From Condylostoma magnum (Eukaryota > Ciliophora > Heterotrichea > Heterotrichida > Condylostomatidae), in assembly GCA_920105805.1 (NCBI GenBank), contig CAKKTI010000057.1, positions 1 through 64,000 on the forward strand: a stretch of DNA of 64,000 bases. Reading direction: 5' to 3'. This document shows, piece after piece, positions 1-64,000 of this stretch; position 1 is the stretch's first letter; every line of letters begins with the position of its first letter. Position numbers and translations under genes: made by a program. The notes under the pieces are model-generated. The model did not search any database. It was not told where the DNA came from and was given only the letters and a program-made list of their open reading frames with translations.

Positions 1-2238
1 ATTACTATTAGAGATTTTAACTAATTATTTCTGTACATTGGTTCAATCATTGGTAACCTGTTACATATACAAACTTTAAGTTCTATTTTAAATCTTATAT
101 GAATTAGACTTATTTTTGATATGCAGTTGGATAAGAAATATATAACTAAATTAATACAAAGTGCTTAAATTAAAACATTAGATTGAAATAAACTCTTACA
201 AATAAAACTCACTTTGCTAAACATTTTAGATTATTTTACAAACTAACTATTTTTATCATGGTAGTCTGGACTTTTTTCGGTGTTTTCGGTCACATTAAAG
301 CAAGAGATCTTATTTAAAAATGCCTAAATGCTTTGCTTTCTTTTCAAACTAGATTTTGTTGTACACCTATCAGCAGTCCAGTTCAAATTTTATTGATTAT
401 AACTTTCACTTTTGTTTCTTTAATGAAGAATTCGCATAGAACTAATTAAGTTTTCTTGTTTTTCTTATGTGTTTTAAATAAAATCAATAGAGGAAGCATC
501 ATTTGATAAATTATGCAAACTACTTCCTATGAATAGTTGATTTTGAGGTGCATGAGGTTTCTTTCTAAACACCCTTGTATTATCTTGACTAATAGACTTA
601 TAACTAGGATGTGGTTTTTGCTTATACACCTTTTAATTGATAGTAAGGTTTTTAGACTAAGGCTTATGAATTTTTACAGGTTATTTTTAGCTAGTTTTAT
701 TGATCTAAGATTCCACAGGAAACTATTTAGTCTTTTTATAAAGTTTGTTAATTAGTTTTGTTCTTTCCTTTTTAAGTAACTACTTAACGAGTATATTCTA
801 ACGCTTTTTCGTAAAGTCTCTAGTAATGAGTATTTACTCAACATCATATAATCTTTCAACAATGCTCTAAGTGGAGACGTTTCTTTTAGATTCAAATAAG
901 ATCAATTCATCCATTTTATTTAACAATCTAAGACTTGCATCTGTCTAGCAATTTCTGTAATCTTTGTTTCTCTGATAAAATCTTCTAATAGGTTAAATGA
1001 AGTGCTTACGTTTTATAGTTTATGTTGTTTGTTTTAAGGGTGGAAATAACTTTAATTTGATTCTGAAAATCTGGAACATCAATCGAGTTTTTACACATAT
1101 CTTATTTAATTAGTTAACTTCTTTACTACAATTCCGGATAGTTAAAGCTTTAGTCGGCAGTATCTGCTCCAACATGCTCATTAGGGTCTATTTCTGACAC
1201 ACTGAGTGTAGGAATTTAAAAGCAATCTTGAAGACTTTGCAATGAGGAGTTTAGATCGTTTTAATCATAACCCGCAAGAGATACAAATTTCATCTCGCAT
1301 TGTTTTGTAAAAGTAGCTTTTACTCTTGGAGGAGGGATTTAGGATTGTGCAGGGCATTGAATATGTTTGCTAATTGCTTGGATTAACTTAAAAACAATTT
1401 ATATACATTTTGGCCATGAAGTCTGCATGCAACTGATTTTCTCGAGTTTTTAATTAGCTTTTTGCATGTTTTAAGAATTCTATAGTTAATTTATGTCGAT
1501 TTTTTTCAATCGTTGAATGATTAGACTAGGACGTTACAAAAATTGATTAACAGATTCTTATATTCTTCTGTAATTAATCCTAGTTTATTACATTATACCA
1601 ACCTCTTACAGCAATATAAGAAAACAGTACATTATATCTTTGATTGCTTAGGTATTTATCTTTTATTGCTTAATTTCTATAATAACTCTTTAATTAATCT
1701 CTTATAGAATCTAGTCAATGTTTTAACTAATATGGCTTTACTGGTTCATACATGCTAATATCTTTTCTTTTAAGTTTCTCTTTTAACCTTATTTAATTAG
1801 CTCAAGCACTTATTAAACTTACTCTCTTACAAAATTTTCCTATTAATCTACAACCTGCTGTACTTACCCTTCCCATTTTTCTAGCACTTTTCTCATAGCT
1901 TACAACTCCTAAGCTTACAACAATTCTTATAATAATTTCGCAATTGTAAGCTCTTCATTTCCTTTTAACATACTATTAACTACTTTTGCCTTACTTAGTA
2001 AGTCCTTTACATTACTCACCTGTAAATTTTGCCCAACTCGCTTAGTAGTACTTGTTGTTTTTCGTCTATACTACAGATTTTTTCTGCTTTCATTAGATCT
2101 CATGGTGCCTTATTGGCTATTCATCTATTGCATAAAAGCAGAGCAAAATGATCTATCAGTGTCCCCGTCAAACTCAGTACAAAACGACTTTAAATTGCCA
2201 GATTACTGCAATAAATCAGGGTCAAAATTCCTTTGCAT
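1..2238 (-). CDS. Gln-rich coiled-coil protein (partial, runs off left edge)
   Basis: No known family recognised. With TAA/TAG read as Gln, the minus strand is open from the ATG at 2238 to base 1 through one 25-nt intron (985-1009). After the intron the reading frame has no TGA for almost 1 kb, while the other two minus frames have many. The N-terminal half is a helical, Gln/Leu/Glu-rich coiled coil (about 2100 to 1500). The later part is polar and Ser/Asn-rich. The frame stays open upstream of the ATG to about 2330, where it reads like protein, so this may be the C-terminal extension of the kinase gene just upstream (2337-4127), joined by a small intron I could not place. The last 200 bases before the window edge are more hydrophobic and could be non-coding. 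Confidence 0.6.
985..1009 (-). other. Candidate 25-nt intron
   Basis: Read on the minus strand this segment starts GTAAGC and ends CTATTAG. Removing it joins two reading frames that both look like protein (a Gln/Lys-rich stretch upstream and a long TGA-free frame downstream). Its 25-nt length is longer than the 15-16-nt introns known in the heterotrichs Stentor and Blepharisma. Confidence 0.6.
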
Positions 2239-2336
2239 AGCCCTATTTAGTAGTTATTTACGAACAGAGCTGTCAGCTGAATGAGCCGTTGAATTTGTTT
2301 CGCTTGCCAAGTACCTATTTCTACAATATTTAGGCT

Positions 2337-4127
2337 TTAATTAGCAAAGGGATTGGCTCTCCTGGGAGAGCTACTAGACTTCGTTAAATTTAAACTGTTC
2401 CATCTTTAGTATAAAATTTATTACTTATATCTAGAAGCAACCTCCCCAAAGTTGTAATTCCTAGTATTTAAATTGACAGGACTGCTTGGAACTGATACTT
2501 TCTTCCTCAGATTGTTTGTATGTGGTGTAGACTGATTGGATGACTTTTTTATAACAAGACGTTTTCCAGCCTAAGGAGTTCTGACTTCTGGTTTTCTACT
2601 TCTAGTAACAGCTAATAAATTGTTTCCTTTAAAGTTACGAAAAGACCTGCTTGAAGGTGTAATAGGCTGTAAAGGTGATGCAGCTCCAGAGGAAATATTA
2701 GAAGAACTTTGCTATGAGGAGGAGTCTGAATATGTTAGCCCTGTACTTTTGTTGTCGAAATTATCGTAAATGATCAGTTTTCTCATGTTTTGTCTTCGGA
2801 CAATTTTGGGTAGGTGGGACGGACTTCCTTATAAGTACTGCATTACAGGTGAACAGTCTAATTCCTCTTATCTACTTTAATTGCCTATGGGCTCAATTAT
2901 TTTTATTTACGGATGAGCTCTACGATGAAGCTTGTAAAACCAGGAGTGTTTAAGGCCTCTGGATGCACTGAGCCTTCGGAGATTATCAGGATCAATTACT
3001 CCCATTATGAAATTTAAGCAATCTTTGGTATACTTGGCCCAATGTTTGTTTTTGAATTTGATTTCACATCGCATGTTCTTTTGTAGTATTTCCTATGGGC
3101 TGTGCCCATAGAAGGGAGTTTGGCCAGTTAGCATGATAAAGCAAATGACTCCTATGCTAAATACGTCAGCTTTACAGTTATAAGTTTGTTTTCTTAGAAT
3201 TTCTGGTGCAATGTAGCCTGGGGAGCCACATCTTAAAGTAAGTCCAGCTTTTACTTGAGTTGCTAGGCCGAAGTCTGCTATTTTAAAGTCTTCTATTCCT
3301 GTAGCTGACATCATAAGAATGTTCTCTGGTTTTAGGTCTCGATGAACTATTTGTTTTTAATTTAGGTAGTCTAAGCCTTCAAGCATGTTTTTGGCAAATT
3401 TAGAAACTTCCTCCTCTGAGAAGCTTTTGGAATTGATAATTCTTTCGAATAAGTCGCCTCCTGGACAGTAGTCGAGAACCAGGTGCAGATGGTTGATGCC
3501 TTCGTAAACCTTGTATAGTCTAACAAATTTGTCATTGTTAACCAGTCTCATCATCCTGATTTCCTCGATCAAAGCTTCCGTACTTCTTTAGCTTTATCCT
3601 ATAATCTCCTTTGTTATTGATTTTATAGCAAATTGAATTTGATCTTCCTTCGATACTCCTAAAAATACTGTTGCATAGTTCCCTTTTCCTAGCTCTCTAA
3701 CTAAGTCGAACTCTTCGTGTATGTCAGAGCAGATGCTAACCTAGCTTAAGTAAATTAGCCACTGTTCTAGTTCTAAGGAACTGGGAACAAAAAAATCACA
3801 GAATTTTTCCCCTCTTATAAGTCTGAATCCGAAGATTTCTTACCCATTGTTTTCTTCTATGAAGGGCTCAATTCTCTTCCAGGTAATATTGTTTGATTTT
3901 GCTGGTTGATTATCCTGAATAAATTTTACGCTAATAATGACGAGATTATCATGTGTTAAAATAAGGTATCTGGTAACCACCTAGGAATCAGAAACTACTA
4001 ATTTGACTGTACGCTCATATATTTTGTTATGTAATATATCGTCTTTAATATCACTAGGTGGACTATGCCAGAAGCTATCGTGATTTTGGTTTAATTGATT
4101 GTCTATATCGATAATAAGGTGTTCCAT
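2337..4127 (-). CDS. CaMK-type Ser/Thr kinase with N-terminal PH-like domain
   Basis: About 596 aa. Residues 1-130 look like a PH-type domain (beta-rich, with WKRIEP and a final LEQWLIYL helix). The kinase domain follows at about 135-400: glycine loop GKGNYATVFLG, ATP lysine in AIKSI, HRDLKPEN, DFG in ADFGLA, and CGSPGYIAPE. This is a complete, probably active kinase of the CAMK group. The roughly 195-aa tail is Ser- and basic-rich with no domain I recognise. The start is the ATG at 4127, which sits directly before the PH-like region. The chosen end is TAA 2337-2339 (..RANPFAN). The frame could instead continue through a small intron into the coiled-coil gene downstream, giving a PH-kinase-coiled-coil protein. 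Confidence 0.85.
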
Positions 4128-4426
4128 AATTAATTATTAGGGATAAATTAATGGTTGGCTATCATATTCACAATTTATTTTTTATTTAGAGTATGTTTGA
4201 TAGAAGTAGAAGGGCTTACTATATATAATCATATATGTAATGTAAATTGTCTTTTTTAGTATACTTTAAATATTTAAAAGATACCACCTTTTGCTAAGCT
4301 CTCTCAATCCTTTATAGATTGTGTGATAATGTACTTATTATATCAAAATACTTCTGCAAGAAGCGTTAAAGATTACTTATTACAAATAAAGTCATATTTA
4401 TAAGCTATAATAAAGCACAGCTAAAG
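4128..4426. other. AT-rich divergent intergenic region
   Basis: The 299 bp between the start codons of two kinase genes contain no frame that reads like protein. The segment presumably carries both promoters. I see no distinct motif. Confidence 0.5.
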
Positions 4427-5380
4427 ATGAGTAGATAAGAAACAAGATTCTAGGGAAAATACAAGCTTCTATCAAAGATAGGTACAGGAACATTTTGCTA
4501 AGTAAATCTAGGACATGATTTAACTAACAACCAAGATGTTGCAATCAAATTAGAGAATATAGGAAGTAGGCATCCAATGCTGCGATATGAATACAAAGTT
4601 TTAAGACAACTTTCAGGGACTATAGGCATTCCTTAGGCATATGCATTTGGCTTAGAAGGAAAGTTTTATTACCTAGTAATGGATCTTCTCAATACTTCAG
4701 TAGAATCCCTTTTTAAATCATACAATTAATAATTTACAACTAAAACTGTAATATAGCTCGGAATCTAAATGATTTAGCGAATTGAAGCCTTACATGCTAA
4801 AAATTTCATACATAGAGACATACAGCCATAAAACTTCCTAATTGGAGGATTTGGGTGTTAGCATTTACTGTATCTAGTAGATTTTGGTTTATCTAAAAAA
4901 TACTTAAGCTCTAATACAAAATAACATATTTAATACAAGGATAACTGCAATATTATTGGCAGTGCTAGATTCGCATCGATTAATACTCATTTGAAAATAC
5001 AACAATCAAGAAGAGATGATATAGAAAGCTACTGCTATACCATTATTTACTTAATGAATGGACATTTACCCTGGCAAGGATTAGAAGCAAGGACAAAGAA
5101 GCAAAAGCTTTAAAGAATCATGTAGACAAAGATGCTTTTGTCAGTAGATGAGTTATGTGAGAATGTACCGATTTAGGTAAAATAGATGCTTGTTTATGCA
5201 AGATCTTTATAATTTGAGTCTCATCCTGACTATTCTTACTTAAGATAACTACTAAGATAAATTGCATATGACATGACAATAACAATAGACGATGTATTTC
5301 AATGAAACTAAGGATTGAGGAGTCATAGAACAGGCAGGAGCACGTTCACAAAGCGTAGAAGTACTGATCTATTTACTTAG
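4427..5380 (+). CDS. Casein kinase 1 family protein kinase
   Basis: About 317 aa. The glycine loop GTGTFCQV, ATP lysine in VAIKLE, HRDIQPQNFLIG and DFGLSKKY are typical of CK1, as is the [10 protein letters not shown] segment (CK1s have this instead of APE). The domain ends near [11 protein letters not shown], matching the usual final helix, where W is encoded by TGA. A basic Ser/Thr tail follows. I ended it at TAG 5378-5380; in-frame TGAs at 5399 and 5420 are alternatives. The chosen stop overlaps the stop of the convergent fibronectin-III gene by four bases. Likely a cytosolic or nuclear Ser/Thr kinase; substrate unknown. Confidence 0.85.
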
Positions 5381-5910
5381 TTTTTATATAAAGGACCTTG
5401 AAACCAATCATCTTCTTCTTGATATTGGTCAAATATTTGCAAAGCTTTGCCCCATATAAGTCATCTTTGTGTCCTTATGTCTAAATCCTCCTTTGGCCTT
5501 GCTATTTTGTATCCCATTTTAGTATAGTCTTACCAGTTTTTACACTTCCTCCCGCTCAAAATCTCTCTAATATTTCCCATTTCCTCATACAAAATCTACT
5601 CAGATTCTACTAAAACTCTATTAACAGGTGCCTTTAAGGTAATCACTACAATAGGTAGAGAAAACTAAAACTATCTGTCATTAATAACCGGAGCAATTCT
5701 TATTATATACTCAGTCTCAGGCTCAAGATTAACCATGGTAAAATTATCATACTCCACTCTCTGCTCCCCCAAAAACTTCGGAGTTCTTCCATTCCTCGTT
5801 GCAGCAATAACAAACTCCATTCTTCCCTCAATCTACTGCAAAACATGCCAACATACTAAAATTTCACAATGCGTGACCTCCTATGCTCACAATTTTAAAA
5901 AATTTGACAT
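5377..5910 (-). CDS. Fibronectin type III-like domain protein
   Basis: About 177 aa. Residues roughly 15-100 fit an FN3 fold: the beta-rich segment MEFVIAATRNGRTPKFLG, then NLEPETEYIIRIAPV, which is the classic L.P.T.Y..R..A pattern of the FN3 E-F strands. The rest is charged. The start ATG at 5910 follows the DPY30 gene by 23-35 bp in the same direction. The end is TAA 5377-5379, overlapping the stop of the convergent CK1 gene. One 20-nt intron-like segment just upstream could instead splice it to the DPY30 reading frame, giving a DPY30-FN3 protein; I judge two genes more likely. Confidence 0.6.
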
Positions 5911-5945
5911 ATAACAAATTAAAAAACACCTGGTTAAAAAAGTAG

Positions 5946-6164
5946 CTACTTTTGACTATTTCTCAATAAGTAATTTCCCAACCACTCAATAGAATTGCTG
6001 GGTCTTTCTTTAGCTAGCTCTGCTAGCCCCTGTAATAACACCGGCACAACTGTCTAGTCTAAATAAGCTCTTATGGGAAGTGATTGCAAATTAGACTGCT
6101 GCGGTGGCCTTGATTAATCTCCAGAACTGCCTGTGTAACGCTCACCTTATCCTTAGGAATCCAT
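5946..6164 (-). CDS. DPY30: DPY30-motif protein
   Basis: 72 aa (TAG 5946-5948) or 76 aa (TAA 5934-5936). Residues about 30-70 form a near-perfect Dpy-30 dimerisation motif: [24 protein letters not shown], then [11 protein letters not shown]. The Dpy-30 core binds ASH2L in the COMPASS H3K4 methyltransferase complexes; the same motif occurs in axonemal and membrane-trafficking proteins, so the complex is not certain. The N-terminus is Gly/Ser/Gln-rich. At 72 aa it is shorter than human DPY30 (99 aa) and ends right after the motif. It diverges from the calcium channel gene, with only 46 bp between the two ATGs. Confidence 0.9.
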
Positions 6165-6210
6165 CTTTTCTATACAAGTTTTTTCCTTATTCGAAATAGT
6201 AATTTAAATA
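6165..6210. promoter_or_regulatory. 46-bp divergent promoter interval (DPY30 / Cav)
   Basis: The two start codons face away from each other with 46 AT-rich bases between them, so both promoters and both 5' UTRs must fit here or overlap the opposite gene. No motif stands out. Confidence 0.4.
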
Positions 6211-9200
6211 ATGGTGGAAGTCAATTTACTCGATCCAACTGCAAGAATTAACTATGATCTTCAGATGCTATACAAGCAGTAGTTGGAGTTATAGAAGCTG
6301 AGCAGTTATAAGGATGTTTCGGTATTGCTAATGAAATCAAAGTATGCAGCTAAGTCGTATGCAGACGTCGCGTTGTGTTGTTGTACTGTAACTAACCCTT
6401 TCAGGCAGAAAGTGATAGGAATTGTGTTGAATCCTTGGTTCGACAGATTTATTCTATTGGTGATTTTAGCAAATTGCATCACCATGGCGATGTCTGACCC
6501 CAATGAAACAGTGGAATGGATTGAAATTGCTGAGTTAGTTTATTTAGTCATTTTTACCATTGAAATGATATTGAAAGTAATTGCTATGGGATTTGTCACT
6601 AAGGCTAATTCTTATTTGAGGGATCCTTGAAATATATTAGATTTTGTAGTTGTTGTTATAGGATGGTTTGGCCTTTTACTTCAAGGGGAGAACATTTCAG
6701 CGATCAGAACTATAAGAATTCTAAGGCCTCTTAGAACAGTAAACTCCCTTCCAGAGCTAAAAATTCTAGTAGGGTCAATACTAAACTCAATTCCACTATT
6801 GGTAGATGTTTTTGTTCTATTTATTTTCTTACTCTTAGTATTTGGAATAGTGGGCACATAAATATACTCTGGGTTATACTAGTAGAGATGCTATGGTGTG
6901 GATGGAGAAAAGACCAGTGATGATTAATTATGCTATTTGCCCGATTATTGCGATGAGTTTGAACTAGATTGTGGTAATTCCGGATGCAATGATAATGAAT
7001 ACTGCTGGAAAGATAAAAATCCTAATATGGGTGTTACAGGTTTTGACAATATTTTAATGAGTTTTCTAAGCATTTTCACTTGTATTACTCTTGAAGGGTG
7101 AACCGATACAATGTACATGGGAAGGTCAGTTACTGATGACATGTATACAAACGATATTTATTTCATAGTAATGGTAGTACTAGGCTCCTTTTTCTTGCTT
7201 AATCTAGTAGTAGCGGTACTGTATATGAAATTCCACGAAGGAGTGAATGAATAGAAGATAATACAGCAGGAAATGAAGCTTTTTATAGATGAAAAGGAGA
7301 ATTAAGATGATAAACCAGTTCATCCCCCCGAAGGAGCATCTAGTTTTGCCATTAAGTTCTATGAGTTCAGGCTAAAAATGTACCACATTGTTAATACTAC
7401 CTGGTTCAACTGGTTTATTGTCGTACTGATCATAATAAACACAGCTATAATGTCCAGTGAGTATTATCCAATGGAAGAATGGCATTAAGAGTTCCTAAAC
7501 ATCAGTAACGTTGTCCTAAATGTCATTTTTACTATAGAAGCTGCTTTAAAGTTGCTAGGATTGGGATTCAAGGGCTATGTTGCTGACAGATTTAACATTT
7601 TTGATATGACAATTGTCATAATAGGCTTAATTGAGATCATTTTCCTAGACGATGATAGCGGAATAATAGTTCTAAGGGCTTTTAGACTACTCAGAATCTT
7701 TAAATTAGCCAGAGGCTGGAAATCATTAAGAGATTTGCTAACAAAAATCATAGAAACTCTGCCGTCAATTGGATACTTAGGACTGCTATGTCTTCTCTGT
7801 ATTTTCGTATATTCGTTGATGGGAATGCAGTTTTTCGCAGGAAAACTGAAGGATGATGAAGGCGAGCTACCCAGAGCTAATTTCGAGAATATTTATTGGT
7901 CTTTTATAACCATTTTTCAGATTCTGACGGGAGAAAATTGGAATGAAGTAATGTACTCCGCGGTTTACTCAACTTCTTGGTATGCCTCGCTGTACTTTGT
8001 GTCCCTTACTGTGGTGGGGAACTATATTTTGCTTAATCTGTTTCTGGCAATTTTATTATAAGAATTTGAGGAAGGAGATGATGATGAGGAGGAAGAGGAT
8101 GAAGATGAGGAGATTAAGAACTTAAAATCTATTAAGAAGAAGTAGGAAGATAACGGTAATAATAAGCAAAAGGACAAAGAAAAGTAGAGATTAGAGAAAA
8201 CTAAGTAAGAATTAATGAACAAAGCCAGTGGAATGTACGACCCAATGCCTTTGATGGGGAAATCACTGATGATTATGGGATCAGACAGTTAAATTAGAAT
8301 AAAAACTAAAAAACTACTATTACACCCATACTTCGATAATTTCATATACGCTTTAATCAGTGCATCCTCTATCCTTCTAGCATTGTCTGAGCCAACTTTA
8401 ACAAGTTATCAATACTCAACTTTAAACATAGGGCATAAGATTATTTTGATACTGTTTATTCTAGAATTCATAGTAAAAGTGATAGTAAGCGGATTTGTGA
8501 TGGGGAAAGATGCTTATTTGAAATCAGGCTGAAATTTTCTAGATTTCTTTATAATAGTAATATCAGTAATTGACTGAATCCTTACAGAGGCACTTGATGG
8601 CTCAGTAAGTCTCAGTTTTCTCCGAGCTTTAAGAGCCTTGAGAGCCTTACGACCCCTTCGAATGGTTTCTCGTAATGAAGGAATGAAGAAAGTAGTTACA
8701 TCTGTAATGCAGGCAATGCCAGTGGTTCTCAATGTCCTTCTTATATCAATGCTTTTTTACTTAATTTTTGGAATCCTAGGCGTAATTTTCTTCAAAGGGG
8801 CCTTTTTCAGCTGTACTGATTCTAGAATTGATAATTAAGATGATTGTTTCGGGAGATGGTTTAATCCTGATACAAATTAATTCGAGGATAGAGAGTGAGA
8901 AAATGCTACGTATAATTTTGACAATATTTTTACATCTATGTTGACTTTGTTTGAAATTTCAACGCTAGAAATGTGGCCTGATTACATGTATATGGCTGTT
9001 GACGCAAGAGGACCGGGATTGGCTGGTAAAAGGGACCATAACCCAAGTGCTGCTTTATACTTCGTAGCTTTTATTTTCTGTACAACTTTCTTTATCATGA
9101 ATTTGTATGTTGGAGCTGTTATTGAAAAGTTTAACAAAATATAAGAAAGACTTAATGGATCATTCTTTCTAAACTCGGAGTAGAAGGAATGGGTTAAGAC

Positions 9201-10569
9201 TTAAAAACTACTAATGGAATGCTCGCCTAAGATAAGATATTTGAAGCCGAAGAACAAAACTAGAGCTGTTTTCTTTGATTTAGTACTAAATTATAAATTC
9301 GAGTATGCTATAATGACAGTGATTGCAGTAAACGTGTTTTTTATGAGTCTTTTTCACTATGATATGGATTCAGAGTTAACTGACGCTTTGGAAGTTTCTA
9401 ATTATATTTTTGTAGCTATATATATACTAGAGTTTTTGTTCAAAATCATAGGATTAGGGGGCAGATACTACTTTGCTAGTAGTTGGAACAAATTTGATTT
9501 CGTCATCCTTATATTCGGAATTCTTTCACTATCAGAAGGGTTGCTTCCCTTCAATGCTACAGTTTTAAGAGTTCTAAGAATTGCAAGATTGTTTAGAGTT
9601 ATAAAAGTACTAAAAGGCCTTAGAAGCCTATTTCAAACTTTTATGACTTCACTGCCTTCTCTGGTAAACGTGGGAGCCCTGCTCATGCTGCTATTTCTGA
9701 TATACGGAGTTGCTGGAATGGATCTATTTGGGGAACTAGATCATGGTGAGTTTATTGATGAACATACTAACTTTGAAACGTTTTACAACGCTGTGATTAC
9801 TCTATTCAGAGCTTCTACAGGTGAGAGTTGGAATGGAATAATGCATGATTCATATAGGAGAAGTTGTAATAATGCTAGAAAATGCGGTCATCCTGCATTT
9901 GCAATACCCTTTTGACTATCTTTCAATGTAATTGCTTCTTTCGTATTTTTAAACATTTTCATTGCTGTTATTTTAGAGAATTTTTCAAATATTTCCGAGG
10001 AAGATGGCGGAATAATTGAATTATGCTCAAAGGATCTAAGGAAATTTGAGAAAACGTGGTCTAGATTTGCTCCTTATGGGGAGCATTTTATTTATACTAA
10101 ACATCTTCCAACGTTATTAGAGGACTTAGAAGCCCCACTAGGATTTAAGGGGTAAAAGCTATCAAGGGCTTAAATGATAAGGATTATTGATGCCTTCAAT
10201 ATAAGGGACCATGATGGAACGGTGCATTTTGCTGAGGTTTTATGGGTTTTAGCTAGTACTGTTTCGGGAGCTGATATGAGTGACACTATTCCTTGTGATA
10301 CGATGAGGTCTATTTACAAGTCATTGCCTAGGAAGTTTCCAGATCTCAATCAAATTCCTTCTCATGAGGAAAAATACTTCGAAAATACCGCTGCAAGAAC
10401 ACTAGCAGCCCATATTATATATCATGGATTGAAAAGAGCAAAGTAATAAAGAGCAAAAAGAGCCGCGATGACAGAAGCAGAGATTAACGCTCAAAATAAT
10501 ATGGAACTGTTGGCAGATAATATTCTTATTGAAATGCAAGACGCAATTGATGAAGATAATGATGATTGA
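6211..10569 (+). CDS. Four-domain voltage-gated calcium channel alpha subunit (EEEE pore)
   Basis: 1452 aa in one uninterrupted frame. Four homologous six-helix repeats lie at about residues 55-345, 385-615, 700-980 and 1020-1265. S4 helices carry spaced arginines (RTIRILRPLRTV; RAFRLLRIFKLAR; RALRALRALRPLRM; RVLRIARLFRVIK). The pore glutamates are TLEGWT, TGENWN, TLEMWP and TGESWN, i.e. EEEE, the calcium-selective pattern. The W of repeat I's EGW is a TGA codon, as are several other tryptophans. An acidic D/E run lies in the II-III linker. The C-terminus is short, with an EF-like segment near 1300. In ciliates such channels sit in the plasma or ciliary membrane and drive swimming or contraction responses. 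It ends at TGA 10567-10569. Confidence 0.97.
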
Positions 10570-10871
10570 TATTTTTGTAAACTTTTAGGTGATATGTTTT
10601 TTTAATATGTAAAGTCAACTTTAATGTTAGTATTGTTGGAAGTATTAAATTAGTTTAAAAATAATGCTATTTTAGTCAATTTAAGGATAAGAGACTTTAT
10701 TTATTGATATTATCATTAAACTATTTGCTACACCTTTCTTTTCGAATTAATAGCATATAATTTAATATGATAAATTACTTCTTTAAATTCTACTATTGAT
10801 CATTTTCGGATATTAAAAGCATATTAAATGTATGTTAAGTACTATAAAACTATTTTCAATTACATAATTAA
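10570..10871. other. AT-rich intergenic region
   Basis: About 300 bp between the channel stop and the next same-strand ATG. I see no protein-like frame and no structured element. Confidence 0.4.
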
Positions 10872-11624
10872 ATGAACAGAAATGGCATAAGACTTATGTC
10901 ATTAACTCCGGAACCTCTGCTAAAAGTTATTAAAGATAGAAGTAAGAAAAAGAGCTTAGATGATATGGCTTTGAAAGCAAAGATAAGATTTAATAGGAAT
11001 AGAGTGCATTATGATATACAAGCTAAAAAGATTAAAATAATTGAATAACTTACAAATTTAAGCTAAATTCCTGTGGCTTCTCTTAAAGTGTGAAGCTTAG
11101 CAAAATTATAAAAGGAGTTGAAAAAATAATAAATAATATTCTGTTAAACTGAGGCAGCATTATTAATATAATATAATTGAAAGAACTATAGAATAAGAAA
11201 AAGTTATAAGTTGATTGTCCTAAAATAAAACTTTAAAGCTAGAATAATCTAACATTATTGAAGAATTTACAGCAGAGGAACTTTAAGGGTAATTTTACAA
11301 TAACGATTAGAATAGAAATCTGCAATAGTAATTCAAACATATTACAGGTGTTACAAAGCCATTATGCATTTAAAATACTTAAAAAACGAAAAAATTAGAC
11401 TGGCTAAACTCTAATAATAAAAATAACTTGAAGAGAGATAGTAAAACGAAGCTGCAATAAGAATTTAAAAGCAATGGAAATAATACCGATTACAAAAACT
11501 GATAAACAATAGAATAGCATTGAAAACTCACATAAAAAGATCGATTGAGTCTTAATTTTCTCATCTTTATAATAGGAAAAATGCTATTTCAATAGACAAT
11601 ATTTTACAATCAGTGGCAATATAA
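10872..11624 (+). CDS. IQ-motif (calmodulin-binding) protein
   Basis: About 250 aa, very basic. At least four IQ-type repeats lie between residues about 85 and 205: AALLIQYNWKNYRIRK, RIIQHYWRIYSRG, AIVIQTYYRCYKAI and AAIRIQKQWKQYRLQK. IQ motifs bind calmodulin or EF-hand light chains; the partner is unknown. Several W and Q in the repeats are TGA and TAA/TAG codons. Placing the end at TAA 11622-11624 leaves 9 bp to the stop of the convergent TRP-like gene. The next in-frame TGA (11796) would lie deep inside that gene, so TAA is the better stop. The location directly after a calcium channel is suggestive but may be chance. Confidence 0.75.
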
Positions 11625-11633
11625 TAAAGTAGA

Positions 11634-14600
11634 TTAAAGAGAAATTAACCTAGGCGAAGGAGAAAGAGAAAATTGTAATAATTAACCATTCGATAATGCT
11701 ATACTTAAATCTTCAATATTCTTCAAAGTTCGGATTAAAGTCTCGTCTGCTTTAAATTTCAAATGCTTTACTTCCTGTGTATGACCTTTAACTAATGATT
11801 TAGGTAGCAAATATTATCCTACTTAAATAGAGCCTTGCTACTTTTAAAACAGTCTAATTGCTTTATGAAATTGCTTAATTTGTAGATTGATTATAAAATC
11901 TTTCTAATTTTAAGCATAAAAAGGCTATATTGGTAGAAGTTTAGATAGTAGCTCTGTATTTATTCTATGGTCATTTGATGAATTTTAAAAGCTGTAAATA
12001 AAATCGTATATAATTCCCCTTTTTTAATTCATTAATTACTCATCCTCTAATACCACATCATTTAAACCTTGTTGATATATCTAGAAAAACTCATCGAAAA
12101 ACTATTATGTAGGAATATTGATTATTTCCTATCTCTTACTGTCAATTAAATGAGCCAGCTTTGATAGAAATGAATCTGTCATAGTGTCATAAAGCTTTTA
12201 GGCATCAGATTTCTCTTCACAAGATTAAATGCTAGTATAGGCTGCTCTCCAAAAGTATACAAGATCTCTAATTCAAGCATAAATAACCAAAAAGATTCCT
12301 AGAAACAACCATAAAATAAGCCTGGACTTATAAATTCTATACTCTTTGTTAACCTATTCATTTCCTTCTTCCGTTTATTATTAACTATCCTCTTCACCTT
12401 TGCTCTCTTAGGAAATAAACGCATATTAGTCGTATAATTCTTTTGGCTTTTTTGAAAAAGAATAAAAGGATCTAAGCCAAATTGGGCCTATATAAACAGC
12501 GCTTAATGCAGCAAATATGCACCACTATGGAAAGACAAATAGTATGAAAGCTATCATACAAAAATAGTTATTAATAACTTCCTTTTTCTTAAAGCAAAAT
12601 ATTACAAGAATCCCTATAAATGTGAATAGTGAGAATGGTGAAGGAAGAAATATCATGAATCCATACTGATCATTTCATTTTCACATATCATAAAATTTAA
12701 TCAAAATAGCTCTATATTCAGAGTCTACTCGGTCTTTAAAGTTGTCGTATACATTCGTCAGAATTGCTATCAAAAGAGTTAACAGCAGAATATTACCAAA
12801 TACAGCGAATATTATGATCAAAGCATATCCAATATTCTATCTGTTGATAAATATTTCAAGATCTATATTTCCTAGTGAAATATCATATAAACTTCTCAAA
12901 GATTACAAAAACCCTGAAAACTCGTTTTCTTCAGTACTGTCAGCAAACATTATAGTGCAAATAACTGAAAAAGATGAGAGAACTATTACAAAGATGAAGA
13001 GAAATCTAATTAAATCTTGTACCATTAGCTAAATCATTCTAATAAGAGGGCCAAAAGTCTTAATAGTCACAAGAATATTTATAAGTCTTAACCATATAAG
13101 CATTAATAGTATTCCATGTATGATTGTGTTGAATGTAATGGTCTGGTTATCTGATTCCTATACGTAATTTTGTTCATGCTGTACTAGTAAGACTAAGGCT
13201 CCTGCTACGATTGTATAGTCTAGAATAACTCACTCATCGATAAAAAGTCCTTTCTTAGTAGCAAAACTATAAATAAATTAAGAGATTCTTTCACAAAATA
13301 TACCGAAAATCCAAACTTAACATACAGTTTAATAATTCGAAGCATCTTCATCTTCTGATTGATCATTAATTGAATCAGATGAAGTAGCCTCATGTATCAT
13401 CATTGTATATAAATAAATTAAAATAAGAGTTGATAAGCCCTAGCCTATATATCTTAATTTGCAGCTGTCTTTCCATTACTCAAATTAAAACAAAAATGAA
13501 CGTTTGCAATTCATTTTTTCCATAAATTACAGAGATTCCTTTATATTAATTGAAATTTAGTAGCTCATATATAGAGTGCTTGCTGTTAAAAATCCTTCAT
13601 TTTTGCGTTCTCCTTCCCATTATCTATTAACAATTGCTGATATTTCTTTATTTTGTAATAGATCATAGAATCTATTTTAACTTATGATAAATAAACACTA
13701 TCTTTTCTTAGTATCTGATTAAGTTAAAAAGTATTCAGCAGTTTTTTCGTCTTTCATGTTTTTTATATAGAAGTTTGCTATTGATATAAGATGATTTGCT
13801 GTACTTTTACATGAGTGAGAAGAATATAATGTCTCATTTGAAATTTTCAGTAATGTTTCCGCCATTATACAAAAGAATAAAATTGGATGTTAGCATAAAA
13901 TTAGATCTTCAGTTTTCTTTATTAAATAATTCAAGTTTTAACAAATTATTTTGTTGTTTTATCCATATCAGAATTTTATAGGAATTCATTACAGCATTTC
14001 AGCTGCAAAGTAACAATTTTATCCATCTTTTAGCAAGTCTGCTAAAATTTACTGATTTTTATTCTCATATAGGACAGATTAAGTCTGCTCAGATTATAGC
14101 ATTAAAATACATAATTATCACTACTTTTTATTAAAACAATACTAAAATTCCTATTTGCTAATAGGAGCAGTTCTTAGTTATAAATACTTTTAGCAAAGCA
14201 ATGGCTACGACTTTTATAATAAAGTGATAAAAACTGACTATTAATTGCAGACTTCATTCCATTTTAAGACTTATAAAACTTCTTTCATCCTATTTTAATT
14301 AATTAAATAGCTAATTATATAGGAAATATCCATAATTTTTTCTATATTTTTCCACTGTTACTAAGAATTCCCATATAAATTTATAAGTTGTTACCATAAT
14401 TCAGCATATTTTTAATTTTAGTCATCTCCCCTACTTCATCTTATGAAACTAAATCACACAAATTTGAGAAATTAGATTGCATTATTCTTTAGTGCTAATT
14501 TAATCAGTTTTAAACTGATAGCCTAAGGACAGCATAGAATCATCTCTAATGCTATACTATCATATTTGCATTCTAAAGCACTGATTAATCCCTTCTTCAC

Positions 14601-15086
14601 TAATTCCTTGTTAGAAATCAATTTATTATTAAGCAATTCCTTTTAAAACTTATGTAAATTTTGATATTTGCTAGCTAATTATATCGCTTGATTATTCAGT
14701 CTTTTACTAGCTAAAAACCACAAATTAAGATACTCATGTCCTTGGTTTATAAATTAATTTTCAATAACTTCATCAATTGCTTCAATCTTTCTTTATTTGT
14801 GGAATTTTATTATTAAGTCATATGGTAGTTTATACCCTATTTCAACTAATCTCTATGCTAAATCATAATTTCTGTTAGCAACAGCAGCTCTAACAGCCCT
14901 TCCTTCCGTAACAAACTTAGAATTTTAACTAATAAACTCATTATTAAAAGCTAGATTCTATAGTTAAGCATTATTAAGCTTGATTCCAGCTAATATGCGC
15001 CTTGCATCATCGGATAAAGCTTATTCTTAGTGAAATTCATCTAAAGTGACTTAGTCATCCTTTTGATTTAATTGCTTATCTTCCAT
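11634..15086 (-). CDS. TRP/polycystin-type cation channel with helical-repeat N-terminus
   Basis: 1150 aa. The N-terminal third (about 1-330) is made of short helical repeats resembling degenerate ankyrin repeats (VRAAVANRNYDLAQRLVEIG). Membrane segments follow: YIGQGLSTLILIYLY, then WVILDYTIVAGALVLLV, an S4-S5-like LLMLIWLRLINILVTIK, and a pore loop SLRSLYDISLGNIDLEIF (about 725-740) before a TRP-like S6 NILLLTLLIAILTNVYDNF. Two or three further hydrophobic helices (12,600 and 12,300) come after, then a soluble C-terminal region. The family is best called TRP-like; ligand and ion unknown. It starts 7 bp after the stop of the CUE-RING gene upstream and ends at TAA 11634-11636, 9 bp from the convergent IQ gene. 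Confidence 0.8.
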
Positions 15087-15093
15087 TTTAATT

Positions 15094-16113
15094 TTAATCT
15101 AAAACTATGGAGTGAAGTTTAGTATTGGCGCTACAGTGTGGGCACCCGTTTTAAGTGCAATGAGAACAACATTTCCTATTGCATTGACTGCACACACGGG
15201 AAAACATAGCTTGCTAGCATTTACAGTACAAGCTTTCTTATAAAATTTTAGCTATTTGGCTTTATTATCTCTTAACCTTTGCGCTTACAACTTCTTACTC
15301 TTCTTTTAGTTCCAAGATCTCCTTCTACATAGACGAAATTTACTATACAACGTTATCAACAGCATATTACCCCTTTAATGAATAAGAATTTTCATCATTT
15401 GGATGAAAATAAAAGCAGTATTCCTAATATATACAATCTTCAATAGTAGAAGAGTATGGGCACTGTCATCATTTATAAAAGCGAGGGTGGTAATTAATTT
15501 CAAATACGCTATGAGCAAACTCACATTAGTTTTAAAACTTGCAGGTTTAAGGATTTTGACATAATTTTTACGAATACTCAATACCAGTCCTTCTCTTTTC
15601 TTAAAAATTATGATACCCACTACACTTTACCTTCCAACAATGCATGCCATCTCTACACTGCATGGTTTTATATGTAGATAAATTAAATTACTCATCCCAC
15701 TCAATAACATCTGGCTCCTTTTCCTTAACGCCTCTTTCCGACTACTAAGACAACATCTCTACAATTTGCTCCTCAGTTGAATTCCCATGGTTCCTCATAA
15801 CTTCAATGATCTTGGAATAAGTTAACTCCGGGAACATTTCCAGTAGTACATCAGGTTATAGTTGACTATTAGTGAAAACTAGCTATTAGCTACGATTACC
15901 TCCTCTGCCCCTGGCCCTTCTCCCTCTGCCCCTGCTCTGCACAGTTGACGAGTTATTAGAATCTGATGAAAAAATCTATGAATCATTAATCTACTTAAAA
16001 CTCTTCTACAAGCTCACCTCATTCCCAGAGCAGTTTTCCATAATACTAGAATTATCACTCGAATTACTCCACGAGCTAGCATCTGACCCAATTCATCTAC
16101 TTTAAAAAGCCAT
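15094..16113 (-). CDS. CUE-domain, CCCH zinc-finger and RING-type protein (Unkempt-like)
   Basis: 339 aa. Order: Ser/Asn-rich start; an RG-rich patch (SRGRGRRARGRGG); a CUE-type ubiquitin-binding helix set (MFPELTYSKIIEVMRNHG..EEQIVEML); CCCH-type fingers around residues 150-240 (CRDGMHCWKVKCSGYH; CKFQNQCEFAH; CPYSS..CIYQEYCFYFH); a coiled coil (MQKEILELKEEQEVV); and a C-terminal RING-like ligand run (CKC, CSQCNRKCCSHC, CPHC). CCCH fingers plus a C-terminal RING is the architecture of the RNA-binding Unkempt family; the CUE domain would add ubiquitin binding. Probable role: RNA-binding E3 ligase. TAA 15094-15096 lies 7 bp before the TRP gene's ATG. Confidence 0.75.
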
Positions 16114-16148
16114 TTTTTATAGACGCTATCGACCCTAAATATTAATTA

Positions 16149-18599
16149 TCACTTTCTCCTTCTTACCCTTTCAACCTTCTTTTCCTCTTTCTTAGCATCA
16201 GCTTCCTTTGCCTTTTCCTCCAACTCATCCCAGTCTAGTCCTTCTTCTGACCCTGAGCTGTCCTCACCTGCAGACTCATCCGACTCCTCCTCAAACTCAG
16301 ATTCATCGTCCTCCGATTCAGCGTCTTCCTATGAGTAACTGCTATCTGGATCTAAATCTGACCCGGACTGCTGAGACTCGTCATCATCGTCCGAGTCCTG
16401 CAGGAAAGCCCAGCCACCGTCCTCCACAAAGCCTTGTAAGTCAGATGTTATAGTCTTCATCACATTAGACCAGTTCAGGGCCTGGAGACTCTCTGAGTAT
16501 GTAATGTCTATCTCATTGAGTCAGTCTTTTATTGAATCAAGGTACTCTGAAGGAATTGTGTATATTCGGACTGGTGGAAGGGAGTAGTCTTTGAATACAA
16601 ATACTAAATCAAAGTTCTTTAAGGCAAATTATACCCTCTCAAAGTGCGCTACTTCTATATCTTGTAGAGTTATTACGAAAAAGGGCTGGTCAATTAAGCT
16701 TACCAGACATTTAGTAGAGGGGATTATAAACACGTTGGATTTGTGAGGGACACCATAGAATCCTAGTTCCCTGAATGGTATATCAAAATCAATCATGTCA
16801 CCGGAGACCTGTTATACTTATTCACAGAAGTTTTTGAACTCTTTGTTAAGTTTTTCCTTGTACTTCTTTTCGCGCTGTTCCTGTTAAATTTCATCCTGGT
16901 CAATTCCTGAACGTCTGCGAGTGTCTAAGTCATCACTTTGTATACCAGCTTCTGAGAAGAATTAGACGTTATTTCATTTTTTGTTACCGATCATTATAGG
17001 ATTGGTAAGATTAAAGTGAATTAGTACAATTAGTTCATTTTCGACTGGTTGGAATATGGCATGCTTTATATTGCTGTATATAATGTCTATCTTTTCACTT
17101 CTGTTTGACACAAATCTCAGTCCGTTTGTATGTGCCTCTAAGGTTCCTTGGGACTTTCTACCTGATAAGTTAGGTCTTATCGATAGATCAGGAAGCATTG
17201 GCCTTTTGCCCTTTATTAACTATAGGCTTTCCTAATCAACCAGGTTTTACTTCTCAGACTCTTCAATGTCCTTGGCCCTTACTCTCTTTATTAGTTCTTT
17301 TAGCAGTCTTATGGCGTTGTTGATATTTTTAACCTGAGTGCTTCTTATAGTTAGTTCTTTATAGCAAAATCCATTTTCATCCTTTATTTCAGGGAATATA
17401 AAACCACCGTCCTTTGCTGTATTTGTGAATCCTGGAGTTAAGAAGTTTATTCTTAAAAAGATATACCGCCCTTCCTCACTTTTACTTATGTTTTTTATAG
17501 TGGAAACATGAAATGGAACCATTTGTCCAGCTATAGGTACAATCACACTTTCATTTCTGATATCTACAAATAACTATAGCCTTTTGGCAGCCTCTGGCAT
17601 TTAAGTAACAGATTAGTATGATTTTACCTCAGCTAAAGATCTCGAGTTCTACGTCTTATCCTTTCCTCCTAAATCATAATTTCTGTACCTTTCATTCAAC
17701 TCTTATTACTTCAATTCTCTCAGTTTCCTTTGCTTCTCCTTTCTTTTCTTCTCGTTTTCCAAATTTGAAGAATTTATTTAATTTCTTAATCTAGAATTCC
17801 TCACAACTCCTTTTTCCTGTACTTGATTAATATCCATACTATACTTCATTTTAGTAGGCTATTATCCCTCATCCTCTATAAAATATGCAATATCACTAAA
17901 CTTTCTAGGAATATCGACTAAAATTTCAGAGTTTACCCTTCCTACAATCACAATATCAGACAAAATCAGATCAATTTTGCTGTCCCTGGACTTCATAGTA
18001 GGCGACTTATTAATATTATTAAATGACAGAGTAATCTAGAACACATCTCCATCTGCTGCCCTATCTTCTGAGTCCTTAGTAATCATTTTATTGCCTTGAA
18101 CTGATTTCCCAGCAACCTCGCAAAAATTCTACGCTGCCTCGGGAATTCTAGAATTAATATACCTCAAAAATCTAGCATAAACCTAGGACAACTGTACTCC
18201 AACATGCAATGATTAAAGGCACAACTCCTCCATTTCATACAGAGCCTTATACACCTATTATATCTCATCAGAAGGGTTCACTAGAAGAGTTCGATAGCAG
18301 GCTGCATAAAAGCCTTAGTAGTATATGGACAGTAATATGTGAACTATATCATAACTAAGAGTCTTATCCTCCACCGGATTCTCAGAGTTTCCTCCGCTTG
18401 TAATGTAAAACTGATCAAGTTGGATCTAATCAGTCTAAACTCCCGCCTTCTGGGCTAATTCTGGAATTCTATCTTTAATTGTACTGATAATCAACGAGTG
18501 CTGTTGAGTCAATTCGTCGTCTATAATAGACTCAATATCATCAATCAAAGAAAGCATAAAAGTCTCTAAAAATTTACCACTGGGCTAAGCAAGCTCCAT
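16149..18599 (-). CDS. SPT16: FACT complex subunit SPT16, N-terminally short
   Basis: 816 aa versus about 1040 in yeast and human. Recognised by the middle region ([19 protein letters not shown], then [17 protein letters not shown] and [40 protein letters not shown]) and the final acidic tail of about 70 D/E/S residues before VRRRK. The protein starts inside what is residue ~175 of other SPT16 proteins: the second lobe of the pita-bread N-terminal domain is present ([24 protein letters not shown]) but the first lobe is missing. The ATG at 18599 is only 4 bp from the stop of the upstream gene, so no room exists for it. With SSRP1/POB3 it would act as histone chaperone FACT. Ends at TGA 16149-16151 (followed by TAA). 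Confidence 0.92.
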
Positions 18600-18603
18600 T
18601 TTA

Positions 18604-19362
18604 TTATAACAAAAAAATACGCGTACGGTTTTAACTATCTAGTACATTTTTTCCTACATTACTGATTTTTTCTAGAATTTCTGCTTATTATTCAGCTGAT
18701 AGTTAATTTTTTATTTCATTGAACTTTTTTAATAATGATTACTTTTTTTCCGTACACGCTATGTTAAAGATTTTTTTCTTTTTCTTTATATCGTTGGCAA
18801 AACGGGGGTCAATTGGCCTTTTCTGTGTAAAATTTACTAGAATTCTACCTTTAAGCATTTTCTTACGAATTGCTGGACGTCCAAGCACAGGCTCAGTTGA
18901 CTCTAAAGCTTTTTGAGCCGATGTGACCTCTTGGAACCGGACTTTCGAGGAATCTTTGGCTGGGAAAACTTACACATTTATGACTGTACCAAATTACGAA
19001 AAGTAGTCATTTAGCATTGAGATTTGGTTCAAGTCCTTTGGAACTTTGTTTAAAATTATTATAGGAGACAAGGGCTAGAACTTAGTCTTAGTTTGCTATT
19101 TCAATTCTTCCTTTGGAGTTTCCTGCTCCATAAAGTTTTGATTGAAAAATCTCATAAAGGCCTGTAGAAAGTCGTCAGTTTTGGTGTCCAGAAGGCCTGG
19201 TAACTGCCTGCTGAGGGAATCTCGGAGGGAACTTGAATCCTAAGATAAGGTTATTGTGTCTATTATTAGAGTTTCAATAAACTGGTCGTCTAGGTACTCG
19301 GAGGGAATGTTATCGTTTAGGAATTCTTGCAGTTTCTGTTTAAATTAATCGTTGACTTGCAT
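18604..19362 (-). CDS. RBM26/27-like RRM protein
   Basis: 252 aa. Residues about 1-85 form a helical PWI-like bundle (FKQKLQEFLNDNIPSEYLDDQF). Residues 110-185 form an RRM close to that of RBM26/RBM27 and Drosophila swm: NKVPKDLNQISMLNDYFSQF, GTVINVQVFPAKDSSKVRF, SAQKALESTEPVLGRPAIR. A basic and coiled C-terminus follows. In animals the family acts with ZC3H proteins in nuclear RNA surveillance (PAXT-like); that role is inferred here. The vertebrate C3H finger is not visible. The end is the first of two TAA codons (18604-18606), 4 bp before the SPT16 ATG; the start is 20 bp after the carboxypeptidase stop. Confidence 0.75.
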
Positions 19363-19382
19363 ATTTAATTTTAATTAAGAAT

Positions 19383-20915
19383 TTAAGATGCATTTTATAA
19401 AGGAAGTTGAGATTGATTTTTATTTGAATATCTTCTCAATTCTACTTAATCTATTGAATACTAATTTTTTTACTTATTCTGTTTAGATGATTTGTTGCAT
19501 AGAATACATGAGAGTGTTAGACTTATTATTATGAATAATCCAATAAAACCAGCTATGAGAGCTATTGAGAGGTCAAAATCACTGGAATTTTACTCTGGGA
19601 GTTGTCTATGACCTTGCTTTAAGTTAAAGGATCCTATTAATTTGTTGTGATTTATAGGAAATAAGCTTATTCAGTATTCGATGTTTATTTCACTGTCATC
19701 TAAACGCATCTCTAATAGTAAATCTATATTGACTTAGTGCATACTTTTGATTTACTGGATAGAAATGATTGCATGATCATCAAAATCATCAAGTTTGAGT
19801 TGTATTTAATCATCATTATCAACTCCATTGCACTATACCGTAGTAAAATTCCTACTAAGTGTCAGATCAACGATCTATTCCCCTTAATCAATAAATCCAT
19901 TATTTGCAAGCCTTATATTAAAACTAGCCTGATTATGACTAGCTTATACATTCACTAACTCAACAGTAACATCTTAATCAACTTTATCTGCTAATTTCTG
20001 TATAAAATCTAAATGTGGAGCTAAAACATTTTAAGTTTCACTTATTAAAGGATAAAAACTGTCTCCTAACTCAATAGCAAGTGCAATTACTCCTTAACTA
20101 TAGGCATAGTCGATAAATAGTCCATTAACAGCATAACCCACTAATTTCTAAGGAGTACCATATACTGAATTGCCAGGAACAATGCTTTCAATACTCATAT
20201 ACTTTAAATAGTCTTCAATACTGCTAAACATGTCACTGTCAAAACTATCACTGTATCCAAATGGATGAATATATAAATTTCCCCAACTGTGATAGGACAA
20301 AGCTGCTATGAAGTTGTTTTGCTCTATTAAATCTTTTACAGCTTGTGTCTCTGGCTCAGAGAAAGCGTATTCTCCTCTGTAGTCTTCTTGACAAGGATGA
20401 TAAGATGATCCTTAATTGTCTACTCCTCATTTATACCCGTAGTTACGGTTCAAATCTACTCCTTTTTATTGCAGCTAGCAAGAACTATCATGCATGTTTT
20501 TCCTTAGTTCCAGTATTTTGTTGTTTTATTTTCAATGTTCTTCTATTATCTTATATGCATCAATGTTTAGCACAGGGATTATAGTGAATTAAAGCTACTC
20601 CAAGTAGTGAGTTTATTGTAATAAAAGTTCTACTGTGTATATTATATGCTCGACTGATAAAAGTTCTCTAGCATGATGGGCACCTATAATAAGAATCTAA
20701 GGTTATGTAAAATTACCTATTTTTAAAGCTTCTATTGGAATGCTGTTGTAAGTTTAGCCTATTGACACTATTTAAGCAGAGATATTAAGTTAACTTGCCT
20801 CAGAAACCGCTTCTAACAGGAAAGTTTGTATTTAGGAATAGCTTAAATAGCCATTGATTTATCCGTATGGATGAGATAATGAGGATATCAAGAGTGGTAA
20901 TAGTAAAAACTTCAT
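19383..20915 (-). CDS. M14 zinc carboxypeptidase, membrane-anchored
   Basis: 510 aa. A signal peptide (MKFLLLPLLISSLS) leads into an M14 domain: zinc ligands H81 and E84 in GAHHARELLS, substrate-site VDLNRNYGYKW, the third zinc histidine in ALSYHSWGN, and the catalytic glutamate in VIALAIELGDS. A beta-rich region follows. One transmembrane helix lies near the C-terminus (SIALIAGFIGLFIIISLTL), then a short Cys/Lys cytoplasmic tail. So it is probably an ectoenzyme at the cell surface or in a lysosomal-type vesicle that removes C-terminal residues from peptides. No in-frame TGA occurs near the end; TAA 19383-19385 is the natural stop, 20 bp before the next gene's ATG. Confidence 0.93.
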
Positions 20916-21042
20916 TTTATTGTGATACTATCTTATATATTAACTCAAATATAATTGAATATGTATATAAATGTCTAGTGATACTATGCTTCTAATAACT
21001 AGTCTTTAGCTTATCAAATTTAAAGTATTCATAAAATATAAA

Positions 21043-23742
21043 ATGGCATAATAAGGAAAAGAAATCTAATTTCCAAACTATCTAATAACTCTAGGCAAAA
21101 CACTGTATAAAAGTAAGAACTCTAAAATAATTGCAGGAACAGGTCAAAGAGGAAAGTTTTACGCAGTAAAACAAGTATCTCTAAAAGATAATTTATCAAA
21201 GGACAAGTTTAAGAGGGAAGTGACCAATTATCACAAACTAGGCAATCATCCCAATATAATCTATTTCTACGACAGCACAATTCAGGGTGAAACAGGTTAT
21301 ATACTATTAGAATTATGTTCAAAAGGTAGCATAGTTGAAGTACTGCGTACGGGATAACTACCAGAACCCTTCACAGAGCAAATAATGACTGATATTCTAA
21401 ATGTTTTAAAGTGAATTCATTAGAATGGATTTATCTACAATAACCTTTAACCAAAATCGATACTAATCACTGATGATTTCAAAGCTAAAATCACTGATTT
21501 TAGTTGTGCAATTGAATAATCAGTTATAGAATAATTTTATGGAGTTGAATTAAATGAAGAGATTTAGAACTATAGTGATTGTAATATTAGAAGTCCTGAG
21601 TAATTAGATCCTTCTCCTAACTTCCCTATTACATCTTAGATTGATTTATGGCATTTCGGGCAAACTTTGTATCAAATTTTAGAACACAGGCCTCCTTTTG
21701 ACAGTGAGTCTAATCGGCTAAGTGGATCTTATAATAAATAAACTAATAGCCTACCTGTTTGGGCTTAACAAATTGTGGAGAGATGCTTTTAAATTGACCC
21801 GTAGGAAAGAGCAACGATATAGGAAATGATTAATTATCTAAGAGTTTATAAAAAGAAATCAGAAATAGTTGAATAGAAAAGTAGATTTATGGATAACTTT
21901 AAACGATCTACTAAAGCATGGCTTAGAACAGTTACTGAGGACAGTGAGGAGGGAATAAGAGAAGATTTCTTATAGAAGTTAGTTGTAAAGTCTAATAAAA
22001 AGCCGTATAAAATACCTAAGTTCTTTAAGGCAATTTAAGACAGGCCTTTTACGAGAACTGCAGTGGCTTTAAAAGTACTACTTGTCCTATAACGCTATAT
22101 ATACGAGGGGAATAAGTCTATTATTCAAGATCATTACAGATCTGTTGTGGGCCTACTAGACAGAATTAAGAATAACTGGGAGGGGTAATTAGTTATATAG
22201 CAATATGACTAGCATTTAAGTTAGTACTTTGTTTAAATTATCTGCAGATTTTGTGATATTCTACTACAAAAGTTAGATATACTGGCAGAAACTTAGTTTG
22301 ATGGACAGTGAAACTCTGATAGAGAGTTTAATAAATCAGCTGTACAGAAATTCCAGGAATTCTGGGCTGATTTGATTAAGTTCGGGGAATTTATAAGAAA
22401 TGATATAAAATAACTAAGAAAAGTAAGGATTTAAATACAGCGTGCTTTATTAATTGAGTAGTAAAGAATCACATTGCCTATAGTTACATGACTGCACAAC
22501 GATTCAGAGGAAAATGCCGATGTCTGATATAGTCTAAGACAAAATATTGAGCAGTTTCATTAGCAGACAAAATTGTTTAGGGAAAACTATCCAACTATAA
22601 GACTTCCAACAACATCAGATCTAAGTTAAAGCAACAATTCCTTAGCTGAAATATTAAGAACTCGCAGGAACCACATGAACACTGGACTTCAACGCAGTAA
22701 GAGTCTGTAAGCCCGACAAAACTCATTATAACTTACCCTCAATAGATCAGAAACAGTTGTAATATAAGGAGACTCCAACAACAGCACTAATCGTAAAAGT
22801 GAGTACACATCAAGCGAAGATATAAGCCTTTAAACTGATCCAAGTTTTTCCACTAACTAATCGATTCTATAGTAAGATACTTAATGGATTGTAAGTACAG
22901 AGTAACTGTAATTTGAGGAGGTCATAGGTCAAGGGTCCTCCTGCGCTGTATATAAAGGCACTTACAACATGACTCCCGTAGCTATTAAACTGATCAAGGA
23001 TGAGAAGGTAAAATTTGATAAAGAGTTTCAAAGGGAAATAGCAACTATGGTAAGGATAAGACACCCTAATTTGATTCTGTTTATGGGAGCCTCAGTGGAA
23101 AGCCCATTATGTATTGTAACGGAGCTGTGCTCAGGCGATACTGTATTTAATTTACTGCATGAGCTCACAGATGTTAGATTGACCTGGTAACAAAAGATTA
23201 AAATTGCTAGGGATACTGCTCTTGCTATGGCTTATTTGCACTCGTTGAATCCTCCTATTATACACAGGGACTTAAAGAGTTTAAATTTGTTGCTTGCTAC
23301 TCCTGTTTTAGGACCCTAGGATTCTGTTTAAGTGAAATTAACTGATTTCGGTATTTCTAGAATCTTTGACGAAAATGCCATTATGACCGGTGAGTAAGGA
23401 ACTTGTCATTGAATGGCGCCTGAGGTGCTGTAGAGCCAGTATTACACCTTATCTTCTGATGTTTATTCCTATGGTATTATCATGTGGGAGATTTTAGCAA
23501 GGAAAACGCCATATTTCAACATTCCTCTTGCTACGATCCCTTACAATGTCATTAAAAAGAATGCAAGGCCAGATCTTAAAGTAATACCGAGTAATTGTCC
23601 TAAAGAACTGATAAATTTAATGAAATAGTGTTGGAGTAGAGATCCTAATGATCGTCCTAATTTTATTCAAATTATAAATGCTCTGGATGAAATTATAGTA
23701 TAGTTAATTAAGTATTTTATTCATCAGTAATATTTTTCTTAG
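21043..23742 (+). CDS. Two-kinase protein: NAK-like pseudokinase, ANTH-like region, TKL kinase
   Basis: 899 aa. Residues ~10-270 resemble the NAK family of endocytic kinases (AAK1/GAK): VKQV lysine present and [23 protein letters not shown], but HRD is YNN (IYNNLQPKSILI) and DFG is DFS, so probably inactive. Residues ~285-450 resemble an ANTH domain ([36 protein letters not shown]). A Ser/Asn linker follows. Residues ~620-890 are a complete tyrosine-kinase-like (TKL) domain: [48 protein letters not shown] know of no described protein with this order. The ANTH and NAK parts suggest clathrin/endocytic membranes. TAG 23740-23742 precedes the next ATG by 4 bp; TAA 23728 is an alternative stop. 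Confidence 0.85.
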
Positions 23743-23746
23743 TAAA

Positions 23747-26700
23747 ATGGAAGCTATGGCTAACTAAAGGTTGAAATTTATTGAGTTTGAGGATTCAGCT
23801 ATATGTTACAAATCCTAAAATGATTTTTTACAGGAATAAATACAAAAATTCAGCCAAGAAAACACAATTTTAGAAGTTTAATCCAATTAATTAAAGCAGG
23901 AAAATTATATATTATAAGAAAAATATCAATCGATTATTAGGTTATTAGAAAGATAGTCAGATTTAAGTGTATTAAATAGTCTCTAAGATAATTTATCAGT
24001 TGATTAACATTTAGAAGAAATTATTATAAGCTATAATCAAAGTTAGAAATTAGATGAGTAATGAATATAAAGTAATAAACAAATCATATCTTAATTAGCT
24101 AACCAGGTTGATCAATACACTGAAAAGTATCAAAACTTATAGTAAGAAAACAATTAAAGTTAGTAATACTATGAAGAAGAACGATTAAGATTACAAAAAC
24201 AAATTGAAAACTAAAGAAATCAGATTTTTGAGTTAAAGGAAAAATACTTGTCTTAATTAAGTGTAAATGATGATCTACAAAACTAGCTAGAAGAATAAAA
24301 CTTAAAAATAAGCATTTAAGACGAATCATTAAGTAAATTGGAAGTTGAATTAAGAAAATTGACAGTTGAAAAACATTAAGCAGAGGAAGACTTAGAAACT
24401 TATTATATTAAATACTAAAATTGTGATAAAATGATATAATAGTTAGAAGAAAGGAATCTGTAGAAGAATAGTATGTAAATTTAAGAATAGTCTAATAATA
24501 GCATATTTGAGTTATAGGCATAAATATAAGAGTCTGAAACGGAAAAACTTAAACTAAACACTTAGCTATTTGAGTAAAAGAATAATTTATAAGTGCTTAA
24601 AGAGGAAAAAGATAATTTAGAATTACAGCTAAATGAATCCAATAGAGAGCTATTCGATAAAGCTTAAGAAATTAATTATGAGTAAATAGCTAAAGCAAGA
24701 CTATAGGATTAAATTACTGAAATGAACGAAATTAATAGAGATTTGAGTAATAAAGTTAATTAATTAGAAGAGCAAATGGAATTAATCATTGAATAAAAGG
24801 AAGAAAATGATAGATAATTAAGATTTTATGAGCTGAAATAGTCAAGAATCAAAAAAATTGAAGATGAGAATTTAGATTTAATTGAAAAGATGTAAGAATA
24901 TAGTAGTAAGTAAACTTATTTAGAAGATATCATATTATAGAAAAATGAATAGATAAAAGATTTTATAGATACATAAAGCTAAGTAGGGTAAGAAACAGCA
25001 TAAATTCAATAATATAAAGACTAATTATGAGAGAAAGAGAAAATTATTAAATAACTTTAGTAAGATATATTGAAAAATTAAGGAGAAAATGAATAAGTAG
25101 AGAAATTAAAGTGAATGATATAAGTAAAAACTGAGTAAATCGAGAACTTATAAAAAGTACAGCTGAAGTAAGATTAAAACAATGATAAGATTTCTTATTT
25201 ATAAGATAAGATAAAAGTGCATAAGGAAAGGATTAGTGAATATAAAACTTCAGTCATTGAATATCAACTTTAATTATAACAACTTATAGAGAAATAAAAT
25301 AAGAATAAAGAAGTAGTAGACTAATAAAACTAATTTATGAAAAACTCTTTATAAAATGTGGAATAATTGTTAGAAAATGAACAAAATGAAAGTCAGAGTT
25401 TGAAAGAATAATTAATAGAATGTTTAAATGAAAAGAAATCATATAGCAATAAATATGATGAAATGCTATAGTAATTATAATTTAAAGCATAGGATAATGA
25501 TAATCTAATGGAAATGAATATGAATTATTAATCTGAAATTGAGAATCTTTTACAAAAGCAATCATCATAATTAGATTATGAGAAGCTGTTGAATAAGAAA
25601 GACATGATAATTGCAGATTATGAATAAAAGATTAATATACAAAACTAAAAGATCGAGGAATTAGTTTAGAATAATTTTGAATTATAATAACAATTCAATC
25701 TATAAAGCTAAGAAAAAGAAAAGTGCATAGAAAATTTGAGAGAAACTATTTAAAACACAGAAAATTAAAAAGCTTCAATTCAATTAGAAAGCTAAAAGTA
25801 ATAGAACGATTATCAAATATAAGTACAGAATTTTGAAAATACAGCACGAGAGAATTAAACAACTATAAATCAACTTAATGACAGAATCAGACAATAAGAT
25901 TTTATTTTAAACGAAAAAGAAGGACAATAAGAAATAGTTTAAGAATTGTACCAATAAATTGAATACTTGTAAGATTAAATGAAATAGTAAATACTAGAGA
26001 AGAACTTAGAAATATAAAATCTAACTGAAAAGGTAAATTCATATCAGTACAAATAATAAGAGGAAGAAAACAAGGATGAGATGATTGAAAGCTTAATATA
26101 ACAAGTTAAAGATATACAATAAGATCATGAAACAACTTTGCAATAAAAAAACGAGTATATAGCAAATCTAGAGGCATAAAACAACTCAAAACAAAATGAA
26201 TCAATGACTTTAATGCAAAATCTTTAAGAATTTGAAAGACTCAACATTATAATAAGATAACTTAAGAAGGAAAACAATGATCTAAAATGTAATAATCTAG
26301 CCCCAAACTCTCAGGAAAAGATAGATAAATTAAAGGAACTCAAGTATTAAAATAAGTTTGATATCTAAATGCTTACTAGCTAAGTAGAAAAATTGTAAAC
26401 TTAGCTATCACAAGTGCAGTAATCAGAAGATAGTAACTGAGAAGTGGATAATTTATACGAAAAGATCTTTACATTAGAGTAAGAGTAAGCATTAAAACTA
26501 TAAGAATAAAGAACTCAAATACAATAAACAATTCAAGCTGAGTTATAATAATAGTTTGAATCAAAACTACAAGAAAAGGACGAAGAAATAGCATTGGCGA
26601 AATCTGAACTATAAGACCTAATCCAAAGATTATCAGACAACTAAACGAGCATTTAACCATAACAACCCATACAAGAAGAATAAGTATAATAGGAAGAGCA

Positions 26701-26809
26701 ATTAGAGGTATAGAAGGAAGAAGTGTAAGAAGAAGGCTGGATCTCTAGCATTATAGCAGCAATTTTTCTAACTGATAAGGAAAGGGGAATCGATAATTAG
26801 TAGAACTAA
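23747..26809 (+). CDS. Long Gln-rich coiled-coil protein
   Basis: 1020 aa in a single frame, almost entirely heptad-like Leu/Ile, Glu, Lys and Gln, with glutamine mostly written as TAA or TAG. No globular domain is visible until the C-terminus, where a short hydrophobic segment (GWISSIIAAIFLT) could be a membrane anchor or amphipathic helix, as in golgin-type tethers. The standard code would see almost nothing here. TAA TAA at 26807-26812 ends it just before the next ATG (26814). Possible roles are a vesicle tether or a cytoskeletal or basal-body scaffold; I cannot choose between them. Confidence 0.7.
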
Positions 26810-26813
26810 TAAA

Positions 26814-27281
26814 ATGGAAAAAACAAAGTGAAAGAGAGATAGAAATTGTTATATCTGTAACACAAAGTTCAACAAAAACTTATCACATGGACAGAAGGAT
26901 TACTGCAGGTTTTGTTATAGAGGTATTTGTCCAAATTGCTCTGAAAATGAATTCTTAGGAAAATACAAATAGCCTTAAAAGTGCTGTGATATATGCTATA
27001 AGAAGTTTTAAGATGATTAAGAGAATAATGTGTAGGTATTGAGAGCATAGTCAGTTATGGATATTACTATAGGTAGTTAATTTGAATACTAGTTATAAAT
27101 GATGAAGGCTAATAACTCAATAGCTATACAAAACAAATAAACAGAAACTGACTACTAATAACTTCTTAAAGATGAGAAAGAGAAGAATAATGAGCTAGAG
27201 GTACGGATAAGTTAATTATAATAAGAGAACCTGAAAAGAGATTCACAAGGAAGTTCTGGATGTGCCTGCCTATTATTTTAA
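26814..27281 (+). CDS. FYVE-related zinc-finger protein
   Basis: 155 aa. Residues about 11-65 hold eight cysteines in pairs (CYIC; CRFC; CPNC; CDIC with intervening C) in the spacing of FYVE or FYVE-like fingers. The basic (R/K)(R/K)HHCR patch that binds phosphatidylinositol-3-phosphate is not conserved (GQKDYCRFCYRG), so lipid binding is doubtful. A Gln/Lys-rich helix follows, and the protein ends in a Cys motif (GCACLLF) that might be lipidated. Third of three rightward genes separated by about 4 bp, all possibly linked to endomembranes. TAA 27279-27281 stop. Confidence 0.7.
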
Positions 27282-27504
27282 TAATTTATACAAAATTAAA
27301 GTTTATTAAATATGCAAATTAGCAAGATAAACGAGAGGCTTTGAGTTTTGTATAAAACTTATACAATAGTAATTAAATTCTGCTTTTAATAATAGTAGTG
27401 TTATATTAACAATTATTAAAAGTGTTCTCTCTCAAAAGGTATAATGTATCTCTACTATAACTATCTAGAATTTATAAACATAATAAGTAAGAAAAACGTT
27501 ATTA

Positions 27505-30500
27505 CTAAGCTATTATCATGTAATGGCGACTTCTTAAATTAGCTGTAATATTTGAAGAAGCAAAATGATTACTACTTACTCGTCTACCTTCTGTTACTAA
27601 CATTCTACTATCTTCAATAGGAAAAGGAGCTCCTAGCAATTCAAATCTTATTAAGTGGCCTATTATATTCCTCTTATCTGGAATTATAATAGACTCAATT
27701 TTTAGCTTTTTCAAAAGAAACAGTGCAAAACCTGAAGCAATGAGTGATAAGGATGATATTCCCAGTCATAAGTATGTTTAATTCACATTGAAATGCTAGC
27801 AAATCTCTATGAATATCTATAACACTGTGGCTAAAATATGCAGAAATAATACTACAAGATTAACCCATTTGCAATTATATTTAGGCTTAAAACCAAGCAA
27901 TAGGCAATAGCAGATAATTATCGAGCATCTTACATAGATATCAAACTCTTTTATAATAAGTTTTCATATGATTGCAAAGGTTAAAATAAAGTTTTCTAAA
28001 ATAAGATAACGAAAGGAGCCTTAAATCTTTAATTAAAATCCTTATTTAATCTATCATAGTCTGTATCCAATTAGCGATGAAAAAGTGTAGATAGGAAAGA
28101 CTATTAGAATTATTATCGATACTGCTAAATAATCTTCCTTTCAGCAGTCTAAAAAGCAATCCCTAGTATTAAAACTGTCATTTATATTATCACCTGTTGC
28201 ATATTAACAATCAAATACCATAAATATGGCATATAAGACTGAGTTATTCATTGCAACTCCAAATAAAGGAACTATTAGCTCTCCAAGCCTTTAAAGTGCA
28301 TATATTATTGTATTATTCGATTAGTTGAATCCGTATATAATATTTACTATAATTTATAGTGCCATGATCCCTATTATGATATAAACCACTCAAAGTAATC
28401 CACCATTTCTGTACTCTACAATCTATTAAAAATCAAATAAAGCAAATGAGAGAAGTGATTCTACATCCTTTGATAAGTAATCCATTGAATTTACTAAAGC
28501 AGCTAATATTACAGCATTTTTTACATTTAAGCCTATTTCAACCATTTCTTAGAAAGTATAAAACCATACTTTACATTTCAAATAAGGCTAATATGGAATT
28601 TTAACCTTTCATACCAGAACAATACTAAAAATGAAATAGAATGATAAAACTGTAATTCCTATTCAAAAGTATGCGGCTTTTCCTTACTCTGATTCTTAAA
28701 TCTCTTAAGGAATTTAGGGGCAAATACCATCTGTACTTAAAATAGCCTCAGGAATATCAGTGCTTCCATCTGGCCAGATGTACTGCTCATCACTTTTCAA
28801 AATTACACTGGAGAAAGGATCAAAGACTCAAACTTACACAATTTCAAAGCTATCATCTCTTTTTCCTGCTGTATAAACTGAAACACTTGTTATAACTCTA
28901 TAATTAGCAGTATTATCAAGCCTTATTAGCCCAGTACACCCTTAGAAACTCATAAGTCTTAAAGCTTCTGAGAACTTATATGTGTCCTAATAATCTATTC
29001 CTCTATTAAGCAGATAGTCTATGTTAATTCCATAAAACATAGCGGCATCATAGTATAAGCATTAATACGGATGAAGAGGAATTTCTTTAATATTCTCTTA
29101 TAGTTCATATGCAACTTATTATCCTTTTTATGTTAAGAAGGAAACAGAAGGTTATACACTTAATGATCATTCTAAAAAGTCTAAAACTATTTCACGCTCT
29201 TCTAAACTTTCAGGTAGACTTTACTATGATAATGCAATAGTAAAAATAAAAATAAAGTCTCCTGGTCTAATCCCAGAATCATAAAGTACTAAAAAGAATT
29301 TACTTAGATCATCATCACCAACAAATATTATAACTATTCTATAAGGAGAAATTTTAAACTATTCTAATTTAGTTTTATTCTCAATTAATCAATCTTCATC
29401 TATTTAATCTATGTTGTTTTCCCCAAATGGATAATATACATTTAAACCTTAGATTCTTAACTAGTCTTCTAATACTTACTTATACAAATAATAAGACTTG
29501 TAATGATAAATCAACTAAACACTGCTTCATTTTAAAATTTTGAGGAATCCTATAGTAAATTATATAGTGCTTTACATAGGATGCAGCATAGCAGATCAGT
29601 TTGGATAAATCTCAGGATCTTATAATTATTCCTATAATGTTAAAGGATATATCATAGGCTTTACATTGTTTAATTCCTCTTAGATCGACTAAAGCTGAAT
29701 ATTTTTACTTCATTTTATATCTAAGATAATCCCAGTTTCAATCTAGTCTTAAATTTCCTCGTAGCATTATCTATCCATGTTTTCAGAAGAACTATCCATA
29801 CATCAAAAGTAATTATTTTGGATCTAGAAATTTCTGAGTATTTCTTAATCATCTGAAATATGCTACAGTGCTAGCAATGCTCCTTAGAACGAAATCCAAT
29901 TAGTTAAAAGTTAGTTCTCATGCATTAACAAGGATTACAATTATAGACTTATACCAATTTTTGGAATTTATATAGTAGGATAATTGGTTGTTCCATTGAT
30001 GAATATAACACTTTAATTTTCTAGGTCTTGCAAAGTTATTTATACACGTTATTTCTGAATGCTTTCTATAATAACTTTGACTTTGAACAGATTTAAGTGA
30101 ATTTCTTTTTTGGATAAATTACTCGTTTTCTAAAATATCCAATTGGAATAAATCTCGAGTTAGGAATTTTAGATCGTTATATCTTTAAAAATATCCTCAT
30201 AAATCTTGATTGTTCCTTAAATTTAACTTTCAATGCATCCGTATCCTAGACAAATAATTGCACTTGATTCAAATTACAGCCTGGCTACCTTAAATGCTAT
30301 TTCAAACATTTGTTGCAACGTTGGAGACAAGGCTGTTATGATAAGATAGTTAGCTTAGGGTTTTATCAATTTCAGAATAATTTGGTTTATCGTTTCTTAC
30401 GTTTGGCTTTCGGAAATATAAATTCTATTCATATGGCTATGACATTAGAAGTATTAGGCATAATTAGGAGTAGATATTTAAATATATTGCTTCCAGTCTA

Positions 30501-30795
30501 ATATATCGAGTACTCTTTAAGACTCTAAGCATATATCTTAGTATTATGTTCCAATATGGTTTAGCTTATTTGAAGGTTAGTTTATCTAGGTAGTAAGCTG
30601 TAGTTTTTGAGTTTAAGCTATTTGGCTGTAAATATAAAGATTTGACGATAAGTTAAGAATCAAATCAGGATTATATTGGTCGACTTGACTAGAGATTTCT
30701 TTAGAATTTTCTCTAACTACTATAAAATTACTTGATTTGTGGTTATTTTCAAATTCTTATGAAGGTTGATAGAGATCTATTGCTAGAATCTTCAT
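27505..30795 (-). CDS. Venus-flytrap (ANF-receptor-like) multi-pass receptor
   Basis: 1096 aa in one frame. The N-terminal ~680 residues have the alternating alpha/beta look of a type I periplasmic-binding (ANF receptor) ligand-binding domain, ending in the typical FQGCTGLIRLDNTANYR segment. About seven hydrophobic helices follow (from AAYFWIGITVLSFYFIFSIV to ISSLSLIASGFALFLL), then a ~60-aa basic Ser-rich tail. This is the layout of class C GPCR-like receptors; ciliates have many such proteins of unknown ligand. I cannot see a clear signal peptide, so the true start could lie further upstream. TAG 27505-27507 followed by TAA ends it, tail-to-tail with the FYVE-like gene, 223 bp away. Confidence 0.75.
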
Positions 30796-31217
30796 TTGTC
30801 ATTACACTGAATAAGTATTTTAGATCAGAGAAACTAGATATATTAAAACTAACATTTTATTAAGCAAAATATCAACAATTATTATACTTTTTTTATACAA
30901 TGTTTTTACAATAATTAGAATAGTTTGATAAGAGTATTTCAATGAAAGGGCAATCATTTGTTATACGAAAATTGCTCGAACTATTAATTTAAGACCAGAC
31001 TATTACTTCAAGTACTAAAGATAATTTTGCTTTAAAATAGTTTAATATCTAATCCTTGATACATTTAAGTTTTTATTGAAAATTACTTTATAATTAATTA
31101 GTGTTTATCTGTTTATTATAGCGCTAGTTATCTAATATATTTACTCACACAAATTTTATAGCCCCATAACTAAATTCCTATAAGTTGGAATAGCAAATAA
31201 TAATAGATTTTAGAAAA
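30796..31217. other. AT-rich divergent intergenic region
   Basis: About 420 bp between two divergent starts, with T-runs and TATAC-type stretches. No frame reads convincingly as protein. Confidence 0.4.
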
Positions 31218-32402
31218 ATGGAAAAAAGAAATTAGCGTTAGAAAAGAAATTTCATATAAGAAAACAGACGTAAGGTTTCTTAGAATAGGAAAAGATAAAC
31301 GAATAACTCAAGAAAAAACTCGAGAAGTCCTTCAATTTCCTTACAATCCTAAAAGTTATTAACCCGCCCTTAATAAATTCCTTAGCCTGCCAAGCAAGAA
31401 GAAATTGAAAACTATTATCCAGTGGAAGTATAAGTTTTTTCTCTATTTGAAAAGCCAGAAAGACGTGATAATTTTATTTAAGAGTTTATATAACCATTTG
31501 TTATTACCCCTGATAAAAGTGTACGATAGATGTACATTGAGAGCTAATAAAAAATAAGTTAATAAAGAAGGAGTATAACCTCCCCTGCTTAACGAGAATT
31601 CAGTCCTTTTAGAAATTGCAACTATGATAATATGAGTCAAAGTGAACTAAGAAAAAGATCAGCTATGCGCTTAAAGGTAACTTCATAAGGAGATATTATA
31701 GAAGAAAGGGCATGAACAGATATAAAATTTGATCTACCTTTATATCCTGAAAGATAATCCATGGATTTATAGTAAACTGATGATTTGATATAATATTAAA
31801 CAGAACACTTAGAAATAAAACCTACAGCAACCTTAATTGAACTCACATTTTATAGCATACAAAACTATAAGCCTATATAAACTCCTATCGTTGACAGCTT
31901 TACAATTAACTAATAAGAGTTTAACACAATAAAGCATAATTGATAACAGTAAAGAATGAGTTAATTTTTTGAGTATATTTAGCCTAATTACACTCTAAAT
32001 ATAATGCCACCTTTTAGCAATCCTCCATCTTATCGCTAACAACCAATTACAGATTTTATAACAAGCAGGAACTTAGTTAGATAAAGTGTAAGCTTTGAAG
32101 ATCTAAACAACAGATCATTTTCTGCTACTCCAAGAAGAGAGACTAGGAAATCTTATAAATCTGTGTCTCCATATATAAAAAGAAGTTAAAGAATTGCTAA
32201 TAGGCCTAAAACAGACTTAAAATATAAAAACAGAATAACAATGTTTGATCCAAACTATAAAAAGCAATTTAGAAGGAAAAGCTTAAAATCACTCAAACGA
32301 AAGAGACCAACAATGGATTAATTCGAGCCTTAATTTGATATACCATACAACTTATATATGCAATCATCCTCACCTAAAGGAAAAATGCCAAAACTAGCTT
32401 AA
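31218..32402 (+). CDS. Basic, probably disordered protein of unknown function
   Basis: 394 aa rich in Arg, Lys, Ser, Pro and Gln, with SP and TP sites (SRSPSIS, SVSPYIKR, SATPRRETRKS) and no domain I recognise. The open frame of nearly 1.2 kb and codon use like neighbouring genes support it. It ends at TAA 32400-32402, directly abutting the stop codon (TTA on this strand) of the convergent gene at 32403. An in-frame TGA at 32409 is an alternative. Likely nuclear or cytoskeletal by composition only. Confidence 0.6.
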
Positions 32403-32952
32403 TTAACCTGATTTAATAAAATTTATAAGTGTTCTCCAATAGGAATAGGTTTAATCAAAATCCTCTATGAATTACTGTACTGTGTAGCTAGTATTAGAGT
32501 TGAAATTTCTAAAACATATATTTCTGAGAGCCTAATCAGTACTAGCATCGAAAGTATTTTTAAAAGCTGTTCTTTAAATTGTTTCCTTTTTAAGAGCTGC
32601 TAAATCATTTATAGGAGGAAAAACTGTATATTTGATCTTTGATGATTCCATGATTTCTCAATTTGTTATGGCTTGGACATAGTAGAATTTCTAGGATGAT
32701 GATTTAAGTTTAAAGTGTTTTATGATATGTTTGTTTGTATGTGCGATTAATTTCTGATACACTAGTGATTAAGGAATAGCACTTTTATTAGGATTATTCA
32801 GATTTATTAATTAATCCATTAACTAAGCATAATCACTTATTAAATACCTATTTCAACTATTTCCCCTGTTAGTTTTAAGCTTCCCAATGGATTACAGTAC
32901 AGTCTTTTAAAACTAATACTACATTTTAATAGTACTTACTACCTAAATCCAT
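32403..32952 (-). CDS. Unknown protein, possibly the C-terminal part of RNase H1
   Basis: About 175 aa when a 22-nt intron (32836-32857) is removed. It reads well from MDLGSKYYQNVVLVLKD through NSQ-rich helical segments to YSYWRTLINFIKSG, then TAA 32403-32405. No domain recognised. Its first residues (MDLGSK) are identical to the last residues of RNase H1 because both lie in copies of a 24-bp direct repeat. The frame is also open and in phase across the whole 348 bp between the copies. It may therefore be a separate gene, or a C-terminal extension of RNase H1 that is joined when the intervening segment is absent. Its stop abuts the stop of the convergent gene. Confidence 0.5.
32836..32857 (-). 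other. Candidate 22-nt intron
   Basis: On the minus strand it begins GTTGAAAT and ends TTAATAAG. Removing it joins the frame of MDLGSKYYQ.. to the frame that runs cleanly to the stop at 32403. The donor is not the canonical GTAAG, so confidence is limited. Confidence 0.4.
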
Positions 32953-32959
32953 GGCTCTA
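32936..32959. repeat. 24-bp direct repeat, copy A
   Basis: Identical to 33284-33307 (starts TTACTACC, ends GGCTCTA). It encodes R-A-M-D-L-G-S-K on the minus strand in both copies and in the same phase, 348 bp apart. Confidence 0.95.
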
Positions 32960-33144
32960 AAATTTAATTTGAATAGTATGGAAAAGTTGGACTCCAGACA
33001 GAAATTGATAAAAGTAGTAGAGATACTAATTGCAGCTATCAGATTGGTATCTCTAATACTTTTATTGATTGAAGAGGAAAAAAACGGTTCCAAATCGTTA
33101 TAAAAAGAATATATAGTTGAATTAGGAAAATTTGAAAATCTGAA

Positions 33145-33171
33145 GATTTGAAAGATTTGAAAGATTTGAAA
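33145..33171. repeat. Short tandem repeat, 3 x GATTTGAAA
   Basis: Three exact 9-bp units inside the segment between the two 24-bp direct repeats; related degenerate units flank them on both sides. Confidence 0.85.
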
Positions 33172-33279
33172 ACTAGGAAAATTTAGGAGATATTGGAGAT
33201 ACTGAAGATAAAGATAAATAAGAATAAGAGATACATCGTCTAATTTAAAACATTAGCTTTCTATAATATATTTATTTAT

Positions 33280-33867
33280 TTATTTACTACCTAAATCCAT
33301 GGCTCTATTCGCTAAATCATCAGCAATTTTATTAGACTCCCTTGGAATATGATTAAGTTTAAAATACCTAAACTACTCAATTCTGTCAATGATTAAACTA
33401 TGCAGCTGTATTAGCTACGGCTCTTTGATTTTTCAGTTCTATGCAACTTAACTTACTACTAGCTTTGAGTCCATATGAAAAATAGCATCTTTTCACCTAT
33501 TAGCAAGTGCTAGATTCAGTCCTAATAATAAGGACTAATACTCCGCCTAGTTATTTGTGGTTCCAAAATCTAATGATTAGTATGCCTGCCATTCTAAACT
33601 ATTGTTTTCATTTAACCCCACTGCTCCAATTCCTGCTATACCTGGATTTCCTCTTGATCCTCCATCGCAGTAAACCTTAGGAAACTTTGTGATTTCCAGT
33701 TAAGCATCCTCACTGTTTAAATACTATTAAGCCTTTTTCATACTGGGAAACTTTTTAAATTCTGCTCCTGAGTATCCCTTTACTAGCTCCTGTACTTATT
33801 CTCAGTCATTGTAAATTCCAATCTATCTGCCTTTACGAACTGCGTAAAAGAACTATTTTATTACCAT
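33280..33867 (-). CDS. RNASEH1: Ribonuclease H1 with hybrid-binding domain
   Basis: 195 aa. Residues 4-48 are the RNA:DNA hybrid-binding (HBD) domain: FYAVRKGRQIGIYNDW and AEFKKFPSMKKAQQYL. Residues 65-190 are RNase HI: VYCDGGSRGNPG (first catalytic Asp), NNQAEYQSLLLGL (Glu), FHMDSKLVV (second Asp) and HIPRESNKIADDLANRA (last Asp). It degrades the RNA strand of hybrids (R-loops, mitochondrial primers). It starts 5 bp after the gene upstream and ends ..RAMDLGSK-TAA just inside one copy of a 24-bp direct repeat. The frame stays open past the TAA for another 340 bp up to the next gene, so a longer product is possible. Confidence 0.93.
33284..33307. repeat. 24-bp direct repeat, copy B
   Basis: Identical to 32936-32959. 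This copy is the 3' end of the RNase H1 coding region. Offset 348 bp (116 codons). Confidence 0.95.
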
Positions 33868-33872
33868 TTTGA

Positions 33873-34661
33873 TTATAAATGTGAGACTGAATGAACTGGA
33901 TCTACTTTATGTCTTTTCATTCCTTTGTTAATAAAGTTTTTTACTCTTGATTATAAATATTGCATTGTTCCTTTTTCTTAGTAAGTGTTGTCGAATTCAT
34001 CTAGCATTTTAAGAGGATCGTGAATTATTTTACTTTTGATTTTTTTAAGTAGTTCTGCATTACTTTTTTATTTGTTTAACTAATCTAGTCGCTTCTAAGA
34101 GAATATTTGATTACTTTTAGGCATTATTATATTCTTCTATATGTTAAAGAACCTTCTTTTGTTTTATATATAAGATTCCTTCAGTTAATTACTTTTACAA
34201 ATTTACAATGATTGGGCTCTTACATGATTTATTTCTTTCCTAAAGATTTCACGTTTATTATAAGCTCTTTCTGTGTCTTGGATTTGATGATATACTTAAT
34301 CTAGATGGTTTTTGAATTTTTGTTTAAGTACACTTTTAAGTTTTTGATTTTTTAACTACTATGAATTCAGATTGTTCTAGCTTTAAGATCTAAGTATTCC
34401 AAGCTGCTAATTAATATAGTCAAACCCTTAATTATCATGTTCTTTTATAGTAAATTATGAAAAGTTCCTAATGTGTTATTTTTTTGTAGGACTATCTACA
34501 AAAGTTGGTTTTGATTCTAAATGCTTATTCGATCTATCATCCTATAAGGAGTTTAAAACCTTTTAATGAATCTTTTTGCCTATACTGCTTTAAATAACCC
34601 TTGAGTTAAAATTTATCTTGATAGGAGACTGTTTTTAAGATTTTATTTAACTTTTCTTCAT
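33873..34661 (-). CDS. Unknown basic coiled-coil protein
   Basis: 262 aa, rich in Lys, Gln, Ser and Asn, with helical stretches (LKSVLKQKFKNHLDQVYHQI; SNAELLKKIKSKII). No family recognised. The chosen minus frame is more protein-like than the two others over its full length. Its ATG (34661) is 7 bp from the ATG of the divergent gene at 34669, with the sequence TTATAAA between them. The stop is TAA 33873-33875, 5 bp before the RNase H1 ATG; a later in-frame TAA pair at 33858-33863 would overlap that start. Confidence 0.5.
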
Positions 34662-34668
34662 TTATAAA

Positions 34669-35019
34669 ATGATAACTAAGGCACAATTGAAATTTGAAAG
34701 CTAAAAAAGATTGAAATGCTCGCTTAAATGAGACTCCTCAAGTAATTATAGAAGTATAACCCCAGAAAGAATAGCAGACTTAAAGCTTTAAATTTCACCT
34801 TTTTCCCAGTACCGTAATTTAAATGATTTAATTGAATTAGCAAATAGATAAACTCCCTACAGAATATTTCACTAGAAAATGCCAAAAATTTAAAAGAAAC
34901 AGTCAATTTTTATAACTTAGCCGAAGTTAAAATGAAAGAGATCCCAATCATAGAGGAAATGCAGATAACGAAGCCAGCATAATGCCAGAAAAGCAATGTT
35001 GTTTCCATATCAAGAGTAA
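34669..35019 (+). CDS. Small basic protein of unknown function
   Basis: 116 aa, with a helical central part (ERIADLKLQISPFSQYRN, LNDLIELANRQTPYR) and an Arg/Lys/Gln-rich second half. No family recognised. It ends at TAA TAA 35017-35022, leaving 13 bp to the stop of the convergent gene. The compact placement fits the pattern of this window, but the call rests only on composition and context. Confidence 0.45.
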
Positions 35020-35032
35020 TAATATACATTAT

Positions 35033-36406
35033 TTAACATTCATACTTAGATGATGATGCTGTACTTGGATAATTACTTCTAATTCTTGGCTTGTATATCC
35101 AATTGTTTTTCTTTGGGACTACTTTCTTTTAGCTTACTTTAGGTGATAATTATAATGAAACTACTCTTCTATGTCTGGTAATTCTTTTAACTGGTTTAGG
35201 AATTTCAATTTATCCTTACAGAATTTAGTCTAATTTATATGGAACATTGGGCCTTAAGTAAGCAAATGCATTAATAGACTCTTAACTCATGTCTCTCTTT
35301 ATTTTAATATTTTTAGTATCATTTTCTTCTTTCATATTTTGGTAGAAATTATCCATGTAATTCCCCATTTTTATACTTTTCTATGTAATCTTTCCCTCAG
35401 ATGCTATTTTTTGCACTCTTTTTCTATTAACAGGGCTAATCAGCTAAACTCTATTAAACATTAAAGAGAACATTTCATCATCTATTTTGATATTTCTTAT
35501 AGAGATCCTACTAGCCCCGGTAAATCACAGCTTTTTATCATCATCTACCATAAACTCCGCTCTTATTCTCAGCAGTTCAATTTGATGATAAGTTGCTAAA
35601 TAATACGCTATTCTTCTGCACATTAACATGCAATACTCATCAGGGTCGTCAATCATTAGTTATCTTTCTCTGTCTAAATTGATTTCCATTCCTGCTTTTT
35701 GTAAATCTTGTATTGCATTTTAATCAGTGGCCTCATGGGAATAGTAAGTGGTATATATAATGTCTCCTAAGCCTTATCTGCATTTCAACGCTGTTTATAT
35801 GTACGAAATTTGCTTGAAAAAGGGAGCATTGGGTCGCATAAATAGTATATTTCTTAAGTCAGACTCCAATAGAATCCTAGTTGCCCCATTTTCCTCAATA
35901 CTCATCATCTAATGCGGATGCTTAGGTAGGTATTTCAGTATTGCTATTTCTTTTGTAAATTAATTAGGAGGTTTTATAGCTAAATTTGCAGTTTTTCTCA
36001 GCATTCTTACAAATCCTTATGGATTTTAAGATTTTTAGACAAATTTATCTGTTTTTCTCCTACTTACAATACTATTAAACAGCTTGTACATATCATGTAG
36101 ACTAATTCTGTCTTAATCATCTGTAAATTTTAGCTATTATTTGAAATACTGTAAAAAGTAAATAGGTTTACCATTTTAAAACGCCAGCGTATCTGGTATA
36201 TTAAGCACAAGTTTCTGTTTAGCAGCTAATTTCCCCAGCATCTAAACAATATAACTATATCTTGCCCCTTATCCCTCAAAAGTAGCAATATCATCCTTTT
36301 CTTACAAAGCTGCATCCTCTGCCTTCTAAATCCCTTTTGCCTGAATTTTACATACATTGCACTGGCAAAAGAACTAATTCTGTGAAACCTCGTATCCATA
36401 TTTCAT
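35033..36406 (-). CDS. Unknown 457-aa protein, soluble
   Basis: One uninterrupted frame from ATG 36406 to TAA 35033-35035. The N-terminus has a Cys pair set (FFCQCNVCKIQAKG) that could hold zinc. The central region is helical (LHDMYKLFNSIVSRRKTDKF; DPDEYCMLMCRRIAYYLATY) and contains a WFTGASRISIRNI stretch with a TGA-encoded Trp. The tail is basic and Ser-rich. Balanced composition and mixed codons make it a confident gene, but I do not recognise the family. Convergent with a small gene (13 bp) and divergent from a secreted protein (73 bp). Confidence 0.7.
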
Positions 36407-36479
36407 CCGAAATATATTAGAAATAAACCGGCCACTTTAAAACCATTAAATTCCATTACGCATTAGGTGAATAAATAAA

Positions 36480-37019
36480 ATGAAAGCTGTTGTATTACTC
36501 GTCTGCTTAATTACTTTCTCTCAAGCCTCAACTAGGAATATCCAACCTCTTTTAGAGACAATGGAACAACTTCGTGGCCCAATCAATGCCACTTACAACT
36601 TCATAGATTCATTCATCGACGCCTGTGATCCTACCTCCCGCAAATCAGAATGCAGAGCTAGCTTCGACTCAATTCCAGAATACGCTGAAAATACATTCAC
36701 CTCAATCGGAGAATGCATACTTGGAGACGTTCCTGCTTGCTGGCAATTCCCTGATGACCTACAAAACTATAAAACTGCTTTGATCAATACTGTATCTGAT
36801 TGCAAGGCTAATGAATTCAAGGATGACATAATTGATTTAGCGGATACTGGAAATCTTTTCACTTATTTAATCAAAATCGGAATGAACCAAGAATAATATA
36901 ATCAATTTTTCACCGAGATGAAAACTGCCTGTGCAACATACGACTTTGGAGGATGCGGATATGCTATTGGAAGCTTCTTCCATGAGTTGATGGACTTTAA
37001 TGTAGTTTAGTTAGATTAA
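36480..37019 (+). CDS. Small secreted Cys-containing protein
   Basis: About 179 aa. A clear signal peptide (MKAVVLLVCLITFSQAS) precedes an acidic helical body with cysteines in a spaced pattern (FIDACDP, SECRAS, GECILGDVPACW, SDCKANEF, TACATYDFGGCGY), as in ciliate secreted or extrusome-type proteins. Function unknown. The TAA at 36894-36896 must be read as Gln, since the same composition continues to ..HELMDFNVV. The end is ambiguous between TAG 37008-37010, TAA 37017-37019 and the directly following TGA 37020-37022; the cluster of three stop codons is itself a good terminator. Confidence 0.75.
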
Positions 37020-37080
37020 TGACCTTTGGTAATATTTATGGGTTAAAAAATATAAACAAGCTTTAAAGTTAATTGACTTA

Positions 37081-38730
37081 CTAATCTTCTTTTATCGAGT
37101 CTTCCATATAGTGTCTATTAGGATCCACTCTGTACTTCCACCTTTAGAACATGTAAATCACGAAGATAATGTCGTCTCTAAAGCAAGCGAGTCTGTGCAT
37201 GGTCGGCATAGATATAATCATGGAGAATAGGTCGTCTATAACTGTATTTAGTGCTCTATAAGTCATTACCTTCCAGGGTAGATGGGCCACTGACTGTAAT
37301 TTGTAGTTTATATAGAGTTAAGGTGTCATCATCAGAAATCCTGCTACGTATATAAAGCCAGCTAATGAGCCCACTATATAGCTATATCAACTTTTATAGG
37401 AGTGGTAATATACAGCGTAAATACAGTATACCAAAAATAGAGGAAAGGCTGCATATGCTAAATACCTAGTAGCCTCGTTGTCATATAAATCCGTATTTCC
37501 TTGTTTATGAGATTCCTTGGGTTAAAATGAGACAAATGGAAAGCTTTCCTTAGAAACAATATCAAATCCTTTAGAAAGTTTCCAAAAATCTATTGCGATT
37601 GCTATTGCAGCTGGTAGTAAAATCATTAAAGAAGTGTTTTCATTGTCTAATAAGTACAGAGTTATGATAATCTACGCTATAAAATTATACATTAAAGATG
37701 ATATAGACAAACCCTTTAAAGTATCTCTATCTTTCCAAAAAGCTATATCATTCTTCATAGCCAGTACTTCAAATATTGTATGAAGAACAGAAACAATCAT
37801 AGTTAAGCCTAAGAAATAGGGATTAGTTTCCAAGAACATCTCTTTTATTAGTTCAAACTCAGATTCAGTAGATGTTCCCCAATCCTAGTGAACTTTATTA
37901 GATTGCTCGAATTAGTAAACCATTAAATAAGAGTAGACCCACTGAGTGTTTATGTAGATTTCAAGAGGGACCTCGCTTACTGTTTCATTCAGAGGGATGT
38001 AGCGGCTTTTAAGGACCCAGAAAGTTGAAAGATCTATTATAGGGTAGTATTGATTCAAGGAGTCTGTTTGAATATGAGATAATTAAGGGGGAAAGGCAGG
38101 ATACACAGTGGTATCGGCAACTATGTTAATAGACATTTCAGGAATCCAGTGGGAAATTGGCTCTGAGTTAACTTTTTCCTTATCATACGATGCCTCTCCA
38201 CTTATTAAGTTATGTGTTATTTCAGTTTATATTGGCATCATTCTAGTTATGGCTGTTTATAATTTACGTCTGAAATCAGTCAACTTAACACTTTCATTAC
38301 TTTTACTAGAATATGCATCAATTTCTACAACAATATCCATTTGTCCTCCCTTTTGCAAATACTGTATATAATTTACATTGCTTATCGGCAGTGTGAGGTT
38401 AAAGTATCTGTTATTACTTTCTTCAAAATTATAATACATATCAGGAGCATTAATAATTTCATTTCCTTGGGCTTGTCCTTCCTCGATTAATAAAACCCGT
38501 ATGTTCTGTTTAAAATATACGAAAGGATCGTTTTCAGATAGAAAGCTTCTGTAAGAGTTCTGCTATCCTGCTTTTGTTAAAGATTCTTATGGTCCTTACT
38601 GGCCTGCGAAATATTAAAATCCACGAGATATAAGGAAATAAACCACGAAAAACTGTACCATTTGTCCAAATATTCCAGGTCCTTATCTTTATTCTTCTTA
38701 TGGCTCGGCAACTTCAGTATTCTCTGCCAT
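37081..38730 (-). CDS. CLPTM1: CLPTM1 family multi-pass membrane protein
   Basis: 549 aa. The large lumenal part contains the family-typical segments YPAFPPQLSHIQTDSLNQYY and STFWVLKSRYIPLNE. Several transmembrane helices follow, with the conserved late motifs MKNDIAFWKDRDTLKGLS, PQLYINYKLQSVAHLPWK, DDLFSMIISMPTMHRLACFR and DDIIFVIYMFQRWKYRVD. CLPTM1 proteins sit in the ER and act in receptor trafficking and, in the CLPTM1L branch, in glycolipid scrambling. The cytosolic end is acidic (YMEDSIKED). TAG 37081-37083, followed by TAA, ends it. No net frame change over the whole length. Confidence 0.95.
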
Positions 38731-38864
38731 ATTATTTAAAAGATAATAACACTTTAGGTTATCTGTCATTAAAGACATTATTAACTATTTGGTTGAATAT
38801 AACTGCCTATGTAATATCTAATTAATAGAATTAATTTGTACGGGAAAATTAGCCATAAATTTAA

Positions 38865-39753
38865 ATGGAAGACTAAATATATGAATCACTATCGGGAAAC
38901 AGTTCATCGTCAAGTCAAAGAAAGAGAAGTCGATGATCTCTCTTAAGAAACGTTGTTAGAGCCATCCATCTATTCAAAAACCACGAGGCAAGCCCTATAT
39001 ATGATATAGATGAGCTGACAAGTGAGATAAGATCTATTCCTTCAGATGCACATTATAGGAAAAGGAGAAACAGTGATAAACAGTAATCTCCATTTCAAAT
39101 TGCATTAGATGACTTTAGAAGAGAGTAACGCATATTTGAATGCATTGAAAGGGGTAGAAATAGTGACTTAGATTAAATTAAGATAGATGTTGAGGAAGAT
39201 CCTTACAAATATCTAAGAGGTGCTTCACATCCTTTAAGTCTGGTTAATAAACCTTCAAAAGACGGGAAAACACCTTTATATTGTGCATGTGTAAATGGGA
39301 ATTTAGAGGTTGTAAAATATTTTGCTGAAGTGGGAGTAGATCATTTAATTGATAATTATATANNNNNNNNNNNNNNNNNNNNNNNNNNNNNNNNNNNNNN
39401 NNNNNNNNNNNNNNNNNNNNNNNNNNNNNNNNNNNNNNNNNNNNNNNNNNNNNNNNNNNNNNGGGAAAACACCTTTATATTGTGCATGTGTAAATGGGAA
39501 TTTAGAGGTTGTAAAATATTTTGCTGAAGTGGGAGTAGATCATTTAATTGATAATTATATATAAGGAGAAAAAGATACTCCTTTAGAAGCGGCTTGTAGG
39601 TGGGGCTACTTAAATATAGTTGAATTATTGCTATTGAAATTTAAGTGGCCAAAATCAACTTTATAAAAGGCACTTAAAGCTACAAGTCATCCGGATATCT
39701 AGAAATTACTGAAAAGGCAAAAACGTAGAAAGTTTTTCTGTTGCTTTTGTTGA
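38865..39753 (+). CDS. Ankyrin-repeat protein, interrupted by an assembly gap
   Basis: The N-terminus is Ser- and basic-rich. Ankyrin repeats start near residue 133 (DGKTPLYCACVNGNLEVVKYF), followed after the gap by EKDTPLEAACRWGYLNIVELLL and HPDIQKLL, then a basic C-terminus with CCFC (possible palmitoylation). The 100 Ns at 39363-39462 are flanked by two identical 99-bp copies of one ankyrin repeat. As written, the frame is broken across the gap (199 bp, not a multiple of 3). If the two contigs really overlap by those 99 bp, the frame is continuous, giving about 229 aa. Stop TGA 39751-39753. Confidence 0.75.
39264..39362 (+). repeat. 99-bp segment duplicated at 39463-39561 (gap flank)
   Basis: Identical to 39463-39561 and directly adjacent to the N run. 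It most likely represents the same sequence at the ends of two contigs rather than a true tandem repeat. Confidence 0.9.
39363..39462. other. 100-N scaffold gap
   Basis: Exactly 100 Ns, the usual placeholder for an unknown gap size. Confidence 0.99.
39463..39561 (+). repeat. 99-bp segment, second copy after the gap
   Basis: Exact copy of 39264-39362. Confidence 0.9.
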
Positions 39754-39907
39754 ATAAAGTTGTTTAAGTTAAATGTGTAGTTTAAGTTGAATTATTTCTA
39801 TATATAATAATCAATAAATATCTGTAATACAACCGTTATAATTAGAGTAATACAGATTTTCTACATAATTTAAAACATGATAAATACATAGAATGTGTTA
39901 AATCTTA

Positions 39908-40648
39908 CTATTTTGATACAAAATGCATTCTAGGATAATAATCAGCTGGTCCTGGCGAATCTTGTCCTTAAATAAACTCAGACCTTTTGCCTGCTTTTGG
40001 AATAACTGTACTAACCCCTTAAGATTTAAGCTTCAAAGATTCAGACTTGTAGTACCCAGGACCAGGAGAGTTTTACAATTTCAGTTCTAAGTTTCTCTTT
40101 TACCTACTAAAAGTACCAGGAGAGTTTATTTTACTAAAATCTGAAATAAAATCACTGTCTTGGATTAAAGTAGATTAATACTTTTCTCCTTTTGATCTAT
40201 CTGAAGCTATAGAGAATTTAAAATTTTAGGTTTCATTGAGTTAATTAGAGGGCAATTTTGGAGATTGTTAAGGAGATGTTGCTTAGGAAGAAACTTTTAT
40301 AGTTTCTTTAGGCTTCGCAGACAATTAAGCATATCTAGCTACCTTAGGACTAAATGCATTTGTAACTTAACTTATTATGTTTGGTTATGGTGAAGGTGTG
40401 TTTTATATCTAATAATTTGTTGGCTCCTGTCATAATTAATCTATCATTTGAGTTGTTATTAACTTAAGACAATCTTTTACAGCGGTTTTCTCTGATTTCG
40501 ATTTATCCTTTTTACTGTTATAAATACTTGAAAGCACAGAAAAAAGAAGCTCAAAATGACCTTCTTGATTTAAACTTTCTACTACATTTCCTATTTTTTC
40601 AAATCTTTTTAAAGAAGATTTTAGCCTGGATTAAAAGACCTATGCCAT
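39908..40648 (-). CDS. PG-rich repeat protein (sperm-tail/axonemal STPGR type)
   Basis: 246 aa. The N-terminal ~90 residues are helical (LKRFEKIGNVVESLNQEGHF). The C-terminal half has spaced PG-type repeats (INSPGTFSR, QNSPGPGYYKS, QDSPGPADYYP). STPGR repeats are found in ODF3/CIMAP-type proteins that associate with ciliary and sperm-tail microtubules, so an axonemal or cortical-microtubule role is likely. Only three repeats are clear. Start ATG 40648 shares a 117-bp divergent interval with the next gene; stop TAG 39908-39910 followed by TAA. Confidence 0.7.
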
Positions 40649-40765
40649 TTTATTATTCGTTGAAGCTTATTATGTACAGATTGAAGTATCAAACAATCTA
40701 TGCTATACTTTTATATAATCAGTATATTAAAAATAATTTTATACCATATATAAAGTGATTGACAG

Positions 40766-41965
40766 ATGAAAGGTAAGTTAAGATCAAGAGTACTCTACTA
40801 TAAGACAAACAAACTAGCATATCCAAATAGTAAAAAGTAATCTAAACAAAATCCTTATAGAATAGTAAAAGGCATTTATAGTTACGAAATGACTAAATTT
40901 TATAATAGACTATAAAATAGTGCTGTAAAGCCTAATCCAATACCTAATAAAAACCTATAGTAAACCTCTTTAACACCAGAGCCATAAGTAGTTCCATTAG
41001 ATCCACTAAGTCCTAAATCCCGTAAAAATAAAATAGTAGAATACTGCAATTCCCCTTAAGCATTTTACAAATATAAGTAAAGAAAGCTTTTTGAAGTTAA
41101 ACCTTAAAAGGACAGATATGGTTCATTAGAAGCTCTAAATAAGGATATAAGATTATCTAATTAAATAAACCTATCACGAATAAGTACAGTGTAGGGTAAA
41201 ATATGATAAAAAAGTGCAATACGTAGGCATACTAATAAAAATATACAAAAATAATCAAAGGATCAATAGATATTTGATAATATTAAAGAATATTAACTAA
41301 AAGGGAAATAATTTAGTTAAAAGGCTATGCAACTAAATGAAGATTAAAGAATTGTAAAAGAATATAATAAACGTATTAATTGAACTATAGATACTCTTAA
41401 ATAAATGAAATAATGTGATTCGTCAATTCTGGAACCGCTATACAAACACCATCACCATGTAAAGGCAGACTGGGAGAACAAAGCTAACCGTATATCATAA
41501 AACTTCAAAAAATCAATAAATACTCAGGCAATAAGACTAAGAAGATCTCCTCCTAAATAGTTATCTCACTAAATTCCTAATAAAATTATTAAAATGAGCA
41601 TAAGGTTAAATAGAAGAGTAGCTTCATTATAGCCTACTTTTAGAGATATTAAGATACAAAATAATCATTTTGTGGCTAATGGGTCTCCTTCAACAATCAG
41701 GCTATATTATAAACAAATGAAAAGATAATCTAGTTATAGAACAATTATAAATCAAAACAAGTTAACTCCTTTAAATACTCCTTTGAGATCCAATAAGTCA
41801 GGAATTGAAAGAAGAGTATCTCATATAATCTTAAAAACTCCTAAAACTCCGGATAGAAATGATAGTCCTAATATTTGCAAAAACTTTATATAAAGATTTC
41901 CTAGAATAAGAAGAAGGTTATTTATAAAGCGAGCACTGTGAAATTATATAATGAATACTTATTAA
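40766..41965 (+). CDS. Basic unknown protein
   Basis: About 399 aa, rich in Lys, Arg, Asn and Gln, with SP/TP sites (LDPLSPKSRK; KTPKTPDR; RRSPPK) and one helical stretch around residues 160-215 that contains TGA-encoded Trp (NKRINWTIDTLKQMK). No domain recognised. TAA 41963-41965 is taken as stop; the earlier in-frame TGA at 41939-41941 would end it eight codons sooner. Likely a cytoskeletal or nuclear low-complexity protein by composition only. Confidence 0.55.
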
Positions 41966-42318
41966 TTAAAGTTCTTCTGCCCTTTCTATATACTATACTG
42001 ATCTAAGCTATTTTAGAGCATTCATAAGATTTAAGTAATTTTTTACATTTGATGTGAATTTTATTTTCATATTCTTCAATCCTACTATTACACATAAATC
42101 TTAAAATAACTTAATAAAATTGATCTATATCCTTTATATTATATCAATTTACTTATTATCTATGTTTCTTATTAAGTATAACCAAATACAAGTAGTTTTA
42201 TATAATTTAATAATTTATTTCCTATTATATTTAACAATATCACAATAAGTAATGCTCCCTTATAATAATTGACCTATTAACAACAATACTTTGATGCTCT
42301 TTATTACAGAAAATAAAA
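41966..42318. other. AT-rich intergenic region
   Basis: About 350 bp, mostly A/T, between two rightward genes. I see no protein-like frame. Confidence 0.4.
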
Positions 42319-43797
42319 ATGTAGTCTTGCGTAGAATGCGGTAACGCACCATAAGGAGCATGCTTGTGTGAAGGCTTGCCCCGTTTATTCTGCGCTGAAT
42401 GTTATTGGCAGCATGTCAATTAGTACTTAAAATTTCACATTACAGTTGATATACCCACTGCTTCATCTTTGAACTCTATGGAGAAAGTGGAGCGCTTTAA
42501 AAAGTACAGTGAAAAATTAGGAGTATTAGAAGACAGGCTGAAATAGCTGTAGGGTGATGTTGAAGGATATAAAGAGTAAATTAACATTGGCGCTGAAAGC
42601 GCCATTTAGGTAATTCGAAATATACAAGAAAGCTAGATTCAGGAAGTAGATAAGGTATAGGTTGCACTTAATCAGATTATTGAAGCTGTTAAGTCTTTTA
42701 GTGTTGTTTCAAATGAATCTTAGATTTCACAGGCTTTGTTTGATTTGATTAGTAATTACGGAGCTGAAGCTTTAAATGAAGTGCTTTTTAAGAAGATTTA
42801 ATTGGATTAAGGTTAAAACTAATAAGGAAACTAGTTACAGTATAGATGCAATTTCTTACATTAAGAGTTCTTCTAAGCTTTAGAAAACCCAAATTTGATT
42901 AATATTGATGATGATGTTGAATCTATTGCTAATAGTTTGGAATCTGAGATTTTAGAGATAAACATAGAAACAGATATCCCTAATTTCCATGAAGTTGTTG
43001 AGCCTTAGATATTATACCATGTAATTGAATTTACTAACAAAGTCTACTGCATAGATATAAGCCTTGAGAAGAAGATTAAATACTTCTAAGAAATCCCGTC
43101 AATAACAAACTTCCCTCGTTGGCCGGGGTGTTGTTTGGTAGATACAAACAAAATATTAGTATGCGGTGGAAACAACAAAGAAAAGCAATGTATCCGTGAC
43201 GCCTTATTGATTAACGTAGATGATTAAACCTCGATAAATCTTCAACCAATGCTAATAAAGCGCAATTCTCCGGCTGTCTGTGTTCACAAATCAAAAGCAT
43301 ATGTTTTTGGAGGAAGAAAGTCAAACAGTCGCTGAATCGAGCAATGTGAAGTTTTCAGCCCGAGTACTAATTCATGGACAAAACTTGGAGATTTATAAAA
43401 TCCACGGATTTCAATCAATGCAATTTCTTATGAAAATCATATTCTTCTACTTGGAGCAGGCATCAATACAGCCTAGATATTGGATCCAGATACAGGAAAA
43501 TATGAAAGCTAATAACTACCCTTGAAACTAACTAGAGAATAATTGATCACGGGGAAATATGGCAACTAGATAGTTATTCTATAAGGTGGAAATCTTATAA
43601 CAGTTGACCTAGAGGCTTAAACCTTTGAATAATTTGAACTATCTACAGAGTATTTATTTAAATCCCAGCTACGAATTTAAAAGTACGAAAATAAGTTATT
43701 TACAGTAGTTGAAAGTGACTCAGGCAACCCTGCAACACAAGGACTAGAAATAGGTCAATGGCAATTACTTCCAGTTACAACAATTCAAAACCCCTAG
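42319..43797 (+). CDS. B-box zinc-finger and kelch-repeat protein
   Basis: About 492 aa. Residues 4-37 form a B-box-type finger (CVECGNAPQGACLC, FCAECYWQH). A coiled coil follows (~55-130), and from about 230 a kelch-type beta-propeller (KILVCGGNNKEKQ; KAYVFGGRKSN..EQCEVFSPSTNSWTKL; HILLLGAGINTAQILDP). B-box plus coiled coil plus propeller resembles TRIM-like scaffolds, but without a RING. One kelch W-R codon pair uses TGA. The end is TAG 43795-43797 or TAA 43804-43806; both lie within 20 bp of the stops of the convergent small gene. Confidence 0.8.
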
Positions 43798-43812
43798 TTA
43801 ATCTAACCCTTA

Positions 43813-44121
43813 CTAATAAATTCCCTCTTCCCATTAGTTGCAATAGGGCTTTAGATCAAGGGACTCTTCATTTTAGTAGATCCCATTTTCTAATTTTTAT
43901 ATTCTCTTAGTTTTGATAGACATAAGAACAGTAGCTTCTCTATTTCAGCCTGGAGTATACAGCATAACTAATCATCTTATTCTAATTGCATCTCAGGGTG
44001 TTATCGTATTCTTAGATGAAAAGGCTCTTCTCCTGCTCTATTTAGTCATGTTTGCACAATGCAAGCTGTTTCTAGAGCTCTCTTTTACATAAACTAAGAA
44101 TGAGAATTTCCATTTCTGCAT
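43813..44121 (-). CDS. Possible small protein, unknown
   Basis: 102 aa from ATG 44121 to TAG 43813-43815 (TAA follows). Mixed composition with several TGA-encoded Trp (ITPWDAIRIRW, YTPGWNREA) and an acidic end (NEESLDLKPYCNQWEEGIY). No family. Supported by the fit of its stop to the convergent B-box gene's stops, as at other gene pairs here. Competing rightward frames in the same stretch also look partly protein-like (an upstream part of the kelch gene), so this is tentative. Confidence 0.35.
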
Positions 44122-44243
44122 TAAAAACCCTAATTTCAGTGTCTACGACTATTAAATTGAGATTTAAGGTTTGTTCTTTATATATCTGTAGCAGAGAGCT
44201 AGAAACCGTCTGATTTTAGCCAAGTATTTATGAAAGATAAAAT

Positions 44244-45038
44244 ATGAAGGTTGCATAGGTGGATGATTAAGGGTTTTATGTGTTTTAGATAGAGAGTGAG
44301 TAGTGGGTTAAATAAGAACCTGATGGATGGGAAGAAATTGGTGTTGGATTTGTCTAAGCTGGAGGATTCGGGTTTACATTTATACTTGGAGGATTCAACT
44401 AAGAGACCTCTAACAAGGTATGAAGATTTGATGGAGTAAATCTGTAAAAATAGACTCCAATGCTTCAAGCAAGAACAGAATTTGCCTGTTTATTTAATGA
44501 TGGAATGTTATATGTAATTGGCGGGTATAACATAGAATCCTAATAAACACTTGCGAATTGTGAGGTGTTTGATATAGAGAATCAAAAGTGGCATCCTTTA
44601 CCTCAACTAAAAAGAGCTAGGAAAGGATGTGTATGCACTGTTTTAGGAAATAATATATATGCACTAGGCGGAGATGGGCACTCCACTATTGAAATTCTTA
44701 CTGAGACATAATGGCTTATACTAGAGCTAAGTCTTCCGAGCAGTTTAAGTGGATTTGGATTATATCCCATTATTCATGAAACTTACATTATTTTTGGAGG
44801 AAGAGACTCTGAAGGAGAAATTACAGATCAGATTTTAATGCTTAACTTTAATAATGATTCTATTACTAGTATAGGAAATCTAGAAAGGGGTATTAGAGTA
44901 AATAAACCGTATATTATTTACAAAAGCAGTCTTTACTTGTTTTAAGATTTTCAGTATATAAAATACAGCTTAGATTAGTTAACTGAACCATATAATCAAT
45001 ACTAGTTGAAAGATCATAGGTTAAGCCCTAATGCATAA
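44244..45038 (+). CDS. Kelch-repeat protein, in frame with NAD kinase
   Basis: About 264 aa from ATG 44244; the same frame is open upstream to at least the ATG at 44016. Kelch blades: GFGFTFILGGFNQETSNKVW, GMLYVIGGYNIES..CEVFDIENQKW, NIYALGGDGHSTIEIL, TYIIFGGRDSEGE. It resembles the kelch half of the gene just upstream, so the two may be local paralogues. TAA 45036-45038 may be the stop; the ATG of NAD kinase follows 9 bp later in the same frame, so if this TAA (and the next ones) are sense, the product is a kelch-NAD kinase fusion. Confidence 0.65.
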
Positions 45039-45047
45039 TCACAACTA

Positions 45048-45956
45048 ATGCCATAATAAGCTTAAAAGTATACAACATAATTTTATAATTGTTCTTATAT
45101 TCTACTTACTAAAAGTTAAGATTCAAATGATTCAGAAATAGAATATTTTGTATAGTTAGCTGAGTATCTTATATAGAATGATAAAAATGTTGTAATAGAG
45201 CCGGAGTTTGTGCATTTCATACCAGAAGGTTGCGTTACTTTAACAAGTAATAATAAAAACTTAATTGAATTAATTATAACAATAGGCAACGATAGCGCTG
45301 TATTATCTGCAATTTCTTTATACAAAAATTAATAGATTCCACCTCTACTAACCTTTTATGTTGAAAAATAAGAACTACATACAACATATCAGATAGATTA
45401 ATATCAAATTATTTTAGAGCCAATATTTAGTGGATAACCTTAATAAATTGAAGTTAAAAAGAGATTTTAATGCACAATGATCGATAAAGAATACAGTAAA
45501 AATTGGGGATTAGCCTCTAATGAGATCTGCATTGATAGAAGAGTAGGAAGTACAATGGTAGATTTAGATATGTTTGTTAATGGCAATTATACAACAAAAG
45601 TTACGGGAGATGGGCTATTAGTAGCGACTCCTACGGGATCAACTGGGTATTAACTATTGGCTGGAGGATCAATTACTCATTACAGAGTTCCAGCAATACT
45701 TATAACTCCAATATGCCCCCACTCTCTATCCTTCAGACCGATTTTGTTACCAGACAACGTTGTTTTAACATTATAAGTTCCAGAATAGGCAAGAGATATC
45801 TCATGAGTCTCTTTAGATAAACACACAAAATTCAAACTAAACAAAGGAGCAAGTGTAGAAATAAAGGTATCAGAATTCCCTGTACCTTATATAAGTCAAA
45901 ATAACAGTTTAGAAGTTTGGATAAGTGGACTGAAGTCAGCATATAAATGGAGTTAA
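45048..45956 (+). CDS. NADK: NAD kinase
   Basis: 302 aa. It phosphorylates NAD+ to NADP+ with ATP. Family signatures: the GGDG-loop region [18 protein letters not shown], the NE/D motif SNEICIDR, the Gly-rich site [23 protein letters not shown], and [17 protein letters not shown]. The usual GGDG is GNDS here; the catalytic Asp is kept but two glycines are changed, which is unusual. The start is the ATG at 45048, overlapping codons that could also extend the kelch frame. It ends at TAA TAG 45954-45959, 14-16 bp from the convergent small gene. Confidence 0.93.
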
Positions 45957-45972
45957 TAGATTATATTACAAA

Positions 45973-46461
45973 TTACATCAATTTTGGTCTCTTCAGCGGA
46001 ATAAGTTTGTCTTTTTTGAAGTCGTTCCAGATGAATCTGCTTAAATTGTAAACTGTCTCAGATAATGACAAAAATAAGTTTTCTAGGGCAATTGATGGGT
46101 GTTGTCTTAAAAGCTTCTTTATCTTTACATTAACATCGTGGCTTATATCATGGATGTAGTCTTATAAGTCACTTTGAATGGTCTTTTCACCTAACTATGA
46201 GATATGGTAATTGAAGTAATGGTTGACTTACTTGATAGATATGAGTAACAATGATTATTCCCGCATCTAAAGTAGTTTTAATAATAACATAGTTTTATTA
46301 TGATTATCTTTGTCCTTTTGTAAGTCTAGTATATGAGATTGAAGAGTTAAGACAGAATCTAGAGCTAAAATGAAGTCTCCTTATAGCCCACCTCCATATG
46401 GTTGTAGAACTTTTACTATTTTTATCCAGTAGTTTAGATCAAATCGCTTATATTCTAACAT
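45973..46461 (-). CDS. Helical protein of unknown function
   Basis: 162 aa, almost wholly alpha-helical (LQPYGGGLQGDFILALDSVL; SDLQDYIHDISHDVNVKIKK; NLFLSLSETVYNLSRFIW). It ends in a basic segment (KDKLIPLKRPKLM) before TAA 45973-45975. No family recognised. Convergent with NAD kinase and divergent from the DHX16 helicase (173 bp). Confidence 0.55.
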
Positions 46462-46634
46462 TTTTATTATAAGAGGATTTAGATTAAACGGCTATATTCG
46501 AATTTTGACGCTAAAATGGAAGATAAATTTCTTAAATATGCTTCAATTAAATCTTTTAATATGTCTTAATAATTTCATATACATTAAATACTTTAATAAC
46601 TTACAATATAAAACACATAAAACTTATTAGTTAA

Positions 46635-49319
<2,685 letters not shown>

Positions 49320-49341
49320 TAAAAGTAGTCATTAGAAAAAA

Positions 49342-50208
49342 ATGGTAGATTAAAGCGAATCTACAGGTCTTAAAAAACTCCTATAAAGTTTATTTAATGC
49401 AGGTAAACTTACAATATTACTATAAGATATTCCTTATTCTAACATCATACTTGAATCTTTTGCATTTCCTCCCTTAACTTAAATTAAACAGATATTCAAT
49501 AACCCGGATGTTAATATTTTACTAGAAGACTGCACTTTGTATATTCCTAAGCGGTTTAAAGATTGTTAGACAGGTTATTCAGCTAATGGAGCTTAACTAA
49601 TTAACCAAGATATCGTTAAAAGATCAATCGCCTTGTGTAGAAATGGCATATCTTATAATACAATAGCCAAATTATTTGCCTTAAGAAGTAGTAACACAGT
49701 TTAATCTTGAGATAATTTTGAAGGAGTTTAGGATATCCAAAATCGATTGCTATGAAAAGTGTAAAAAGCAGGAATTATGTAACTATTGAAACAAGGATTT
49801 AATATAGAATTAATTCAATAATATCTAGAACTTAAATAAGAGTATATAAACTTTCTTTTGGGCATAGAAAATAATGAAATTACACCATTTTTCAAGGAGT
49901 AAAAAGAAAGGGCTCTAGATGTATATAATAACTCTCATGAAAAATCCTTAGAATATACCAGCTAATTACTCTAAATACCATGGTAAAGCCTTAAATAATG
50001 ACTAGAATTGTAAAACTAAGGAATTGACATGCAGGATGACAACTTAGCAGGATTTCCTATACAAACTGATGAACATTATGCATATGATATAAAGAGAGAT
50101 GCTGTTGAAGATTGTTTTCTTAATAAGAACTTTCAACAATCTGCAGAGGATTATGAAGTTAATTTAGAAGATCTGCAAAATTGGATAGATAGTTTGAATA
50201 ACGTTTAG
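49342..50208 (+). CDS. Protein with repeated helix-turn-helix motifs
   Basis: About 288 aa. Several segments look like homeodomain/psq-type helix-turn-helix units: DIVKRSIALCRNGISYNTIA followed by KLFALRSSNTVQSW; EYTSQLLQIPWQSLKQWLEL; and at the C-terminus KRDAVEDCFLNKNFQQSAED followed by YEVNLEDLQNWIDS. Such arrays occur in transposase DNA-binding domains and in proteins domesticated from them; no catalytic domain is visible. A DNA-binding role is inferred. TAG 50206-50208 is the chosen stop, but the frame stays open to about 50,340. It starts 22 bp after the helicase. Confidence 0.6.
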
Positions 50209-50713
50209 TTAATAAAAGTAATTCTTAATATATTAACCACAACCCTAAAAATACAGAAGCTGGTTGAATATCTCAAGTTCTATTAGAAACTTCTAAAGAT
50301 AATTACATACAATCTAATTACAATTCTAAATTGTTAATAATTTCTCCATATTTGTACTATTAAATAATAGCCTTACATTTTAACTACAAAAAGCATACTT
50401 CAGTACATAGGATTCTAGTGATTAAATAAGGTAATTTTCATAATTTAGTTTTAATAATTATATCTAAAAGCAATCTTGGTTTCTAGATAAACATAAAAAT
50501 AACAATACACTACTTAAACTATATATAGCTACCATTATAGTATAATACAAAATTACAAACTCATCCAAAAAAAACAAATCCCGTGATAAATTTAACTTCC
50601 AAAATCCTTTTACTGATATATCCAACTAAAACAACACAATATTTATAAGTTTATTAACTGACTTCAAACTCACATTTTACAAAATCATCAAAAAGAGGGA
50701 AAACAGTGGCGGA
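50209..50713. other. AT-rich stretch without a clear gene
   Basis: About 500 bp. The first ~130 bp could be a continuation of the upstream HTH gene (another frame also looks weakly protein-like). The rest is low-complexity A/T. No RNA gene or repeat recognised. Confidence 0.4.
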
Positions 50714-54274
<3,561 letters not shown>

Positions 54275-54359
54275 AATGGAAGCAGTGTATAATGCCACCT
54301 GCAAAACATCTACTGAAATTTAAGTGAAATTCTTTATTATATTCAAGTCTCAATTACTA

Positions 54360-54863
54360 TTAAAATATTAAAAAATTCATTCCTACTTTTATAATATCTA
54401 AAACATCCGTCCAAAACTCTTTATTACCTAATCTCTCAAGCGACCTCTGCAGAAAATAAGATCAATTGTATTTATAAAAGCAAATAACACTATAGGTTCC
54501 TAGAATTCCTAGGCATCCAGTCCTTAAAATAGGCCTTCAGCAAGAAAGCCATCTCCTATAACTATAAGCCACTGTATTCTACTCTTAAAAATAAGTATAA
54601 TCTACATACTCCTAACTAGTTTAATTCTTCTACAATAATTATTTTTCATAATCTGTCGGTCCAAAATCATCAAAATCACTAAAATCACTGCTAAAGCTTT
54701 AAAACGAACTCATAGGTGAGGCAGATTTTGGGTACATATTAGTAAATCTTTTAGTAAGTTCCGGAGTTCTCGCCCTAGTACTATGGGACTTAGTAGAATT
54801 CTCAATATCCTAATCATATGGCCGGTAAGGCCTTCTACTAGTATTACTTGGCTTCCTGCTCAT
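54360..54863 (-). CDS. Small membrane protein, unknown
   Basis: 167 aa. The N-terminal half is Arg/Ser-rich and then acidic (SSDFSDFDDFGPTDYEKQ). A hydrophobic segment (LRTGCLGILGTYSVICFY) is a likely transmembrane helix, followed by a conserved-looking helix (YFLQRSLERLGNKEFWTDVL). Single-pass membrane protein of unknown role; no family recognised. The start at ATG 54863 gives a 24-bp divergent spacing to the next gene; an internal ATG at 54713 is the alternative. TAA TAG end at 54357-54362. Confidence 0.6.
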
Positions 54864-54887
54864 ATTATTTTTCAAGCTCCTATTAAA

Positions 54888-55358
54888 ATGTCAATTTATA
54901 AACGAAATAATAGCATTAAGCCCTCTCGGCCGCCTCGAATAGCTAGAAATGGTAATCTGTCAAGACCTAGATTAGGAAAAAACTAGAATTAAGAGTTTGA
55001 CAGTATGCTTAAAGGATGATTTTCAAATCACTCAAATAGAAACCTGTCATATGACCGCCGAAAATAAGACAATATTATTTGAAGAAATCCTCATGCCAGG
55101 AGACTCACTTATAGTAAAGAACAAAATAGTGGGTAAAGCACTGGTAGAGATAGCTCGTTGAATTCTACCAGAAGTCGTAGAAGCAGTCCTGGATTAAGTA
55201 TTATCAGCTCTCCTAGGTGCAGAGTATAAGGGGTTGTGCATAACTAGTAAATTTTATGTAGATTTTATGATAGATTAGGACGTCTGGAAAGATTAATGCA
55301 AGAAAATGAGAAAAGATTAAGTGGAATCAAAATTCCTAAAGATTTTTTTGATAATTAA
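54888..55358 (+). CDS. Basic Ser/Arg-rich small protein
   Basis: 156 aa, Arg/Ser/Asn-rich (KPSRPPRIARNGNLSRPRLG; NSTRSRRSSPGLS), ending in a helix (YDRLGRLERLMQENEKRLSG). No family. Divergent from the small membrane-protein gene by 24 bp. TAA 55356-55358 is the stop. Confidence 0.55.
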
Positions 55359-55992
55359 TGTTTTTATATAAGTTTAGTATCTCTTACTGATTATTGTTAT
55401 ATTATTTGATAAATAAGATTCCGCTAGCATTTTATTTGAGAAATCGGTTTCACATTTTACTAACTTTATCTTGAGAGTATATATAGATTAATTCTATAGT
55501 ATATTAAACAGTTATATTAAACTTCAAATGAAGAAGTTTTATAATTGTGTATTCTTAGGAAGAATGTTAACACATAAGCTTATAAAAATGCTTAATTATA
55601 CTCTTTTTAGTTGAATAATTGTCTTTAAATAATAAACAAAATATTCAATCGAACTTGCTTAAAGTGTAAGTATATTGTTATATAAAACTTTAAGTCATTT
55701 TTATGTTATAAGTACTTAGTATTCTGTATTTACAAGTATGAATTAAAAATTCACATGTTTACTTTCTGATCCCTTTTAAAAACTGAAATATTGGTTTTGC
55801 TTGAATAATAGATAAAGCCTTTATAATTATATTGCCGGATTAACAGTCTTTGTTTAAAAAATATCTATAAATTTAAGACAATACCTCTTACAATTATAAT
55901 TTCGATTACTTTTGTTACATTTTAAAGGTAAGATTAATGGTTTAAGATAAAATTTATAGTAGAATACACAGATATGTTTGAATAACAATTAA
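55359..55992. other. AT-rich stretch without a clear gene
   Basis: About 630 bp of mostly A/T. One of the longest empty stretches in the window. No convincing frame on either strand, no tRNA-like fold or repeat noticed. Confidence 0.4.
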
Positions 55993-56202
55993 TTAAGTAG
56001 AATTATTAGCAGCTTCACTGAATCGAAGTTTTCTTATAAATTATCCTCTACTCGGTTAATATTCATCTGCTATACTCATAGGTGGAGTTAAATCTCCAAT
56101 AAACGTTGAATTAGCTAAAATTGTTCTAGCTGTTCTTGGATGCAGTAAATTTCCATCCTAATTCAGTAAAATTGTTTTTCTTATGGATTATTTGCCTTCC
56201 AT
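55993..56202 (-). CDS. Small protein, unknown
   Basis: 69 aa from ATG 56202 to TAA 55993-55995: MEGKQSIRKTILLNQDGNLL then a Thr/Pro-containing middle (FIGDLTPPMS) and a basic end (RGQFIRKLRFSEAANNST). Balanced composition in an otherwise A/T-rich region suggests a real small gene; no family recognised. Confidence 0.45.
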
Positions 56203-56518
56203 ATTATAAACTTTTATTATTACAAATTATTTTATAATAGATAATAATGGAGTTTATCCTATTTAACTATATAATAGTACGAAAATATTCTTTTCAACTC
56301 TATGATTTAACAAAAACTTTACTAATATTTTACTGTTCATTATAAGTAAAATGTAATAAAATTTGTCTATTAAATTTGTTCCATTCTCTTTTCACTTATT
56401 TCTGGTAAAATTATTCTGAAGACTAATTCCGAATAATACAAATAATAAGGTAGAAATTTATCTACTTTACCCCCTAAAATAAGATTTAAAATTAACGAAG
56501 TTATATACGTTAAATTAT
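56203..56518. other. AT-rich divergent intergenic region
   Basis: About 315 bp between two divergent starts. Nothing recognised. Confidence 0.4.
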
Positions 56519-57295
56519 ATGTAGCCAGAGTAAAAGAGGGAGAGTGGTTATACCACTACAAACCCAGTTCAAAGCCATAACCCTTCCAAGCGGTGGTGAA
56601 CAATCATAGAAGATGCAAAACTCAAAGAACTAGTAAACAGATTTGGCCCAAAGAACTGAAAAACAATTGCTTCATTCTTTGAAGACAGATCAGATGTTTA
56701 ATGTTTGCATAGATGGCAAAAGGTGCTAAATCCTGAACTGATAAAAGGTCCTTGGACACAATCAGAGGATCAAATTCTTATAAGATTAGTAGAAAGGCAC
56801 GGACCCAAACATTGAAGTGCAGTTGCAAGTTATTTACCAGGAAGAATAGGAAAACAGTGTAGAGAAAGGTGACATAATCACTTAAATCCTGATATTAATA
56901 GAAAGAAGTGGTCAATTGAGGAAGATATAGAAATAATCAAATCACATTTTGAGATTGGAAATAGATGATCTGAAATTGCTAAGAAGTTACCAGGCCGCAC
57001 GGATAATTCTATTAAAAACCACTGAAACTCAACTTTAAAGAGAAAAATGAAAATTGCAGAGAAGGAAGCAAATCTGGAATTACCTTAAAAGAGAAGCAAG
57101 AAAGATGATCCTGTTATAAACTATTTCATTTACCATTTTTAGATGAATGCTTTCTCAACTCCGATTAAGCAGAGTAAAGCTTAGAAAGAAGATACAACTA
57201 TGGTATATGTATCTCCGAATTTTAAAGTTTTCAAGACTTAAGCCAAAATTACAGCTAAAAGAATAATTAAAAGTATCAAAAGAGTAATTAATTAA
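56519..57295 (+). CDS. Three-repeat (R1R2R3) Myb transcription factor
   Basis: 258 aa. Three Myb repeats lie at about residues 24-175 in c-Myb order: RWWTIIEDAKLKELV..NWKTIA..W; GPWTQSEDQILIRLVERHGP..HWSAVA..RWHNHL; KKWSIEEDIEIIKSH..NRWSEIAKKLPGR..IKNHWNS. Six of the structural tryptophans are TGA codons and the rest TGG, a strong internal proof that TGA means Trp. The basic C-terminal tail has no recognised activation domain. Probably a DNA-binding cell-cycle-type regulator or CDC5-like protein; the R3 IKNHWN motif favours a Myb of the R1R2R3 class. TAA 57293-57295 directly abuts the stop of the convergent gene. Confidence 0.95.
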
Positions 57296-59542
57296 TCAAA
57301 ATAAAGAATTTTTAGTCTTGTTCATTGATCGTATTATTCTACATAGCAAAACTATAGGAATAAGTCTGCTTAAGTCCCATACCTGGATAACGTCTAGCTT
57401 GACTTTATTTATTGCTGGTCTGTATAAGAAAATGTTTAAAATGAATACTATAGCGCAATATGATACTGTTATTCAAATAATTTAATCAAGGTAATTTGAC
57501 AGTAAAGCTAATATTTGATCTTCATAAATGTCTTTCAAAATATCAGAAATGTTTACAAGCTTTTCCTTATATTTTCTAACATTAAAAATATCACATTCAT
57601 AACTTAAAGTAAGACCATCTCGTATTGACATAATATCTTAGATGTATATTCCTAGAGCTGCATGTAACCCTTTCTTAAGTATAGTACACTCAGTATCCAA
57701 ACATCCTGACTTTAACCAATAATCATCTATTTATACATCAAGATCAAGTTTTCTAAGATCAGTGCTTAGTAACATATATTCAGAGTATTTAATCAGCTGA
57801 ATTAGCTCTTATTATTTTTAAAGCATACTAGATGTTTATTAGTATTCATCAATTATCAAATAATAGCTTAGCTCTGACTCCGCAAATCGCATTTCTTATA
57901 ACCAAAAATACAAGCTTTAAATTCCTTGCAATCTCAGCCCAAGTCAGTTTTCTACTTATGGTTTGTTTCTAAGTAAAAATTCAATATCTGTGTGAGTTTT
58001 GAAATAAATATACACAAAGAATCCAGCTGATATTGCATAATACACGAATAGTCTGACCATAAGATAAGGCCACTTTCTTGAACATCTTAAATCTTTTCTT
58101 TATGCCTCATTTCTAAACATATGTTGCTCTGGTTCTTCATCATTATCTAGTTTTTTCCCATGAAAGTTTTCAAGTCTTTCTTCACATCTCTATCTCATTT
58201 CTGAAACTACATCTAAGGGTAAACTATAAAAGAATCTTCATACACTTTAATTAGACTACTCTACTTATAAGACTGATGGTATTATTACTATTAAAAGGCA
58301 GAGAACCATTAGAGCTATTGCACTACTTGTTAATGCTATTATTGTTGTTAAAATAGAATCAAGACGTTTAGACTCGTCCTCTATTAGATAATTCATTGAT
58401 TTATTTAGTTGTTTTAATGTATCACCTTCCCCGTTAGCAAAAACATAGAAAAAGGAAGGATTTTATATGTTTATTTGTTAGTTTTTATTTTCATATAAAA
58501 GTCTTGTTTCTTGTACCAGTCTATTCATTGCTTACATTAAAGTAACTTTATTATATGTTTTTTTGTCACCTAATATTTCAGTTATTTTTACTATTTCTTT
58601 TAGATACATATTTTTATGATTTCCATCTTCCCAGCTATCCAACATATCGTAAATTGTATTAATAATATCGTGAAAATCATGGTAAGATTAACTTAATCTT
58701 TATCTTATCTACTCTTCCGTACTATGCAATTATATACCTTAATTTATTAGCTATAAATCTCTTGCATCTTCAGCCATTCTTGAAGAATAAACTCCTCTAT
58801 AGGACATTTACTAAATAATCAAATTATCAATATACTTATCAGTTGCAATAGTCAAATAAATCAGCATAGCCATTACAGCAAAAGCTACTACTAAGCTTGT
58901 TAAAATAAAAGAAACTTTAAACCTAGTCATTGATGTATTCACCCTATTTAATAAGGCTTATGCTGCCTAACTTGATGTAAAACTAGCATTAGAAGAAACA
59001 GATGCACTTAATTAGCTTTAAGTTCCTTTATTAGTGAGCTCCTCATTAGTAGAATTAGATAAAAAGTCAGATTCACTCATACGAGACGAAGAAAAGCTTA
59101 ATTCTTCTAAGTCAACTATTTTGTCATTTTGTTTATCTTCTTAATTTATACTTTTTTCCTGCAGCACTTACTTTATATTTTCTTACTTAATGTTTTCTAA
59201 ATCCTTAACTTCATTTGCTCTTCGTTTTCCTGGGCTAAAATCCGTTTAGGCTATTTGATGAACTATCGGCTGACTCATTATAGTAACATTTAAGTGTTTA
59301 TTCTCCTTTGCTCGAGAAGATTTAAGTATTCCTTTCAACTAATATTTTTGAGGGCCTGCAAATGGAATTTATCTTTGTATATTATGGACACTTTAGTGTA
59401 GTGAATTTGATAAAAGATTTACATATTTTGAATTTTAACTATTAGCTCCATTATCTCTCTTCCAGTTATTAGCCTCAAATTTATCATTAGTTATATAAAT
59501 GATTTAATAATGTATACTTCTTATACTTAAAGAATCAAACAT
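57296..59542 (-). CDS. Four-helix membrane protein, TmcB-like
   Basis: 748 aa. Long cytosolic Ser/Lys/Glu-rich N-terminus (~1-185). TM helices at FKVSFILTSLVVAFAVMAML, LTTIIALTSSAIALMVLCLL, YLMVRLFVYYAISAGFFVYI and WITVSYCAIVFILNIFL, with extended helical regions between (possible sensory domain) and an end segment VWDLSRLIPIVLLCRIIRSM. The layout resembles the C-terminal part of the tiny-macrocysts (TmcB)-like proteins common in ciliates; the next gene is a clearer TmcB relative. Function unknown, probably a plasma-membrane or ciliary sensor. The start at 59542 is chosen because coding composition extends upstream of the ATG at 59278. TGA 57296-57298 abuts the Myb gene's stop. Confidence 0.6.
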
Positions 59543-59644
59543 CATTCATAATTTATAGCTATTAAACTATGAAATGTATTCAAAACATTAATTCAATTTA
59601 TATTAATCTCTGTATTTCTCAAAATTCAAAATAACCTTATTGAC

Positions 59645-61846
59645 TTATAATCCTTTAATTATACTATGTTAATAGTCTTTCAAATAAAATATATTTATAA
59701 AGTTTTTTGAGTGGGATAGTATAAAGTTTTCTTGATTATATATAAGCAGTTCTCTTTACTTTTAAGTAGGTCTTATAGAGGCAATGAAGAACGGATGGGA
59801 ATCTAAAGCAATGCACCTTGATTAAATAAAAACCTCAACTAAGTAGCCAGAGTAGCTAGCTACGATTAAATTGAAAGGAATATTGACATCAGTTGTATTG
59901 GTTGTCTTGGTAAAACGGAGCATGGATCTATTGTGAATTTATAATGTTATTGGAGGTGGTATAAAGCTCACTATGTTTACATTTAAAGCTAGATTTATTG
60001 ATATTCCTAGTACCTAGCTAGCTGTTTTGTTCAAGTATACAATTTCACCTATTGTACTTGGATTACCAGAAATAAAAATCACTCCATTTTTCTAGTCAAA
60101 GTAAGAAATTTTATCGCATAGCAGCATAAACTTCTTCTACTCTTATTTCCTTTAAGTTTCTTATTTTTAAAGCAGTTCATTGCCTTTTTCAGTATCATTG
60201 AATACTTCTGTTAGAAAAGAGCCGTATAATCCTAGAACTTAAGGGTTTTCCGGGTAAGCTCTATACAATTACTTTAAATTATTTCTGCATTTATTTATTT
60301 TCCTATACAGTTGCATTCCATGGCTTTCAATAAGAGATACATTAGGATTTTCCTTGCTTATTTCAGTTCAGAATTTAAAGTTTACCTCAGCTGTTTGTTA
60401 GTCTAATATTACACTTTCTTAGTACATATTCTAAAACTTAACAAAGTCTAACTCTTCAAAATATACATCATAAAAGTCATCTAAATAGCGTTGATACTTA
60501 TAAAGCAAGAAAGATTCTTCTATACTTAAACTTAACCTATGAATTAATCCAAGCTTCAACCGTCCAACATCTTCTTTATGTCTAACTTCACCGTAAAATA
60601 TGAACTATTATATGTAAATCATAGGGCAATCTGCAAACATTTTTATGTAAAGTCTAAACATTTAATTTATGCAGGTTTTTATACGTTTGCTTTCTTCGGT
60701 CAGTCCCTGTGAAGTAGCTTTTATGTATTATTTCAAATACTTCTGGAGTATTAATATTTACTCGTATATGTTTTTATTTTAGGCTATTTAGTCAAATTAC
60801 ACATGTATCATTTGTTACCTTCGCTTATTAAATGCACTTCATGCCATAACTGTAACAGGCAAAGGGAGTATTAAGCTTAAAGTGAAAATGATTGTAGTGT
60901 TGTTAAGAATTATTCCAAAAATTTGTAAAATTCCTAGTATAAGCATTAGAAAAAAGCATAAAAAGTTGCTAAAATTTGGAATTTTTCTATAGTAGGGTTA
61001 GTAATAATAGTAATTATAGATTACTGGGATTGTTAGCAGAGATAAAATAATTAAGTAAATTACTCTATACTACTGGATCAAATTTACATAGAATCATATA
61101 ATACAAGAGATAATAATTAATTTTATCTAATCGATTTTAGCATAAGGCATAGAGTAAATTTTATAATCTTTTCTTGTAATAAACTACTCATATCCGAATG
61201 TAGATTGCATAAGTACCAAAATCAGCATCATTACGTAAAATAGCAAGGCTATCTTTCCTAATTCTTAAATATAAGAATCATTTAAACTCTCTAACTAGTA
61301 TAGATACTCAAATTCGTTTTGAAAGGCAGAGTACATTCAAATAGCAACTAAATTACAACTAAATGGAATAAATAATACTTTATTCTGTAAGTCTAACATT
61401 ATAGAGAGGGGGCGTATTACAAAGCTATTTTACTTTTTGTGTCCTAATGCTATTCGAATATATAGAATTGATATCATACAATATACTAAAAGAATATATG
61501 ATAAAATTACTATAAACAGTAGCTCGCCCATTTCCAAGTTTACAAGTAAGAAATCTAATCGACAATATAAAGTAAAATTTTAAAATCACTGATAGGATTT
61601 TGACTAATCGATACCTGGGAGTGGCATCTATAAGCTTACTAGCTAAATAAGAATTCATAATCAAATCAGCAAATGGCCGATTGATTTACGCTTTGGTTGC
61701 TCTATTCGTGTATTTGTATTCTAAAATCTGTAAATTTGGTAAAAGATTTCATATACTCTATCTATTATTTCCTTTACTTTTTGCCTTATTAATAATTCGT
61801 ATGAATCTGATACAAGCTCCTCTTCCTGGACTTCAAATCTAACCAT
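59645..61846 (-). CDS. Tiny macrocysts (TmcB)-like multi-pass membrane protein
   Basis: 733 aa. The N-terminal ~330 residues hold several TM helices (LLFIVILSYILLVYCMISIL; IALLFYVMMLILVLM; VIYLIILSLLTIPVIY; LCFFLMLILGILQIFGIIL; TLSLILPLPVTVMAW). The cytosolic half has the family's signature helices (KFWTEISKENPNV; NNLKQLYRAYPENPQV then LGLYGSFLTEVFND) followed by a PAS-like region (GVIFISGNPSTIGEIVYLNK, TASQVLGI). TmcB proteins are named from a Dictyostelium mating gene; ciliates have many copies. A sensory role is inferred. Tandem with a related gene, 102 bp apart. Stop TAA 59645-59647. Confidence 0.7.
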
Positions 61847-62624
61847 TTATAGTTATCTAACTAATTAAAAAATTACATACTTGTAATCAGCCTATATTTG
61901 TATTTTAAATCTTAAGCTTTATATTAGCTAAGTTTAGATATAGAAAGCTTAGAGATCAAATTATAAGAAATTAATATAAGTCCTCATATGATCTTTTACT
62001 CTTTATAACTAAAGGTATTATTCATAGAGTACCAAGAATAAAATCAAGCATCAAACTTTCGTGTTTTGTGAATATTCTAGTTGTGTAAGTTATTTAAATG
62101 TAATTTTGTATTCTAATATACCAAAATTGTAATAAGATGTTGTGTTATATGATAAAGGAAATATACTTTAACTTTATTCAAGGATAATTTCTATGCTGAT
62201 TTATCAAAAAGCTAATCTATACAATGTACATCATACTGATAGGATACTATTTCATCTAATTAAAAGATTGATTGCTTGGGGCAATTTTACAGCAGTGGAA
62301 TTACATATGCATAGGATTATTACAAATAATTTAAAAATTATTTCAACACATCTTCAAGATGCTTTCAGTATATAGTTGATTATCAGATTTAATTTAAAGA
62401 GATTCTAAATAAAGTCCAAAAATCAAATTTTAGAGATTAGTAAAATGTATAACATAAATGTTGAGTTATCGTAATTATTCAAAATCTAGGAAATAAGTCT
62501 AGGTAAATTTATTCAAAATAGTCAAATTGATATGTATTTCTAGAATTAGCTCTTTCATACTATAATACTTTTAAATGTAATTATTTTGTATTGTTATTCC
62601 AAAAATGTGAAGTGATTTAATAAC
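61847..62624. other. AT-rich stretch without a clear gene
   Basis: About 780 bp, the longest empty stretch. A 60-codon frame (62193-62375, +) has no TAA/TAG and could continue to ~62,590 with Q/W recoding, but I cannot call it a gene. Two segments (about 62,090-62,135 and 62,570-62,612) are imperfect copies of each other (TTAAATGTAATT..TTTTGTATT..CCAAAA). Confidence 0.4.
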
Positions 62625-63734
62625 TAGTCATATTTATACAAAGCTAAAGTTTTCGTATCGTCTATTTTTTTTGACTTTCTACTTCTTAATGAATTTTCTA
62701 ACTGCTTCAATGTTTCCTTTAATAGAGTTTCTCTCAGTAGGAAGCTCTTAATAATCATTTAAATCGATTAGTTAATTACCTTTACAAAATGCTTAGCATC
62801 TTATATTTTCAATATAATATTCCTATACTCCTTCATCCAATTCTCCTTAGTTATCCAATTATTCCGAATTGTTTGCTTATTTCCCAGATTAATAAAATAT
62901 ATTAATGATCTTCCCAATAATTCCTTGTCTTTGTCTAATCCGATAATTAAACTAACAAATCAAGTTTTTATAATTTGGCTTTTCATAATAATCTAGTCTC
63001 CTGCAATAGTTTACTAGGTTTTGAATAACCATAGGCTAAGTTTTTAAGAATTCTGATTGATGCACTTTTAATTTTTAATCAATTATCTATTCCTGATTTT
63101 CTGATTAGAACCACGGTAAATTTCCATTCAATAGATACAAAAGTAGGTAAGATAAAGCTATCATATCGTCCCGTCGGCTTGTTCTAATTCTTTGCATAGC
63201 ATAGGGAGAAGATAAGGCCAAGTTACCATACAAATTTTATACTCCTTCTTACTACACATGCTTGTTAGTATAGAGATCAATAAATTTCCTAACTATCCCT
63301 AAATCAATAAGCTTATAGTTATTTTAATCATTTACAACAATATTTGACGGCTTTAAATCATTATAAGTATAACCTTTGTCGTGTAAATTTTATAATGCCT
63401 ATATCAAAAATTTGCCGATTTTAAAAGTCTCTAATTCAGATCAATACTAATTTTAGTTTATTTTGTCATTTAAGGACTTTCCAAAATATTCCATAACAAT
63501 AAAGTATTATTGTCTAATGAATCCATGCCAATAAAATTTTGGAAAGTACTTTGAGTCTAATTATGATAGTATATTCCCTTCTTCCTATTGATTTGCTTTA
63601 GTGACAATGTATTGTTTTATTACTACTGGTTTATTTGTTTAAATATCAACTCCTTCATATACTATTCCTTATGCTCCTTCACCAATTTTTCTTCCTAGCT
63701 CAAACCTTTCGTCTATCATAAAATTTATAAACAT
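62625..63734 (-). CDS. CK1-like protein kinase with altered catalytic motifs
   Basis: 369 aa. Residues ~9-270 form a CK1-type kinase domain: GRKIGEGAQGIVYEGVD, VVIKQYIV, EEGNILSQL, FIVMEYFGKSLND, the catalytic loop TYNDLKPSNIVV (usual HRD is YND, Asp kept), and DLG instead of DFG in KLIDLGIVRKF. The substrate-lobe segment NLALSSPYAMQ and RRDDMIALSYLLLYLLNGNLP WF are CK1-like. The tail is ~95 aa, charged. Probably active but divergent. Stop TAG 62625-62627. An internal ATG six codons in (MIDERFELG) is an alternative start. Confidence 0.8.
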
Positions 63735-63810
63735 GAAAATAAGTAATAAAGTTGATAAAGTAAATGACTTGCATAGTGATTAGTTGAAATTTAATTTTTG
63801 ATTGTAAGTT

Positions 63811-64000
63811 TTATTGCTTAATATACCCCAAGTTTTTTGAATATCTCTAATTGAAATTCTTATATTATAGGTTATCTTTAGTCAAAACTTGGGATTAATT
63901 TATCTTTAATTCTAGCCTATTCAAAATTATTTGCTTACCTTTAGACTCAAGTTTAAGGAATTTAATGCTCAATTGCACTTCTCTAATTTATTAAATCTTT
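63811..64000 (-). CDS. 3' end of a gene running off the right edge
   Basis: From the window edge the minus strand reads DLINQRSAIEHQIPQTW.., then after removal of a 22-nt intron (63917-63938) RLELKINQSQVLTKDN.. and ends at TAA 63811-63813 (..NLGYIKQ). Too little is visible to assign a family. It lies 76 bp upstream of the CK1-like kinase gene, same direction. Confidence 0.5.
63917..63938 (-). other. Candidate 22-nt intron
   Basis: On the minus strand it begins GTAAGCAAAT and ends TTGAATAG, and sits between AAAG and GCTAG. Same donor as the 25-nt intron at 985-1009. Confidence 0.55.

Follow-up and report, generated by a model that had tools for sequence, protein, structure and literature searches.

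A possible retroposon-like insertion in the last codons of an RNase H1 gene of Condylostoma magnum

In Condylostoma magnum, TAA, TAG and TGA all act both as sense codons and as stops (PMC4967479). A similar code is found outside the ciliates in Amoebophrya sp. ex Karlodinium veneficum (PMC12005148), and karyorelicts use TGA as their only stop (PMC11441545). Termination in a code of the Condylostoma kind has been proposed to need an AT-rich 3′ end, and if a stop is recognised by its proximity to the poly(A) tail, insertions at the 3′ end of a gene are risky: they could uncover sense ‘stop’ codons that lie upstream, or strand the real stop codon (PMC4967479).

The target duplications that arise from retroposon insertion vary in length; searches for them have covered 10 to 49 bp, and they are typically no longer than ~20 bp (PMC13295347). 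When Can and Alu SINEs carry a tandem tail, its unit matches the first bases of their target duplication (PMC9599045), and the heterotrich Blepharisma carries LINE sequences in its macronuclear, somatic genome (PMC9942856). Here, we analyze a 64-kb stretch of C. magnum DNA (the window) in which a pair of 24-bp direct repeats encloses a 324-bp segment at the end of an RNase H1 gene, and we weigh a retroposon-like origin of this segment against several alternatives.

The RNase H1 gene and the code in which it is read

The RNase H1 gene occupies 33280..33867 on the minus strand, with its ATG at 33867 and a TAA at 33282-33280, and encodes 195 residues. The product has the architecture of the family, with an N-terminal hybrid-binding domain followed by a catalytic domain of the RNase H fold. 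Its Pfam matches lie above cut-off (Cauli_VI, 1.4e-17; RVT_3, 3.9e-25; RNase_H, 3.8e-07), and the PDB entries 3hst and 1qhk match it at 6.8e-23 and 4.3e-10, respectively; as expected for a eukaryotic gene, IMG/VR contains no relative. TGA is read as Trp at three positions (GIYND-W, NR-W-K and QN-W-KIKEP), the third of which aligns with a Trp of 3hst. At the first, the hybrid-binding domain usually has Trp. In addition, a TAG stands at the conserved Gln of TTNNQAEY.

At the natural C-termini of other conserved genes in the window, the reading frame closes with various combinations of the same codons: TAG-TAA in CLPTM1 (37083), TAA-TAG in an NAD kinase (45954), TGA-TAA in SPT16 (16151) and TAA in DHX16 (49371). 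These stops were placed from protein ends rather than from RNA or ribosome data, those of CLPTM1 and SPT16 by what we take to be the usual C-terminus of each family. Judged from the sequence, TAA, TAG and TGA each appear to have both roles, sense and stop, like the three codons of the Condylostoma-type code 28. The karyorelict code, with TGA as sole stop, was rejected, because the frames of CLPTM1, the NAD kinase and DHX16 close at TAG or TAA with no TGA nearby.

RNase H1 itself most likely ends in ...LANRAMDLGSK-TAA at 33282-33280, directly after the first copy of the repeat described below. We take this TAA as the likely stop because TGA is read as Trp in the gene and the conserved genes stop at TAA, TAG and TGA. 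Homologues of known structure in the PDB have their C-termini no more than a few residues from ...LAN(R/E)AMD, at the first copy, which argues against an extension beyond this point. The TAA follows the preceding stop-like codon of its frame at a distance of 30 codons, similar to the 14–59 codons that separate the stop-like codon from the stop at other gene ends in the window.

Several further observations concern the surroundings of the gene. DHX16, SPT16 and CLPTM1 read uninterrupted, pointing to few or no introns in the window, and introns of 15–16 bp, a class known from heterotrichs, are not enriched there. The NAD kinase (45250-45956, plus strand) has a well-conserved C-terminal domain; its GGDG motif reads GNDS, its NLGSLGFL block is not conserved, and by sequence it is possibly an inactive or diverged paralogue. 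A PDB search with the neighbouring upstream frame gave no match. Farther along, the 99 bp at 39264-39362 recur without change at 39463-39561 across a run of 100 N. These are overlapping contigs that were scaffolded unmerged, so the gap is probably not a real one.

A direct-repeat pair and the segment between its copies

The repeat unit (TTACTACCTAAATCCATGGCTCTA) is found at 33284..33307, where it lies within the last RNase H1 codons (N-RAMDLGSK, minus strand), and again, without a single difference, at 32936..32959, exactly 348 bp downstream in the direction of the gene. An earlier note on this DNA had called the pair identical and had read RAMDLGSK from both copies in the same frame, and we confirm its coordinates, the identity and the shared frame, which is on the minus strand. 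The pair is also far beyond chance: in shuffled sequence, the number of matches expected for the 24 bp is 0 with up to three mismatches, and when the surrounding 10 kb were shuffled 40 times, the longest direct repeat within 400 bp reached 16 bp. If one mismatch is allowed, the match grows to 27 bp, outside of which the flanks are unrelated. Since the outer flanks show no relationship to the insert ends, the copies are not remnants of a longer, decayed duplication. Only one exact repeat in the window is longer than 24 bp, namely the 99-bp duplicate around the 100-N gap, and the sole other one above 18 bp is a minisatellite inside the insert. The 24-bp unit includes four TA dinucleotides, so each end of the insert adjoins a direct repeat that contains TA. 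The 24-mer is absent from IMG/VR, as expected for a eukaryote.

Composition and codon usage set apart the 324 bp between the copies (32960..33283, plus strand), which have a GC content of 24.7%. Purines make up 60% of the plus strand of this segment, versus 41% in RNase H1 and 47% in the downstream DNA. At one end, a (TTTA)n tail (33265..33283, plus strand) adjoins only the repeat copy that starts at 33284, and the tail unit is the same as the first bases of that copy (TTTA/TTTAC). The (TTTA)4 16-mer TTTATTTATTTATTTA (33271-33286, reaching three bases into the copy) occurs once in the 64 kb and never in 100 shuffles. The body contains an imperfect palindrome with 28-nt arms and a 12-nt spacer (33003..33070, plus strand), which was folded both as DNA and as RNA and forms a strong hairpin, the only one of such size in the window. 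Its RNA folding z-score is −6.7 for the plus strand and −5.1 for the minus strand; the hairpin is nearly perfect, and its G-U pairs favour RNA of the plus strand. A 9-bp minisatellite of 5–7 copies (GAAAGATTT) lies at 33126..33184 on the plus strand, and is the tandem repeat that had been reported between the copies.

The identity of the insert was sought among known proteins, RNAs and mobile elements. The segment, hairpin included, has no Pfam or Rfam match, and Pfam recognised no reverse transcriptase or endonuclease in it. A tRNA, snRNA or other known RNA was rejected, as nothing matched; searches for a tRNA, an Rfam family and the B-box consensus were negative, and no pol III promoter or head of the tRNA, 5S or 7SL type was found. 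The window holds no second copy of the insert. Target duplications of DNA transposons are short and of fixed length. Terminal inverted repeats were not detected (best 9/16 over all boundary positions; shuffle P = 0.44), and their lack led us to reject a MITE and makes a DNA-transposon or MITE-like internal eliminated sequence (IES) less likely.

Codon usage likewise distinguishes the insert from the gene that it adjoins. On the RNase H1 strand, the best 80 codons of the insert score −8.5 to −12.2, versus +14.6 for 100 RNase H1 codons, and its other frames do not rise above shuffles. A small gene on either strand was rejected, with P values against shuffles of 0.19 for 50 codons and 0.73 for 80. 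The earlier note had described the 348 bp as open when TAA and TAG are read as Gln, and there is indeed no TGA between the copies, but the same holds for 22% of 116-codon windows sampled on both strands of the 64 kb. Many sequences look open in this way because such a reading leaves only TGA to close a frame, and we caution that in genomes of this kind frames opened by it mean little. Nor would collapse to a single copy join RNase H1 to a downstream protein of ~170 residues, as had been suggested; it gives ...RAMDLGSK-Y-Y-TAA, with the ‘170-aa protein’ in another frame, and that frame has no Pfam or PDB match and no significant codon-usage signal. A spliced-out intron was also considered as an explanation of the frame and rejected: candidate GT...AG pairs are present, but the large conserved genes are uninterrupted and no 15-bp class is enriched.

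Possible origins of the insert

The reading that we prefer, and to which we give an even chance, is that a non-coding segment of 324 bp was inserted antisense into the last RNase H1 codons in the manner of a retroposon, with a 24-bp duplication of the target. Read along the plus strand, the order of target copy, body, (TTTA)n tail and target copy is the layout left by target-primed reverse transcription. A short RNA could have been reverse-transcribed at the target by a retrotransposase of the non-LTR (LINE) type, and duplication of 24 bp of target upon insertion would have restored RAMDLGSK at the C-terminus of RNase H1. On the opposite strand the tail reads (TAAA)n, which would bring a TAA stop together with an AT-rich 3′ end. 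RNase H1 could thus have escaped harm, because the duplication restores its C-terminus and (TAAA)n supplies both stop and AT-rich end. Before the insertion, the empty site would have read ...RAMDLGSKYY-TAA. We infer insertion as the direction of the event, an RNA route and termination at 33280. Two hallmarks of retroposons are present at the locus, an exact target duplication and a tail of microsatellite type that runs up to the 3′ target copy. Also in favour are the agreement of the tail unit with the first bases of the adjoining copy, as in Can and Alu SINEs, the lack of terminal inverted repeats, the change of purine content at both flanks, the LINE sequences in the Blepharisma macronuclear genome and the coincidence of the RNase H1 end with that of its homologues. 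We describe the insert as working like a retroposon and do not file it as a SINE, because no tRNA, Rfam or B-box match was obtained. In the earlier note, the locus was an element accompanied by direct repeats and lying in frame; the locus does look like an insertion with direct-repeat duplication, but the in-frame, coding part of that view is unsupported.

Several observations speak against a retroposon-like origin. The 64-kb window has no second copy of the insert, which matches no Rfam family, tRNA or B-box-like promoter and contains no recognised reverse transcriptase or endonuclease, and its 24-bp duplication exceeds the typical length of no more than 20 bp (PMC13295347). In addition, the RNase H1 frame contains a run of about 105 codons without TAA, TAG or TGA (33254-32929, minus strand), a length reached in only 0.2% of dinucleotide shuffles. 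Coding DNA in the window uses all three codons freely, and the minisatellite accounts for part of the run. The alternative that draws on this run is a C-terminal extension, in which the TAA codons at 33282 and 33255 would be read through and translation would stop at the TAA at 32928-32926, giving a protein of 313 residues with RAMDLGSK twice. Codes of this type deplete stop-like codons before true stops (PMC4967479), and at least 105 codons before 32928 are free of them (shuffle P = 0.002). We nevertheless regard such an extension as quite improbable: the codon usage is as poor as that of non-coding DNA, the peptide is a low-complexity mixture of F, I, L and S, homologues end at the first copy and the open run consists in part of minisatellite. 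An assembly artefact is a very improbable source of the repeat pair. The contig does contain an unresolved join, with 99 bp on both sides of a 100-N gap (39264-39561), but that overlap is much longer than 24 bp, the repeat locus itself has no gap or N, and a missed overlap does not yield a 24-bp repeat around 324 bp of unique sequence.

A lesser possibility is a templated duplication, in which repair or template switching would have placed a copy of 24 bp from the RNase H1 end in a spacer 348 bp away. The spacer would then be old intergenic DNA, with nothing mobile involved. A single common kind of mutation would suffice, no repeat family was found in the 64-kb window, and the hairpin and minisatellite suggest a spacer prone to slippage and fold-back. 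This account, however, leaves unexplained both why the unique (TTTA)4 tail adjoins the repeat and why composition changes at the repeats. Programmed or polymorphic excision, which we consider improbable, would make the segment a retained IES or one of two chromosome versions, removable either through recombination of the two 24-bp copies or at one of their internal TA dinucleotides. Most IES boundaries in Blepharisma contain TA (PMC9942856), and so does the repeat; in Loxodes, indels flanked by direct repeats are frequent and were found to be allelic rather than programmed (PMC11441545). Yet 24 bp far exceeds the usual TA, TAT or TATA boundary and the insert has no terminal inverted repeats. 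Moreover, the assembled version contains the segment, and RNase H1 is intact with it in place, so removal is not needed.

Stop-codon context and relation to known systems

The repeat pair is real and non-random, and probably marks an ordinary small insertion with a target-site duplication. Apart from the stop context, the event is of an ordinary kind, and the main interest of the insertion lies in its position beside a context-dependent stop. More tentatively, and with considerable doubt, we suggest that a short RNA-derived insertion rebuilt the end of the protein from duplicated target and tail, providing at once a new context-dependent stop and an AT-rich 3′ end. If this were true, a mobile element could create a termination context in one step in a genome without a dedicated stop codon. 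The RNase H1 locus offers a concrete candidate for such an event, in which an insertion bearing its own stop and AT-rich end keeps the gene working.

Among known systems, the TA-bound IESs of Blepharisma resemble the insert in having TA-containing direct repeats at both ends and AT-rich content, but their repeats measure 2–4 bp rather than 24 bp, and here terminal inverted repeats are lacking and the gene is intact. Non-LTR retroposons and SINEs share more features with the insert, including a long exact target duplication, a microsatellite-like tail at the 3′ copy, a tail unit that matches the first bases of the duplication, the lack of terminal inverted repeats and a short non-coding body. 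The insert differs from them in that its body corresponds to no known sequence, a pol III promoter is lacking and the 64-kb window holds no other copies, and its 24-bp duplication is somewhat longer than typical. The code in which the locus is read agrees with the nuclear code of C. magnum (NCBI table 28), in which TAA and TAG within genes specify Gln, TGA specifies Trp, and all three codons stand at gene ends, often in tandem.
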